Positions 1 to 64,000 of a stretch of DNA of 64,000 bases are shown in pieces. The notes under the pieces were generated by a model. It saw only the letters and a program-made list of their open reading frames with translations, was not told the origin of the DNA and did no database searches. Both the position numbers and the translations under genes were made by a program. The stretch comes from Tepidimonas aquatica (GTDB lineage: Bacteria; Pseudomonadota; Gammaproteobacteria; Burkholderiales; Burkholderiaceae_C): positions 1-64,000 of the forward strand of contig NZ_VJNA01000015.1 in assembly GCF_007556585.1 (NCBI RefSeq), read 5' to 3'. Positions within the stretch are counted from its first letter, which is position 1; each line of letters starts with the position of its first letter.

Positions 1-202
1 GCTTCTTCAGCCGGGTGTTCTCCGCCTCCAGCTCCTTGAGCCGCTTGGCGTCGGGCACGCTCATGCCGCCGAACTTGCTGCGCCACAGGTAGTACGAGGC
101 TTCGCTGAAGCCGTGCCGGCGGCACAGTTCCTTGACCGGCACGCCGGCCTCGGCCTCACGCAGGAAGCCGATGATCTGCTCTTCGGTAAAACGCTTCTTC
201 AC
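1..202 (-). CDS. IS3-family transposase OrfA (partial)
   Basis: N-terminal 67 residues of a small helix-turn-helix transposase subunit. It starts with GTG at 202 ([10 protein letters not shown]) and carries the pattern FLREAEAG...[20 protein letters not shown], then a leucine/glutamate-rich segment that begins the coiled coil usual in OrfA of IS407-like IS3 elements. In the family OrfA binds the terminal repeats, and the catalytic DDE subunit is made by a -1 frameshift into OrfB; OrfB should lie to the left, outside the window. The stop codon is not seen. The element is transcribed away from the gene it interrupts. Confidence 0.85.
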
Positions 203-275
203 GTCCAATCTCCTTGTCGTTGGGGATTGGACTCCAGATCGCGGCGCTACTCAAAACCGGGGGGACGTCGCTTCA
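1..275 (-). mobile_element. IS3-family insertion sequence, one end only
   Basis: The 5' end of an IS3-family element: its first ORF runs off the left edge and a non-coding terminus of about 70 bases follows. Homology to the interrupted neighbouring gene resumes at about 272, so the element's end is placed near 265-275. The exact terminal repeat and any target duplication cannot be set because the other end lies outside the window. Confidence 0.75.
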
Positions 276-2845
276 ACAAGGACGGACGCGACCTGTTCGC
301 CGGCCGTGCGGTGGAAATCCTGGAGGTCACCAAGCTGAAGGAGGAGATGGGCGAGAAGACGGTGGCGGTGGATGCCTTCGAGGGCAACAACCTTGTCCTC
401 GTCGATGAAGGGCACCGCGGTGCTTCGGCAGGCGGCGAAGGGGCCTGGATGAAGTTCCGCAACGCGCTGTGTGAAAAGGGCTTCTCGTTCGAATATTCCG
501 CCACCTTCGGCCAGGCCGTGGCCGGAAACCGACAGCTGACCGACCTCTACGCGCGCAGCACGCTGTTCGACTATTCGTACCGCTGGTTCTACGGCGACGG
601 TTTCGGCAAGGACTACCACATCCTCAACCTGGAGGACGATCGCAACGAGGAATGGATGAGGACCTACCTCACCGCCTGCCTGCTGTCGTTCTTCCAGCAG
701 CAGCGGCTGTACCGGGAACAGGAAGCGAGCCTGCGCCCGTTCAACATCGAAAAGCCGTTGTGGGTCTTCGTGGGCGGCAGCGTCAATGCCGTGCGCAAGG
801 AGGACAAAAAGGATGTGTCCGACGTCGTGGCCATCCTGAAGTTCCTGGCCACCTACGTGGCGAATCGCAAGGACAGCACCGAGCGCATCCGGCGCGTGCT
901 GAACGAGGGGTTGCTGACGGCCACCGGCAAGAACCTGTTCGCGGGCCGTTTCGCCTACCTGAACACCTGCGGCCTGTCGCCGGAACAGATCTTCGACGAA
1001 ACACTGGCGACCCTGTTCAACGCTCCCGCAGGCGGCCTGCTGCACGTCGAGAACCTGAAGGGTGCCGCCGGCGAAATCGGCGTGCGCGTGGGCGACAACG
1101 CGTTCTTTGGCGTCATCAACGTCGGTGACGACACCAAGCTGGTGAAGCTGTGCGAAGCCAGCGGCTTGCATGTCGCCGAGCGGGAATTCTCCGGCTCGTT
1201 GTTCCACGAGCTGGACAAGCCGCACTCCGCCATCAACGTGCTCATTGGTTCGAAGAAGTTCACCGAGGGCTGGAGCAGCTGGCGCGTGAGCACCATGGGG
1301 CTGATGAACGTTGGGCGCAGCGAGGGCGCGCAGATCATCCAGCTCTTCGGCCGCGGCGTGCGGTTGAAGGGTTACGGCATGAGCCTCAAGCGCAGCGTGC
1401 GTGCAACCCTCCCCGCGGCGCTGAAACGGCCCAGATACATCGACCTGCTCGAAACGCTGCATATCTTCGGCGTCCGTGCCGACTACATGGAACAGTTCCG
1501 GAAGTTCCTGGAAGATGAAGGATTACCCGCCAACGAAGAACGCATCGAATTCATCCTGCCGGTCATCCGGAACCTGGGCACGACGCCGCTCAAGACGATC
1601 CGTCTCAAGAAAGAGATCAACGGCATCAAGACCGAATTTGGCGACGCCTTCCGCAAGCTGGGGCCGGTTCCGACCCTCCAGCCCCCGCGCCCCGACCTTG
1701 AGCCCGCCACGGCCTATCTGCAGAAGAACCAGGTGGTGCTGAACTGGTACCCGAAGATCCAGGCCATGAAGTCCGACGGGGTATCGGGCAGCGACGACGA
1801 AGGCGCTCCCAATGAGGCGCACCTGACGAAGCAGCACATCGCCTTCCTGGACCTCGATCAGCTGTACTTCGACCTCGAACGTTTCAAGGCCGAGCGTGGC
1901 TGGCACAACCTCAACCTGCCCCGTTCCGGCATCGCTGCTTTGCTGATGGACACCAGCTGGTACCGGCTGCTGATCCCCGCGTCGGAGCTGGCCTTCGACG
2001 CGTTCGAAAAGGTGCGCGTATGGCAGGAGATCGCCCAGGCCCTGCTGCGCAAGTACGTGGAGCGCTACTACACCTTCCGCAAGAAAGAGTGGGAACTGCC
2101 GCACCTGGAGTACCGTGACCTCACCGACGACGATCCCAACTTCCCATCCATCCTGAGCGAAGATGGCGCCGAATACGGTTACCGGATCCTGATCGAGGAA
2201 TCGCAGCAGGAAATCGTCGCAAAACTGAAAGAGCTGAAAGAGGCCATCGAGCAAGGGAATCTGAAGGACTGGGAGTTCCGGGGCCTCAAGGCGATCTGGT
2301 TCGGGCGACACCTCTACCAGCCGTTGCTGTTCCTGGACGGCAGTGCAGTCGAGATCTCACCCGCCCCGCTCAACAAGGGCGAGCGCCGGTTCATCGAGGA
2401 CCTGAAGGCGTTCCACGACGCCAACCCCGACTATTTTGCAGAACGGGAGCTCTACCTGCTGCGCAACCTGAGCAAGGGCCGTGGCGTCGGCTTCTTCGAG
2501 GCTGGCAACTTCCACCCGGACTTCATCATCTGGCAGCTCGAAGGCAAACGGCAGCGCGTGACCTTTGTCGACCCCAAAGGCATCCGCAACGTCGGCCTCC
2601 GAGATCCCAAGATCAGCTTCTACGAAACGGTCAAGGACATCGAGAAACGGCTGGGGCAGCCTGATGTTGTGCTCGAGTCCTTCATCGTCTCGAACACGCC
2701 CTCGCATGAAATGAGCAAGCTTTGGGGCATCACCAAAGGCGAAATGCAGAAAAAACACATCCTGTTTCAGGAGGAAGACGGGGAGACGTACATCCGCGCG
2801 TTGCTCGAGCCGACCCGAAGCATGGAGGTCTCCGCAAGCTCGTAA
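272..2845 (+). pseudogene. 5'-truncated superfamily 2 helicase-nuclease (type III restriction Res-like)
   Basis: About 857 residues of a large DEAD/DEAH-type protein whose N-terminus was lost to the adjoining IS. Visible: a DEGH Walker B motif (404-415), a SAT motif III (497-505), a motif VI-like QLFGRGVR (1340-1363), and near the C-terminus HPDFIIW followed by VDPKG (about 2513-2580), which resembles a PD-(D/E)xK nuclease core. This layout matches Res subunits of type III restriction enzymes and related defence helicases. The Walker A region is missing, so ATP binding should be lost. The reading frame continues upstream into IS sequence from 113, but that part is not native protein. No methyltransferase partner is visible; it may lie left of the IS. 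Expression from inside the IS is possible but unshown. Confidence 0.75.
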
Positions 2846-2937
2846 CTGCATTGCCTGCACTTGGGTCCGCCAAGCCACAGATGGCCACCACCGAGTGCAG
2901 GCACGCTCGCACAACGTCGGAGACATGCGGGCCAATG

Positions 2938-3348
2938 TCAGCTCCACGGATTGATGACCGCCGCCCCCGCCGCCTCGAAGGGCGCGGTATCGCGTGACGC
3001 CACGATGAAGCCCCGCGATGCGGCGATGGCGGCGATGTAGCCATCCGGCGTCGGGAAGCCACGCCCCCCATTCCTGGCCGCCACGGCCAGCTCTGCGTAG
3101 CAACGTGCTGCCTCCGTGTCGAAGGACAGCACGCGATCCCTGAACAGCTCCAGCAGCGCGTTGAGCGCGCCGTCCAGCTGGTCCCTGCGCCTGCCCCGCG
3201 GCAGGGCCTGGATGCCGAACAGCAGCTCGGCCAGCGTGACTGAGGAGATGTAGAGGGTCTCCGCCGCCTGGTCGTTCAGACAGGCCAGAACGGCCGGGTT
3301 GGGTTCCGGCTTCATCGCCTCGGACACGTTGGTGTCGAGGACGATCAT
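2938..3348 (-). CDS. vapC: VapC/FitB-like PIN-domain toxin
   Basis: A 136-residue PIN-domain protein, the usual size for VapC ribonuclease toxins. It opens with MIVLDTN, and the acidic residues expected for metal binding are D5, E41, D102 (in TPDGYIAA) and D120. VapC toxins cut RNA, often tRNA, when the antitoxin is degraded. The start codon overlaps the antitoxin's stop codon by four bases (ATGA), so the two should be translationally coupled. The pair sits just after a wrecked defence-type gene, which suits accessory DNA. The RNA target cannot be read from sequence. Confidence 0.88.
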   Translation of the reverse strand: MIVLDTNVSEAMKPEPNPAVLACLNDQAAETLYISSVTLAELLFGIQALPRGRRRDQLDGALNALLELFRDRVLSFDTEAARCYAELAVAARNGGRGFPTPDGYIAAIAASRGFIVASRDTAPFEAAGAAVINPWS

Positions 3349-3599
3349 TCGAACCTAGGCGGCTCGGCGGGCGTCCTGTCACGGACGCTTTCCAGGATGG
3401 CGAAGTCTTCGTCCGTGAGGCCACTCTTCCGGCCGATGGCTGCCAGGGCGTCACCCACCAGCACCCGGTTTTCCGGCTTGAACGCCACCGCCAGGATCTC
3501 GCGCACCTCGGCCTCGGTGCTGCGGCCATGCTGCTCGGCCTGCGTCCGCAAGGCGCGGTGCACGTCCTCAGGCACGTTGCTGATCGTCGGGATCGCCAT
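3345..3599 (-). CDS. vapB: VapB/FitA-like antitoxin
   Basis: An 84-residue antitoxin. Residues 3-36 (TISNVPEDVHRAL then GRSTEAEVREIL) fit a FitA-type ribbon-helix-helix DNA-binding domain. The rest (PENRVLVGDALAAIG onward) would be the toxin-wrapping tail. I chose the ATG at 3599 because a GGAGG ribosome binding site lies just upstream and RHH antitoxins normally begin this way; an upstream in-frame start at 3647 would add only low-complexity residues. In the family the VapBC complex represses its own promoter, which should lie within 3600-3707. Confidence 0.85.
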   Translation of the reverse strand: MAIPTISNVPEDVHRALRTQAEQHGRSTEAEVREILAVAFKPENRVLVGDALAAIGRKSGLTDEDFAILESVRDRTPAEPPRFE

Positions 3600-3707
3600 G
3601 ACGCCCCCTCCCCCTCCATAGGGCTGTGGCTCGGGCTTACGTTGCACTCGACAGCGGGTTAAAGTGTGTTCGGCGCCTGACCGTGCCAGCGACAGCCAAC
3701 TGCGGCC

Positions 3708-5324
3708 TCACTCCCACTCAATCGTCGCCGGCGGCTTGGAGCTGACGTCGTAGGTGACGCGGTTGATGCCGCGCACCTCGTTGATGATGCGGCTGGAGAC
3801 GCGCTTGAGCAGGCTGTAGGGCAGCTCGGCCCAGTCGGCGGTCATGAAGTCGCTGGTCTGCACCGCGCGCAGCGCCACCACATAGTCGTAGGTGCGGCCG
3901 TCGCCCATCACGCCGACGCTCTTGACCGGCAGGAACACCGCAAACGCCTGGCTGACGAGGTCGTACCAGCTTTTGCCGGAGTTCGGCTCGATGGTCGAGC
4001 GCAGCTCCTCGATGAAGATGGCGTCGGCGCGGCGCAGCAGGTCGGCGTATTCCTTTTTGACCTCGCCCAAAATGCGCACACCCAGCCCTGGCCCGGGGAA
4101 GGGGTGGCGGTACACCATGTCGTGCGGCAGCCCCAACGCCACGCCCAGCTCGCGCACTTCGTCCTTGAACAGGTCGCGCAGCGGCTCCAGGAGCTTGAGG
4201 CCCAACTGCTCGGGCAGGCCACCGACGTTGTGATGGCTTTTGATCGTGACGGCTTTCTTGCTCTTGGCGCCGCCGGACTCGATCACGTCCGGGTAGATGG
4301 TGCCCTGCGCCAGCCACTGGATGCCCTTGGAGCCGGGGCGCGCGGCCTTGAGCTTTTCCGCCTCGGCCTTGAAGACATCGACGAACAGCCGCCCGATGAT
4401 CTTGCGCTTGCGCTCGGGGTCGGTCACGCCAGCCAGCTCGCGCAGGAACAGGTCGCTGGCGTCCACCCGGATCACCCGGGCGTGCAGCTTGCCGGCGAAC
4501 ATGTCCATCACCATGTCGCCTTCGTGCAGGCGCAGCAGGCCATGATCGACGAACACGCAGGTGAGCTGGTCGCCAATCGCCCGGTGGATGAGCGCTGCGG
4601 CCACCGAGGAATCGACCCCTCCCGAGAGGCCCAGCAGCACCTCCTCGTCGCCGACCTGGGCGCGGATGGCCGCCACCGCCTCCTCGATGTGGTCGCGCAT
4701 GATCCAGTCGGGCCTGGCGCCGCAGATCTCCAGCACGAAGCGCTCCAGGATCGCCCGCCCCTGCACGGTGTGCGTCACCTCCGGGTGGAACTGCACGCCG
4801 TAGAAGCGCCGCGCCTCGTCGGCCATGCCGGCGATCGGGCAGGAGTCGGTGCTGGCCATCAGCTTGAAGCCGGGCGGCAGCTCCACCACCTTGTCGCCGT
4901 GGCTCATCCACACCTTGAGCATCCCATGCCCCTCGGGGGTGTGGAAGTCGGCGATGTCCTTCAGCAGCGCGGTGTGGCCGCGCGCGCGCACCTCGGCGTA
5001 GCCGAACTCGCGCACCGGCGAGCCCTCCACGCGCCCGCCGAGCTGCTGCGCCATCGTTTGCATGCCGTAGCAGATGCCCAGCACCGGCACGCCCAGCTCG
5101 AACACCGCATCGGGCGCGCGGTCGTCCACCTCGTAGACGCTGGCGTGGCTGCCCGAAAGGATCACGCCCTTGAGCCGCCCGTCGGCGGCGTACTGCCGCA
5201 CCCACTCGCTGCTGACGTCGCAGGGGTGCACCTCGCAATAGACGTGCGCCTCGCGCACGCGCCGCGCGATCAGCTGCGTGACCTGCGAGCCGAAGTCGAG
5301 GATGAGGATCTTGTCGTGGTTCAT
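3708..5324 (-). CDS. guaA: GMP synthase, glutamine-hydrolysing
   Basis: 538 residues, normal for GuaA, which converts XMP, glutamine and ATP to GMP in the cytoplasm. The N-terminal class I glutamine amidotransferase domain has its nucleophile in GICYGM (C85) and H180/E182 in QFHPE. The ATP-pyrophosphatase domain has the P-loop LSGGVDSS (233-240). The C-terminal dimerisation domain ends ATIEWE. The start is the ATG at 5324 ([15 protein letters not shown]); an upstream in-frame extension is not family-like. It lies directly downstream of guaB, so the two steps from IMP to GMP are adjacent. Confidence 0.98.
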
Positions 5325-5357
5325 CGGGTCATATCCGCTGCGGGGCCGACAAAGCGA

Positions 5358-5380
5358 AGGGCCGCCTCGCTGGCGGCCCT
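5358..5380 (-). terminator. Stem-loop between guaB and guaA
   Basis: A perfect 9-bp stem (AGGGCCGCC / GGCGGCCCT) with a 5-base loop lies in the 71-base guaB-guaA gap. On the transcribed strand it is followed only by TTCGCTTTG, a poor U-tract, so it may be a partial terminator or an mRNA-processing/stability hairpin. Confidence 0.4.
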
Positions 5381-5395
5381 CGGCACGGCGTGGTA

Positions 5396-6928
<1,533 letters not shown>

Positions 6929-7237
6929 TCAGGGGCGGCGGCGCGCAAACAGGCCGGGCGCCCGCGCCCCCTGGCGGGCAAAGCGCTCGCGCCGCGCCAC
7001 CTTGGGATCCACGCGCAGCGGTCGGGTCAGCTCCAGACGGTCGCCGTCGCGCAACGGGGCATCCAGCGCCACGCGGCGCCCCCAGACGCTGGCGGCCAGC
7101 CGCTGCTGCGCCAGCGCCTCGGCCACCGGCCAGCCGCTGGCCTGCACCGCCTGCTCCACGGTGGCGTCAGCGGGCAGCGTCAACGTGGCTACGCGCACAC
7201 GGCGCGGCGCTTCGGCCCAGACGAGCTCCACCTGCAT
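6929..7237 (-). CDS. rnfH: RnfH/RatB family ubiquitin-like protein
   Basis: A 102-residue RnfH-family protein (UPF0125, beta-grasp fold). It begins MQVELVWAEAPRRVRVATLTLP, has the family segment VEQAVQASGWP, and ends in an Arg-rich tail. It directly follows ratA (6-base gap), the ratA-ratB order known from enterobacteria next to smpB. The biochemical role of the family is unsettled; the name comes from linkage to rnf electron-transport genes elsewhere, and none are present here. Confidence 0.88.
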   Translation of the reverse strand: MQVELVWAEAPRRVRVATLTLPADATVEQAVQASGWPVAEALAQQRLAASVWGRRVALDAPLRDGDRLELTRPLRVDPKVARRERFARQGARAPGLFARRRP

Positions 7238-7243
7238 GCCGCC

Positions 7244-7708
7244 CTACCCCTGCGTGCCGTGCAATTGGTCGGCGCGCTTGACGAAAGCGTCCACCAGCGT
7301 GTTGGCGATGCGGTCGAACACCGGCCCCACCAGCGCCGCCAGCACGCTGCTGGAAAAGCCGTACGTGAGCACGAAGTCGATGCGGCACGCTGCCGGCTGG
7401 CCGCCAGCCCCGTCACCCAGGGGGGTGAAGGTCCAGTCGCCCTCCAGTTGCGAAAACGGCCCATCGACCAGCGTGAGCCGAATGCGCCGGCCAGGCTCGT
7501 GGACGTTGCGGGTGGTGAAGCTCTTGTGCACGCCGCCAAAGGCCATGCCAATCGACGCCACCATGCCCTCCGGGGTGCGCTCGAGGACGCGGCCATATTC
7601 ACACCACGGCAAAAAAGCCGGGTAGTGCTCCACGTCGCTGACGAGGTCGAACATCTGTTTGGCGCTGTGCCACACCAGCACCGATTTGCGCACGGTCTTG
7701 GGTTTCAT
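7244..7708 (-). CDS. ratA: RatA/COQ10-like START-domain protein
   Basis: 154 residues of the polyketide-cyclase/START superfamily. Its opening ([29 protein letters not shown]) matches the ubiquinone-binding COQ10/RatA family. In E. coli RatA was reported as a ribosome-association toxin, while homologues bind coenzyme Q; sequence alone does not choose between these. It is divergent from smpB with only 32 bases between start codons, and cotranscribed with rnfH. Confidence 0.88.
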
Positions 7709-7713
7709 ACAAT
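7708..7713 (+). promoter_or_regulatory. Putative smpB -10 element (TACAAT)
   Basis: TACAAT 27 bases upstream of the smpB ATG, overlapping the first base of the ratA start codon. Its partner for ratA lies 15 bases to the right on the other strand, so the two promoters overlap. Confidence 0.5.
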
Positions 7714-7728
7714 CGCGAGTCTTGCCCG

Positions 7729-7734
7729 ATTGTA
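7729..7734 (-). promoter_or_regulatory. Putative ratA -10 element (TACAAT)
   Basis: TACAAT on the minus strand, 20 bases before the ratA ATG. Any -35 region would lie inside the smpB coding sequence, so the divergent promoters share the same space. Confidence 0.45.
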
Positions 7735-7740
7735 GGCCCC

Positions 7741-8220
7741 ATGAGTGCTCCGAACCGCAAACCTCAGCCCGCGCTGATCGCCGACAACAAAAAGGCCTTC
7801 TTCAACTACCACATCGAAGAGCGCTTCGAGGCCGGTGTGGTGCTGCAGGGCTGGGAGGTGAAGGCCATCCGCGAGGGCAAGGTACAGCTCACCGAGGGCT
7901 ATGTGGTGGTACGCGACGGCGAGCTGTTTTTGATCGGCTGCCTGATCCACCCGCTGCGCAGCACCTCCACCCACATCCGCGCCGACAGCGCACGCACGCG
8001 CAAGCTACTGATGCACAAGGATGAAATCCGCCGCCTGATCGGCAAGGTGGAGCAAAAGGGCTACACGCTGGTGCCGCTGAACCTGCACTGGAAAAACGGT
8101 CGTGTGAAGTGCGAAATCGCCCTGGCGCGCGGCAAGGCCCAGCACGACAAACGCGACGCCATCAAGGAGCGCGAAGGCAAGCGCGAGGTGGAGCGCGCGC
8201 TCAAACAGCGCACGCGCTAA
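7741..8220 (+). CDS. smpB: SsrA-binding protein
   Basis: 159 residues, the usual SmpB length. SmpB binds tmRNA and brings it to stalled ribosomes for trans-translation. Family marks include [36 protein letters not shown], the [16 protein letters not shown] region, and a basic C-terminal tail ([20 protein letters not shown]) that in the family enters the mRNA channel. The tmRNA gene itself is not in this window. Confidence 0.97.
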
Positions 8221-8289
8221 AGCCCTCCGCCCCGGCAGCGCAGGACCACCGCCGCGGCACCGCAGGCGCGGCACGCGGCGGCTTCGGGT

Positions 8290-9404
8290 TCAGGCCACGT
8301 CGCGCAACGGGTGCGCGTAGGCTGGCCAGGGGCTGACGAAAAACGGCTCCACCATCGCCGGCGTCACATCCTCCAGGCGTGCCGGGTTCCAGCGCGGCTG
8401 GTGGTCCTTGTCCACCGCCAGCGCCCGAATACCCTCCACCGTCTCGCTTTGCGCGGGGCTGCGGCCCAGGTGGTGCGGGTGGAAGCAGTGGCGCACCAGA
8501 TCGCGCTCCATGCGCAGCTCGTCGGCCAGCGTCATGCCGCGGGCGCGCCGGATTTGCTGCAACACCACGTGCACCATCAGCGGGCAGCGCTGCCGCAACA
8601 CGGTCAGCGTGTGCCGGGCGGCGTCGGTGCCAGCGGCCTCAAGCGCCGCCACGATGCCCGCCACGTCCGGCGCCGCGAAGGCCGCCTGCACCTCCGACGC
8701 AAGCGGTACAGCGCCGGCGACCGGGGCGGACCGCCAGCCCGCAGCGTCCATCCACGCCACCCACGCGGCGTCGAACGCCGCCGGGCTGTCGGCGTCAAGC
8801 TGGGCCAACGCATCCCACGCGCGCGGCAGGTCGGCCGCCGGCGCGGCGCGGTCGGCCAACCCCCACGCCAGCGCGGCGTCCGCGCCAATGACCGCACCCG
8901 TCAAGCCCAGGTATTCGCCCACGTGCCCGGGGCAGCGGCTCAGGAAGTAGCCGCCCGCCACGTCGGGAAACAGGCCGATGTTGGTCTCGGGCATGGCCAT
9001 CTTGGTGCGCTCGGTGACGATGCGCCAGCGCCCGCCCTGGCTGATGCCCATGCCGCCGCCCATCACCACCCCGTCCATGAAGGCGATGTAGGGCTTGGGG
9101 TAGGTGTGGATCAGGTGGTTGAGGGCGTACTCCTCGGTGAAAAAATCCTCCAGCCGCGCGTCGCCCGCCAGCGCCGCTTGGTGGAAAAAGCGGATATCGC
9201 CCCCGGCGCAGAAAGCGCCAAACGGCCCATCCTTGCCGATACCACGGATGGCCACCGCCACCACGGTCGGATCGTCGCGCCACGCCCGCAGCGCCTGCGT
9301 CAGTGCACGCACCATGCCCAGATCCAGCGCGTTGAGCGCCTTGGGGCGGGTGAGCGTGATGCGCCCCACACCGTTGGGCGTGCGCTCGAGATGGACCAAT
9401 TCGC

Positions 9405-9408
<4 letters not shown>
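8290..9408 (-). CDS. Enoyl-CoA hydratase/isomerase family, 3-hydroxyisobutyryl-CoA hydrolase-like
   Basis: 372 residues, longer than simple crotonases (about 260) and like the 3-hydroxyisobutyryl-CoA hydrolase branch. The crotonase core is clear: LTRPKALNALDLGMV near the start, GAFCAGGDIRFFHQ forming the first oxyanion-hole segment, and VMGGGMGISQGG with ETNIGLFPDVAGGYFLSR as the second part of the active site. That branch acts in valine breakdown, but close paralogues use other acyl-CoAs. The start overlaps the typA stop by four bases (ATGA), so it is coupled to a translation operon with no obvious metabolic link. Confidence 0.85.
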
Positions 9409-11230
<1,822 letters not shown>

Positions 11231-11234
<4 letters not shown>

Positions 11235-12193
11235 GATGCGGTCGATTGGGTCAGCCACTGGGCGATCTCGGTGGGCGCCAGCAGCCGGATGGGAATCAGT
11301 TCGCCGCCCACGCAGCGCGCAGTGCCCAGCAGCGCGCGCGGGCGCGCACCGAACACGGCCACGTGCGCGGCGTCGGGCCAGCGGCCACGGCGGCGCAACC
11401 CGGTAAGGAAGCGGCCCGCTTCGGCCTCGTCCAGCACCACTTCGGGCCAGCCGTGCAGCAACACTTCGGGCGGACGCAACAGCCGCAGCCGCTCGGGCGG
11501 CGGCAGCGCTTCGAGCGCTTCGATGGCCACGGCCTGCGCCAACTGCAAAGGCCCCGTGGCCAGGCGTCGCAGCGCCGCCAGGTGCGCGCCACAGCCCAGC
11601 GCCTGGCCAATGTCTTCGGCCAGCGTGCGCACGTAGGTGCCTTTGCTGCAACGCACGTGCAGGTGCAGCGCCGTGGGGTCGTCCGGCACCGCCGTGAGCG
11701 TCAGCGCGTGGATGGTCACCGCCCGCGGCGCGCGCTCGACCTCCAGGCCCGCGCGCGCGTAGGCGTACAGGGGCTTGCCGTCTTTTTTGAGCGCGCTGTG
11801 CAGCGGCGGCACCTGTTCGATCGTGCCTGTGAAGCGCTGCGCGACGACGTGCAGCTGCGCAGGGGTCAGCAGGGCGGGATCGACGGCGGCGGTGGCCACC
11901 ACCTCCCCTTCGGCGTCGCCGGTGCGGGTGCGCACGCCCAGCCGCAACGTGGCTTCATAGACCTTGTCGGCATCGAGCTGGACTTGCGCGAACTTGGTGG
12001 CGGCGCCCAGACACACCGGCAGCAGCCCGCTGGCCAGCGGATCCAACGTGCCGGTGTGGCCGGCTTTTTCGGCCCCCAGCAGCCATTTGACTTTGGACAC
12101 GGCCGCCTGCGCGGACATGCCCGCGGGCTTGTCCAGCAACAGCACCCCATGCACGGGGCGCCGCGGCACCCGTGCACGGGGCTCGGCGGTCAT
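11231..12193 (-). CDS. truB: tRNA pseudouridine-55 synthase
   Basis: 320 residues. TruB makes pseudouridine at position 55 in the T-loop of tRNAs. The catalytic aspartate is D51 in [15 protein letters not shown], preceded by [34 protein letters not shown] is the second family block. The C-terminus is somewhat divergent. It overlaps rbfA upstream by four bases and typA downstream by four bases. Confidence 0.97.
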
Positions 12194-12564
12194 GCGCCCT
12201 CCTCGTCCTTGCCGCGCGAGGCCACGGCCTTGGCGATGAGCGCGTTGAGGTCGGCGGCGCGCTCGATCGAGCGGTCGTAGATGAAGTGCAGCGTGGGCAC
12301 GGTGTGGATGTGCAAGCGCTTGAGCAGCGCGCTGCGCAAAAAGCCCGCGCCCTGGTTGAGCGCTTCTTCGGTGGCCTGCGGGTCGCCCACCAGCACGCTG
12401 AAGTACACCTTGGCGTGCGCGTAGTCGGGCGTGACCTCGACGGCCTGGATGGTGACCATGCCCACGCGCGGGTCCTTGAGTTCGCGCGCGATCAGCTCGC
12501 TCAAGTCGCGCTGGATTTGGTCGGCCACCTTGTGGCCGCGGTGCGGTCCCTTGCGGTTGGGCAT
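12190..12564 (-). CDS. rbfA: 30S ribosome-binding factor A
   Basis: 124 residues with the single KH-like domain of RbfA, which helps mature the 5' end of 16S rRNA within the 30S particle. Recognisable parts are the start [20 protein letters not shown], then [27 protein letters not shown], and [15 protein letters not shown]. It lies 9 bases after infB and overlaps truB. Confidence 0.97.
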
Positions 12565-12573
12565 GGCGACTCC

Positions 12574-15441
12574 TTACAGCGTGCGCGCCACTTCCTTGAT
12601 CTCGAAGAACTCCAGCACGTCACCTTCCTTGATGTCGTTGTAGTTCTTGAGCTTGATGCCACACTCGAAGCCCTCTTTGACCTCGCGCACATCGTCCTTG
12701 AAGCGCTTGAGCGATTCGAGTTCACCGGTGTAGACGACGACGTTGTCGCGGATGAGGCGGAAGTGCGCGTTGCGCGTGACGTAGCCCTGCGTGACCATGC
12801 AGCCCGCCACGGTGCCGATCTTGGACGCCACGAACACCGTGCGCACCTCGGCCATGCCGATGACCTCCTCGCGCTTTTCCGGCGACAGCAGCCCGGCCAT
12901 GGCGGCCTTGAGGTCGTCCACCGCGTCGTAAATGATGTTGTAGTAGCGGATCTCGACGTCGGCCGACTCCGCGGCCTTGCGCGCGTTGGCGTCGGCGCGC
13001 ACGTTGAAGCCGATGATGATGGCCTTGGATGCGATGGCCAGGTTGACGTCCGATTCGCTGATGCCACCCACGCCCGCGTAGACGAGCTGCACGCGCACCT
13101 CGTCGGTCGAAAGCTTGAGCAGTGCAGCCGACAGCGCTTCTTGCGAGCCTTGCACGTCCGCCTTGATGATGATGGGCAGGGTCTTGACCTCGCCCGCGGT
13201 CATCTCGGCAAACATGTTCTCCAGCTTGGCCGCTTGCTGCTTGGCCAGCTTGGTGCTGCGGTACTTGCCGGCGCGGTAGGTGGCGATTTCGCGCGCACGG
13301 CGCTCGTCGGCCATCACCATGAACTCGTCGCCGGCCTGTGGCACCTCGGCCAGGCCCTGGATTTCGACCGGAATCGAGGGGCCGGCCTCTTTGACCTGAC
13401 GGCCGTTTTCGTCCAGCATGGCGCGCACACGGCCGTAGGTCTGTCCGGCCAGCACCACATCGCCCACGCGCAGCGTGCCCGACTGCACCAGCGCCGTGGC
13501 CACCGGCCCGCGCCCTTTGTCCAGACGCGCTTCGATCACCAAGCCCTTGGCCTTGGCGTCCACCGGGGCCTTGAGCTCCAGCACCTCAGCCTGCAGCAGC
13601 ACGTTTTCCAGCAGCTCGTCGATGCCCTGGCCGGTCTTGGACGACACCCCGATGAAGGGCGAGTCGCCGCCGTATTCCTCGGGCACCACCTCCTCGGCCA
13701 CGAGCTCTTGTTTAACCTTGTCCGGGTTGGCGTCGGGCTTGTCGATCTTGGTCAGCGCCACCACGATGGGCACCCCGGCCGCCTTGGCGTGTTTGATCGC
13801 TTCGCGCGTTTGCGGCATTACGCCGTCGTCGGCCGCCACCACCAGGATGACGATGTCGGTGGCCTGCGCCCCGCGCGCCCGCATCGCCGTGAAGGCCTCG
13901 TGGCCCGGGGTGTCGAGGAACGTGATGACACCGCGCGGCGTTTCCACGTGGTACGCCCCGATGTGCTGGGTGATACCGCCGGCTTCGCCTGCGGCCACCT
14001 TGGAGCGGCGGATGTAGTCCAGCAGCGACGTCTTGCCGTGGTCCACGTGGCCCATGACGGTGACCACCGGCGGACGCGGCTTGGGCTCGCCTTGGTACAG
14101 CACCGCCTCTTCTTCGGAAAACGCCTCCGGATCGTCCAGCGTGGCGGCAACCGCCCTGTGGCCCAGTTCTTCCACCACGATCATCGCGGTGTCCTGGTCC
14201 AGCGACTGGTTGATGGTGACCATCTGGCCCAACTTCATCAACACCTTGATGACCTCGGAGGCCTTGACCGCCATCTTGTGCGCCAGCTCCGCCACCGTGA
14301 TGGTCTCGGGCACGTGCACCTCCAGCACGCGCTGCTCGGCACCCGACATCCCAGGCTGGCTGCCGCGGTCGTCGCGGCCGCCCTTGCCAGGCTTGCCTTT
14401 GGGGCCGGCGCGCCACGAGCTGCCGCTGCTGCGCGCCGCCACCGCGTCGGCACGGGCCTTGGCGGCGTCTTTCTTTTTGCCGGCCTCGTCCTTCCACGAC
14501 GACGACAGCGCCTCGGACTTGACTTCTTTTTTGGCCGGCGCCGACGCCGGCGTTGCACCCCGCGCGGGCGTGGAGGCGGGCTTGTGCAGCGTCCCCTTGA
14601 GCCCGGCCTTGGCGGCGTCGGCCGCAGGCTTGGGCTCTTCGGGCTTTTTGGCCACCAGCACCTTGCGCGGCTGCGCCAGCATCGCGCGAATCGCCTCGGC
14701 TTCGGCCAAGGCTTTGCGGCGGCGCTCCTCCAGCTCGCGGGCGCGCGCTTCTTCGGCTTCGCGCTCGGCCTGCTGACGGCGCTGCTGTTCGGCAGCCGCC
14801 TGCTGCGCGGCAGGCGTTGGCGCAGGCTCGGTCGGCGGCTCGGGGTTCGCCGGCTCGCCGCCGGAGGCGGTTGCCGCCGCGGCGGCGCGCGCTGCCGCCG
14901 CTTCGCGCTCGGCGCGCGCCCGCGCTTCGGCCTCTCGCGCCAGCCGCGCTTCCTCGGCCGCGCGGGCCTCAGCTTCTTCGCGCTCGCGGCGGCGGCGTGC
15001 CAGCTCTTCTTCTTCCTGCCGCAGACGCTCGGCTTGCAGGCGGGCTTCCTCCTCGCGCCGGGCCAACTCGGCGGCGCGCGCGGCCTCTTCGGCCTCGACC
15101 GCTTGTTGCGCCGCGGCGTCAGGGGTCGGGCTGGGCTCGTCGTCGCGCTTGATGAAGGTGCGCTTTTTGCGCACCTCCACCTGGATCGTGCGTGCACGCC
15201 CCGTGGCGTCGGCTTGTTTGATTTCGGTGGTGGACTTTTTGGTCAGCGTGATCTTGCGTCGTTCCTGGCCGAGCGTGCCGTGCGCCGCTTTCAGGTACGC
15301 CAGCAGGCGCAGCTTGTCCACCTCGGTGACGGGGTCGCTACCCGCCTGCTTGTGCACGCCAGCGGCGGCAAACTGCTCCAACAGCAGCGAGACGGGCTTG
15401 TTCAGTTCGGCGGCGAATTCGGCGACGGTGTTGCTCGACAT
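12574..15441 (-). CDS. infB: Translation initiation factor IF-2
   Basis: 955 residues. IF-2 delivers formyl-Met-tRNA to the ribosome. It has an IF2N domain at the start ([21 protein letters not shown]), then about 260 residues of Ala/Glu/Arg-rich charged linker at roughly 120-380, then the GTPase domain with GHVDHGKTS near residue 463, DTPGHEAF and TKIDK. Beta-barrel and C-terminal tRNA-binding domains follow ([15 protein letters not shown] near the end). The long linker makes the opposite strand open for more than 1,700 codons, but that antisense ORF is not a gene. Confidence 0.98.
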
Positions 15442-15483
15442 AGGATTCCTTTTTTTGAATGTTCGGCTTACAGTCGGCTCCGA

Positions 15484-16983
15484 TCATTCGCGTGCGGCGG
15501 CCGCATCGTCGCTGAACCAATGCTGGCGCGCTTTCATGATCAGTGCCGTCGCTTCGTCACGGCTTTGCCCGGTGATCTCCACCAACTCGTCCACCGACAG
15601 GTCGGCCAGGTCGTCCAACGTGTGCACGCCGGCTTCGGCCAGTTTGGCAATCAGATCGGTGGTCAAACCTTCGAGGTCACGCAAATCCTGCGACACCTCC
15701 TCGACGCTTTCTTCCTTGGCGATTTCCATCGTCAACAGCGCGTCCTTGGCGCGGGCGCGCAGCTCGTTGACGGTATCCTCGTCGAAGGCTTCGATGTCCA
15801 GCATTTCCTGCAGCGGCACATAAGCCACCTCCTCCAAGCTGGTGAAGCCCTCTTCGATAAGGATGTCAGCGATCTCCTCGTCTACGTCGAGCTTGCTCAT
15901 GAACAGCTCGCGCAGCGCCTGGCGCTCCTGCGCCTGCTTGGCCGCCGATTCCTCGGCGGTCATGATGTTGATCTTCCAGCCCGTCAGCTCCGAAGCCAGG
16001 CGCACGTTCTGACCGCCGCGGCCAATGGCAATGGCCAGGTTTTCCTCGTCCACCACCACGTCCATCGCGTGGCGCTCCTCGTCCACGACGATCGACTGCA
16101 CCGCCGCGGGCGCCAGCGCCGCGATGACGAACTGCGCCGGATCTTCACTCCACAGCACGATGTCGACGCGCTCGCCCGACAGCTCGTTGGTGACGGCGTT
16201 GACACGCGAGCCACGCACCCCGATGCAGGTGCCGATGGGGTCGATGCGGCGGTCGTGCGACAGCACGGCGATCTTGGCGCGGCTGCCCGGGTCGCGCGCG
16301 CAGGCCTTGATTTCCAGCAGCCCCTGCTCGATTTCGGGCACTTCCTGGCGGAACAGCTCGATCATGAAGTCGGGCGAGGCGCGCGACAGCAAAATCGGCG
16401 CACCGCGCAGCGTCGGATCCACCTCCACGATCAGCGCCTTGATGCGGTCGCCGGTGCGGAAGTTTTCTTTCGGAATCATCTCGCTGCGCTTGAGACGACC
16501 CTCCACACGGCCGCTTTCGGCGATGATGTCGCCTTTGTCCATGCGCTTGACCGTGCCGACAAAAATTTTGTCGCCACGCGACAAAAAGTCGTTGAGCAGC
16601 ATTTCGCGCTCGGCGTCGCGGATTTTTTGCAGAATGACTTGCTTGGCCGCCTGCGCACCGATGCGCCCAATGGGTACGCTCTCGATGGGTTTTTCGATGT
16701 AGTCGCCCACCTGGATGCCGGGGTAGTCGTCTTTGACGTCCGAGTACAGCTCCTCGGCCTCGGGGTTTTGCAGGCCGGCCTCGTCGGGCACCACCTTCCA
16801 ACGCCGAAACGTCTCGTAAGCGCCGGTGTCGGGATCGATACTGACGCGCACGTCGGCGTCACCGCCCAGCAGCTTTTTGGTGGCCGATGCCAGCGCCGCC
16901 TCTACGGCACCCAGCACCACGCGCGGCTCGACGTTCTTTTCGCGCGAGATGGCATCGATCAACATCAACATTTCACGGTTCAT
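15484..16983 (-). CDS. nusA: Transcription termination/antitermination factor NusA
   Basis: 499 residues, the full-length proteobacterial form. Order: the N-terminal RNA-polymerase-binding domain ([20 protein letters not shown]), an S1 domain around [21 protein letters not shown], two KH domains ([38 protein letters not shown]), and two acidic C-terminal repeats ([14 protein letters not shown] and [16 protein letters not shown]). The ATG at 16983 is the family start; the upstream in-frame extension reads into rimP shadow. NusA modulates pausing, termination and antitermination, which is notable given the terminator in this operon's own leader. Confidence 0.98.
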
Positions 16984-17021
16984 GACTGTAGGCCCTTCCA
17001 GTTGCCTGCTGGTACTCGTCG

Positions 17022-17615
17022 TTATTGCTGGGGTTGGGCGCTGCCACGGGTGCGCCGCCCGGAAAAATCCACCACCGGCGCCAGCCGCGCTTCGCGCACC
17101 TCGTCCAGCGTGAAGCCCAGCACCTGCACCGTCTCGGCCGCAGGCGGCGCCTTGCGCGCGCCGACCTTGCCGGGGCGCGGCGACTCGGGCGGCAGCAGCT
17201 CCAGCTGCCAGGCGCCCGGTGCCTGCCCACGCTGCAGCACGCCACGGAACTTGCGGCGCGCCGGCGCCGCCAGTCCGGCCCCAGCGGATCCAATCGGGGC
17301 ACGCAGCGTCAGCTCGACCACCTCGCCCACGAAGCGCTCGTAATCCCGCGGCGTGCGCAACGGCCGGTCGATACCGGGCGAGCCCACCTCCAGCCGTCGG
17401 TAGTCCACACCTTCCACTTCCAACACGTACTGCAGCTGGCGCGTGACGCGCTCGCAGTCGTCCACGGTGATGAAGCGCGGCTGCGGCTGGTCCGGGTCCC
17501 ACGGCCAGTCGATCGTCAGGCGCAGCATGCCGCCGGCGGAACGCTCTACGTCCACCAGCTCGTAGCCCATACCGGCCACGGTCTGTGCCACCGTTTGCTG
17601 CCATTGATTCGCCAT
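17022..17615 (-). CDS. rimP: Ribosome maturation factor RimP
   Basis: 197 residues, first gene of the operon. RimP assists 30S subunit assembly. It shows the N-terminal alpha/beta domain ([27 protein letters not shown]) and [19 protein letters not shown], the most conserved block. It is longer than E. coli RimP (about 150 residues), with extra Pro/Arg-rich stretches near residues 120-165. The ATG at 17615 has an AAGGAGCG ribosome binding site upstream. Confidence 0.95.
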
Positions 17616-17661
17616 GCGGCCGTCGCTCCTTGCCTGTCGCACATTGCCCATCGATGCGACC

Positions 17662-17693
17662 AAAAAAAATGGGCCGGTATGCACCCGCCCATT
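17662..17693 (-). terminator. Intrinsic terminator/attenuator in the rimP-nusA-infB leader
   Basis: Stem AATGGGC pairs with GCCCATT around a loop that can itself pair (GGT/ACC). On the transcribed strand it runs straight into eight U residues (17669 to 17662). It lies between a plausible -10 element (17715-17710) and rimP, so it would stop transcription before the operon unless read through. Nearby GGTCGC/GCGACC sequences on both sides could form a competing pairing. Confidence 0.75.
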
Positions 17694-17709
17694 CGGTCGC
17701 GACCCTGCT

Positions 17710-17715
17710 ATTCTA
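17710..17715 (-). promoter_or_regulatory. Putative -10 element of the rimP operon (TAGAAT)
   Basis: TAGAAT on the minus strand about 95 bases before rimP and just upstream of the leader terminator. A weak -35 candidate (CGGACA, 17740-17735) sits at a 19-base spacing. Confidence 0.4.
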
Positions 17716-17772
17716 CCACTGAAGGGCGCCGCGCTGTCCGGCGGCGTGCCCCGCCCACCGAAGGAGCGCAGC

Positions 17773-18474
17773 ATGATCGAGATCTACTCCTGGCCCACCC
17801 CCAACGGCCACAAGGTTCACATCGCGCTCGAAGAGTGCGGCTTGCGCTTGGGGCGCGACTGGCGCGTGCACCCCATCGACATCGGCCGGGGAGACCAGTT
17901 CAACCCGGAATTCCTGCGCATCAGCCCCAACAACAAAATACCCGCCATCGTCGACCCCCATGGGCCCGACGGCAAACCGATCGCGCTGTTCGAGTCCGGC
18001 GCGATTTTGCTGTACCTGGCCAGCAAAACCGGCAAGCTGCTGCCGCGCGGCGAGCGCCAGCGCTGGGAGGTATTGCAGTGGCTGATGTTTCAGATGGGGG
18101 GTGTGGGGCCGATGTTGGGGCAGGCGCACCACTTCCGGCTGTACGCACCGCAGAAGATCGACTACGCCATCGAGCGCTACACCAACGAGGCGCGTCGCCT
18201 GTACGGCGTCATGGAACGCCGGCTGCAGCGCAGCCCCTGGCTGGGCGGGCGCAGCTACAGCGTGGCCGATGTCGCCACTTTCCCCTGGATACGCCCGTGG
18301 CAAAACCAGGGCGTCGAGCTGGACGACTACCCGGCCGTGCGCGCGTGGTTCGAGCGCATCGCCGCGCGCCCCGCCGTACAGCACGCACTGCAGGTGCTGG
18401 CCGACGCCCGCAAGCCCCTGGACGACAAGGCCCGGCAAATCCTGTTCGGCGCGCCGCCCAGGCCTTCGGCCTGA
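17773..18474 (+). CDS. Glutathione S-transferase family protein, YfcG/nu-class-like
   Basis: 233 residues. The N-terminal thioredoxin-fold domain (MIEIYSWPTPNGHKVHIALEE) has PTPNG where GSH-binding residues sit in YfcG-like enzymes. INPxKxxPAI-type contacts appear as SPNNKIPAIVDPHGP, and FESGAILLYLASK is the glutathione-gamma-glutamyl site. The helical C-terminal domain has YSVADVATFPWI. YfcG-type proteins act as disulfide reductases with glutathione, but the substrate is not predictable here. The ATG at 17773 follows an AAGGAG site. It is divergent from rimP. Confidence 0.9.
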   Translation: MIEIYSWPTPNGHKVHIALEECGLRLGRDWRVHPIDIGRGDQFNPEFLRISPNNKIPAIVDPHGPDGKPIALFESGAILLYLASKTGKLLPRGERQRWEVLQWLMFQMGGVGPMLGQAHHFRLYAPQKIDYAIERYTNEARRLYGVMERRLQRSPWLGGRSYSVADVATFPWIRPWQNQGVELDDYPAVRAWFERIAARPAVQHALQVLADARKPLDDKARQILFGAPPRPSA

Positions 18475-18505
18475 GCCGCGCCGCCATGCCACACCGCGGC
18501 ACCGT

Positions 18506-18511
18506 TACAAT
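18506..18511 (+). promoter_or_regulatory. Putative tRNA-Pro promoter -10 (TACAAT)
   Basis: TACAAT ends 13 bases before the mature 5' end of tRNA-Pro, a fitting distance for a short processed leader. It probably serves both tRNA genes. Confidence 0.5.
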
Positions 18512-18524
18512 GCAGGCTTGACGT

Positions 18525-18601
18525 CGGAGCGTAGCGCAGTCTGGTAGCGCATCTGCTTTGGGAGCAGAGGGTCGAAGGTTCGAATCCTTTCGCTCCGACC
18601 A
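18525..18601 (+). tRNA. tRNA-Pro (anticodon UGG)
   Basis: A 77-base cloverleaf with CCA encoded. The acceptor stem CGGAGCG pairs with CGCTCCG, the D-arm is GCGC...GCGC, and the anticodon arm TCTGC/GCAGA holds loop TTTGGGA with anticodon TGG at 18559-18561. The T-arm has TTCGAAT, and the discriminator is A. Confidence 0.98.
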
Positions 18602-18615
18602 TCCCAACACCCCTG

Positions 18616-18692
<77 letters not shown>

Positions 18693-18728
18693 ATCCCACC
18701 ACGGCCGACATCGATGGCGCACGTTTGT

Positions 18729-18734
18729 TACCAT
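18729..18734 (+). promoter_or_regulatory. Putative map -10 element (TACCAT)
   Basis: TACCAT with CCGACA at 18705-18710 (18-base spacing), ending 8 bases before the map ATG. A start site at normal distance would leave little or no leader. Confidence 0.4.
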
Positions 18735-18742
18735 CGCGCCCC

Positions 18743-19564
18743 ATGACTGTGACCATCAAGGATTCCGCCGGCATCGAGGGCATGCGCGTGGCGGGCCGTC
18801 TGGCCGCCGAGGTGCTGGACTACCTGACGCCGTTCGTGCGCCCGGGCGTGACCACCAACGAACTCGACCGGCTGGCGCACGACTACATCGTCAACGTGCA
18901 GCAGGCCATTCCGGCGCCGCTGAACTACGCCCCCAACGGCTACAACCCCTACCCCAAGAGCATCTGCACGTCGGTCAACCACGTGGTGTGCCACGGCATC
19001 CCCAACGACAAACCGCTCAAAAAGGGCGACATCGTCAACATCGACGTCACCGTCATCAAAGACGGCTGGCACGGCGACACCAGCCGCATGTTCTACGTCG
19101 GCGAAGTCGCCCCGCATGCACGCCGGTTGTGCGAAATCACCTACCAGGCGATGTGGAAAGGCATCGTGATGGTGCGCCCGGGTGTGCGGCTGGGAGACAT
19201 CGGCCACGCGATCCAGCGCTTTGCCGAAGCCGCAGGCTACAGCGTGGTGCGGGAGTTTTGCGGCCACGGCATCGGGCGCAAGTTCCACGAAGACCCGCAG
19301 GTGCTGCACTACGGCCAGCCGGGCACCGGCATGGAGCTGCGCGCCGGCATGACGTTCACCATCGAGCCGATGATCAACCAGGGGCGGCGCGACATCCGTG
19401 AGCTGGGCGACGGCTGGACCATCGTGACGCGTGACCGCATGCTGTCGGCCCAGTGGGAGCACACCGTGCTGTGCACCGACGACGGCTACGAGGTGCTGAC
19501 GCTGTCAGCGGGCAGTCCGCCGCCGCCGGCGTTTGTGCAGGCCGCGGCCTCGACCGCGCCCTGA
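18743..19564 (+). CDS. map: Methionine aminopeptidase, type I
   Basis: 273 residues. It removes the initiator methionine from new proteins and uses two metal ions. Visible blocks are VCHGIPNDKPLKKGDIVNID, TVIKDGWHGDTSRMFYVG (metal aspartates in NID and HGD), FCGHGIGRKFHEDPQVLHYG (metal His), FTIEPMI (metal Glu) and WEHTVLCT. The ATG at 18743 gives MTVTIKDSAGIEGMRVAGRL, the family start. glnD begins 37 bases downstream. Confidence 0.97.
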   Translation: MTVTIKDSAGIEGMRVAGRLAAEVLDYLTPFVRPGVTTNELDRLAHDYIVNVQQAIPAPLNYAPNGYNPYPKSICTSVNHVVCHGIPNDKPLKKGDIVNIDVTVIKDGWHGDTSRMFYVGEVAPHARRLCEITYQAMWKGIVMVRPGVRLGDIGHAIQRFAEAAGYSVVREFCGHGIGRKFHEDPQVLHYGQPGTGMELRAGMTFTIEPMINQGRRDIRELGDGWTIVTRDRMLSAQWEHTVLCTDDGYEVLTLSAGSPPPPAFVQAAASTAP

Positions 19565-19601
19565 AGCCTGGCCGGCACGCCGTTTGCTTGCCGCCGTGGG
19601 T

Positions 19602-22271
19602 ATGGCGAACCCACCACCATCCACCCCACAGGATCTGACCGCGCTGCGCGAGCAGCACCGCCAGGCCAAGACGGCGGTCTTGCGCGAGATCGAGGCGCTG
19701 GGCGGCCGCGCCTCGGGCATCCGGCCACGGCTGCGGCGTCTGGCCCGTGTCACCGACAGTACGCTGCGCGCGCTGTGGCAGCGGCTGGCGATGCCGCCAA
19801 GGCTGGCGTTGCTGGCGGTGGGTGGCTACGGCCGTGGCGAGCTGTTTCCACACTCCGACATCGACCTGCTGGTGTTGTTGCCGGACAACGCCAGCGCCGA
19901 TGAGCACGCGGCGGTGGAGCGCTTGGTCGGCGCCTGCTGGGACATGGGGCTGGAAATCGGCTCCAGCGCGCGCGCGCAACGACAGTGCCTGGACGAAGCC
20001 GCGGCCGACATCACCGTACAGACCGCGCTGCTGGAGGGACGCTGGTTGGCCGGCGCACGCGCGCCGGCGCAAGCGCTGCTGCAAGCCGTGCGCGCCGCCA
20101 TCGACCCGCTGGCGTTTTGCCGCGCCAAATACTTCGAGATGCAGCAGCGCCACCAGCGCTACGAAAACACCCCCTACGCGCTGGAGCCGAACTGCAAAGA
20201 ATCGCCCGGCGGTCTGCGCGACCTGCAGGTGATTTTGTGGGTGGCACGGGCGGCGGGCCTGGGCCACACCTGGCAAGCGCTGGCGCGCAGCGGCATGGCC
20301 ACCCCGCGCGAGGCACGGCAGCTGCGCGCCAACGAGGCGCTGCTGGCGCTGATCCGCGCCCGGCTGCACATCCTGGCCGGTCGGCGCGAGGACCGGCTGG
20401 TGTTCGACTTGCAGTCGGCGCTGGCCAGCGCCTTCGGCATCGAGCCCGACCTGCCCCCCGAGCCGGGCCGCGAACACCGTGCCCGGCGCGCGCGCCGCGC
20501 CAGCGAGCGCCTGATGCGCCGCTACTACTGGGCCGCCAAGGCGGTCACGCAGCTCAACCAGATTTTGCTGCTCAACATCCGCGAGCGGCTCGAACACAGC
20601 AACCGCCACCCCGCACAGTCGCGCCCCATCAACGCGCGCTTTGCCGAGCGCGACGGCATGCTGGACGTCGTGCACGATGACCTGTACTGGCGCGAGCCGC
20701 ACGCCATTTTGGAAACGTTTTTGCTGTATCAGCAAACACCGGGCATCAAGGGGCTGTCGGCGCGCACGTTGCGCGCGCTGTACAACGCCCGGCCGGTGAT
20801 GAACGCGGCCTTTCGGCGCGACCCCGTCAACCGGCGAACGTTCATGCAGATCCTGCAGCAGCCGCAGGGCATCACGCATGCGTTTCGGCTGATGAACCAG
20901 ACCTCGGTGCTGGGGCGCTACCTGTGGCCGTTTCGCAACACGGTCGGCCAAATGCAGCACGACCTGTTCCACGTCTACACGGTGGACCAGCACATCCTGA
21001 TGGTGCTGCGCAACATGCGGCGCTTTTTCATGCCGGAGCACGCGCACGAGTACCCGTTTTGCTCCCAACTGGCGGCCGGGTGGGACAAGCCTTGGCTGCT
21101 GTACCTGGCCGCGCTGTTTCACGACATCGGCAAGGGCCGTGGCGGCGACCACTCGGTGCTGGGCGCACGCGACGTCATGACCTTTGCCCGCCAGCACGGC
21201 ATGGCGCGCGACGACGCCGAGTTGGTGCGTTTTTTGGTGGCCGAGCACCTGACGATGAGCCACGTGGCGCAACGGCAAGACACCACCGACCCGGACGTCA
21301 TCCGGGCGTTTGCCGAGCGCGTCGGTGACGAGCGGCGCCTGACGGGGTTGTACCTGTTGACGGTGGCCGACATCCGCGGCACCAGCCCCAAGGTGTGGAA
21401 CGGTTGGAAAGCCAAGCTGTTGGAGGACCTGTACCGCGCCACGCTGCGCGTGCTGGGCGGCGGTGCGCCCGACCCCCATGCCGAAGTGCAAGCGCGCAAG
21501 CGCGACGCGCTGGCACAACTGGCGCTGCACGCCCTGCCCCACCAGGCGCACGCGGCGTTGTGGGCGCGGCTGGATGTGGGTTACTTCATGCGCCACAGCG
21601 CCGACGAAGTCGCCTGGCACACCCGCCACCTGTCGCGCGCGCTGGCCCAACACACCGATGCAGCAACCCACCCCACGGTGGTGCGTGCACGCCTGTCCAG
21701 TGCCGGCGAAGGGCTGCAGGTGATGGTCTACACCGCCGACCAGCCTGACCTGTTTGCCCGTATCTGCGGCTACTTCGACCGCACTGGGTTTTCGATTTTG
21801 GACGCCAAGGTCCACACCACCGCCGACGGCTGCGCGCTGGACACCTTCCAAGTCGCCACCGACACGATGCCACAGCACTACCGCGAGCTGGTCACCTTGG
21901 TAGAAAGCGGCTTGCCGCGGGCGCTGCAACCGGATGCGCCGCTGCCGGAGCCCACACGGGCGCGCGCCTCGCGGCGCATGCGCAGCTTTCCGGTGGTGCC
22001 ACGGGTGACGCTGCAGCCCGACGAGCGCGGCCAGCGCTGGCTGCTGTCGGTGTCGGCGGGTGACCGCAAAGGGCTGCTGTACCGCATCGCGCGCGTGTTC
22101 GCGCAGCACCGCGTGCAGCTGCAACTGGCCAAAATCACCACGCTGGGCGAGCGGGTGGAAGACACCTTCGTCATCAGTGGGGTCGCTTTGCACATGGTAC
22201 GGGAACAAGCCCAGCTCACGCACGATCTGATGCAAGTGCTGGACGACGAGTCGGCCAGCGCGGTAGCATGA
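19602..22271 (+). CDS. glnD: Bifunctional PII uridylyltransferase/uridylyl-removing enzyme
   Basis: 889 residues, the full GlnD architecture. The nucleotidyltransferase domain has VGGYGRGELFPHSDIDLLVL at about residues 68-87. It continues with a helical domain, the HD domain (FHDIGKGRGGDHS), and two C-terminal ACT domains (YFDRTGFSILDAKVHTT; DRKGLLYRIARVFAQH). GlnD senses glutamine and adds or removes UMP on PII proteins. I chose the ATG at 19602 (MANPPPSTPQDL); an upstream in-frame start would add a Pro/Arg-rich tail overlapping map. Confidence 0.96.
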   Translation: MANPPPSTPQDLTALREQHRQAKTAVLREIEALGGRASGIRPRLRRLARVTDSTLRALWQRLAMPPRLALLAVGGYGRGELFPHSDIDLLVLLPDNASADEHAAVERLVGACWDMGLEIGSSARAQRQCLDEAAADITVQTALLEGRWLAGARAPAQALLQAVRAAIDPLAFCRAKYFEMQQRHQRYENTPYALEPNCKESPGGLRDLQVILWVARAAGLGHTWQALARSGMATPREARQLRANEALLALIRARLHILAGRREDRLVFDLQSALASAFGIEPDLPPEPGREHRARRARRASERLMRRYYWAAKAVTQLNQILLLNIRERLEHSNRHPAQSRPINARFAERDGMLDVVHDDLYWREPHAILETFLLYQQTPGIKGLSARTLRALYNARPVMNAAFRRDPVNRRTFMQILQQPQGITHAFRLMNQTSVLGRYLWPFRNTVGQMQHDLFHVYTVDQHILMVLRNMRRFFMPEHAHEYPFCSQLAAGWDKPWLLYLAALFHDIGKGRGGDHSVLGARDVMTFARQHGMARDDAELVRFLVAEHLTMSHVAQRQDTTDPDVIRAFAERVGDERRLTGLYLLTVADIRGTSPKVWNGWKAKLLEDLYRATLRVLGGGAPDPHAEVQARKRDALAQLALHALPHQAHAALWARLDVGYFMRHSADEVAWHTRHLSRALAQHTDAATHPTVVRARLSSAGEGLQVMVYTADQPDLFARICGYFDRTGFSILDAKVHTTADGCALDTFQVATDTMPQHYRELVTLVESGLPRALQPDAPLPEPTRARASRRMRSFPVVPRVTLQPDERGQRWLLSVSAGDRKGLLYRIARVFAQHRVQLQLAKITTLGERVEDTFVISGVALHMVREQAQLTHDLMQVLDDESASAVA

Positions 22272-22320
22272 AGTCCCGTGGCCGTGGGGCCACCCCAACC
22301 CGCGCAGGGGAGTCGACACG

Positions 22321-24862
<2,542 letters not shown>

Positions 24863-25837
24863 TCAGCCCGCCGCCCCAGGCACGCGCGCCACCAGCCGCG
24901 CCACGTCCAACCCTTGGTACCGCACCCCACCGGGCAGCGCCGCCAGCATCCGCAGCGACTGCTGCATCGTGGCCACGTCCAGCGCGCCATCCACGCTGTA
25001 GGTACCGCGCAGCCGCTCCATCATTTGCAAAAAGAGGGCGCGCTCGTGGGCCATGCCGGCCACGTCCGCATGGTCCGCCAGGTCGATGGCCGACGCCGTT
25101 GACAGCCAGCGCAGCGCGCGCTGCACCGCCCCGGCGACGCGCCCGACCGCGGGGTGTCCGATGTCTTCCATGCTGCAGCACAAGCAGGTGCACACCAGCG
25201 GGCCACCCAGCCAGCGCTGGCTTTGCTGCGGGTGGCGCAGGTCCACCTGGACATGCAGGGCGCCGGCCAGCTCGAGCTGGGTCAGCAGCGGCTCGCCCCA
25301 GCACAGCGCTTGCACCTGCCCCTCGAGCAACGCCACCTGGGCCTGCGCGGGGCCGCGCAGCACCACCCATTGGCGCGTGCTCGGCAGCACCCCCCAGCGT
25401 TGCGCCACCACCTGGGCCGCCAGCGGCGCCGCCAGCTCGGTGCCGGCGGGCACGCCGATGCGGGCGTTCCTCCAGTAGGAAGCATCCACCTGCGCCGACG
25501 GGGCCGCGGCGCCCAAGCCCAACTGGGGGGAACGCACCAGCGCCATCCAGGCGCGCAACGGCTGCCCTTGCAGCGCACGCTGGGCCAAGGTTTGCAGCGC
25601 CAACACCTGCACCGTCGCACCGGGCGGGTCGAGGTCGTCCAGCTCCACCCCCCAGCGCACGTGCACACCGTGCTGCGTCAGGTAGCCCAAGCGCTGCGCC
25701 AGCCACAATGGCAGCGCGCGCAAGCCCAAGCCAGCCTGCACACGCAGCAGCACGGTGTCCTGCGCCGCGTGGCCGTCGACCGCAACGCCCATCCACGCAG
25801 CCGCGGCAGCCCAGCGCATCCAGCGCCGTCTGTCCAT
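24863..25837 (-). CDS. Orphan ABC-type substrate-binding protein, NMT1/SsuA-like
   Basis: 324 residues with an Arg-rich N-region and hydrophobic segment (MDRRRWMRWAAAAAWMGVAV) as an export signal. The body resembles the NMT1/THI5-like family (LPLWLAQRLGYLTQHGVHVRW, then WRNARIGVPAGTELAAPLAAQVVAQ), which binds nitrate, sulfonates, taurine or thiamine precursors. No permease or ATPase gene is nearby, so substrate and partner are unknown. Unusual: a cysteine cluster CTCLCC at 216-221 in an otherwise Cys-poor protein. It lies between recR and ligA on the same strand. Confidence 0.7.
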   Translation of the reverse strand: MDRRRWMRWAAAAAWMGVAVDGHAAQDTVLLRVQAGLGLRALPLWLAQRLGYLTQHGVHVRWGVELDDLDPPGATVQVLALQTLAQRALQGQPLRAWMALVRSPQLGLGAAAPSAQVDASYWRNARIGVPAGTELAAPLAAQVVAQRWGVLPSTRQWVVLRGPAQAQVALLEGQVQALCWGEPLLTQLELAGALHVQVDLRHPQQSQRWLGGPLVCTCLCCSMEDIGHPAVGRVAGAVQRALRWLSTASAIDLADHADVAGMAHERALFLQMMERLRGTYSVDGALDVATMQQSLRMLAALPGGVRYQGLDVARLVARVPGAAG

Positions 25838-25949
25838 GGCATCAACCTCCCGTCACCGCCCGCCCGGCGCACGCAAGGCCGTGGGCGATGGCATGCGGCA
25901 CGGTACACCCACGGGGGAGCGCCGACCATCGGGATTTGTACGATGCGGG

Positions 25950-26549
25950 TCAACCCGGACGCCGGTCGGCCAGCGCGTGGGCGATGGTGCTGAGGTCGAC
26001 GAACTCCAGCTCGCTGCCGACCGGCACGCCGCGGGCCAGCCGCGTCACCGTCACCCCCGCGGCGCGCGCCAGTTGGGTGATGACGTGCGCCGTGGCCTCC
26101 CCATCGGCGGTGAAGCTGGTGGCCACGATCAGCTCACGCACCGGCGGCTCGGCCTGCAAACGCTGCAGCAACGCCTGCAGGCCGATGGCCTCGGGGCCGA
26201 TGCCATCCAGCGGGCGCAAGCGCCCCATCAGCACGAAATAACGCCCGCGGTAGGTACCGGTGCGCTCCAGCGCCGCTTGGTCGCCCGGGGTTTCGACGAC
26301 GCACAGCAGCGCCGGGTCGCGCGTGGGGTCGGCGCAGGTGGCACAGACCTCGTCCTCGCACAGGGTGTGGCACAGCGTGCAATGACGCACGTGGTCGGCC
26401 GCCGCCAGCAGGGCCTGGGCCAGCTCTACGGCACCGGCGCGGTCGTGCTGCAGCAGGTGGTAGGCCATGCGCGCCGCCGAACGCGCCCCGACCCCAGGCA
26501 GCCGCTGCAGCGCGGCCGTCAGGCGCTCCAGGTGCGGCATCGCGGCCAT
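25950..26549 (-). CDS. recR: Recombination protein RecR
   Basis: 199 residues. RecR works with RecFO to load RecA at gaps. It has the helix-hairpin-helix ([20 protein letters not shown]), a C4 zinc finger ([16 protein letters not shown]) and a Toprim domain starting [18 protein letters not shown]. It is the third gene of the conserved dnaX-ybaB-recR order. Confidence 0.97.
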
Positions 26550-26561
26550 GGCCGGGGCCGG

Positions 26562-26894
26562 TCAGAACGGCAGCTTGAGCCCGCCCGGCAAGCCCGGCAT
26601 GCCCGCCGTGACCTTGGCCATGCGCTCCTGCGTGGCCTCCTCGACCTTGCGCACCGCGGCGTTGAACGCCGCCGCCACCAGGTCTTCCAGCATGTCCTTG
26701 TCGTCGGCCAGCAAGCTGGCGTCGATGCTGACACGTTTGACGTCGTGCTTGCCAGTCATCGTCACCTTGACCAGGCCCGCGCCGGCTTCGCCGGTCACCT
26801 CCAGCTGGGCGATCTCCTCCTGCGCGCGCTTGAGGTTGTCTTGCATGGCCTGGGCTTGCTTCATCAGCCCTGCGAGTTGTCCTTTGTTGAACAT
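26562..26894 (-). CDS. ybaB: YbaB/EbfC nucleoid-associated protein
   Basis: 110 residues beginning [20 protein letters not shown], the standard start of YbaB/EbfC dimeric DNA-binding proteins. It ends with the Gly/Leu-rich [13 protein letters not shown]. It lies between dnaX and recR, 12 bases from recR. The molecular role is only partly known in any bacterium. Confidence 0.95.
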
Positions 26895-26951
26895 GGTGCC
26901 TTCCGTTGGTCAAACCGTCATCGGGGCCCTGCGGGGCCAGCGCCGGCAGGC

Positions 26952-28652
26952 TCATGCGGCCGCCGCGTCGTCGAGGGGCTCGATGCTACCAGCAACGACA
27001 ACCGCCCCCCAGTCCCGCTGCAGCGCCTGCACCACGGGGTCGGACTCGATGGCCTGCTGCGCCGCACGCTGCCGAGCCGCCCGCGCGGCCGCGTGGCGCT
27101 GCGCCGGGGTGTCGGTGGCCGGCCCCACCTCGACCGTCAACGTCCAGCCCTCGCCCAGCCCCAGCTGCTCGGCCAGCACGCTTTGCAGGCGCTGGCGCGC
27201 TCCGTCCTGCGCCAGCGTCGCGCTGGCACAGCGCAGGCGCCAGCCGTGCGCGTCGCGCGCCACCAGGGTGGACTGCAACGCCAGCTCGCGCACCAACGCC
27301 TGCAGTCGTCCGGCAGCATCCAGGCGGTCGACCAGTGCAGCCCATTCGTCGGCCAACGCGCCCCCATCGAAGGCTGGCGCCACGCCGGAGTCCGTGGGCG
27401 CGGGCTGGGCCGGGGCAGTTGCCGGCACGGGCACGGCCGCCAGCGGCACGTCCGGTACCGCATCCGGCTGTGCCCTCGGCGTCGGCGAGGAGGGGGCGTC
27501 GCTGGCCGCGCCGTGCGGTGCCACAGGGGCGGTGTCGCTCGAACCCGCCACGGGCGGCGTGGGGGCAAAGCTCAACGCGCGCAGCAACACCATCGTCAGC
27601 GCGGCGTATTCGTCCGGCGCCAACCCCAATTCGGCCCGCCCGTGCAGCGCCAGGCTGTACAACAGCTGCACCTGATCGGGCGCGAGCTGAGCGGCCAAGG
27701 CCCGCACGGCGGCGGGCGCTTCGTCGCCGGCCGGGGCTTGGCCGGTCCACTGCAGCACGGCCAGCTGGTGCAACACCGCGGCCATTTCTTCCAGCGTGGC
27801 GGCTGCCCCCACGCCCTCGGCCCGCATGGCGTCAACCAACCGCACCACGTCGGCGGCCTGCCCGTCGGCCACCGCCTGCAGCAACGCGGTCACGTGCTCG
27901 CGCTGCACCGCACCGAGCATGGCGCGAACCTGTGCCTCGCGTACGGCGCCGCCCCCGTAGGCGATGGCCTGGTCGGCCAGGCTCAGCGCGTCGCGCATCG
28001 AGCCGCGCGCGGCCCGCCCCAGCAGCTTCAGCGCCCCCGGCTCCGCCTCGATGCCTTCGGCCGCCAGCACGCGCGCCAGATGGTCGGCCACGGTGTCCGG
28101 CGCCATCGGCCGCAGGTTGAACTGCAGGCAGCGGCTCAACACCGTCACCGGCACTTTTTGCGGGTCGGTGGTGGCCAACACGAACTTCAGGTACTCGGGC
28201 GGTTCCTCCAGGGTCTTCAACATCGCGTTGAACGCGGTGTTGGTCAGCATGTGCACTTCGTCGATCATGAAGACCTTGAAGCGCCCCTGCACCGGCTTGT
28301 ACACCGCCTGTTCCAGCAGCGTTTGCACCTCGTCCACGCCACGGTTGGAGGCGGCGTCGAGCTCGGTGTAGTCGACAAAGCGCCCGGCGTCGATGGCGCG
28401 GCACGCCTCGCACACGCCGCAGGGCGTGTCGGTGATGCCGCCCTGCCCGTCAGGCCCCGTGCAGTTGAGCGATTTGGCCAGGATGCGCGACACGGTCGTC
28501 TTGCCAATGCCGCGCGTGCCGGTGAACAGGTACGCGTGGTGCAGCCGCGCACTGCGCAGCGCGTTGCCCAGCGCCTGCACAACGTGCTCCTGCCCCACCA
28601 TCTCGGCAAAGGTCTTGGGGCGGTATTTGCGGGCCAGGACGACGTAGGTCAT
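26952..28652 (-). CDS. dnaX: DNA polymerase III subunits tau/gamma
   Basis: 566 residues. The clamp-loader AAA+ motor has MTYVVLARKYRPKTFAEMVG, P-loop GTRGIGKTT (45-53), a zinc module with Cys 64, 78, 81 and 84, and TELDAASNRGVDE. Domain III follows, then a Pro/Ala-rich linker (about 395-450) and a C-terminal domain that in tau binds the polymerase and helicase. Whether a shorter gamma form is made by frameshifting was not resolved. The ATG at 28652 is the family start and lies only 6 bases after a TACAAT element. Confidence 0.96.
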   Translation of the reverse strand: MTYVVLARKYRPKTFAEMVGQEHVVQALGNALRSARLHHAYLFTGTRGIGKTTVSRILAKSLNCTGPDGQGGITDTPCGVCEACRAIDAGRFVDYTELDAASNRGVDEVQTLLEQAVYKPVQGRFKVFMIDEVHMLTNTAFNAMLKTLEEPPEYLKFVLATTDPQKVPVTVLSRCLQFNLRPMAPDTVADHLARVLAAEGIEAEPGALKLLGRAARGSMRDALSLADQAIAYGGGAVREAQVRAMLGAVQREHVTALLQAVADGQAADVVRLVDAMRAEGVGAAATLEEMAAVLHQLAVLQWTGQAPAGDEAPAAVRALAAQLAPDQVQLLYSLALHGRAELGLAPDEYAALTMVLLRALSFAPTPPVAGSSDTAPVAPHGAASDAPSSPTPRAQPDAVPDVPLAAVPVPATAPAQPAPTDSGVAPAFDGGALADEWAALVDRLDAAGRLQALVRELALQSTLVARDAHGWRLRCASATLAQDGARQRLQSVLAEQLGLGEGWTLTVEVGPATDTPAQRHAAARAARQRAAQQAIESDPVVQALQRDWGAVVVAGSIEPLDDAAAA

Positions 28653-28658
28653 GGCCGC

Positions 28659-28664
28659 ATTGTA
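28659..28664 (-). promoter_or_regulatory. Putative dnaX -10 element (TACAAT), leaderless spacing
   Basis: TACAAT on the minus strand, with six bases (GCGGCC) between it and the dnaX ATG. A typical start site would fall on or next to the A of ATG, giving a leaderless mRNA. No ribosome binding site is present. Confidence 0.5.
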
Positions 28665-28710
28665 GGGGTCACATGCCAACCGCCGTGCTGCAAGGAGCAA
28701 CGCCGTGACA

Positions 28711-28716
28711 TACAAT
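28711..28716 (+). promoter_or_regulatory. Putative SRP RNA -10 element (TACAAT)
   Basis: TACAAT six bases before the inferred 5' end of the SRP RNA. The -35 position (28688-28693, CTGCAA) is weak. Confidence 0.55.
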
Positions 28717-28722
28717 GCGCCC

Positions 28723-28818
28723 TGACGGGCCTTCCCGCATGGTGAAGCGGCCAACCGGGTCAGGTGGGGAACCAAGCAGCCCTAACCGTGTAGCCAGTGC
28801 CGGGGTCAAGGCTCGTCA
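28723..28818 (+). ncRNA. ffs: Signal recognition particle RNA (4.5S type)
   Basis: About 96 bases containing the near-invariant helix 8 core GGTCAGG...GGAA...AGCAGCC. The ends TGACGGGCCTT and AAGGCTCGTCA pair with one G-U, closing the single long hairpin of the small bacterial SRP RNA. It binds Ffh to target membrane proteins. It lies divergent from dnaX and 46 bases before trxA; no U-rich terminator follows it, so it may be processed from a longer transcript. Confidence 0.93.
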
Positions 28819-28864
28819 CCCTCAACGTTCCTACCCCTCTCGTTCAACGTCGAACCTCACCACC

Positions 28865-29197
28865 ATGGCCAGTGACCTCATCCAACACGTGACCGACGCC
28901 ACCTTCGACCGCGATGTGCTGGGCAGCAGCACGCCGGTGTTGGTGGACTTCTGGGCCGAATGGTGCGGGCCGTGCCGCATGATCGCCCCCATCCTGGACG
29001 AGGTCGCGCAGACCTACCAGGGCAAGCTGGTCGTGGCCAAGGTCAACGTGGACGAGAACCGCGAGGTGCCGGCCAAGTTTGGTATTCGCGGCATCCCGAC
29101 ATTGATGCTGTTCAAGGACGGCAAGCTCGCCGCCACCAAAGTGGGCGCGCTGTCCAAGGCGCAGTTGGTCAGCTTCCTCGAACCGTTTGTGGCCTGA
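28865..29197 (+). CDS. trxA: Thioredoxin 1
   Basis: 110 residues with active site WCGPC (33-37), the cis-proline in [11 protein letters not shown], and [16 protein letters not shown]. It is a general cytoplasmic dithiol reductant. The ATG at 28865 gives the canonical start; no clear ribosome binding site precedes it (CCTCACCACC). Thioredoxin upstream of rho is a common order in proteobacteria. Confidence 0.97.
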
Positions 29198-29252
29198 TGG
29201 CCGCGTGGCATGGCGTGTGCCACGCGCGCCGTGCCATAATAGTGCATTGGGA

Positions 29253-29279
29253 CGATGCCACCCGCGCGGGTGAGCATCG
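29253..29279 (+). promoter_or_regulatory. Hairpin in the rho leader
   Basis: CGATGC-CACCCG pairs with CGGGTG-A-GCATCG to form a 12-bp stem with one bulge, inside the 235-base trxA-rho gap. It lies just after a CATAAT element (29235-29240) that may be the rho promoter. The rest of the leader is C-rich and could be a Rho-binding region, as Rho autoregulates in E. coli. A second dyad (GCGTGGCA/TGCCACGC, 29204-29226) sits just after trxA without a U-tract. Confidence 0.45.
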
Positions 29280-29432
29280 GTGACGCGGCCCGGTGCTGAA
29301 TGGGCCGCCTACGTTGATGAGCCTCCAACGCCGGCCACAACGACCTTCCCCACGCCCCTAGACTACACGGCACAACGCCGGGCACCGCCCGAGCGTGCAA
29401 CGTCCTTGCACTCCCTTTGCACGGAGTCCCTC

Positions 29433-30698
29433 ATGCACCTCAACGAACTCAAAGCCCTGCACGTTTCCGAACTGCTCAAGATGGCCGAGTCGCTCGAAAT
29501 CGACAACACCGGCCGCATGCGCAAGCAGGAGCTGATGTTCGCCATCATCAAAAAACGCGCCAAAGCGGGCGAGCAGGTGTTTGCCGATGGGGTGCTGGAA
29601 GTGCTGCCCGATGGCTTTGGCTTCCTGCGTGATCCGAGCGCCAGCTACACCGCCAGCACCGACGACATCTACATCTCGCCGAGCCAAATCCGCCGCTTCA
29701 ACCTGCACACCGGCGACATGGTCGAGGGCGACGTGCGTATCCCCAAGGACGGCGAACGCTACTTCGCGCTGAACAAACTCGACAAGGTCAACGGCCTGCC
29801 GCCGGAGCAGAACAAGCACAAGATCATGTTCGAAAACCTCACGCCGCTGTTCCCCAAGGAACAGATGAAGCTGGAGCGTGAGGGCCTCAAGAGCGAGGAA
29901 AACATCACCGGCCGCATCATCGACATCATCGCCCCGATCGGCAAGGGACAGCGCGCCCTGATCGTGGCGCCGCCCAAGAGCGGCAAGACGGTCATGATGC
30001 AGCACATCGCGCACGCCATCACCACCAACTACCCCGAGGTGACGCTGATGGTGCTGCTGGTGGACGAGCGCCCTGAGGAAGTAACCGAAATGCAGCGCAC
30101 CGTGCGCGGCGAGGTCATCGCCTCCACCTTCGACGAGCCGGCGGCACGCCACGTGCACGTGGCCGAAATGGTCATCGAGCGCGCCAAGCGGCTGGTCGAA
30201 CTGAAAAAAGACGTGGTGATCCTGCTTGACTCGATCACCCGGCTGGCGCGGGCCTACAACAACGTGCTGCCCTCCAGCGGCAAGGTGCTCACGGGTGGCG
30301 TGGACGCCAACGCGCTGCAGCGACCCAAGCGCTTCTTCGGGGCGGCGCGCAACGTCGAAGAAGGCGGCAGCCTGACCATCATCGCCACCGCGCTGGTGGA
30401 CACCGGCAGCCGCATGGACGAGGTGATCTTTGAGGAGTTCAAGGGCACCGGCAACTGCGAAATCCACCTCGACCGCCGCCTCTATGAAAAGCGCGTCTTC
30501 CCCTCGATCCAGCTCAGCCGCTCCGGCACCCGGCGCGAGGAGCTGCTGCTGCCGCCGGAAGTGCTGCAAAAGACGCGCATCCTGCGCCAGTTCTTCTACA
30601 ACATGGACGAGATCGAGGCCATGGAAATGGTGCTCAAGAGCATGAAGCAAACCAAGAACAACCAGGAGTTCTTCGAGCTGATGCGCCGGGGTGGCTGA
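29433..30698 (+). CDS. rho: Transcription termination factor Rho
   Basis: 421 residues, standard size. The N-terminal helix bundle ([20 protein letters not shown]) and the OB-fold RNA-binding domain with GFGFLRD (61-67) come first. The hexameric ATPase has P-loop APPKSGKTV (180-187), Walker [18 protein letters not shown], and Q- and R-loop regions. Rho translocates on untranslated C-rich RNA and releases RNA polymerase. The ATG at 29433 follows a GGAG site. Confidence 0.98.
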
Positions 30699-30715
30699 GT
30701 CCGTACCGTTTGGCT

Positions 30716-30721
30716 TATAAT
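30716..30721 (+). promoter_or_regulatory. Putative rpmE2 -10 element (TATAAT)
   Basis: A perfect TATAAT 64 bases before rpmE2 and 17 bases after the rho stop, so the ribosomal protein gene may have its own promoter. The -35 region is weak. Confidence 0.5.
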
Positions 30722-30785
30722 GCGAAGCTTTGCAGCAAGTGCGCCGGATGGGCCGGCCGTGGCTGCTGCCAGCAGGAAAGCGATC

Positions 30786-31043
30786 ATGAAAGAAGGCATC
30801 CACCCGAACTACCGCGAAGTCTGCTTCGTCGACCTGTCCAACGGTGCGCAGTTCATCATCCGCTCGTGCGCGCCGACCAAGGAAACGATCAAGCTCGACG
30901 ACGGCCGCGAACTGCCGCTGTTCAAGCTGGAAACCTCCAGCGAATCGCACCCGTTTTACACCGGCACCCAGAAGACGGTGGATACCATGGGTGGCCGTGT
31001 GGAAAAATTCCGCAACCGCTACGCCCGCGCCGCAGCCAAATAA
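30786..31043 (+). CDS. rpmE2: 50S ribosomal protein L31, type B
   Basis: 85 residues. It begins [20 protein letters not shown] and has the family block [21 protein letters not shown]. It lacks the CxxC zinc pairs of type A L31, so it is the zinc-independent form, here at the rho locus. An intrinsic terminator follows 38 bases downstream. Confidence 0.95.
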
Positions 31044-31081
31044 GGGGCGCGCCGTGCGGCGCTCGGCCCGCTTCGTGGACA

Positions 31082-31109
31082 ACAGCCCGCTTGCGGGCTG
31101 TTTGTTTTT
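31082..31109 (+). terminator. Intrinsic terminator after rpmE2
   Basis: A 9-bp perfect stem (ACAGCCCGC / GCGGGCTGT) with a two-base TT spacer, followed by TTGTTTTT. It ends the rho-rpmE2 unit. Confidence 0.88.
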
Positions 31110-31160
31110 GGGCCGGCTGTGGCGCGCACCCACGCTTGCCCGATGCTGGGAGACACCCGC

Positions 31161-32873
31161 ATGAACCGCCCCACCCCCGCCCTGGTCACGCCGCAAGCCG
31201 CGCGGCGCTTGCCGCGCTGGGTGCCGTGGCTGCTGGTGGCGGTGTACGTGTTGCCGGGCTTTTGGGGGCGCGACCCCTGGCGTGGCGCCGACCTGACGTC
31301 GCTGGCCGTGATGCTGGACATGCACGGCGGCGGTCCTTGGCTGCTGCCCCAGGTGCTGGGCGAGGCCGTGCTGCCGCTGGCCTGGCTGCCGTATTGGCTG
31401 GGCGCGACGGCCATCGAGTGTTTGCCGCTGCCGACGCTGGTGGCGGCGCGCCTGCCGTTCATGGTGGCGCTGGGGCTGACCCTGGCGTGCACCTGGTACG
31501 GCACCTACCGCCTGGCACGGCTGCCCACGGCGCAGCCCCTGGCACCCGCGTTGGGCGAAGCGGTGGCGCCAGTGGACTATGCCCGTGCGGTGGCCGATGG
31601 CGCGCTGCTGGCGCTGGTGGCCACACTGGGGCTGGCCATGTTGGCGCACGAGACCACGCCGACGGCGCTGCAACTGGCCGGCGTGACGCTGTGGGGGTGG
31701 GCCGGCACGCTTGGCTGGGCGCCTGCCGCCGCCCGCGGCGTGGCGTCTGCAAGCTTGCTTGCCATCGGCGCGACGTGGGCCGGCGCGGGCATCCTGTCGC
31801 TCAGCGGCGCGCCGTGGCTGGTGCTGCCGCTGGGCTTGGCGCACGCGGTGTGGTGGTGGCGCACCGGTGTGCGGCGCGCCCAGATTGTGCTGGCGCTGGC
31901 CGGGGCGGCGGCGGCACTGGCCGCGGCGTGGGCGCTGCTGCCGACGGGCTTGGGGTGGTCGGCGTTTGGTTGGCCAGATGGCTTTGACGTGCTCGATACA
32001 GCCGCATGGCGCAGCCTCGGGCGTTTGCTGGCATGGTTTGTCTGGCCCAGTGCGGCGCTGGCGTTGTGGGCGCTGTGGCGCTGGCGCGCGCACCTGCGCT
32101 CGCCCCATATCGGTTGGCCGCTGACGCAAACGCTCATCGTGTTGCTGGCCAGCGTGGCCGATGGCGCCAACGACCGCGTGCTGGTGCTGGCGCTGCCCAG
32201 CATCGCCACGCTGGCGGCGTGGGCGCTGCCGACCCTGCGCGGCAGCCTCAGCGCCGCGATCGACTGGTTCGCATTGTTGCTTTACAGCGGCGCTGCGGTC
32301 ATCGTGTGGGTGATCTGGATCGCGATGATGACCGGTGTGCCAGCCAAGCCTGCCGCCAACGTGGCGAGGCTGGTGCCGGGCTTCGAGCCTGCCTTGAACC
32401 CACTGCCGCTGGGCGTGGCGCTGGCTGGCACGGCGGCGTGGTTGGCGTTGGTGGCGTGGCGCCTAGGACGGCATGCCCCCGCGCTGTGGAAAGGGCTGGT
32501 GCTGTCGGCGGCGGGCTTTACGCTGAACTGGCTGCTGCTGATGACGCTGTGGCTGCCCCTGTTGAACTGGGGTTTGGGCTTGCGCCCCATCAGCGAGCGC
32601 ATCGCGCGCCTGGTGCCCACGCAGGCGTGCGTGGCCGTCACGGGGCTTAGCCACGGCGACATCGGTGCGCTGCGCTTGCACGGAGGCTTGCACCTGCAAC
32701 GCCTGGGCAGCCACGAAGCACAGCGCTGCCCACTGCTGGTGGCGGGGCCGCGCACCCGTGGGCTGGATCCGAGCCAATGGAGGCTGCGCGCCGACTTGCC
32801 GCGCCTGCGCGAAAACCGCGAGCGTTGGCAAGTTTACGAGCGCGTCGCGCCCGCCGCCGACAGTGCCTCGTGA
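31161..32873 (+). CDS. Multi-pass membrane protein, ArnT-like glycosyltransferase candidate
   Basis: 570 residues with many hydrophobic segments spread along the whole length. After the first membrane segment comes GFWGRDPWRGADLTSLA, which resembles the first periplasmic loop, with catalytic acids, of lipid-carrier-dependent glycosyltransferases (ArnT/PMT type). A small periplasmic-type C-terminal region follows the last membrane segments. The donor and acceptor are unknown. The ATG at 31161 has GGGAG upstream. Its last 40 bases overlap the 3' end of phoR on the other strand. Confidence 0.65.
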   Translation: MNRPTPALVTPQAARRLPRWVPWLLVAVYVLPGFWGRDPWRGADLTSLAVMLDMHGGGPWLLPQVLGEAVLPLAWLPYWLGATAIECLPLPTLVAARLPFMVALGLTLACTWYGTYRLARLPTAQPLAPALGEAVAPVDYARAVADGALLALVATLGLAMLAHETTPTALQLAGVTLWGWAGTLGWAPAAARGVASASLLAIGATWAGAGILSLSGAPWLVLPLGLAHAVWWWRTGVRRAQIVLALAGAAAALAAAWALLPTGLGWSAFGWPDGFDVLDTAAWRSLGRLLAWFVWPSAALALWALWRWRAHLRSPHIGWPLTQTLIVLLASVADGANDRVLVLALPSIATLAAWALPTLRGSLSAAIDWFALLLYSGAAVIVWVIWIAMMTGVPAKPAANVARLVPGFEPALNPLPLGVALAGTAAWLALVAWRLGRHAPALWKGLVLSAAGFTLNWLLLMTLWLPLLNWGLGLRPISERIARLVPTQACVAVTGLSHGDIGALRLHGGLHLQRLGSHEAQRCPLLVAGPRTRGLDPSQWRLRADLPRLRENRERWQVYERVAPAADSAS

Positions 32874-34216
32874 GGCTTGCCCGCAGGCGCTGAAGTGGAC
32901 GGCGCCGGCACCAACACCCGCGCCGGCGGCAGCCGCAGCCGGAAGGTCGAACCCCGCCCGACGGTGCTGTCGATCAACAGTTCGCCACCATGGCGCTGCG
33001 CCACATGCTTGACGATGGCCAACCCCAAACCCGTGCCGCCGGTGTCGCGCGAACGGCTGCGGTCCACGCGGTAAAACCGCTCGGTCAGGCGTGGCAGGTG
33101 TTCCGGCGCGATACCGGGGCCATCGTCGCGCACCCAGATTTCCAAGGCTTCGTCGGGCAGCACCGTCCAGCCCAGTGTGATGTGGCCACCCGCCGGCGTG
33201 TACCGCACCGCGTTGCTGGCCAGGTTGCCCAACGCGCTGGCCAGCTCGCTGCCTTGCCCAGCCACCTCTGCGTGCGGGCCGCGCTGCACCTCGATGGTTT
33301 GGCGTCCACCGTGCAGCACATCGGCCAGCGCACGCGCATGGGCAGCTGCCTCCTCCACCAGCGCAGACACCTCCAACCATTGGCTGGCGTCCGGCGGGGG
33401 GCTACCTTCCAGGCGGGACAGGGTCAGCAAGTCCTCCACCAGCGCCTGCATGCGCTGGGCCTGCTGCGCCATCAGCCCAAGGTACTGCTGGCGCTGCGCG
33501 TCGTTCAACGGCAGCGTTTGCAGCGTTTCGATAAACCCTGTGATGACCGTCAGCGGGCTACGGATTTCATGCGAGACATTGGCCACGAAGTCGCGCCGCA
33601 TGGCCTCGGCCAGCTGCAGCGCCGTGACGTCGCGGGTCAGCAACAGACGTCGGCCCTTGGCATAGGGGAAGATTTGCACGGCAATGCGCTGGGGGTGGCC
33701 GGGCCGCGCCTGGCGGCCGTCGATCTCGACCGCTTGCGTGAAGTCACGCTGATTCAGGTACTGAATGAACAGCGGGTCGCGCACCAGGTTGCGGATGCGC
33801 TGGCCCAAGTCGCGCTTGGCGTCAAAGCCCAGGTGCTCACCCGCCATCACATTGCACCACTCGATCGTGCCTTCTTTGCTGAGCAGCACGACCCCGTTGG
33901 GCGAGGCCTGGATGGCCGACAAAAACTCCTGCAAGCGCGCCTGGGCTTTGCGCGCCTTGCGGTTGGCACCTTTGAGGGCGCGGCGCACCCGCGCCACCAG
34001 CTCACCCCAGGCACCGTCCAGCTCGGGGGTGTCACCGGGCTTGGGCTCGCGCAACCATGCCAACACCGCGCGCCAATGGCGGTGGTCCCAGGCTTGCCAC
34101 GCCACGGCCCCGGCCAGCGCCCCCAGCCACGCCATGCCATGCCCGGGCAGGAACAGCCACACCAGCGCGGCGCCGGCGCTGACGCATGCCACCAAAGCGG
34201 TTGTGCGCTGCCACAT
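32834..34216 (-). CDS. phoR: Phosphate-regulon sensor histidine kinase PhoR
   Basis: 460 residues. Two short hydrophobic stretches (about 8-25 and 29-42) anchor it. A linker and PAS domain follow (FLSAIQASPNGVVLLSKEG, about 98-190). The dimerisation/phosphoacceptor helix has H216 in VANVSHEIRSPLTVITGF. The ATPase has LGNLASNAVRYTPAGGHI, DDGPGIA and TGGTGLGLAIVKHV. PhoR reads phosphate supply through the Pst transporter and PhoU and phosphorylates PhoB. It is the last gene of the pst-pho operon, 45 bases after phoB. Confidence 0.95.
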   Translation of the reverse strand: MWQRTTALVACVSAGAALVWLFLPGHGMAWLGALAGAVAWQAWDHRHWRAVLAWLREPKPGDTPELDGAWGELVARVRRALKGANRKARKAQARLQEFLSAIQASPNGVVLLSKEGTIEWCNVMAGEHLGFDAKRDLGQRIRNLVRDPLFIQYLNQRDFTQAVEIDGRQARPGHPQRIAVQIFPYAKGRRLLLTRDVTALQLAEAMRRDFVANVSHEIRSPLTVITGFIETLQTLPLNDAQRQQYLGLMAQQAQRMQALVEDLLTLSRLEGSPPPDASQWLEVSALVEEAAAHARALADVLHGGRQTIEVQRGPHAEVAGQGSELASALGNLASNAVRYTPAGGHITLGWTVLPDEALEIWVRDDGPGIAPEHLPRLTERFYRVDRSRSRDTGGTGLGLAIVKHVAQRHGGELLIDSTVGRGSTFRLRLPPARVLVPAPSTSAPAGKPHEALSAAGATRS

Positions 34217-34261
34217 GCGTGTGGATGATAGCGGCGCCGCTTGAGCGCGGGCTGACTTGCG

Positions 34262-34963
34262 TCAACCGACCGTGGCGGCCGCCGCGCTGAGGCGGTAACC
34301 GGCGCCACGCACCGTCTCGATCATCACGGCCGCCCCGCCCAAACCCTCGCGCAGGCGCTTGATGTGCACATCCACCGTGCGCTCTTCGATGAAGACGTGG
34401 TCACCCCAGACGCGGTCCAACAGCGTGGCGCGGCTGTGCACGCGCTCCGGGTGCTTCATCAAGTAGTGCAGCAGCCGGAATTCGGTGGGGCCAAGCCTGA
34501 GCTCCTGCCCCTGCCACGTCACGCGGTGCGCGGCCGCATCCAGCACCAGCGCACCGATGTGCACCGTATCCGGCACGTTTTCGGGGGCGCGGCGGCGCAG
34601 CACCGCCCGGATGCGCGCGAGCAACTCCTGCGTCGAAAACGGTTTGGTCACGTAGTCATCAGCGCCAGCGTCAAGCCCTTGCACCTTGTCCGACTCTTCG
34701 CTGCGCGCGGTCAGCAGGATGATCGGCACCCCCCGCGTGCGCTCGTCAACACGCCACGCGCGCGCCAGCTGCACGCCGCTTTTGCCGGGCAGCATCCAGT
34801 CGAGCAGCACCACATCGGGCAACACCGCGTCCACCTCGCGCTGCGCCGCCTCGGCGTCGAACACCACCGTCGGCGCAAACCCGTTGTGGCGCAGGTTGAC
34901 GGCGATCAACTCCGCGATCGCCGGTTCGTCTTCCACCACCAGCACGCGAGGCAGCTTTTTCAT
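34262..34963 (-). CDS. phoB: Phosphate-regulon response regulator PhoB
   Basis: 233 residues. The receiver domain has acidic D12, phosphoacceptor D55 in VVLLDWMLPGKSG, and K107 in VTKPFS. The C-terminal OmpR-type winged helix includes GPTEFRLLHYLMKHPERVHS and the recognition-helix region IEERTVDVHIKRLREGL. It binds Pho boxes. The start overlaps the phoU stop by four bases. Confidence 0.97.
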   Translation of the reverse strand: MKKLPRVLVVEDEPAIAELIAVNLRHNGFAPTVVFDAEAAQREVDAVLPDVVLLDWMLPGKSGVQLARAWRVDERTRGVPIILLTARSEESDKVQGLDAGADDYVTKPFSTQELLARIRAVLRRRAPENVPDTVHIGALVLDAAAHRVTWQGQELRLGPTEFRLLHYLMKHPERVHSRATLLDRVWGDHVFIEERTVDVHIKRLREGLGGAAVMIETVRGAGYRLSAAAATVG

Positions 34964-35658
34964 CGCACCACCGTTTCCACTTGCTCCAACGGGGCATGAC
35001 GCACGTCCTGCCCTTTGACGATGTAGATGATCAACTCGCCGATATTTTTGGCGTGGTCACCGATGCGCTCGATGGCTTTGGCCACAAACAACAGATCCAG
35101 GCTCGGCGAAATCGTGCGCGCATCCTCCATCATGAACGTCACCAGCTTGCGCACGAAACCGTTGAACTCCACATCGATGCGGTCGTCGTCGCGCATGATG
35201 GCCAAGGCCTCGTCGACATCCAGCCTGGCCAGCGCGTCCAGCGCGCGCCGCAGCATGCCGGAGGCCAAATCCGCCGCCAAACGCAGCTCCGCCACTGGCA
35301 GACGGCGTGCGTGGCCGCTTTCCGTGATCGACGCTGCCATGCGCGCGATGCGGGCCGCCTCGTCGCCGGCGCGCTCCAGGTTGCCGACCGTTTTCGAAAT
35401 ACCAATCAAAAAGCGCAAATCCCGCGCGGTGGGCTGCCGCCGAGCGATGGTGGTCGATAGGTCGGCGTCGATGCCCAGCTCGAGTTCGTTGATTTCGCGC
35501 TCGACCTGCAGCACCTGCTGGGCGCGCTCGCTGTCCTCGTCGAGCAGCGCTTGCACGGCCCACTGGATCTGTCGCTCCACAAGTCCACCCATTTCCAGCA
35601 CACGGGTGGAAATGGAATTCAGTTCGGCGTCAAATTGGCTGGAAATATGCTTTTCCAT
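34960..35658 (-). CDS. phoU: Phosphate transport regulator PhoU
   Basis: 232 residues with the two helical-bundle repeats of PhoU. It begins MEKHISSQFDAELNSISTRV, and the metal-binding motif appears as NLERAGDEAARIA in the first bundle and AIERIGDHAKNIGEL in the second. PhoU links PstB to PhoR and keeps the kinase off when phosphate is plentiful. It lies 28 bases after pstB and overlaps phoB. Confidence 0.97.
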   Translation of the reverse strand: MEKHISSQFDAELNSISTRVLEMGGLVERQIQWAVQALLDEDSERAQQVLQVEREINELELGIDADLSTTIARRQPTARDLRFLIGISKTVGNLERAGDEAARIARMAASITESGHARRLPVAELRLAADLASGMLRRALDALARLDVDEALAIMRDDDRIDVEFNGFVRKLVTFMMEDARTISPSLDLLFVAKAIERIGDHAKNIGELIIYIVKGQDVRHAPLEQVETVVR

Positions 35659-35686
35659 CGCTGGCTCCTGTTGTCCTGACCGCTGT

Positions 35687-36517
35687 TCAACCAAAGCGGC
35701 CGGTGATGTAGTCCTCGGTCTCCTGACGCTTGGGCCGGGTGAAGATATTGTCGGTGGCGTCGTATTCGATCAGGTCGCCCAGGTACATGTAAGCGGTGTA
35801 GTCCGACACCCGGGCCGCCTGCTGCATGTTGTGCGTGACGATGACGATGGTGTACTTCTCTTTGAGCTGAATCAGCAGCTCCTCGATCTTGGCCGTCGAA
35901 ATCGGGTCCAGCGCCGAACACGGTTCGTCCAGCAGCAGCACATCCGGCTCCAGCGCGATGGCTCGCGCGATCACCAGACGCTGCTGCTGCCCACCCGACA
36001 GGCTCAGCCCGTTGGCGTCGAGCCGGTCCTTGACATCGTCCCACAGCGCCGCGCCGCGCAAGGATTTTTCCACCACCTCGTCGATATAGGCTTTGTTCTT
36101 GACGCCGAGCAGCCGCAAACCGTAGGCGACATTTTCGTAAATCGACTTCGGAAATGGATTGGGCTTTTGAAACACCATCCCGATGCGCCGGCGCAGCTGC
36201 GCGACATTCACACTGCGGTCGTAGATGTTGACGCCCTCGTGCATGATTTCGCCTTCGATGCGGCAGTTGTCGACCAGGTCGTTCATGCGGTTGAAGCAGC
36301 GCAGCAATGTCGATTTGCCGCAACCACTGGGACCGATGAAGGCCACCACGCGGCCTTTTGGAATGCCCATCGAGATGTTGTGCAGCGCGTGCTTGTCGCC
36401 ATACCAGAGGTTGAGGTTGCGTACCTCGAGCGCTTTGGGCAGCGACTCCAGCGGCGGCGCCTGGTGAAACACCGCATGGGTGTGAACAAACGTGGTCTTT
36501 TCGGTGGTCGTATTCAT
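35687..36517 (-). CDS. pstB: Phosphate ABC transporter ATP-binding protein PstB
   Basis: 276 residues. Walker A is GPSGCGKST (62-70), the signature is [19 protein letters not shown], and Walker B is [13 protein letters not shown], followed by the switch His in [16 protein letters not shown]. It powers high-affinity phosphate import through PstC and PstA. Only three bases separate it from pstA. Confidence 0.98.
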
Positions 36518-36520
36518 CGT

Positions 36521-38176
36521 TCAAACGCCTTCCAATCCCCGGTATTTTTCACGCAAGTGGTTGCGCAGCTTGATCGCCGCCAGGTTCAGCACCATGATCA
36601 ATATCACCAGCAGCAAGGCGGTGGCATAGACCAGCGGCCGCGCGGCCTCGACGTTGGGGCTTTGGAAGCCAACGTCGTAGATGTGAAAGCCCAGGTGCAT
36701 GAACTTGCGCTCCAGGTGGACAAACGGTGCGTAGCCGTCGATCGGCAGCGAGGGGGCCAGCTTGACCACGCCGACCAGCATCAACGGGGCAACTTCGCCA
36801 GCCGCGCGCGCCACCGCCAGGATCAGGCCGGTCATCATCGCCGGGCTGGCCATCGGCAACACGGTGCGAATCAACGTCTCGGCTTTGGTCGCGCCCAGCG
36901 CCAGGCTGCCCTCACGTACCGAGCGCGGCACACGCGCCAACCCCTCTTCGGTAGCCACGATGACCACCGGCAGCGTCAAAATGGCCAGCGTCAACGACGC
37001 CCACAGCAGCCCCGGCGTGCCAAAGGTTGGGGCCGGCAACGCTTCGGGGTAAAACAGCCGGTCGATGTTGCCGCCCAGCACGTAAACAAAAAACCCCAGA
37101 CCGAATACGCCGTAAACGATCGACGGCACGCCGGCCAGGTTGTTGACCGAGATGCGAATGATGCGAATCAACGGCCCTTGTTTGGCGTATTCGCGCATGT
37201 AGACGGCGGCCATGATGCCAAATGGCGTCACGATGACCGACATCACCAACACCATCGTCACCGTACCAAAGATGGCGGGGAAGATGCCTCCTTCGGTGTT
37301 GGCTTCGCGCGGGTCGTCGGTCAAAAACTCCCAGAATTTGCGCGCGTAGTGCAGCAGCTTGTCCAGCGTGCCCATGGCATTGGGCTGGTAGACATCGGCC
37401 ACTTTGGCCAGCGATACCTCGACGAGGCTGCCGTCGGCCACTTCGGCCACCAGGGTGTCGCGTGCGATGTCCTGACGCAGCGTTTGCAGGCGCTGCTGCA
37501 GCTGGTCGAACTCGGCTTGCAGGGCTTCACGCTGGCGCTGCAACTCGGCGCGCAGCGCGTCGTCGAGTTTGCCTTGCAGCGTGGCCTTGCGCTCGCGCAA
37601 CCGCAACTGCTCGAGCCGGTAGTTGACATCGCCGATATCGTCCTTTTCAAGGCGGTAAATCTCGCGGAACAGCCGTTGCGCACGCTGTACACGCGCCTGC
37701 AGCTCGGGCCATGCTTGTGGCCCTGCGGCCACCACCCGCTCCCCTTCTTTGACCGCCTTGAGGTGGCCGTAAAAATTGCCCCACTCGTGGCGCTCCACCG
37801 TCAGAATGTCCACAGGGTACTGCCACGTCCCCAGCAACGGCAGGGGAAACCAGCGGAAATCCTGTCCGGTCAGGTCGCGGTTGCCCAATTTGATCAGCAC
37901 CCGCTCGACAAATGGGTCATTGGACTCGATGTTGAAACCGGCCTCTTGCAGGCGGCGCAGCGAAACCTCCTCGCGCTCGCGCAGCTCACCGATCACGCGC
38001 ACGGTCTGCGCGCCGTCGCGAAACGTGGTCTCCAGCACCGCCTTGGGCCAGAAATGCGTCAGCCCCCGTGCCGCGGTCATCCACAGCACAAACACCACTG
38101 CCAGCACCGACAACGCCACCGCGCCGGCCGTCATCCAGATCCAGGGCACCCCAGATTTGATCCAGTCTTTCATCAC
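36521..38176 (-). CDS. pstA: Phosphate ABC transporter permease PstA, enlarged form
   Basis: 551 residues against about 300 in E. coli PstA. An N-terminal membrane segment (about 11-33) is followed by a large predicted periplasmic region (about 35-300) that contains a charged coiled coil near 165-245 (RLEQLRLRERKATLQGKLDD and neighbours). The conserved permease domain fills the rest, starting near TVTMVLVMSVIVTPFGIMAA and including the EAA-loop region PRSVREGSLALGATKAETLI. The enlarged type is known in other proteobacteria such as Pseudomonas; the extra part has no assigned job. Confidence 0.93.
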   Translation of the reverse strand: MMKDWIKSGVPWIWMTAGAVALSVLAVVFVLWMTAARGLTHFWPKAVLETTFRDGAQTVRVIGELREREEVSLRRLQEAGFNIESNDPFVERVLIKLGNRDLTGQDFRWFPLPLLGTWQYPVDILTVERHEWGNFYGHLKAVKEGERVVAAGPQAWPELQARVQRAQRLFREIYRLEKDDIGDVNYRLEQLRLRERKATLQGKLDDALRAELQRQREALQAEFDQLQQRLQTLRQDIARDTLVAEVADGSLVEVSLAKVADVYQPNAMGTLDKLLHYARKFWEFLTDDPREANTEGGIFPAIFGTVTMVLVMSVIVTPFGIMAAVYMREYAKQGPLIRIIRISVNNLAGVPSIVYGVFGLGFFVYVLGGNIDRLFYPEALPAPTFGTPGLLWASLTLAILTLPVVIVATEEGLARVPRSVREGSLALGATKAETLIRTVLPMASPAMMTGLILAVARAAGEVAPLMLVGVVKLAPSLPIDGYAPFVHLERKFMHLGFHIYDVGFQSPNVEAARPLVYATALLLVILIMVLNLAAIKLRNHLREKYRGLEGV

Positions 38177-38199
38177 TCAAACGCTCCGTGCACGCGGCG

Positions 38200-40485
38200 T
38201 CAAATGGTTTGGTAGCGCTGGCGCAGGCGCTGGCGCACCAGCTCGGCCAGGGTATTGACGACAAAGGTAAAGCCAAACAGCACCAGTGCCGACAGGAACA
38301 GCAGCCGGTAATGCGTTTCCCCCACGCCAGCTTCGGGCATTTCCACCCCGATGTTGGCCGACAGCGTGCGAAAACCGGTGAATATGCTCCAATCCATCAC
38401 AGCCGTGTTGCCAGTGGCCATCAGCACGATCATCGTTTCGCCCACAGCGCGCCCAAGCCCGATCATGATGGCGGAAAAGATGCCGGGGCTGGCCGTCAGC
38501 AACACCACGCGCGTCAGCGTTTGCCACGGCGTCGCGCCCAGCGCCAGCGAGCCGGTGGTGAGGTGCTTCGGCACCGAAAAAATCGCATCTTCGGCAATCG
38601 AAAAAATCGTCGGCGTCACGGCAAAGCCCATGGCAATGCCCACCACCAGCGAGTTGCGCTGCTCGAACTTGATGCCCGCCACGTTGCTGAGCCAGTTGGG
38701 CATATCGCCGCCGAAGAGCGCTGCCTCGATGGGGTGGCCCAGCGTCAAGCACAGCCACACCTGCAACACGACCACAGGCACCAGCCAAGCCGCCTCCCAC
38801 CCAGGCGGCACACGCAGGCGGACCGCCTCGGGCAGCAATGCAAACAGCCACGCCGCAGCAAAAAACGTCAGCGGAAAAGTGGCGATCGTCAGCAACACGC
38901 CGGCCAGGTTGTTTTCGACAAACGGCGCCAGCCACAAACCCGCCAAAAAGCCCAACACCACGGTGGGCAGCGCCTGCATCACCTCAATGGTGGGTTTGAT
39001 CGCGCCGCGGATCTTGGGTGACATGAAGTACGCGGTGTAAATCGCCCCCAGCAGCGCCAGCGGCACCGCGACGATCATCGCGTAGAAGGCCGCCTTGAGC
39101 GTGCCATAGGTCAATGGCGTCAGGCTGAATTTGGGCTCGAAGTCGGCGTTGGCGGCGGATGACTGCCAGACGTACGCCGGCTCTTCGTAACTTTCGTACC
39201 AGACCTTTTGCCAGGTGGCGTAGAACGACACCTCGGGGTAGTCGTTTTCGACGTGGGCCACGTGCAGCCGGCCCACCGCATCCTCGGCCATGTAGGCGTT
39301 GCCACGCGGCGGGTAGCCGAGATGGGCGATCGGCTGGTCCGATACCTTGCGCTGAAACAGCAACCGCTTGGAGGTGGCAAAGTAGCTGCCGACGTGGCCT
39401 TGTGCATCACCAGCCATAAAACCCTTGCGGTGGTACTCGGGCTCCAGCACCGTCACCGCAGCCGGCATCGGCTTGAAATCGCGAATGTGGGTCAGCTTGA
39501 AGCGCGTACCTTCCTCGCGCACCGGGAACCACTGCGCCAGGTTGCCCCGGTCGGTGCCGACGATGATCGAAAAGCCGCCCGACAGCATCGTCAGCGCCGT
39601 GACGCGCTCGCCCGGCCCGACCAGCTGCACCTTTTCAAGCAGTTGGGGGGCTGACTTGTCGCTGATGTCGTAGCGCCACAGCTCGCGGTCGCCCGACAGC
39701 ACAAACATTTCGCGCTGCTTGAACTCGATCAACACCTCCCGCACCGACGGTGGTGCGGGCTGGATTTCAGCGGCGCTGCCTTGAACCGTTTCCTCACCGG
39801 TGATGGGGTTGCGTTCCACCGCCAAGCCACTGACCCACAGGCGCGCGTCGTCCGTCAATGCGGCCAGCGTGGTGCCGTCGGGGCTGTGCTGCACCGCCAG
39901 CTTCACCAGCGGGCGCTGTTGGGGGTCAATGGCCACCGGCTGCGCACCGGCGGGGTATTCCACCTGCGGCTCGATGACGCGCCGGGCCTCGGCGTCGAAG
40001 CTGGTCTTGAACCCCACTTGAGCCACCAGCGCACGGCCGTCGTCGAGCCCCAGCGCCAGCACGCTGGCCGCGCGGTCGGCAGCCGCTGTCGAACGCACGG
40101 TGCGGCCCGCCGGCAGCGCCAGGGCCATCTCGGCCTGCGGCCGCCCGCTGGCGAAATCGGCAAACACCACGCGGCCGTCGGCTTGCGCGCGCACCAGGGT
40201 TTCGAGCCGCTCGTCCGCCTGCAACAGCACCGCCGGCTGCTGCGCGTTGCCCGGCGCCGGGTACGAGGTCTGCGCATCCACCTTGGGCGGCATGAACAGC
40301 GGCACCACCACGCTGGCCAAGTAAAAAAAGATGGCCGTGATGGCCACGATGACGCCCAGGCCACCGGCTGTCATCAGGCCCTTGAACCAGCGGTCTGTCC
40401 ACAGGCGCCGCCCCATGGCGCGGTCCACGCTTTGGGCCGTCAGGCTGCGGGCCTCGGTGCCGTCGATCGACTGCGTTGAATCCAT
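38200..40485 (-). CDS. pstC: Phosphate ABC transporter permease PstC, enlarged form
   Basis: 761 residues against about 320 in E. coli PstC. After an N-terminal membrane segment (about 36-62) comes a periplasmic insert of roughly 390 residues with repeated beta-rich blocks (QLLEKVQLVGPGERVTALTM, FSIIVGTDRGNLAQWFP) suggesting a propeller-like fold. The permease domain starts near residue 455 (FSLTPLTYGTLKAAFYAMIV) and contains the EAA-type loop PKHLTTGSLALGATPWQTLT. The ATG at 40485 follows an intrinsic terminator by 26 bases. Confidence 0.93.
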   Translation of the reverse strand: MDSTQSIDGTEARSLTAQSVDRAMGRRLWTDRWFKGLMTAGGLGVIVAITAIFFYLASVVVPLFMPPKVDAQTSYPAPGNAQQPAVLLQADERLETLVRAQADGRVVFADFASGRPQAEMALALPAGRTVRSTAAADRAASVLALGLDDGRALVAQVGFKTSFDAEARRVIEPQVEYPAGAQPVAIDPQQRPLVKLAVQHSPDGTTLAALTDDARLWVSGLAVERNPITGEETVQGSAAEIQPAPPSVREVLIEFKQREMFVLSGDRELWRYDISDKSAPQLLEKVQLVGPGERVTALTMLSGGFSIIVGTDRGNLAQWFPVREEGTRFKLTHIRDFKPMPAAVTVLEPEYHRKGFMAGDAQGHVGSYFATSKRLLFQRKVSDQPIAHLGYPPRGNAYMAEDAVGRLHVAHVENDYPEVSFYATWQKVWYESYEEPAYVWQSSAANADFEPKFSLTPLTYGTLKAAFYAMIVAVPLALLGAIYTAYFMSPKIRGAIKPTIEVMQALPTVVLGFLAGLWLAPFVENNLAGVLLTIATFPLTFFAAAWLFALLPEAVRLRVPPGWEAAWLVPVVVLQVWLCLTLGHPIEAALFGGDMPNWLSNVAGIKFEQRNSLVVGIAMGFAVTPTIFSIAEDAIFSVPKHLTTGSLALGATPWQTLTRVVLLTASPGIFSAIMIGLGRAVGETMIVLMATGNTAVMDWSIFTGFRTLSANIGVEMPEAGVGETHYRLLFLSALVLFGFTFVVNTLAELVRQRLRQRYQTI

Positions 40486-40510
40486 ACGATGTCGGGTTGC
40501 GTTGTGCCAA

Positions 40511-40545
40511 CAAAAAGGTGGGCCGCGGCGACCGCCTTGGCCCAC
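40511..40545 (-). terminator. Intrinsic terminator inside the pst operon, upstream of pstC
   Basis: On the minus strand GTGGGCC...GGCCCAC encloses an inner GGCG/CGCC pairing and is followed by CTTTTTG. It sits between the lipoprotein gene and pstC. Partial read-through would give more PstS and lipoprotein than permease. Confidence 0.7.
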
Positions 40546-40575
40546 GCCGTCGCTCGGACAGGGTTGACCGGGTCC

Positions 40576-41214
40576 TCAGCCAGCCCCGCGCAAGGCACGG
40601 AAGCGCTGCATACGCTGCGTGGGCTCACCCTCGGCGTACGAGCGTTTGTCCATCACCCAGACAATGGTGGCGCCGTTAGGCCCAGCACCGATGTCGGTGA
40701 ACGAATAGGGAACCTCCCCGTGCGCCGCAAAGTCGAGCAGCTGCTTCAAATCCCCGAACACGTAGTATCGACCACCTTTGAACACCTCGCCGTAAAAATC
40801 CGCGGCGGGTGCTAACTGGCCGTCGTACACCCGCTCACCCGTGCTGGGCTGGCCATGTTTGACATCATCTTTGGTGATGCCAAACACCACCGTCTGGCCG
40901 CTCGGCCCCGCCCCGATGCGGGTGCGCGTCAGGGCGACCTCGCCGTGGGCCAGGTAATCCTGGTACAGCTTGAAGCTGCCAAACGCGTAGTAGCGGCCGT
41001 CTTCGGGCAACACGACATAAAACTCAGCTGCCTGCTGCGTGCTGGCCGCTGCGGGGGCTGGTGCCGACGCAGGCGACACCGCCGCCGAGGCTGTGGCCGG
41101 GGCCGGCGCTGGGGTGGAGGCGGCCTTCGCTGCAGGCGACTGCCCACCGGGCGCAGCGCACCCCGCCAGCCCGGCCACCAGCGACACCCCTGCGATCCAA
41201 ATACGATTCGACAT
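40576..41214 (-). CDS. Unrecognised lipoprotein with a tandem 54-residue repeat, in the pst operon
   Basis: 212 residues; I do not recognise the family. A lipoprotein signal ends in lipobox LAGC (Cys19), with A and P after the Cys. Residues 25-62 are an Ala/Pro/Ser-rich tether. Two copies of one module follow, at about 64-117 and 139-192 (75-residue period), both showing FY...GRYY.FG..K...D..AHGEV and IGAGP.G.T. The second copy is followed by a charged tail. It lies 13 bases after pstS, so it should be made with the phosphate-binding protein. A periplasmic phosphate-related or envelope role is inference from position only. Confidence 0.85.
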   Translation of the reverse strand: MSNRIWIAGVSLVAGLAGCAAPGGQSPAAKAASTPAPAPATASAAVSPASAPAPAAASTQQAAEFYVVLPEDGRYYAFGSFKLYQDYLAHGEVALTRTRIGAGPSGQTVVFGITKDDVKHGQPSTGERVYDGQLAPAADFYGEVFKGGRYYVFGDLKQLLDFAAHGEVPYSFTDIGAGPNGATIVWVMDKRSYAEGEPTQRMQRFRALRGAG

Positions 41215-41227
41215 GGGGTGCCTCCGC

Positions 41228-42208
41228 TTACTTGCTCAGCTCATCGAGGGCTTTTTTGGCCAGGGTGGCCGGCAGCGGCACAAAGCCGTCTTTGACCACG
41301 ACCATCTGCCCTTGCTGCGACAGCACCATCTTGAAGAACTCGCGCTCCAGCGGCGGCAGCGGCTGGTTGGGCTTTTTGTTGACGTACACGTAGAGGATAC
41401 GCGCCAGCGGGTAGCTGCCATCCACCGTATGCTTTGGATCGGGCTCGACGAACGGTTGGCCCTTCTTCTTCGACAGCGGCAGTGCACGCACGCCCGAGGT
41501 CTTGTAGCCGATGCCCGAGTAACCGATGGCGTTGAGCTGCGTGGCCACCGACTGCACAACCGACGCCGAACCGGGCTGCTCGGCCACGTTGCGCTTGAAG
41601 TCACCCTTGCACAGCGCCACCTCCTTGAAGTAGCCGTAGGTGCCCGACACCGAGTTGCGGCTGTAAAGCGCGATGTCGCGGTTGGCCCACTCACCCGTCA
41701 GCCCAACCTGGCCCCACTTGGTGATGTCGCTGGCGTAGCCGCACTTGCGCGTGCTGGAAAAGATCGCATCGACCTCTTCGATGCTCAGACCCTTGATCGG
41801 GTTGTCTTTGTGCACATAGACCGCCAGCGCGTCGATGGCCACCGGCACCGGGTAAGGTTTGTAGCCGTGTTTTTTCTCGAACGCCTCGACCTCCTTGGCG
41901 GTCATCAGGCGGCTCATCGGGCCGAAGTTGGAGGTGCCCTCGGTCAGCGCCGGCGGCGCGGTGGACGAGCCGGCCCCCTGGATCTGGATGTTGACATTGG
42001 GGTACAGGCGCTTGAACTCCTCGGCCCACAGCGTCATCAGGTTGTTGAGGGTGTCCGAGCCGATGCTGGTGAAGTTGCCCGACACCCCGGCCGCCTTTTC
42101 GTACTTCGGCAGAGCGGGATCGACTTGGGCAGCCTGCGCCATGGCGCTTTGGGCCGTGAAGCCCAACGTGACGATGCCCATCAGGGCCAAAAGTTTGTTC
42201 AGCTTCAT
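41228..42208 (-). CDS. pstS: Phosphate ABC transporter substrate-binding protein PstS
   Basis: 326 residues with a cleavable signal ([20 protein letters not shown], likely cut after AMA). Phosphate-contacting blocks are present: [40 protein letters not shown] and [18 protein letters not shown]. It captures phosphate in the periplasm for PstCAB. The ATG at 42208 is the family start. It heads the operon, and a Pho box lies 76 bases upstream. Confidence 0.97.
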
Positions 42209-42268
42209 CCGTGTAACACTCCGATTGCAGGACATGAACCGGCCATCCGTGGGGCGACCGCAGCAGCC

Positions 42269-42274
42269 ATCGTA
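42269..42274 (-). promoter_or_regulatory. Putative pstS -10 element (TACGAT)
   Basis: TACGAT on the minus strand, exactly 10 bases downstream of the Pho box. This is the arrangement of PhoB-activated promoters, in which the box replaces the -35 hexamer. Confidence 0.6.
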
Positions 42275-42284
42275 GGGGCCGTGT

Positions 42285-42302
42285 GTGACGGTTGTGTGAC
42301 AG
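42285..42302 (-). promoter_or_regulatory. Pho box upstream of pstS
   Basis: CTGTCACACAACCGTCAC: two 7-base direct repeats (CTGTCAC, CCGTCAC) separated by 4 bases, very close to the PhoB consensus. It lies upstream of pstS in the gap shared with the divergent ppx gene. Confidence 0.85.
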
Positions 42303-42390
42303 ATGACCCCGGCAGCCCTGCACGCGGCGGCGCAGTGCACCCCGGCCCTCTGGTATGCTGCCGCCCTGTCGCCCCACGAGCACTGTGCGC

Positions 42391-43878
42391 ATGCAAGACG
42401 GAACCCTGCTGGCCGCGTTGGACCTGGGCTCCAACAGCTTTCGCCTCGAGATCGGCCGCTACGTCGGCGGCCACATTGAGCGCGTCGAATACCTGAAGGA
42501 AACGGTTCGCTTGGGCGCGGGCTTGGGCGACGACAAGCTGCTGAGCCCAGCGGCCATGGAACGTGGCTGGGCCTGCTTGGCACGCTTTGCCGAAAAGTTG
42601 CGAGGATTTGACAAGCGGCAGGTCCGCGCCGTGGCCACGCAGACGCTGCGCGAAGCGCGCAACCGCGATGTTTTCGTGCAGCGTGCCGAGCACATCCTGG
42701 GCTTTCCCATCGACGTCGTGGCGGGCCACGAAGAGGCGCGTCTGATCTACCAGGGTGTGACGCACCTGCTGCCGCAATCGGATGAGCGCCGCCTGGTGGT
42801 CGACATCGGCGGGCGCTCGACCGAGGTCATTCTCGGCCACGGCTACCGCCCGCAGCGCATGGAGTCGTACCCGCTGGGCAGTGTGGCGTGGTCGGGGCGC
42901 TACTTCGCTGGGGGCGCCGTCAGCGAGCGGGCGTTGCGCCAAGCGGTGGTGGCGGCGCAGGCGGTGTTGGACGAGGCACTGGACCTGTTTGCCCCGGGCA
43001 GTTGGGACGCGGTGTACGCGTCCTCCGGCACCGCTGGCGCCCTGGCTGAGATGCTAGCCCATGCGGGTTTTCCGGTTGGGATGATCACGCGCGAGGGCCT
43101 GGACTGGATCGCCGACCGCCTGGTGCGCGCCGGGCACGTGGACGCGCTGCGGCTGGAGGGCCTCAAGGATGACCGTCGTCCGGTGCTGACCGGGGGCCTG
43201 AGCATCATGCTGGCGTTGTTCGAGCTGTTCGGCTGGCACGAGGTGCACCGCGCCCAGGGCGCGCTGCGCCAGGGAGCGCTGTACGACTTGATCGACCGCG
43301 CCCACGACAGCACCGACGTGCGTGAACGCACGGTGCGCTGGCTGGCCCAAAAATTCAACGTCGACGCCGCCCAGGCCGAGCGCGTGCGCGCCGTGGCGGT
43401 GCACCTGTTCGAACAGGTGGCCGTGCCCGACCCACGCAACGGGCGCTACTCGCAAAAGCTGGCGTGGGCGGCACGGCTGCACGAAATCGGCGCGCACATT
43501 TCGCACACCGACGCGCACAAGCACGGCGCCTACATCCTAGACCATGTGGACGCGCCGGGGTTTTCGCTGCCAGAGTTGCACCGCCTCAGCCTGTTGGTGC
43601 TGGGCCAGCGCGGCAAACTGCGCAAAGTCGAAGCGGCGCTGCACGACGAGCTGTTTGCCAAGCAGTTGATGTGCCTGCGCTTGGCGGTGCTGCTGTGCCA
43701 CGCGCGCAAAGACCCGGCGCTGCACGCGCTGACGCTGCGCTACAGCGCGCGCCAGACCTTCAAACTCAGCGCCGCCCGTGGCTGGGCCCAGCAGTACCCG
43801 CAATCGTCCTGGTTGTTGCACGAGGAAGCCGAGGCTTGGGCGCGCACGCCGTGGCGGCTGCAGCTGGCGTTGCTGTAG
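42391..43878 (+). CDS. ppx: Exopolyphosphatase Ppx/GppA
   Basis: 495 residues of the ASKHA-fold Ppx/GppA family, which cuts phosphate from the ends of polyphosphate or converts pppGpp to ppGpp. Motifs are [18 protein letters not shown] (phosphate 1), [14 protein letters not shown] (phosphate 2) and [12 protein letters not shown]. The C-terminal HD-like domain has [19 protein letters not shown]. The ATG at 42391 is preceded at about 31 bases by TGGTATGCT, an extended -10 sequence. It is divergent from pstS and convergent with sixA. Confidence 0.94.
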
Positions 43879-43890
43879 CCCGCGCGTGCC

Positions 43891-44367
43891 CTACAGCAGT
43901 TCCGGCGTTTGCACGCACAGCACCACGGTCTGGGCTGCGCCGTCGCGCTCGCGATGGCGCAGCCACCACACAGCGCCCTTGCGCACCGAGCATTGGCCGC
44001 CGGCCATGCCCAGCAGTTGCGCGATGACCTGCCCCAGCGTCGGCTGGTGCCCAACGACCAGCACCGGCTGGCGCGCCAGCGGCCACTGGGCCACGCGCAG
44101 CAGCGCGGCGGCGTCCTCACCCGGGGCCAGGTCGGGGTGGATGCGGTACTTGCGCCCCAGTGGCAGCACCGTTTGCTCGGTGCGCACGGCGGGGCTGCAC
44201 CAAATGCGCACGTCGTGGGGCAGCTGTCGGTCCAGCCACGCGGCCATGCGCGCGGCCTGTTTTTCGCCGCGCGGCGTCAGGCGGCGCGACAGGTCGTCCC
44301 CGCCGCCGTCGTCGGTCTCGTCCAGGTCTTCGGCTTCGGCGTGGCGCCACAGAATCAGGTCGGTCAT
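43891..44367 (-). CDS. sixA: Phosphohistidine phosphatase SixA
   Basis: 158 residues of the histidine phosphatase superfamily with the catalytic RH in LWRHAEAED (R8, H9), LTPRGEKQAARMAAWL, a CSPAVRTEQT loop and the second His in VVGHQPTLGQV. SixA removes phosphate from histidine in phosphotransfer proteins. It lies 7 bases downstream of ppk1 on the same strand, so the pair should be cotranscribed. Confidence 0.92.
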   Translation of the reverse strand: MTDLILWRHAEAEDLDETDDGGGDDLSRRLTPRGEKQAARMAAWLDRQLPHDVRIWCSPAVRTEQTVLPLGRKYRIHPDLAPGEDAAALLRVAQWPLARQPVLVVGHQPTLGQVIAQLLGMAGGQCSVRKGAVWWLRHRERDGAAQTVVLCVQTPELL

Positions 44368-44374
44368 CGCGGTG

Positions 44375-46456
44375 TCATCCTTTGGTGCCGTAGCGGTTCA
44401 TCAGCGTGCCTTGGGCCGACACTAGCCCGGCGCGCGCGCCGCGCGGGGCCCGATCGGCCGCCTTGACGTAGGTGCCATCGGGCTGCAACAACCAGGCATC
44501 GCCCTGGTCGCTCAGGTACAGGCGCAGACATTCGTCCATGATGCGCGCGCGCAGCGCCGCGTCCGTCACGGGCCAGGCCAGCTCCACACGACGCAGCATG
44601 TTGCGGTTCATCCAGTCGGCACTGGCCAGCCACAGTTCCTCGTGTTCACCCCAGCGGAAGTAAAACACCCGCGAGTGTTCCAGCAACCGCCCCACGACCG
44701 AGCGGATCCGCACATGTTCGGTGTAACCAGGCACGCCTGCGGGCAGCACGCAGGCGCCGCGCACGATGGCCTCGATCGCCACCCCAGCTTGCGACGCCTG
44801 CACCAGCGCGCGCGCCAGCGGCTCGTCGGTCAGGGCGTTCATCTTCAGCAGGATCTGCGCCGGCTGCCCAGCCTTGGCGGCGGCGGCGCAGGCCTCGATG
44901 CGCTCCAGCAGCCCTTTTTGCAGATGGAACGGCGCCATCATCGCTTTACGCAAGCGCGGCAGGCGGTTCTGGCTGGCCAGGTGGTTGAACACGGCATCGA
45001 CGTCGGCCGTCAGGTCTTCGTCCGCCGTCAGGTACGACAGGTCGGTGTACAGCTTGGCCGTGTCGGGGTTGTAGTTGCCCGTGGACAGGTGGGCGTAGCG
45101 TACCAGCCGGCCGTCCTCGCGCCGGGTAATTAGCAGCATTTTGGCGTGCGTCTTGAGGCCGACGATGCCATAGACCACCTGCGCACCGACCGATTCGAGC
45201 CGCTCCGCGTGGTCGATGTTGGCTTCCTCGTCAAAGCGGGCCTTGAGCTCGACCACCGCCGTGACCTCTTTGCCACGACGCACGGCTTCGCGCAGCAGCT
45301 CCGTCATCGCGCTGCGCTTGCCGGTGCGGTAGATGGTTTGCTTGATGGCCAGCACGTCGGGGTCCTCGACCGCCTCGCGCAAAAAGGCCAGCACGGCGTC
45401 GAAGTTCTCGTACGGCTGATGGATCAACACGTCGCCCTGCTTGAGCCGCTCGAAGAACGATTGACCCGGCGTCAGTGCCACCGGCCAGCCAGGGGTATAG
45501 CGCTCGAAGCGTAACGCCGGCGCGTCGATCTGGTCCACCAGTTGGTTGAGGCGCACCAGGTTGACCGGCCCCGGCACCCGGTACAGGCTCTCCGGCGGCA
45601 GCTCGAATTGCTGCAGCAGGAAGTTGGCCAAAAAATCCGAGCACCCGGCAGACACCTCCAGCCGCAGCGCCTGCCCAAAGTGGCGCTGCTGCAGCCCCAG
45701 GCGCAGCGCCGTGCGCAGGTTTTTCACCTCCTCCTCGTCCAGCGCCAGGTCGGAGTGACGCGTGACACGGAACTGGGAGAACTCCACCACCGTGCGGCCC
45801 GGGAACAAGTCCGGCAGGTGCGCGCGGATGATGCTGGAAATCGACACAAAGTGCTGCTGCTTGGAGCCTTTGACCGGTGGCATCAGCACGAAGCGCTTGA
45901 GCGCGCGCGGGACCTTGACGATGGCGATCTCGTGTTCGCGCCCGAACGCATCGCGCCCACCGAGGCGCACGATAAAGTTGAGCGACTTGTTGGCCACCTG
46001 CGGAAACGGGTGCGCTGGGTCAAGCGCTACAGGCAGCAACAAAGGCTGCACCTGATCGACAAAATACTCGCGCACCCAGCGCCGTTGGCGCGGGTTGCGC
46101 TCGCCGTGGGCAATGATGCGAATGCCCCGCTTTTCCAGCGCCGGCAGCAGCTCATCGTTGTATATGGCGTACTGCCGCGCCACCAGCGCGTGGATGCGCT
46201 CGGTCAGCGCGCGGTAGGTCTCCACGGTGGCCACGCCGCGCTGCTCGTGGGTCAGGCGGGCCATGTGGTGGGGGGCGAAGCGCACCTCGAAAAACTCGTC
46301 CAGGTTGGACGACACGATGGCCAGGAAACGCAGCCGCTCCAGCAGCGGCACATCGCGCCGGCAGGCCCAGTCGAGCACGCGCTCGTTGAACGCAAGTATG
46401 CTTTGGTCGCGGTCCAAAAACGCGTGGCGCGGGTGGTGGGGTGGCGTTTGGGTCAT
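44375..46456 (-). CDS. ppk1: Polyphosphate kinase 1
   Basis: 693 residues. PPK1 makes polyphosphate from ATP. It has the N-terminal domain (LDRDQSILAFNERVLDWA), the head domain (SSNLDEFFEVRF), and two phospholipase-D-like catalytic domains with GKRSAMTELLREAVRRGKEV, HLSTGNYNPDTAKLYTDLSY (family phospho-His) and a C-terminal VVGRLLEHSRVFYF. The ATG at 46456 (MTQTPPHHPRHAFLDR) is chosen over in-frame upstream codons that read into non-conserved sequence. Confidence 0.96.
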   Translation of the reverse strand: MTQTPPHHPRHAFLDRDQSILAFNERVLDWACRRDVPLLERLRFLAIVSSNLDEFFEVRFAPHHMARLTHEQRGVATVETYRALTERIHALVARQYAIYNDELLPALEKRGIRIIAHGERNPRQRRWVREYFVDQVQPLLLPVALDPAHPFPQVANKSLNFIVRLGGRDAFGREHEIAIVKVPRALKRFVLMPPVKGSKQQHFVSISSIIRAHLPDLFPGRTVVEFSQFRVTRHSDLALDEEEVKNLRTALRLGLQQRHFGQALRLEVSAGCSDFLANFLLQQFELPPESLYRVPGPVNLVRLNQLVDQIDAPALRFERYTPGWPVALTPGQSFFERLKQGDVLIHQPYENFDAVLAFLREAVEDPDVLAIKQTIYRTGKRSAMTELLREAVRRGKEVTAVVELKARFDEEANIDHAERLESVGAQVVYGIVGLKTHAKMLLITRREDGRLVRYAHLSTGNYNPDTAKLYTDLSYLTADEDLTADVDAVFNHLASQNRLPRLRKAMMAPFHLQKGLLERIEACAAAAKAGQPAQILLKMNALTDEPLARALVQASQAGVAIEAIVRGACVLPAGVPGYTEHVRIRSVVGRLLEHSRVFYFRWGEHEELWLASADWMNRNMLRRVELAWPVTDAALRARIMDECLRLYLSDQGDAWLLQPDGTYVKAADRAPRGARAGLVSAQGTLMNRYGTKG

Positions 46457-46736
46457 GGGTTGGGCGGGATCAGCAACGCGTCGGCGCAAGCCCGCTCGAG
46501 CGCGGGACGGCGAGAGTGACATTATTCCGCGCCCAGGTGCCGTTCGGATGAAGGATTCGTGACAACCCCACCCTTGCCGGGGCGAGCCTGCACCACGGCG
46601 CTCGGGGCTTGCCCCTTGTGCCCCCACAACACCAACTCCAGACGGTCGTTACCATACCAGGTGCAGACGCTCGCTTGGGTGTTCTTTAAGAAACGCCAAA
46701 AACGCTTTGGCTCGGCAGGCCGGCCCTCGCGCCGCA
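46457..46736. other. 280-base gap between ppk1 and olsB
   Basis: No ORF or RNA that I can support. It holds short dyads (GGGGC AA GCCCC near 46603-46615) and two isolated GTGACA half-sites at 46516 and 46559 that are not in Pho-box phase. The ppk1 promoter must lie here but is not clear. Confidence 0.5.
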
Positions 46737-47606
46737 TCACACCCCCACCAAATGGCGCCGGTAGCGCGCCGGCATATCGGCCAGGCGCATCATCATCGGC
46801 AAATCCGCCGTGTTGAAGTCAGGATCCCACGCGGGCGGCCCAAGCACCTTGGCACCCAGGCGCAAATAGCCCTTCAGCAGCGCCGGCGGCTCGACCGGCA
46901 GCGTATCGTCCAAGGCATGCAGGGGCAGCGGCACGCGCGGCAACACGTGCCACTCGATCGGCGCCAGGTGGCGCTGGCGCACTTGGCGCCAGATGCTGGC
47001 GGCGGCATGCCCCCCAGTGGCCATGCCATGCGGGCCCTCGTACTGCATCGGAATGCTGGCGCAACCGATCATCACGTCCAGACCGTTGCGCACCATAAAC
47101 TCGGCCAGCGCCTTCCACAGCGCCATGATGACGCCGCCATGACGGTGTTGCGGATGGACGCATGAGCGCCCCAGCTCCACCATCTGATCGCGCAGCGCCC
47201 GCAGGCGCGTCAGGTCGAACTCCGTGTCGCTGTAGTAGCACCCGACGCGTTTGGCCTGCGCCGGGGTGAGCACGCGGTACGTGCCTACGACTTCGCCTCG
47301 CTGGGACTCACGCACCAGCAGGTGCTCACAGTAGTCGTCAAACAGGTCGCAGTCGTGGCCCGGCAGCGGGGTTTGCAGGCGCGCGCCCATCTCCAGCGCG
47401 AACACCTGGTAGCGCAGCCGCTGCGCCGCGCGCACCTCGTCGAGGTGCCGCGCCCACACCACCTGCAACCCCGCTGGGGTCGTGGGCTCGGCGCACGCGG
47501 TCCCCGCTGGCCACGCCACGGGGGAGTGGACCACCCCGGCGCTGCTGACCAGGGCGTCTGTCCCCCGATGGGCGTGCAGTTCGGACGTCGGCAAGGGGTT
47601 CATCAT
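46737..47606 (-). CDS. olsB: OlsB-like ornithine N-acyltransferase (GNAT)
   Basis: 289 residues of the OlsB/hemolysin-like GNAT group. The core blocks are EVRAAQRLRYQVFALEMGA, DLFDDYCEHLLVRE, VVGTYRVLTPAQA, VELGRSCVHPQHRHGGVIMA and a final VMIGCASIPM. OlsB moves a 3-hydroxyacyl group from ACP to ornithine, giving lyso-ornithine lipid. Two adjacent ATGs occur; I chose the first (47606) because GGAG lies 7 bases upstream. It is divergent from an OlsA-like acyltransferase, which completes the pathway and supports the assignment. The substrate is not provable from sequence alone. Confidence 0.8.
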   Translation of the reverse strand: MMNPLPTSELHAHRGTDALVSSAGVVHSPVAWPAGTACAEPTTPAGLQVVWARHLDEVRAAQRLRYQVFALEMGARLQTPLPGHDCDLFDDYCEHLLVRESQRGEVVGTYRVLTPAQAKRVGCYYSDTEFDLTRLRALRDQMVELGRSCVHPQHRHGGVIMALWKALAEFMVRNGLDVMIGCASIPMQYEGPHGMATGGHAAASIWRQVRQRHLAPIEWHVLPRVPLPLHALDDTLPVEPPALLKGYLRLGAKVLGPPAWDPDFNTADLPMMMRLADMPARYRRHLVGV

Positions 47607-47694
47607 GGCTGATCTCCGCAAGGATGTGCGGGGCGTCGTCGGCCCGCTGCCGCGGCATTGTTCGCCGCCTGTGTGACATGGCGTTGGCGCTTGC

Positions 47695-47712
47695 ATGTCG
47701 ATGGCATGACAG
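47695..47712 (-). promoter_or_regulatory. Weak Pho-box-like site facing olsB
   Basis: CTGTCATGCCATCGACAT on the minus strand. The first repeat is perfect and the second matches 4 of 7 positions. A further near-match (ATGTCAC, 47679-47673) lies two repeat units further on in the same 11-base phase. No good -10 is found at the expected distance. Confidence 0.3.
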
Positions 47713-47752
47713 CCACCCCGCGGCGTGGCGCCACGCGCGGCGGGGTGGTCCG

Positions 47753-47770
47753 CTGTCACGGCCTCGTCAC
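47753..47770 (+). promoter_or_regulatory. Pho box upstream of the olsA-like gene
   Basis: CTGTCACGGCCTCGTCAC: repeats CTGTCAC and TCGTCAC separated by 4 bases. Outside the spacer it differs from the pstS box at one position. It points at olsA, 74 bases from its start. The hexamer exactly 10 bases downstream (CAGCAT) is a poor -10. Confidence 0.7.
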
Positions 47771-47844
47771 ACGGCTGCGGCAGCATCGGCGCCACGCCCT
47801 GCCCAACCCACGCGAGGTTGGTGCGGGCACCTCACCCATGACCG

Positions 47845-48723
47845 ATGGCGATGACAACGCTGACCCCACCAGCCCCCCACGAACACGACGCCGACGCGGC
47901 CCAGCCGCCCGACTGCTCCCGCCGCAGCGCGGCACGTCACCCCTATCCGTTGCGTGCAGGCGCGGCCAGCTGGATGCGCACACTGCGCTTGGGCACCCAT
48001 GTGCTGCGCGGTGTTGCGTCGACACAGTGGGGGTGGACGCGGCTGCCCGAGCTGCAACGCGACCAGCGCACCCAGGCCTGGGCGCAGCACATGCTGGGCG
48101 AGGTGGGGATACAGGTCGAGGTGCGCGGCACGCCGCCGGCCGACGGCACGGGCGCGTGCATCGTGGCCAACCACATCTCGTGGCTGGACATACCGGCTTT
48201 GCTGAGCGTGCTGCCCTGCCGCTTCGTGGCCAAAGACGAGGTGGCGCGCTGGCCACTGGTTGGCACGCTGGCCCGGCGTGCGGCCACGCTGTTCGTGCAG
48301 CGCGGGCACGCGCTGGCGTTGCGCCAACTGCACACCGCGCTGTGCGACCGCTTGCGTGCTGGCGCACCGGTGGCGATCTTCCCCGAGGGCACCACCACCG
48401 ATGGCAGCCATGTGCGCCCTTTCTTTGCGGCCCTGCTGCAACCGGCGATCGACACCGCGACCCCCGTGTACCCGGTGGCATTGCGCTACCGCCGCAGCGA
48501 CGGGCTGCCCAGCCCCAACGCCTGGGCCTACCATGGCGACATGACGCTGTGGCAGTCGATTCGCCGCGTGTGCCGCCAGCCCGCAGGGGTGGTGGAAATG
48601 CAGTGGCTGCCACCGATTGAGCCGGCACACGTGTCGCGCCAGGCGCTGGCCCGCCGAGCCCATGCCGCGATCGTCGGGGCGTTGACCCGCGCTCAGGAAG
48701 CGCCCGTCCGTTGCACGTATTGA
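47845..48723 (+). CDS. olsA: OlsA/PlsC-like 1-acyl-sn-glycerol-3-phosphate acyltransferase
   Basis: 292 residues with the PlsC acyltransferase motifs HX4D (NHISWLD, H110 and D115) and FPEGTTTDG (179-187), after a variable N-terminal 40 residues. PlsC enzymes acylate lysophosphatidic acid. The OlsA subgroup instead O-acylates lyso-ornithine lipid, and its pairing with an OlsB-like gene favours that role. It may serve both substrates. A Pho box lies upstream. Confidence 0.8.
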   Translation: MAMTTLTPPAPHEHDADAAQPPDCSRRSAARHPYPLRAGAASWMRTLRLGTHVLRGVASTQWGWTRLPELQRDQRTQAWAQHMLGEVGIQVEVRGTPPADGTGACIVANHISWLDIPALLSVLPCRFVAKDEVARWPLVGTLARRAATLFVQRGHALALRQLHTALCDRLRAGAPVAIFPEGTTTDGSHVRPFFAALLQPAIDTATPVYPVALRYRRSDGLPSPNAWAYHGDMTLWQSIRRVCRQPAGVVEMQWLPPIEPAHVSRQALARRAHAAIVGALTRAQEAPVRCTY

Positions 48724-48855
48724 ACGACGGGGTTGCAAAGTCGGCCCTCACGCGAGGCCGCCAGCCAGGCGGTGGCCAAGCGATCGATACGCGCCCGGTC
48801 CCCACGGGTCGAGCATTTGGACTATGATGGCCAACACACCCTCAATGATCATGCC

Positions 48856-49632
48856 ATGTTCGGTCGCCGACGCCCTGTTCACATCGGACTGTCCGCCCGG
48901 ATCTTCCACCCTGAGTCCGGCGGCAGTGGCCTGCGCAGCAAAACGCTGCAGGTGTTGGAGCAGTCGGTGGCGCAGTGGGCCGCTTCGCGCGATACGTTGG
49001 TGCTGATGATCCCGTCGGTATTGCAAGACGGGGCGCTGCGGCGCAGCAGCATCCGCGTGCGCGACTACGCGCAGTATTTGGACGGCCTTATTTTGCAGGG
49101 TGGCGCCGATGTCAGCCCACGCGCTTACGGTGAGGAGCCCCTCAAGCCCGAGTGGGCGGGCGACCCCGTGCGCGACGCCTACGAGCTGGAGCTGGTGCAC
49201 GAATTTCTGGAGGCAGGCAAACCCATCTTGGGGATTTGCCGCGGCATGCAACTGATCAACGTGGCGTTTGGGGGTAGCCTGTACCAGGATATTCCTACGA
49301 TGGTGGACGGCGCCATCGAGCATGAAAGCCCTCAGTACGACCGCCACCGGCACGAGGTGGAGCTGGCCGCCGACGGCTGGCTGCAGCGCTGGAATGGAAC
49401 ACTGCCTGGGCGGCAGGTGGCGTCGGTGCACCATCAGGCGGTCAAACGGCTGGGGCGCGATTTGGTGGTCGAAGCCACCGCACCTGACGGGGTTATCGAG
49501 GCCATACGGCTGCAGGGCCGCCCGTGGGTGATGGGCGTGCAATGGCACCCCGAGTTTCACCCACTCGACGACCCGACGATGCTGGACCCGACGCCGATGC
49601 TGGAGGCGTTTTTGGAAGCCGCACGGCGCTGA
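48856..49632 (+). CDS. PuuD-like gamma-glutamyl-gamma-aminobutyrate hydrolase family protein
   Basis: 258 residues of the class I glutamine amidotransferase fold, as a stand-alone hydrolase. The nucleophile is the Cys in ILGICRGMQLINV, with QGGADVSPRAYGE before it and the His/Glu in VQWHPEFHP. PuuD releases GABA in putrescine breakdown; other members act on related gamma-glutamyl amides. No other puu genes are nearby. The start is uncertain: the ATG at 48856 (MFGRRRPVHIGLSARIF) has no clear ribosome binding site, and a TTG at 48733 is an alternative. Confidence 0.82.
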   Translation: MFGRRRPVHIGLSARIFHPESGGSGLRSKTLQVLEQSVAQWAASRDTLVLMIPSVLQDGALRRSSIRVRDYAQYLDGLILQGGADVSPRAYGEEPLKPEWAGDPVRDAYELELVHEFLEAGKPILGICRGMQLINVAFGGSLYQDIPTMVDGAIEHESPQYDRHRHEVELAADGWLQRWNGTLPGRQVASVHHQAVKRLGRDLVVEATAPDGVIEAIRLQGRPWVMGVQWHPEFHPLDDPTMLDPTPMLEAFLEAARR

Positions 49633-49655
49633 TCGCGCGGCCCTGCACCCGCACC

Positions 49656-50996
49656 TCAGGCAGGCACGGCGGTCGCCGCCTGCGCCAATGCATCCGCCCA
49701 CTGCTGGGCGATCGCAGCGTCACGGGCTTCGACCATCACGCGCAGCACCGGCTCGGTGCCACTGGCGCGGATCAACACCCTGCCCTGCCCCTGCAGCGCC
49801 GCTTCGGCTTCGGCTTGGACCTGTGCCAACGTCGGCCACGCACGCCAGTCCCCCCCTTGCTGGATGCGCACGTTGCGCAGCACCTGGGGGTACAGCGTCA
49901 CTTCGCGCAGCAAGTCTGCCAATGTGCGCTGCCTGCGCACGCACGCCTGCAGCACTTGCAGCGCCGCCACAATGCCATCGCCGGTGGTGTGCTTATCGAG
50001 GATGATGAGGTGCCCCGACCCCTCACCGCCCAGGCGCCAGCCGCGCCGGTGCAGCTCTTCCAGCACGTAGCGGTCGCCGACCTTGGCGCGCGCCAGCGCC
50101 ACGCCGCGCGCAGCCAGCGCCTGCTCCACGGCCATGTTGGTCATCAGTGTGCCAACGACGCCGGCCACCGCCTCGCCGCGCGCCAGCCGGTCGTCGGCCA
50201 ACAGGTACAACAGCTCATCCCCGTTGAACAGCCGCCCCTGCCCGTCGACCACCTGCAACCGGTCAGCGTCCCCATCCAGCGCCAAGCCGAGGTCGGCGCC
50301 GTGCGCGCGCACCGCGTCGACCAGGGTTTGCGGATGCGTGGCCCCGACCCCGTCGTTGATGTTGCGGCCGTTGGGGCTGCAGCCGATCGCCACCACATCT
50401 GCCCCCAGTTCGTGGAACACCGCCGGCGCGATGTGGTACGCGGCGCCGTGGGCGGCGTCCACGACGATTTTGAGCCCGCGCAACGACAGCTCCGGGGCAA
50501 AGGTGCTTTTGCAAAACTCGATGTAGCGCCCCGCCGCGTCGTCCAGCCGACGCGCGCGGCCCAGCGTGCTTGCATCGGCCCACGCCGGGGGTTGCGCCAG
50601 CGCGGCTTCGACCGCCAGCTCCCACTCGTCCGGCAGCTTGGTGCCGTGGGCGCTGAAAAACTTGATGCCGTTGTCTGAGTAGGGGTTGTGGCTGGCGCTG
50701 ATGACCACGCCCAGCGTCGCGCGCTGGGCGCGCGTCAGGTACGCCACCGCGGGCGTGGGTACCGGCCCCAGCAGCACCACGTCCACCCCGGCCGAGTTGA
50801 AGCCTGACTCCAGCGCCGACTCGAGCATGTAGCCCGAAATGCGGGTGTCCTTGCCGATCAGCACGGTCGGGTTTGGTTCGGTGCGTTTGAGCACCTGCCC
50901 CACCGCGTGGGCCAGGCGCAGCACAAAATCGGGCGTGATGGGGGGCTGCCCCACCGTGCCACGGATACCGTCGGTGCCAAAGTATTGACGCGTCAT
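49656..50996 (-). CDS. glmM: Phosphoglucosamine mutase
   Basis: 446 residues. GlmM converts glucosamine-6-phosphate to glucosamine-1-phosphate for cell-wall precursors. It starts [17 protein letters not shown]; the phosphoserine is S102 in [12 protein letters not shown]; the metal loop is ALDGDADR; the sugar loop is GGEGSGHLI; and the phosphate-binding end is [12 protein letters not shown]. Its start overlaps the folP stop by four bases. Confidence 0.98.
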
Positions 50997-51859
50997 GTTT
51001 GCTCCCTGTCTTGAAGGGCTTGCCACACCCGCAGCGCCTGCACGGTGGGGGCCACGTCATGCACCCGCACGATGCGCGCCCCGCGCTGCACCGCCAGCAA
51101 CGCCGCGGCCACGCTGGCGCCCACACGGCGCGCCGCCACGTCCTCGCCCGTGATGCGCCCCAGCGTGGACTTGCGCGACCAGCCCGCCAGCAGCGGGTAG
51201 CCCAATGTCAGCAGGGCCTGCTGGCGCGCCAGCAGGCCCAGGTTTTGCTCGACCGTTTTGCCAAAGCCGATACCGTAGTCCAACACGATGCGCTCGCGGG
51301 CCACGCCGCGATCCAGCGCCGCTTGGGCGCGCGCGGCCAAGAAGTCGCGCACCTGCGGCACGGCGTCGCCCTGCATCGGCTGCACCTGCATATCCTGCGG
51401 CTGGCGGTGCATGTGCATCAGCACCACGCCGCAGCCGGGATGCTGGGCCACCACGTCGAGCGCACCGGTGCGCCCGTCTGCGCCGACGCGCCGCAAGGCC
51501 CACACGTCGTTGATGATGTCTGCCCCCAGTTCAAGGCATGCGGCCATGACCTCGGGTTTGTAGGTGTCGACGCTGATCGGCACGCCCCAGCGCACGGCCT
51601 CTCGCACCACGGGCACGACGCGCGCCAGTTCCTCGTCCAGCGGCACCGGTGGTGCCCCCGGGCGGGTGGATTCGCCACCGATATCGAGGATGTCGGCCCC
51701 TTCGCGCAGCAGGGCCTCGGCGTGCCGCAAACCGCTGGTGGCGTCGGCGTGCGCGCCACCGTCGGAAAACGAGTCGGGCGTGACATTGACGATGCCCATC
51801 ACCCGCGGACGGGACAGGTCAATGACAAAACGGCTGGTCTGCCAATGCGCGGCGGTCAT
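50993..51859 (-). CDS. folP: Dihydropteroate synthase
   Basis: 288 residues. It joins p-aminobenzoate to the pterin in folate synthesis. Signatures are [19 protein letters not shown] and [17 protein letters not shown], then pterin-site residues in INDVWALRR, and [17 protein letters not shown] and [14 protein letters not shown] near the end. The ATG at 51859 ([20 protein letters not shown]) follows the ftsH terminator closely, so transcription either reads through or starts anew. Confidence 0.97.
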
Positions 51860-51870
51860 GGGCGGTATTG

Positions 51871-51901
51871 TGAAAGAAAAACCGGGCCTTCCGGCCCGGT
51901 T
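51871..51901 (-). terminator. Intrinsic terminator after ftsH
   Basis: A 9-bp stem (AACCGGGCC / GGCCCGGTT) with a 4-base loop, followed on the minus strand by TTTCTTTC. It lies between ftsH and folP and is likely partial, since folP-glmM continues on the same strand. Confidence 0.75.
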
Positions 51902-51927
51902 GGGTTGGTGGCACACCCTCGGCCACG

Positions 51928-53856
<1,929 letters not shown>

Positions 53857-53987
53857 CGAAAACTCCTGCCTACCAACCGTTGACGCGACGCCCGCCACTG
53901 CGGGCACCTACCCATGACGGGCCATGTGCGGCCATTGTAGGCCTTATCAAGCCCGCACGGCGACCGTTGGGCGGCCAACCCTGGCTA

Positions 53988-54701
53988 TCACGTGGATAGC
54001 GTGCTGGCCACCCCTGGCTCGATCAGACCGCGCGCCACCAAAAAGGTTTCGGCCGATTGCGGCCGCGACGCCTTGGGCTTGTGCGCCTTAACGGTGCGAA
54101 AGTGCTGGCGCAGCCGACGCACCGCGCCGTCGTAGGCGCCGCCATGGAACACCTTGACCACCAGCGCGCCCTCGGGCTTGAGGTGCTGCACCGCAAAGTC
54201 CACCGCCAGCTCGATCAGGTGCTCGATGTGCGCCGCGTCCACCTCCTCGATGCCGCTGAGGTTGGGCGCCATGTCGGACACCACCAGATCGACCGCGCGT
54301 TGCGGGACCTTGCCGCCCAGCGCGTGTTGCAGGGTCGCTTGCAGCGCCTGCAGCGTGGCCTCGTCACGAAAATCGCCCTGCAGGATGTGCACGCCGTCGA
54401 TCGGCTCCACGGGCAGCAGGTCCACCCCCACCACCACGCCGCGCAGCCGCACGTGGCCCGTGGTGTCGGTGACCGTGCCCAGGCGCCGCCGCAGGTATTG
54501 GCACCACGCACCCGGGGCGCACCCCAAGTCCACGATGCACTGCCCGGGGCGCACCAGGTGGTACGTTGCGTCGAGCTCCTGCAATTTGTAGGCGGCGCGG
54601 GCGCGGTAGCCGTCTTGCTGCGCACGGCGCACCCAGGGGTCGGTGACGTGCTGGTTGAACCAGGCCTTGTCCACTTTTTTGCTTTGGGTCCGAACTTTCA
54701 T
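53988..54701 (-). CDS. rlmE: 23S rRNA (uridine-2'-O-)-methyltransferase RlmE/FtsJ
   Basis: 237 residues. RlmE methylates the ribose of U2552 in the 50S A-loop. The SAM site is VDLGCAPGAWCQYL (57-70); the K-D-K-E tetrad is represented by K39, DMAPN, VVKVFHGG and the Glu in QSAETFLVARG. It begins MKVRTQSKKVDKAWFNQHV. The ATG at 54701 lies 9 bases after a TATAGT element. ftsH follows downstream, the common order. Confidence 0.96.
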   Translation of the reverse strand: MKVRTQSKKVDKAWFNQHVTDPWVRRAQQDGYRARAAYKLQELDATYHLVRPGQCIVDLGCAPGAWCQYLRRRLGTVTDTTGHVRLRGVVVGVDLLPVEPIDGVHILQGDFRDEATLQALQATLQHALGGKVPQRAVDLVVSDMAPNLSGIEEVDAAHIEHLIELAVDFAVQHLKPEGALVVKVFHGGAYDGAVRRLRQHFRTVKAHKPKASRPQSAETFLVARGLIEPGVASTLST

Positions 54702-54710
54702 ATGGACCGC

Positions 54711-54716
54711 ACTATA
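54711..54716 (-). promoter_or_regulatory. Putative rlmE -10 element (TATAGT)
   Basis: TATAGT on the minus strand with 9 bases to the rlmE ATG, implying a nearly leaderless mRNA. Confidence 0.45.
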
Positions 54717-54739
54717 GGCCCGTTGCGCCGTGCATGGGG

Positions 54740-54745
54740 GATAAT
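54740..54745 (+). promoter_or_regulatory. Putative yhbY -10 element (GATAAT)
   Basis: GATAAT with 7 bases to the yhbY ATG. A start site at normal distance would fall on the start codon. Confidence 0.45.
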
Positions 54746-54752
54746 CCCGCCC

Positions 54753-55232
54753 ATGCCAGCCTTGCACCTGACCCCCGCCGAACGCGCCCAACACCGGGGC
54801 GCGGCCCACCACCTGGAGCCCGTCGTGATGATCGGCACCGGGGGGCTGACCGAGGCCGTCATAGCCGAAGTGGACGCGGCGTTGAACGCCCATGGGCTCA
54901 TCAAGGTGCGCGTGCTGGAAGGCGAACGCGAGCAGCGCGAAGCCTGGCTGGCCGAGCTGGCCGAACGGCTGAGCGCCGCGCCGGTGCAACACATCGGCAA
55001 GCTGTTGGTGCTGTGGCGCCCGCTGCCCGCCAAGGAAAAAGCCCCCGCCGGCGAACGCAAGCCCGGCCCACGCGAGTACAAGGTCGTCAAGCCCGCCAAG
55101 CAGCCCGGGCGGCGCCCCGAGATCAAGACCGTGCGTGTGCTGGGCAACCAGCGCCTCACCCCCGGCGGCTTGATCAAAAAAGCCAAAAAACGCCAAAAGA
55201 GCGCCAAAAAGGCTGCGGCGGCGGGGCGTTGA
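54753..55232 (+). CDS. yhbY: YhbY/CRM-domain RNA-binding protein
   Basis: 159 residues. The first 95 form a CRM domain (LTPAERAQHRGAAHHLEPVV, MIGTGGLTEAVIAEVDAAL, HGLIKVRVL), which associates with pre-50S particles in E. coli. The remaining 65 residues are a Lys/Arg/Pro-rich tail not present in the 97-residue E. coli protein, with the run KKAKKRQKSAKKAAAA. It is divergent from rlmE, another 50S maturation gene, as is common. Confidence 0.92.
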   Translation: MPALHLTPAERAQHRGAAHHLEPVVMIGTGGLTEAVIAEVDAALNAHGLIKVRVLEGEREQREAWLAELAERLSAAPVQHIGKLLVLWRPLPAKEKAPAGERKPGPREYKVVKPAKQPGRRPEIKTVRVLGNQRLTPGGLIKKAKKRQKSAKKAAAAGR

Positions 55233-55280
55233 TCGCGGGGTGGCCAGCAGCGCCGCCGATGTCGTGGCATGCTTGCGGGC

Positions 55281-57344
55281 ATGAACACCCGCATCGACAA
55301 CACTTTGCTTGACAACCCCCTGCTGGCGCTGGAGCCCCTGCCGCGCTACGACGCGGTTCAACCCGCGCACGTGCAGCCGGCCATCGAGGCCCTGCTGCAC
55401 GAAGCCGAAGCAGCGCTGCAAGCCGCCACCGCCCCCGAGCACCCGGCCGACTGGCAAGCGCTGGCGCGCACGCTGGACGTCGCCACCGAGCGCCTGGGGC
55501 GCGCCTGGGGGGTGGTCAGCCACCTCAACGCCGTGGCCGACACGCCCGAGCTGCGCGCCGCCTACAACGCCCTGCTGCCGCGGGTGACGGAGTTTTGGAC
55601 CCGTTTGGGCGCCGACGAGGCCTTGTACGCCAAGTACAAGGCCATCGACCCCACGCGGCTGGATGCCGTTCAGCGGCGCGCACGCGAGCTGACGCTGCAG
55701 GGCTTCGTGCTGGGCGGAGCCGAGTTGCAAGGCGCGGCCAAAGCGCGTTTCGCCGCCATCCAGGAGCGCCAAGCCGAGTTGGCACAGCGCTTCAGCGAGC
55801 ATGTGCTCGACGCCACCGACGGCTGGCACTGCGACATCGACCCCGCCCAAGCCGCTGGCCTGCCCGACGACGTGCAAGCCAGCGCCCGTGCGGCCGCCGA
55901 GGCCGCGGGTAAGGCCGGGCAACTGCGCTTGAGCCTGAAGCTGCCGGTGTACCTGCCGGTGATGCAGTTCGCGCACGACCGTGAGCTGCGTGCGCGCCTG
56001 TACCGCGCCTACGGCACGCGCGCCAGCGACCAGGCCGAGGGCGAGCTGGCCCGGCTGGACAACACCGCCATCATGGCCGAGTTGCTGGCGCTGCGCCACG
56101 AAGAGGCGCAGTTGCTTGGGTACCCAAGCTTTGCGCACCTGTCGCTGGTGCCCAAAATGGCGGAATCACCCGAGCAGGTGCTGGCTTTTTTGCGCGACCT
56201 GGCGCAACGCGCACGCCCCTGGGCGGAGCGCGACGTGGCCGACATGCGGGCCTTTGCGGCATCGGCGCTGGGGCTGAGCGACCCGCAGCCGTGGGACTGG
56301 ACCTACATCGCCGAAGCGCTGCGCCAGCAGCGCTACGCCTACAGCGAGCAGGAGATCAAGCCCTACTTTCCGCTGCCACGGGTGCTGCAAGGTCTGTTCG
56401 ACATCGTGGGCACGCTGTTCGAAGTGCGCTTCGAGCCGATGGAAGCACCGGTGTGGCACCCGTCGGTGCAAGCGTTTGCGCTCCATCGCGACGCCGAGCT
56501 GCTGGGGCACTTTTACCTCGACCCGGTGGCGCGCGCGGGCAAGCGCGGCGGCGCTTGGATGGACGACGCCCGCAGCCGCTGGCGCCGGCCCGACGACGGT
56601 CGCCTGCAAACCCCGGTGGCCTACCTGGTGTGCAACTTTGGCGAAGGCGCGGGCGGCCGCCCGCCGCTGCTGACGCACGACGACGTCACGACGCTGCTGC
56701 ACGAGTTCGGGCACGGCTTGCACCACCTGCTGACGCAGGTCGATGAGCACGACGTCGCGGGCATCAGCGGCGTGGAGTGGGACGCGGTGGAGCTGCCGAG
56801 CCAGTTTCTGGAAAACTTCGGCTGGGACTGGGAGGCCTTGCAACGCCTCAGCGGCCACGTCGACACGGGCGAACCGCTGCCGCGCACGCTGTACGACAAG
56901 ATGCGCGCCGCGCGCCACTTCCAGAGCGCGCTGCAGCTGCTGCGGCAGGTCGAATACGCGCTGTTCGACATGCGACTGCACCTGGAAGGGGCGCCGGGCG
57001 GCGACGTCATGGCGCTGCTGGAGCAGGTGCGCGACGAAGTGGCCGTGCTGCGCCCACCGGCGTGGCACCGCATGCCGCACAGCTTCAGCCACATCTTTGC
57101 CGGTGGCTACGCGGCCGGCTACTACAGCTACCTGTGGGCCGAAGTGCTCAGCGCCGACGCCTTTGCGGCCTTCGAGGAAGCCGCCGCCGAGCGCGGTAGC
57201 GTGCTGGACACCGCCACCGGGCGGCGCTTTCGGCAAACCATCCTGGAGGTCGGCGGCAGCCGCCCGGCGCTGGCGTCGTTTCGCGCCTTTCGCGGGCGCG
57301 AGCCGCGCATCGACGCACTGCTACGTCAGTTGGGTCTGGCCTGA
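55281..57344 (+). CDS. prlC: Oligopeptidase A (M3 metallopeptidase)
   Basis: 687 residues, normal for PrlC/OpdA, a cytoplasmic zinc peptidase that degrades small peptides, including cleaved signal peptides. The zinc site is HEFGH at 474-478, with the third ligand Glu in GVEWDAVELPSQFLENF. The C-terminal ASFRAFRGREPRIDALLRQ is family-typical. I chose the ATG at 55281 (MNTRIDNTLLDNPLLA); an ATG 12 bases upstream is possible. Confidence 0.95.
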   Translation: MNTRIDNTLLDNPLLALEPLPRYDAVQPAHVQPAIEALLHEAEAALQAATAPEHPADWQALARTLDVATERLGRAWGVVSHLNAVADTPELRAAYNALLPRVTEFWTRLGADEALYAKYKAIDPTRLDAVQRRARELTLQGFVLGGAELQGAAKARFAAIQERQAELAQRFSEHVLDATDGWHCDIDPAQAAGLPDDVQASARAAAEAAGKAGQLRLSLKLPVYLPVMQFAHDRELRARLYRAYGTRASDQAEGELARLDNTAIMAELLALRHEEAQLLGYPSFAHLSLVPKMAESPEQVLAFLRDLAQRARPWAERDVADMRAFAASALGLSDPQPWDWTYIAEALRQQRYAYSEQEIKPYFPLPRVLQGLFDIVGTLFEVRFEPMEAPVWHPSVQAFALHRDAELLGHFYLDPVARAGKRGGAWMDDARSRWRRPDDGRLQTPVAYLVCNFGEGAGGRPPLLTHDDVTTLLHEFGHGLHHLLTQVDEHDVAGISGVEWDAVELPSQFLENFGWDWEALQRLSGHVDTGEPLPRTLYDKMRAARHFQSALQLLRQVEYALFDMRLHLEGAPGGDVMALLEQVRDEVAVLRPPAWHRMPHSFSHIFAGGYAAGYYSYLWAEVLSADAFAAFEEAAAERGSVLDTATGRRFRQTILEVGGSRPALASFRAFRGREPRIDALLRQLGLA

Positions 57345-57378
57345 TCGGCAGGGCCGCCGCCGGGCACCGCGGCGGCGG

Positions 57379-58083
57379 TCAACCCGCGGTGCCGTCAAAG
57401 GTGACGGTGCGCACCCCTTCAGGTGTGCCCAGCAGGCACACGTGCGCGCGTTGGTGCGCGAACACCCCCACCGTCACCACACCGGGCCAATCGTTGACCA
57501 TGCTCTCAAACGCCGGCGGGTCGGTGATTTGCAGCCCGGTCACGTCCAGGATGTGCTGGCCGTTGTCGGTCACCAGCGGCGCACCGTCGCGCAGCCGCAC
57601 GCGCGCCGTGCCCCCCAGCGCCGCGAACTGGCGGATGATGCGCTGCGCTGCCATCGGGATCACCTCCACCGGCAGCGGAAAGCGCCCCAGCACCGGCACC
57701 CACTTGGATTGGTCGGCGATGCACACAAAGCGCCGCGCCTGCGCGGCGACGATTTTTTCCCGTGTCAGTGCCGCGCCGCCGCCCTTGATCATGTAACCAC
57801 GCGGGTCGATCTCGTCGGCACCGTCGATGTAGACGGCAAGCTCCTCGACCTCGTTGGCGTCGAAGACGCGGATGCCGTGCGCACGCAGGCGCTGCGTGGT
57901 GGCCTCCGAGCTCGACACCGCGCCGACGATGCGCTCGCGCTGCTCAGCCAGCGCGTCGATGAAGCAGTTGACCGTGGAGCCGGTGCCGACCCCGATGATG
58001 TGCCCATGCCCCACGTAGTCCAGCGCGGCGCGGCCCACCAGGGCCTTGAGTTGGTCTTGGGTCATCGGCTCGGCAGCAGGCAT
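57379..58083 (-). CDS. rpiA: Ribose-5-phosphate isomerase A
   Basis: 234 residues. It interconverts ribose-5-phosphate and ribulose-5-phosphate in the pentose phosphate pathway. Blocks seen are [67 protein letters not shown] (active-site acids) and [19 protein letters not shown]. The ATG at 58083 has GAGGAG 6 bases upstream. It is convergent with prlC, with a GC-rich hairpin between them. Confidence 0.97.
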
Positions 58084-58136
58084 CGTTGGCTCCTCGCGGG
58101 CAGGGTTGAGGGGGTACGCAATGCGACAATTATCCA

Positions 58137-59207
58137 ATGAGCTGGATACCCTATGGCCTCGCGCGCCGGGCGCTGTTTGCGCTGGACCCCGAACACGCGC
58201 ACGAACTGACGCTGCAGACGCTGCAGCGGCTGCAACACAGTCCCCTGGCAGCGCTGCTGGCGCAGCCACGGGTGGACGACCCGATCCAGTTGGCGGGGCT
58301 GACACTGCCCAACCGCGTGGGCCTGGCCGCAGGGTTGGACAAGAACGCGCAATGCATCGACGCCTGGGCGGCCATGGGGTTTGGCTTTGTCGAGGTGGGC
58401 ACCGTCACGCCCAGGCCCCAGCCCGGCAACCCCAAGCCGCGCCTGTTTCGGCTGCCACAGGTCCACGCGCTGATCAACCGCTTCGGCTTCAACAACGAAG
58501 GGCTGCAATCCTTCGTGGAGCACGTGTGTGCCAGCCGCGTGCGCCAGCAGGGGCAACCCGCGTTGGTGCTGGGCCTCAACATCGGCAAAAACGCCGACAC
58601 GCCCATCGAGCGTGCGGTGGACGACTACCTGCTGGGCCTGCGCGGCGTGTACGCCCACGCGGACTACGTCACCGTCAACATCTCCAGCCCCAACACGCGC
58701 AACCTGCGGCAGCTGCAAACCGATGACGCGCTGGAGGGGTTACTGGCGGCCCTCACTGCGGAGCGCGCACGGCTGGCCGATCAGCACGGCGCGTACCGGC
58801 CGCTGATGCTGAAGATCGCCCCCGACCTGGACGAGGTACAGATCGGCACGATCGCCGACGCTCTGCAGCGCTACGGCATCGATGGGGTCATCGCCACCAA
58901 CACGACGCTGGCGCGCGATGCGGTGCAGGGCCTGCCGCATGCGGACGAAGCCGGCGGGTTGTCCGGCGCGCCGCTGGCCACGCCGAGCAACCGCGTCATC
59001 GCGGCGCTGCGCGCCCGCCTGGGGCCGGGGTTTCCCATCATCGGCGTGGGCGGCATCCTTAGCGGCGACGACGCGTTGGCCAAGCTGCGCGCCGGCGCCG
59101 ACGCGGTGCAGCTCTACACCGGGCTGATTTACCGTGGACCGGCGTTGGTCACGGAAGCGGCACGGGCGCTGCGCGACCACGCCGCCGGCACCGCTGCGGG
59201 CCGCTGA
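58137..59207 (+). CDS. pyrD: Dihydroorotate dehydrogenase, class 2 (quinone)
   Basis: 356 residues. This membrane-associated flavoprotein passes electrons from dihydroorotate to quinone in pyrimidine synthesis. The N-terminal helical region ([20 protein letters not shown]) is the class 2 membrane-binding extension. The barrel has [52 protein letters not shown] and the FMN site [19 protein letters not shown]. The start codon lies a few bases after an AATTAT-like element and lacks a ribosome binding site. Confidence 0.97.
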
Positions 59208-59244
59208 TCGCCGGGCGCAAGGGGCCGTGGGGGCGGCAGGCGCG

Positions 59245-60174
59245 TCAGGCCGGCGTGCGCAGCGGCGACACCAGCACGTCGCACGGCACCTGCGCCAACG
59301 CGTGTTTGGTGACGCTGCCCAGCAACAGCTCTTCGGCGGCGCTGGTGCCATGCTTGCCAATGACGACCAAATCGCACTCGCGCTGCACGGCTTCGTCGAC
59401 GATGGCCGGCGCTGCGTCGCCCTCGTGCAACACGGTTTGGTAGCGCGTCGAGGGCCAGCCCCGCTGCTGCGCCAAGTGGTGCAAACCGTGCAGCGCGCGC
59501 TCGCGGCTGTGTTGGCGGTAGCGTTCGATCGTTTCGTCATCGACCCCCGCAAAACGCAGCTTTTCCTCGAACGGGACAGCGTAGGCGTGTAAAAGCCACA
59601 CGTCGGCGCGCGGCGCAATGGTGTCGACTAGCGCAACGGCGGACTCCGTCCAGGGGGAAAAATCCACCGCCACCAGCACGCGATGGTAACCCCGCCGCGG
59701 CGCCTGACGCACCATCAGCACGGGGTAAGCAGCCTTGCGCAGCAGGCGCTCGACGGTGGTACCCAACAACGGCAAGAGCGCACCCCCCCGCCCACTGGCC
59801 CCCAACACCACGCAGCGCGCCTGGCACTGCCGCGCAAACCCATCGATGTCGCGCACCGGATGCCCCTCGACCAGCGCCGCATCGACGGCAACTGTATGCT
59901 GCGCTTGCAGCGCGCGCACGACCGCCTCCAACGAGGCTCGGGCATCGGCCAAGATACGCTGCCGGGGCTGGGGGTCGCCCAACCATGTCGCCAGCTCCGT
60001 CATCCAGTCGTGTTGCAACACGTGCAGCACGGTCAACGGCGTACCCAACTCCTGCGCCAACGTTGCAGCGCGTTGCGCGGCCGCCTGCGCGCCCGTGGAA
60101 AAATCGGTTGCCGCCAACAACCCGCCCAGCGGCGGGGCTGTCGGCTCCGTGGTGATCGAGATGCGCTCGCTCAT
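59245..60174 (-). CDS. Tandem-domain universal stress protein (UspA family)
   Basis: 309 residues with two Usp domains. The nucleotide-binding pattern appears in both: LGASGRGGALLPLLGTTVER in the first half and VIGKHGTSAAEELLLGSVTK in the second, the latter lacking one glycine. Such proteins bind ATP and help in stress survival. Its start overlaps the antiporter gene's stop by four bases (ATGA), so the pair should be coupled and may act together. Confidence 0.9.
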   Translation of the reverse strand: MSERISITTEPTAPPLGGLLAATDFSTGAQAAAQRAATLAQELGTPLTVLHVLQHDWMTELATWLGDPQPRQRILADARASLEAVVRALQAQHTVAVDAALVEGHPVRDIDGFARQCQARCVVLGASGRGGALLPLLGTTVERLLRKAAYPVLMVRQAPRRGYHRVLVAVDFSPWTESAVALVDTIAPRADVWLLHAYAVPFEEKLRFAGVDDETIERYRQHSRERALHGLHHLAQQRGWPSTRYQTVLHEGDAAPAIVDEAVQRECDLVVIGKHGTSAAEELLLGSVTKHALAQVPCDVLVSPLRTPA

Positions 60175-61817
60175 GGATCAGCTCCTTGACGAGGGACGGC
60201 CGGCTTCATGACCTCCGCCAGGTGTTGCGCGGCGTGCAACGCGGCGTCACGGTAGGGTTGGTAGATGTGCTGCACGTCGAGCCGCTGCAGATCCTCCAGC
60301 GCCGCCTCGTCGCGCGCGGCGACCGCGATCGGCCCCTGGTAGCCCGCACTGCGCAGCGCGTAAACGAGGGTGCTAGCCGAGGCCACGAGGGGCAGCGTCA
60401 CGACCACCCAGCGCGTAGACGACAACGGCAGTGACTCCAGAAAGTCGGGGTTCTCGGCGTCGCCATAGTGCACCGGCAGCTGCTGGCGCTTGAGGTCGCG
60501 CACCAGCTCAGGGTCGTGGTCGATGCCGACTGCGGTAACGCCGCGCCGCTGCAGTTCGCGCAGCAGCCGGCTGCCGTAGCGTCCCAGGCCAAACACCAGC
60601 ACATCCGCTTCACCGTGGCGGGGCGGGTGTCGGTCCACCGACAACTCGCGGTACGGCCGCCGCCGCTCGAACATATCGAGCCACGGCGACAGGCGCTCGT
60701 ACAACGGGTGGGAGTACAGAATCATGTAGGTCGACAGGGTGATCGTGATCAGGCCCACCAGCGTCGTCAACCCCAATGCCTGCGTGTCGACATGGCCCAG
60801 CGTGATGCCCATGGCCACGAAGACGATCGAAAACTCACTGATTTGCGCCACCGTCAGGCCCGCCAAAAAGCCCGTGCGCTTGCGGTAGCCCATGTAGCCC
60901 ATGATCGCCATGACGATCAGCGGGTTGCCCACCAGCACAAACACCGACAGCACCAGCGCAGGCACGAGCTCCTGCCCCAGCGTGGACAGCTCCAACTCCG
61001 CCCCCATATGGATGAAGAAAAACAGCAGCAAAAAGTCGCGCACACCACCCAGCCGGGCGTTGATCGCTTCGCGGTAATGGGTCGACGCCAGCGTAAACCC
61101 CGCGACGAACGCCCCCGCCTCCATCGAAAAGCCGGCCCAGGCCCCTAGCGCCGCCAGGCCCAATCCCCAGGCCAGGGCAAAAATCAGCAGCAACTCCTGG
61201 GAGCGCGCCATCATCGCCGTCACGCGCGGCAGCACCCAGCGCATCAGGCCCGCGATCAGCGCCACCGCCAACACCAACCGCCCAACCAGCGACGCCACCA
61301 CACCCCATTCACCGACGGCATCCGCAGCCTCGGGGGCCCGCAGGGCACTCATCGCCATCATCGCCAGCACCACCGCCAGGTCCTGCACGATCAAAAAGCC
61401 CACCGCGATGCGCCCGTGCAAAGCGTCGAGCTCGCGTTTGTCGGTCAGCAACTTGACGATGATGATCGTGCTCGAAAACGTCAGCGCTACCGCCACGTAC
61501 AGCGCCGTCATCACGTCTTTGCCCAGGGCCAGGATCAACCCAAACCCGAGCACGATCGTAAAGGCCAGCTGCCCCAGGCCGGTGGCCAGCGCCACCGGAC
61601 CGATGTGCCGCACATGGTGCCAATCGAGCTTGAGCCCGACGATGAACAGCAACACCGTCACGCCGATCTGGGCCAACAGCGCCACCTGGTCGTGCGCCTT
61701 GACCCAGCCCAGGCCTGCGGGCCCCAACGCAATGCCGACGACGATATAAGCAATCAGCACCGGTTGGTGCAAACGCACGAACAACGCCCCGGCGGCCGCT
61801 GCCACCAGCAACAACAT
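60171..61817 (-). CDS. CPA2 cation:proton antiporter with TrkA-N domain
   Basis: 548 residues. About 12 membrane segments fill the first 380 residues, including the CPA2 core blocks GVTVLLFIVGLKLDW, TFSSTIIIVKLLTDKRELD and RIAVGFLIVQDLAVVLAMM. A cytoplasmic TrkA-N/RCK domain follows (ADVLVFGLGRYGSRLLRELQ), which binds nucleotide to gate transport. KefB/KefC and YbaL are relatives; K+ or Na+ efflux is possible. The N-terminus may start slightly upstream, since the codons before the ATG also read as family-like sequence (TIDPFAEFA). It is coupled to a universal stress protein. Confidence 0.88.
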   Translation of the reverse strand: MLLLVAAAAGALFVRLHQPVLIAYIVVGIALGPAGLGWVKAHDQVALLAQIGVTVLLFIVGLKLDWHHVRHIGPVALATGLGQLAFTIVLGFGLILALGKDVMTALYVAVALTFSSTIIIVKLLTDKRELDALHGRIAVGFLIVQDLAVVLAMMAMSALRAPEAADAVGEWGVVASLVGRLVLAVALIAGLMRWVLPRVTAMMARSQELLLIFALAWGLGLAALGAWAGFSMEAGAFVAGFTLASTHYREAINARLGGVRDFLLLFFFIHMGAELELSTLGQELVPALVLSVFVLVGNPLIVMAIMGYMGYRKRTGFLAGLTVAQISEFSIVFVAMGITLGHVDTQALGLTTLVGLITITLSTYMILYSHPLYERLSPWLDMFERRRPYRELSVDRHPPRHGEADVLVFGLGRYGSRLLRELQRRGVTAVGIDHDPELVRDLKRQQLPVHYGDAENPDFLESLPLSSTRWVVVTLPLVASASTLVYALRSAGYQGPIAVAARDEAALEDLQRLDVQHIYQPYRDAALHAAQHLAEVMKPAVPRQGADP

Positions 61818-61915
61818 GGCGAATTCGGCAAAGGGGTCGATCGTCGGTATATACCTGCGGCGACCCCCCCGGCGAGGTTGGTTCCCGTTGCGGTGCCCGC
61901 GTCAACGGGCTGGCG

Positions 61916-63046
61916 TCAGGCCAGGCCCATCGCTACCGCCTCGCCCACCGCCAGCGCGCTGGTCAAGCCGGGGGACTCCATGCCCAGCAGGTGCACCAAA
62001 CCCGCCCAGCCATGCTGCGCGGGCTGCACGATCAGAAAATCCGGCGCGGATTCGCCGGGGCCGTGGATTTTCGGCCGCACACCCGCGTAGGCCGGTCGCA
62101 GCGCGCCAGAGGGCAGCCCCGGCCAGTAGCGGCGGATGGCGGCTTCGAACGCCGCCTGGCGCGTGCCATCGACGTCGTAGCTCAGGGTATCCGGCGCCTC
62201 GTCAGGCAGCCACTGCAGGTCGGGGCCAAAGCGGGCCTGACCGCCAAGGTCCAGCGTCAGGTGCACCCCCAGCCAGGCATCGCGTGGCACCGGGTACACC
62301 AGGCAGTCCACGGGTGCCGCCCCCTGCAGCGCAAAGTAGTGCCCCTTGGCGTAGCGTGGCGGCGGCCATGCCTGCGGGTCCGGCCCCTGCACCGCGCGCG
62401 CCACATGACATGCCCACAAACCGGCCGCGTTGACCAACACATCGGCTTGCAGCGCAAAGGCCTCGCCCGCCAACGTGCGGCCGCGCACGCGCCAGCCGCC
62501 CTCGCCACGCGGGCCGATTGGCTCGGCCCCTTCGAAGACCGACCCCAACGCCACCGCACCACCCGCACGTTGCACGTCGGCGTGCAGCGCCTGCATCAGC
62601 GCGTGGCTGTCGACGATGCCGGTGGAGGGGGACCACAACGCCGCGCATGCGTGCAGCGCTGGGGCGCGGCGCCGCACCTGCGCGGCGTCGAGCGGCTGCA
62701 CCGGCACTCCATTGGCCGCCGCACGCCGCGCCAGCTGGTCCAGCACCGCCTCGTCGTCGGCGTCGGTCGCCACGACCAACTTGCCACAGCGGCGGTGCCC
62801 CACCCCCATGCGTTGGGCGTAGTCGTACAGCAGCGCCTTGCCGCGCACGCACAGCCGGGCCTTCCACGAACCGGGGGCGTAGTACAACCCGGCGTGGATG
62901 ACCTCACTGCTGCGCGAGCTGACCCCAGTGCCGATTGCGGTGCCGCGCTCCAGCACGACCACCTCGCGCCCAGCCAGCGCCAACGCGCGCGCCACCGCCA
63001 GGCCGATGACGCCAGCGCCAATGACCAAGGCACCTACGCGATCCAT
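61916..63046 (-). CDS. FAD-dependent oxidoreductase, L-2-hydroxyglutarate oxidase-like
   Basis: 376 residues of the DAO/LhgO family. The N-terminal FAD fold is ALVIGAGVIGLAVARALALAG with VVVLERG; then VSSRSSEVIHAGLYYAPGSW, the stretch that sets LhgO-like enzymes apart; GIVDSHALMQALHAD; and a C-terminal GVRPKIHGPGESAPDFLI and GMESPGLTSALAVG. The likely substrate is L-2-hydroxyglutarate, inferred only from resemblance. The start is ATG at 63046; a GTG two codons upstream is possible. Confidence 0.85.
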   Translation of the reverse strand: MDRVGALVIGAGVIGLAVARALALAGREVVVLERGTAIGTGVSSRSSEVIHAGLYYAPGSWKARLCVRGKALLYDYAQRMGVGHRRCGKLVVATDADDEAVLDQLARRAAANGVPVQPLDAAQVRRRAPALHACAALWSPSTGIVDSHALMQALHADVQRAGGAVALGSVFEGAEPIGPRGEGGWRVRGRTLAGEAFALQADVLVNAAGLWACHVARAVQGPDPQAWPPPRYAKGHYFALQGAAPVDCLVYPVPRDAWLGVHLTLDLGGQARFGPDLQWLPDEAPDTLSYDVDGTRQAAFEAAIRRYWPGLPSGALRPAYAGVRPKIHGPGESAPDFLIVQPAQHGWAGLVHLLGMESPGLTSALAVGEAVAMGLA

Positions 63047-63064
63047 CGCCACCGGCCTGCACCA

Positions 63065-63595
63065 TCAGCTGCGGCGACGCACAGCCGCCACCAGCAGGGC
63101 CAGGCATACGGCAGCCATCGCCACGAAGTTGAGGAACGACCAGTTGGCGATCGTCAACCCCAGCCACGTCCAGTCGATCGCCGTGCAGTCGCCGCTGCCG
63201 CGGAAAATCATCGGGATCGCGCGCTTGAGGGGGAAAGCCTCGATCATGCCGTAGAAGTCGCGCCCACAGGTTTGGATGTCCGGCGGGAACCATTGCAGCC
63301 ACGACTGGCGTGCCGCGACGAACGCCCCAAACCCCGCCACCAGCGCCGCCCCTGCGATCAGCCCCACGCGCACCGCGCGGCCCGGCAGCGCGGCGGCCAG
63401 CGCAGCCAGCAGCGCCACCCCGATCAACGCGTAGCGCTGCACGATGCACATCGGGCACGGTTCATGCCCGACGACGTGCTGCAGGTACAGCCCAAAACCC
63501 AGCAGCCCCAGGCACCACAGCGCCAGCCCAGCAGACAGCACCCGCAGCCGGGTGGCCAGTGCCGACAGCCTACCACGGTGATCGGCAACGGTCAT
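63065..63595 (-). CDS. dsbB: Disulfide bond formation protein DsbB
   Basis: 176 residues with four membrane segments. It reoxidises DsbA and passes electrons to quinone. The first redox pair is CPMC (C47, C50) and the second is C110 with C137 in the second periplasmic loop. QRY after the first pair fits the quinone site. The ATG at 63595 is chosen as the start; the extra upstream codons are not family-like. It ends 18 bases before the oxidoreductase start. Confidence 0.96.
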   Translation of the reverse strand: MTVADHRGRLSALATRLRVLSAGLALWCLGLLGFGLYLQHVVGHEPCPMCIVQRYALIGVALLAALAAALPGRAVRVGLIAGAALVAGFGAFVAARQSWLQWFPPDIQTCGRDFYGMIEAFPLKRAIPMIFRGSGDCTAIDWTWLGLTIANWSFLNFVAMAAVCLALLVAAVRRRS

Positions 63596-63623
63596 GATGC
63601 GCAGCACTCCTCGGGCATCGGCT

Positions 63624-64000
63624 TTAGTTGGCGTCGGCAAACGCGCGCTCGATGACGAACTGCCCCGGCGTGCTGGTGTTGCCTTCGACGAAGCCGTAGC
63701 GCTCGCACATGGCCTTGAGGTCGCGCAGCATCGCCGGGCTGCCGCAGATCATCACGCGGTCGGTCTCGGGGTTGAGCTGCGGCAGGCCCAGCTCCCGCGC
63801 CATTTGGCCGCTTTCCACCAGCTGCGGGATACGCCCTTGGCGCTCGAACGGCTCGCGCGTCACCGTGGGGTAGTAGCGCAGCTGCTGGCGCACCATTTCC
63901 CCCAAAAACTCGTGCTGCGGCAGCTCCTGGGTGATGTAGTCGCGGTAGGCCAGCTCCGCCACCAGGCGCACGCCGTGCACCAGAACCACCTGCTCGAAGC
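63624..64000 (-). CDS. fpr: Ferredoxin-NADP+ reductase, C-terminal part
   Basis: The last 125 residues or so of an Fpr-type flavoprotein that swaps electrons between NADPH and ferredoxin or flavodoxin. Visible are the NADP-binding part (FEQVVLVHGVRLVAELAYRD), YYPTVTREPFERQGRIP, DRVMICGSPAMLRDLKAMCE and the C-terminal VIERAFADAN. The FAD domain and start codon lie beyond the right edge. The dsbB start lies 28 bases downstream of its stop. Confidence 0.95.
   Translation of the reverse strand, partial: FEQVVLVHGVRLVAELAYRDYITQELPQHEFLGEMVRQQLRYYPTVTREPFERQGRIPQLVESGQMARELGLPQLNPETDRVMICGSPAMLRDLKAMCERYGFVEGNTSTPGQFVIERAFADAN

Follow-up and report, generated by a model that had tools for sequence, protein, structure and literature searches.

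Pst is among the best-studied bacterial transporters, and a subtype of it, marked by a propeller in PstC, seems to include an additional lipoprotein left unnamed by the family libraries searched here. Among exported Pho-regulon proteins to which such a lipoprotein can be compared are, reportedly, a Caulobacter low-phosphate lipoprotein and the DING protein; DING and PstS-like proteins are large periplasmic-binding folds. By architecture, NosL/MerB-like lipoproteins, built of two small beta-beta-alpha-beta repeats, and the YHS domain, a hairpin plus helix, also invite comparison. In Pseudomonas, the available part of one study describes Psp and unnamed PhoBR-dependent proteins as exported and belonging to the Pho regulon, and reports PhoBR-dependent conserved hypothetical proteins in Pseudomonas putida BIRD-1, one with a locus number next to pstB1 (PMC5082522). 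Phosphate and arsenate genes also cluster, with pst operons inside arsenic islands in the accessible portions of two reports (PMC3834237, PMC5930303), the first of which raised the phosphate/arsenate question when it described such islands (PMC3834237). Here we analysed a window of 64,000 nucleotides from Tepidimonas aquatica, the whole stretch under study, in which a lipoprotein gene lies within a pst operon. Searches of the open full-text literature (PMC) yielded no description of this lipoprotein, most subscription papers being outside that scope.

A two-module lipoprotein is encoded between pstS and pstC

On the minus strand, the genes run pstS, lipoprotein gene, pstC, pstA, pstB, phoU, phoB and phoR (Table 1). 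The divergent gene is ppx, its match slightly under the cut-off of its model, and ppk lies further upstream. At this operon the nearest named relatives are Tepidimonas species and one Hydrogenophaga MAG. The pstS query for TIGR02136 started two codons inside the gene, at 42202, and PstC scored 10 bits under its NCBIfam cut-off. The family model of PstA does not match before residue 282; by eye, the additional N-terminal sequence is coiled-coil-like. As originally noted, pstS ends 13 bases upstream of the lipoprotein gene. The internal terminator proposed downstream is present as a weak hairpin, in a stretch whose folding does not exceed that of shuffled sequences (z -0.27). Continuation of the operon into phoU, phoB and phoR would suit a modulator of Pho signalling via PstC, PhoU and PhoR rather than of transport; beyond the shared operon nothing speaks for that role, and we hold it to be very improbable.

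Table 1 Features of the pst operon in the Tepidimonas aquatica window, in window positions
Feature	Position	Strand	Basis or remark
Pho-box-like sequence upstream of pstS	42285..42302	-	11/14 matches
pstS, phosphate-binding protein	41228..42208	-	TIGR02136 over cut-off; probable start MKLNK
Lipoprotein gene	40576..41214	-	212 aa; from 41214 down to stop at 40578-40576; no family name in libraries searched
Signal peptide with lipobox LAGC	41158..41214	-	Sequence; Cys19 codon 41158-41160
Ala/Pro-rich tether, residues 20-63	41026..41157	-	Composition
Module 1, residues 64 to ~135	40810..41025	-	Motif GR.Y.F ... GE ... IG.GP.G.T
Module 2, residues 139-212	40579..40800	-	Same motif as module 1 (GR.Y.F ... 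GE ... IG.GP.G.T)
Weak terminator-like hairpin, gap between lipoprotein gene and pstC	40521..40533	-	5-pair hairpin, then CACCTTTTTG at 40533-40521
Long pstC	38200..40545	-	781 aa as listed; likely start 40482
PstC insert with predicted propeller, residues 86-505	within 39031..40290	-	Unnamed by Pfam and NCBIfam
Long pstA	36521..38176	-	551 aa; TIGR00974 over cut-off
pstB	35687..36517	-	TIGR00972 over cut-off
phoU	34960..35694	-	TIGR02135 over cut-off
phoB	34262..34963	-	TIGR02154 over cut-off
phoR	32834..34216	-	TIGR02966 over cut-off

The lipoprotein gene has codon-position G+C contents of 0.67/0.55/0.77, the third position being highest, as in the neighbouring genes, and at E 0.001 its own 2.67-Mb genome holds one copy. 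The architecture claimed originally, comprising a lipobox Cys19, a Pro/Ala tether and two module copies with a 75-residue period, was recovered throughout. The window protein has the signal peptide and the lipobox ending in Cys that mark bacterial lipoproteins: the Cys of L16-A-G-C19 is invariant in 12 of 12 sequences (alignment A1, window protein included), and the lipobox is absent from some short forms of the family. The Ala at position +2, next to the lipobox Cys, suggests sorting to the outer membrane. The 45 residues 19-63 include 20 Ala and 8 Pro. The modules (64-138 versus 139-212) share 44% identity over 61 residues without gaps (BLASTP E 6e-17), and their local score of 138 was reached by none of 2000 shuffles, the best of which scored 51.

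With exceptions, the module consensus reads GR.(Y/W).F, followed by GE and T.IG.GP.G.T. In 23 full-length proteins, only Gly, Arg, Glu, Ile, Phe, Tyr and Pro occupy invariant positions, with one Asp and one Lys nearly invariant; given these invariant residues, the protein does not look like an enzyme. It lacks a catalytic signature and has the appearance of a tethered binding module. At pI 5.9, the two modules together are mildly acidic, a property not conducive to anion binding.

Family and fold searches leave the lipoprotein unnamed

No Pfam or NCBIfam model, including those for PstS, PstC, PstA and PstB, matched the window protein over cut-off, which supports the original statement that it is no standard pst component. 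Scans of 12 relatives (Pfam and NCBIfam) and of 23 (Pfam) gave weak families only, several of them falling on the low-complexity tether or concerning single members. DUF5754 (PF19058) was matched by 8 of the 23 at E up to 1 (best 1.5e-4), and was rejected because the window protein scored 18.3 bits over ~30 residues against a curated cut-off of 27.4. HPAT, an SCO4651-type lipoprotein and other weak matches were likewise below cut-off and rejected, as was the YHS domain (PF04945; one of 23 members). NosL (PF05573) did not figure among the families listed at E up to 1 for either the 12 or the 23 members, and its profile matched in none of 20 genomes, the window's own included, at E 0.001. A P-loop reading of GAGPSGQT was discarded since this sequence lacks the Walker Lys and is followed, in the structure model, by a strand rather than a helix. 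A PHROGs search of the lipoprotein family gave nothing convincing. Among PDB sequences, searched with a single sequence and with two profiles, the best match had E 0.13, and plasmids yielded no match to P0001 or to two short forms.

An AlphaFold2 model built from eight sequences, a shallow alignment that may limit it, reached pLDDT 76 and pTM 0.68 at best, the remaining four models having mean pLDDT of 43 to 61. It tentatively predicts two beta-beta-alpha-beta-beta-alpha-alpha units, an assignment we regard as shaky. No fold match was accepted (PDB best E 0.38, VIA best Z 2.8, BFVD best E 0.15), and with this pLDDT 76 model no NosL or MerB chain appeared among the Foldseek and VIA matches listed.

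The gene's position is fixed in Burkholderiales

A draw of 299 genomes of the family gave 18 that passed E 0.001, of which 7 were clear homologues (E below 1e-50, own genome included). Wider draws, each again counting the own genome, were positive in 4 of 399 genomes (order), 12 of 369 (class; one of these being a fragment at a contig edge and another a three-module form) and 12 of 398 (phylum), and a scan of named genomes gave seven loci. Before counting, we dropped weak, mostly tether-covering matches (L008-L019, E 1e-7 to 1e-3, checked for pst neighbours only) and a 48-aa fragment at a contig edge (G975, L059). In f236, 21 of 23 carriers were examined, the full-length copies on G1538 contig 25 and G1551 being left out; in f210, two weak rows (G1464, G1406) were left out.

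Each of the 15 distinct Burkholderiales loci (the window, L002-L007, L020, L023-L026 and L043-L045; L021 and L022 are identical to L003 and L004 in their encoded proteins, and L046 and L047 re-read L005 and L007) has the gene flanked by pstS and pstC. In one of these genomes, an additional pstC-pstA-pstB set of the short type is oriented divergently to the long-type operon (L043, 1383-3979, minus strand). The expected proximity of homologues to pst genes thus held in Burkholderiales but in only 2 of 36 full-length loci elsewhere (L049-L057, L073-L079, L144-L163): in L053 the gene lies between pstS and pstC, and in L051 just upstream of pstS. The flanks examined, some of them short, contained no pst gene in the remaining 34. 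In a 35-row tree, the form inserted between pstS and pstC, L053 included, makes up one clade of 15 rows (support 98/95), from which L051 lies apart. A three-module relative found in one genome (L058, not in the tree) starts 76 bases after pstB. The placements beside pst in the inserted clade with L053, in L051 and in L058 are apparently separate. With only 2 of 36 loci beside pst, the link to phosphate outside Burkholderiales would be in doubt were it not for Pho boxes.

The lipoprotein goes with a long PstC

The PstC encoded downstream of the lipoprotein gene is much longer than its family model, and its insert is predicted to contain a beta-propeller. In an AlphaFold2 model of this region, pLDDT was mostly above 80 up to query residue 340, and the Foldseek matches listed were WD40-type propellers (best E 1e-13) with TM-scores mostly 0.5-0.7 and rmsd about 6-7. 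The propeller should be periplasmic because it is placed after the first membrane helix.

In the order draw, 4 of 150 genomes had the propeller region, three of them lipoprotein carriers; it was also present in 20 of 20 other carriers, hence in 23 of 23 carriers tested. In the class draw it occurred in 50 of 151 genomes, two tail-only matches left out, with 6 of 6 carriers positive and 44 of 145 genomes having the long PstC and no lipoprotein. Co-occurrence was significant in both draws (Fisher 7e-6 for the order and 0.001 for the class, uncorrected for shared descent, with genomes not listed as lipoprotein-positive assumed to be without it); in Burkholderiales the lipoprotein gene and long pstC are neighbours. 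The lipoprotein goes with long PstC, and long PstC often occurs without the lipoprotein, which is therefore no required subunit.

Pho-box-like sites precede relatives outside pst operons

We scored the 350 bases upstream of each gene by matches out of 14 to the consensus letters of the E. coli Pho box, with a threshold of 11. The box consists of two 7-base repeats, 4 bases apart, as given in the available part of PMC4563254. None of 12 pst-linked lipoprotein genes reached the threshold, which is to be expected of genes within an operon. It was reached by 7 of 14 regions upstream of pstS, compared with 8 of 13 full-length genes elsewhere, 11 of 20 full-length f236 genes and 11 of 20 short forms; order-1 resampling gave an expectation of 0.3 to 0.8 sites per group. 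In the window, the site upstream of pstS is not significant alone (five such sites against 2.3 expected).

A stricter count, on the gene's strand and close upstream, gave 24 of 55 against 10 of 451 other ORFs of the same loci; of these 10 control matches, six precede a neighbouring PAP2 gene and one pstS, perhaps true Pho genes. After removal of near-copies, the figures were 21 of 40 against 9 of 396 (Fisher 4e-18, uncorrected for shared descent), leaving 19 of 40 regions under the threshold; these sets include L051, which lies beside pstS, and short forms. The Pho half-site TGTCAT was the top de novo 6-mer (20/40 versus 32/396). With one full-length locus per genus, 7 of 12 genera reached 11 matches and 11 reached 10. 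This selection was made with the scores already known; L073, L075 and L077 represent the genera with several loci, and L076, a congener of L077, has a score of 8. Scores of only 8 or 9 were seen in L074, L076, L080, L136, L149, L152, L157 and L160-L162. On this sequence evidence, relatives of the lipoprotein appear to carry upstream sites of the Pho-regulon type, and together with the fixed position in Burkholderiales they give good support to the link to phosphate limitation proposed originally.

The PAP2 phosphatase gene next door has its own Pho-box-like site in six loci (L073, L145, L146, L156, L158, L159), which suggests that the PAP2/glycosyltransferase cluster may itself be Pho-regulated. 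The neighbours bear on another reading, in which the protein is a Pho-regulated envelope component unrelated to Pst itself, acting for example to remodel lipids or the surface when phosphate is low. Of seven f236 full-length loci inspected, five adjoin genes for a PAP2 phosphatase and a glycosyltransferase, and four adjoin one for a phospholipase A1 (named by Pfam on L157 only and by eye on the others); besides the sites on PAP2 genes, one short form (L138) follows a 5'-nucleotidase-type gene. Such remodelling does not account for the invariable pstS-pstC position in Burkholderiales or for a long PstC in every carrier tested, and we think it unlikely.

Most short forms adjoin arsenate-resistance genes

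A short-module profile (A6) was used to search two family draws of 129 and 48 genomes, and found 9 and 12 clear loci, respectively; the weaker rows that were examined proved to be full-length forms. Profile comparison relates short and long forms with 97.7% probability (E 1.5e-12, 45 columns). This subfamily of one or two modules adjoins ars genes in 16 of 21 loci, that is, 9 of 9 in the first family and 7 of 12 in the second, L141 having arsR alone. ArsJ, ArsJ-associated GAPDH, ACR3 and ArsH were named by NCBIfam over cut-off in examples from L080, L082 and L052; ars genes at other loci were matched to those of L080 and L082 by BLASTP, and those of L081 named by eye. Five loci (L132, L134-L136, L138) had no ars genes nearby. 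Damaged short-form copies persist beside ars genes at L081 (7158-7403; G1220, one internal TGA) and L131 (5286-5543; G1499, broken frame), and both were counted as ars-linked. Very good Pho-box-like sites precede the short forms of L142 (14/14), L139 and L140 (13/14 each).

This neighbourhood raises the possibility of a discrimination factor, a module that reduces the entry of arsenate via Pst while phosphate is limiting and Pst expression is therefore high. Besides the short forms beside ars genes, some with those very good sites, one full-length gene (L052) lies ~3.5 kb from GAPDH-arsJ, and the arsenic islands with pst operons noted above would fit the idea. Against it, no ars genes were seen near the other full-length loci examined (BLASTP for 20, by eye for the remainder), function cannot be read from gene proximity alone, and in GFAJ-1 deletion of either pst operon left arsenic resistance unchanged, according to the available part of PMC5930303. 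We consider such a factor doubtful.

Discussion

Phosphate is the common thread through the operon position, the Pho-box-like sites elsewhere and the arsenate clusters. We judge it about evenly balanced whether the lipoprotein is a Pho-regulon, lipid-anchored periplasmic binding accessory of a propeller-type PstSCAB transporter. The computed basis is gene order, Pho-box-like sites, co-occurrence with long PstC and short forms in ars clusters, from which we infer a mechanism. At low phosphate, PhoB would switch the gene on; the lipid would anchor the protein, probably in the outer membrane, and a flexible tether would let the two small modules reach into the periplasm. There they would be binders and not catalysts, and would most likely dock on the propeller of PstC or on PstS, or hold a phosphate oxyanion, so that phosphate delivery is favoured. 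Short forms in ars clusters may have the same role where ArsJ releases arsenate.

The lipoprotein may aid phosphate capture, as proposed originally. The link to phosphate limitation is well supported, and the other part of the original proposal, sensing of the envelope state, found no support; neither the arsenate link nor the co-occurrence with long PstC had been foreseen. A bolder proposal, to which we give a low probability, is that an unnamed Pho-regulon module family, with one to three copies per protein, docks on the long-PstC propeller and helps Pst tell phosphate from arsenate. If true, phosphate uptake and arsenate resistance would have a periplasmic part in common, and a new layer of oxyanion selectivity would lie outside PstS. 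The presence of the module beside arsenate-resistance genes makes a connection of phosphate scavenging with arsenate avoidance concrete and open to experiment.

Comparison with known systems

On paper, NosL/MerB-like lipoproteins resemble the window protein as lipoproteins of two small repeats, and YHS domains resemble it in a hairpin plus helix, one of 23 members matching YHS at E 0.23; unlike them, the lipoprotein family gave no significant profile match and has no conserved Cys or Met. The exported Pho-regulon proteins, set beside it by description rather than by sequence, are similar in being exported and low-phosphate-induced, the induction of the window lipoprotein being a probable one. 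Arsenic islands with pst genes name no such lipoprotein in the available parts of PMC3834237 and PMC5930303, and the words 'lipoprotein' and 'hypothetical' are absent from the main text of PMC3834237; they are alike in joining phosphate uptake to arsenate handling (PMC3834237, PMC5930303). Closest is the canonical PstSCAB-PhoU-PhoBR operon, which has the same order of pstS, pstC, pstA, pstB, phoU, phoB and phoR and a Pho-box-like site upstream of pstS. The window operon differs from it in having one more gene, that of the lipoprotein, placed after pstS and before pstC, as well as a PstC with a propeller insert and a PstA with a long N-terminus.
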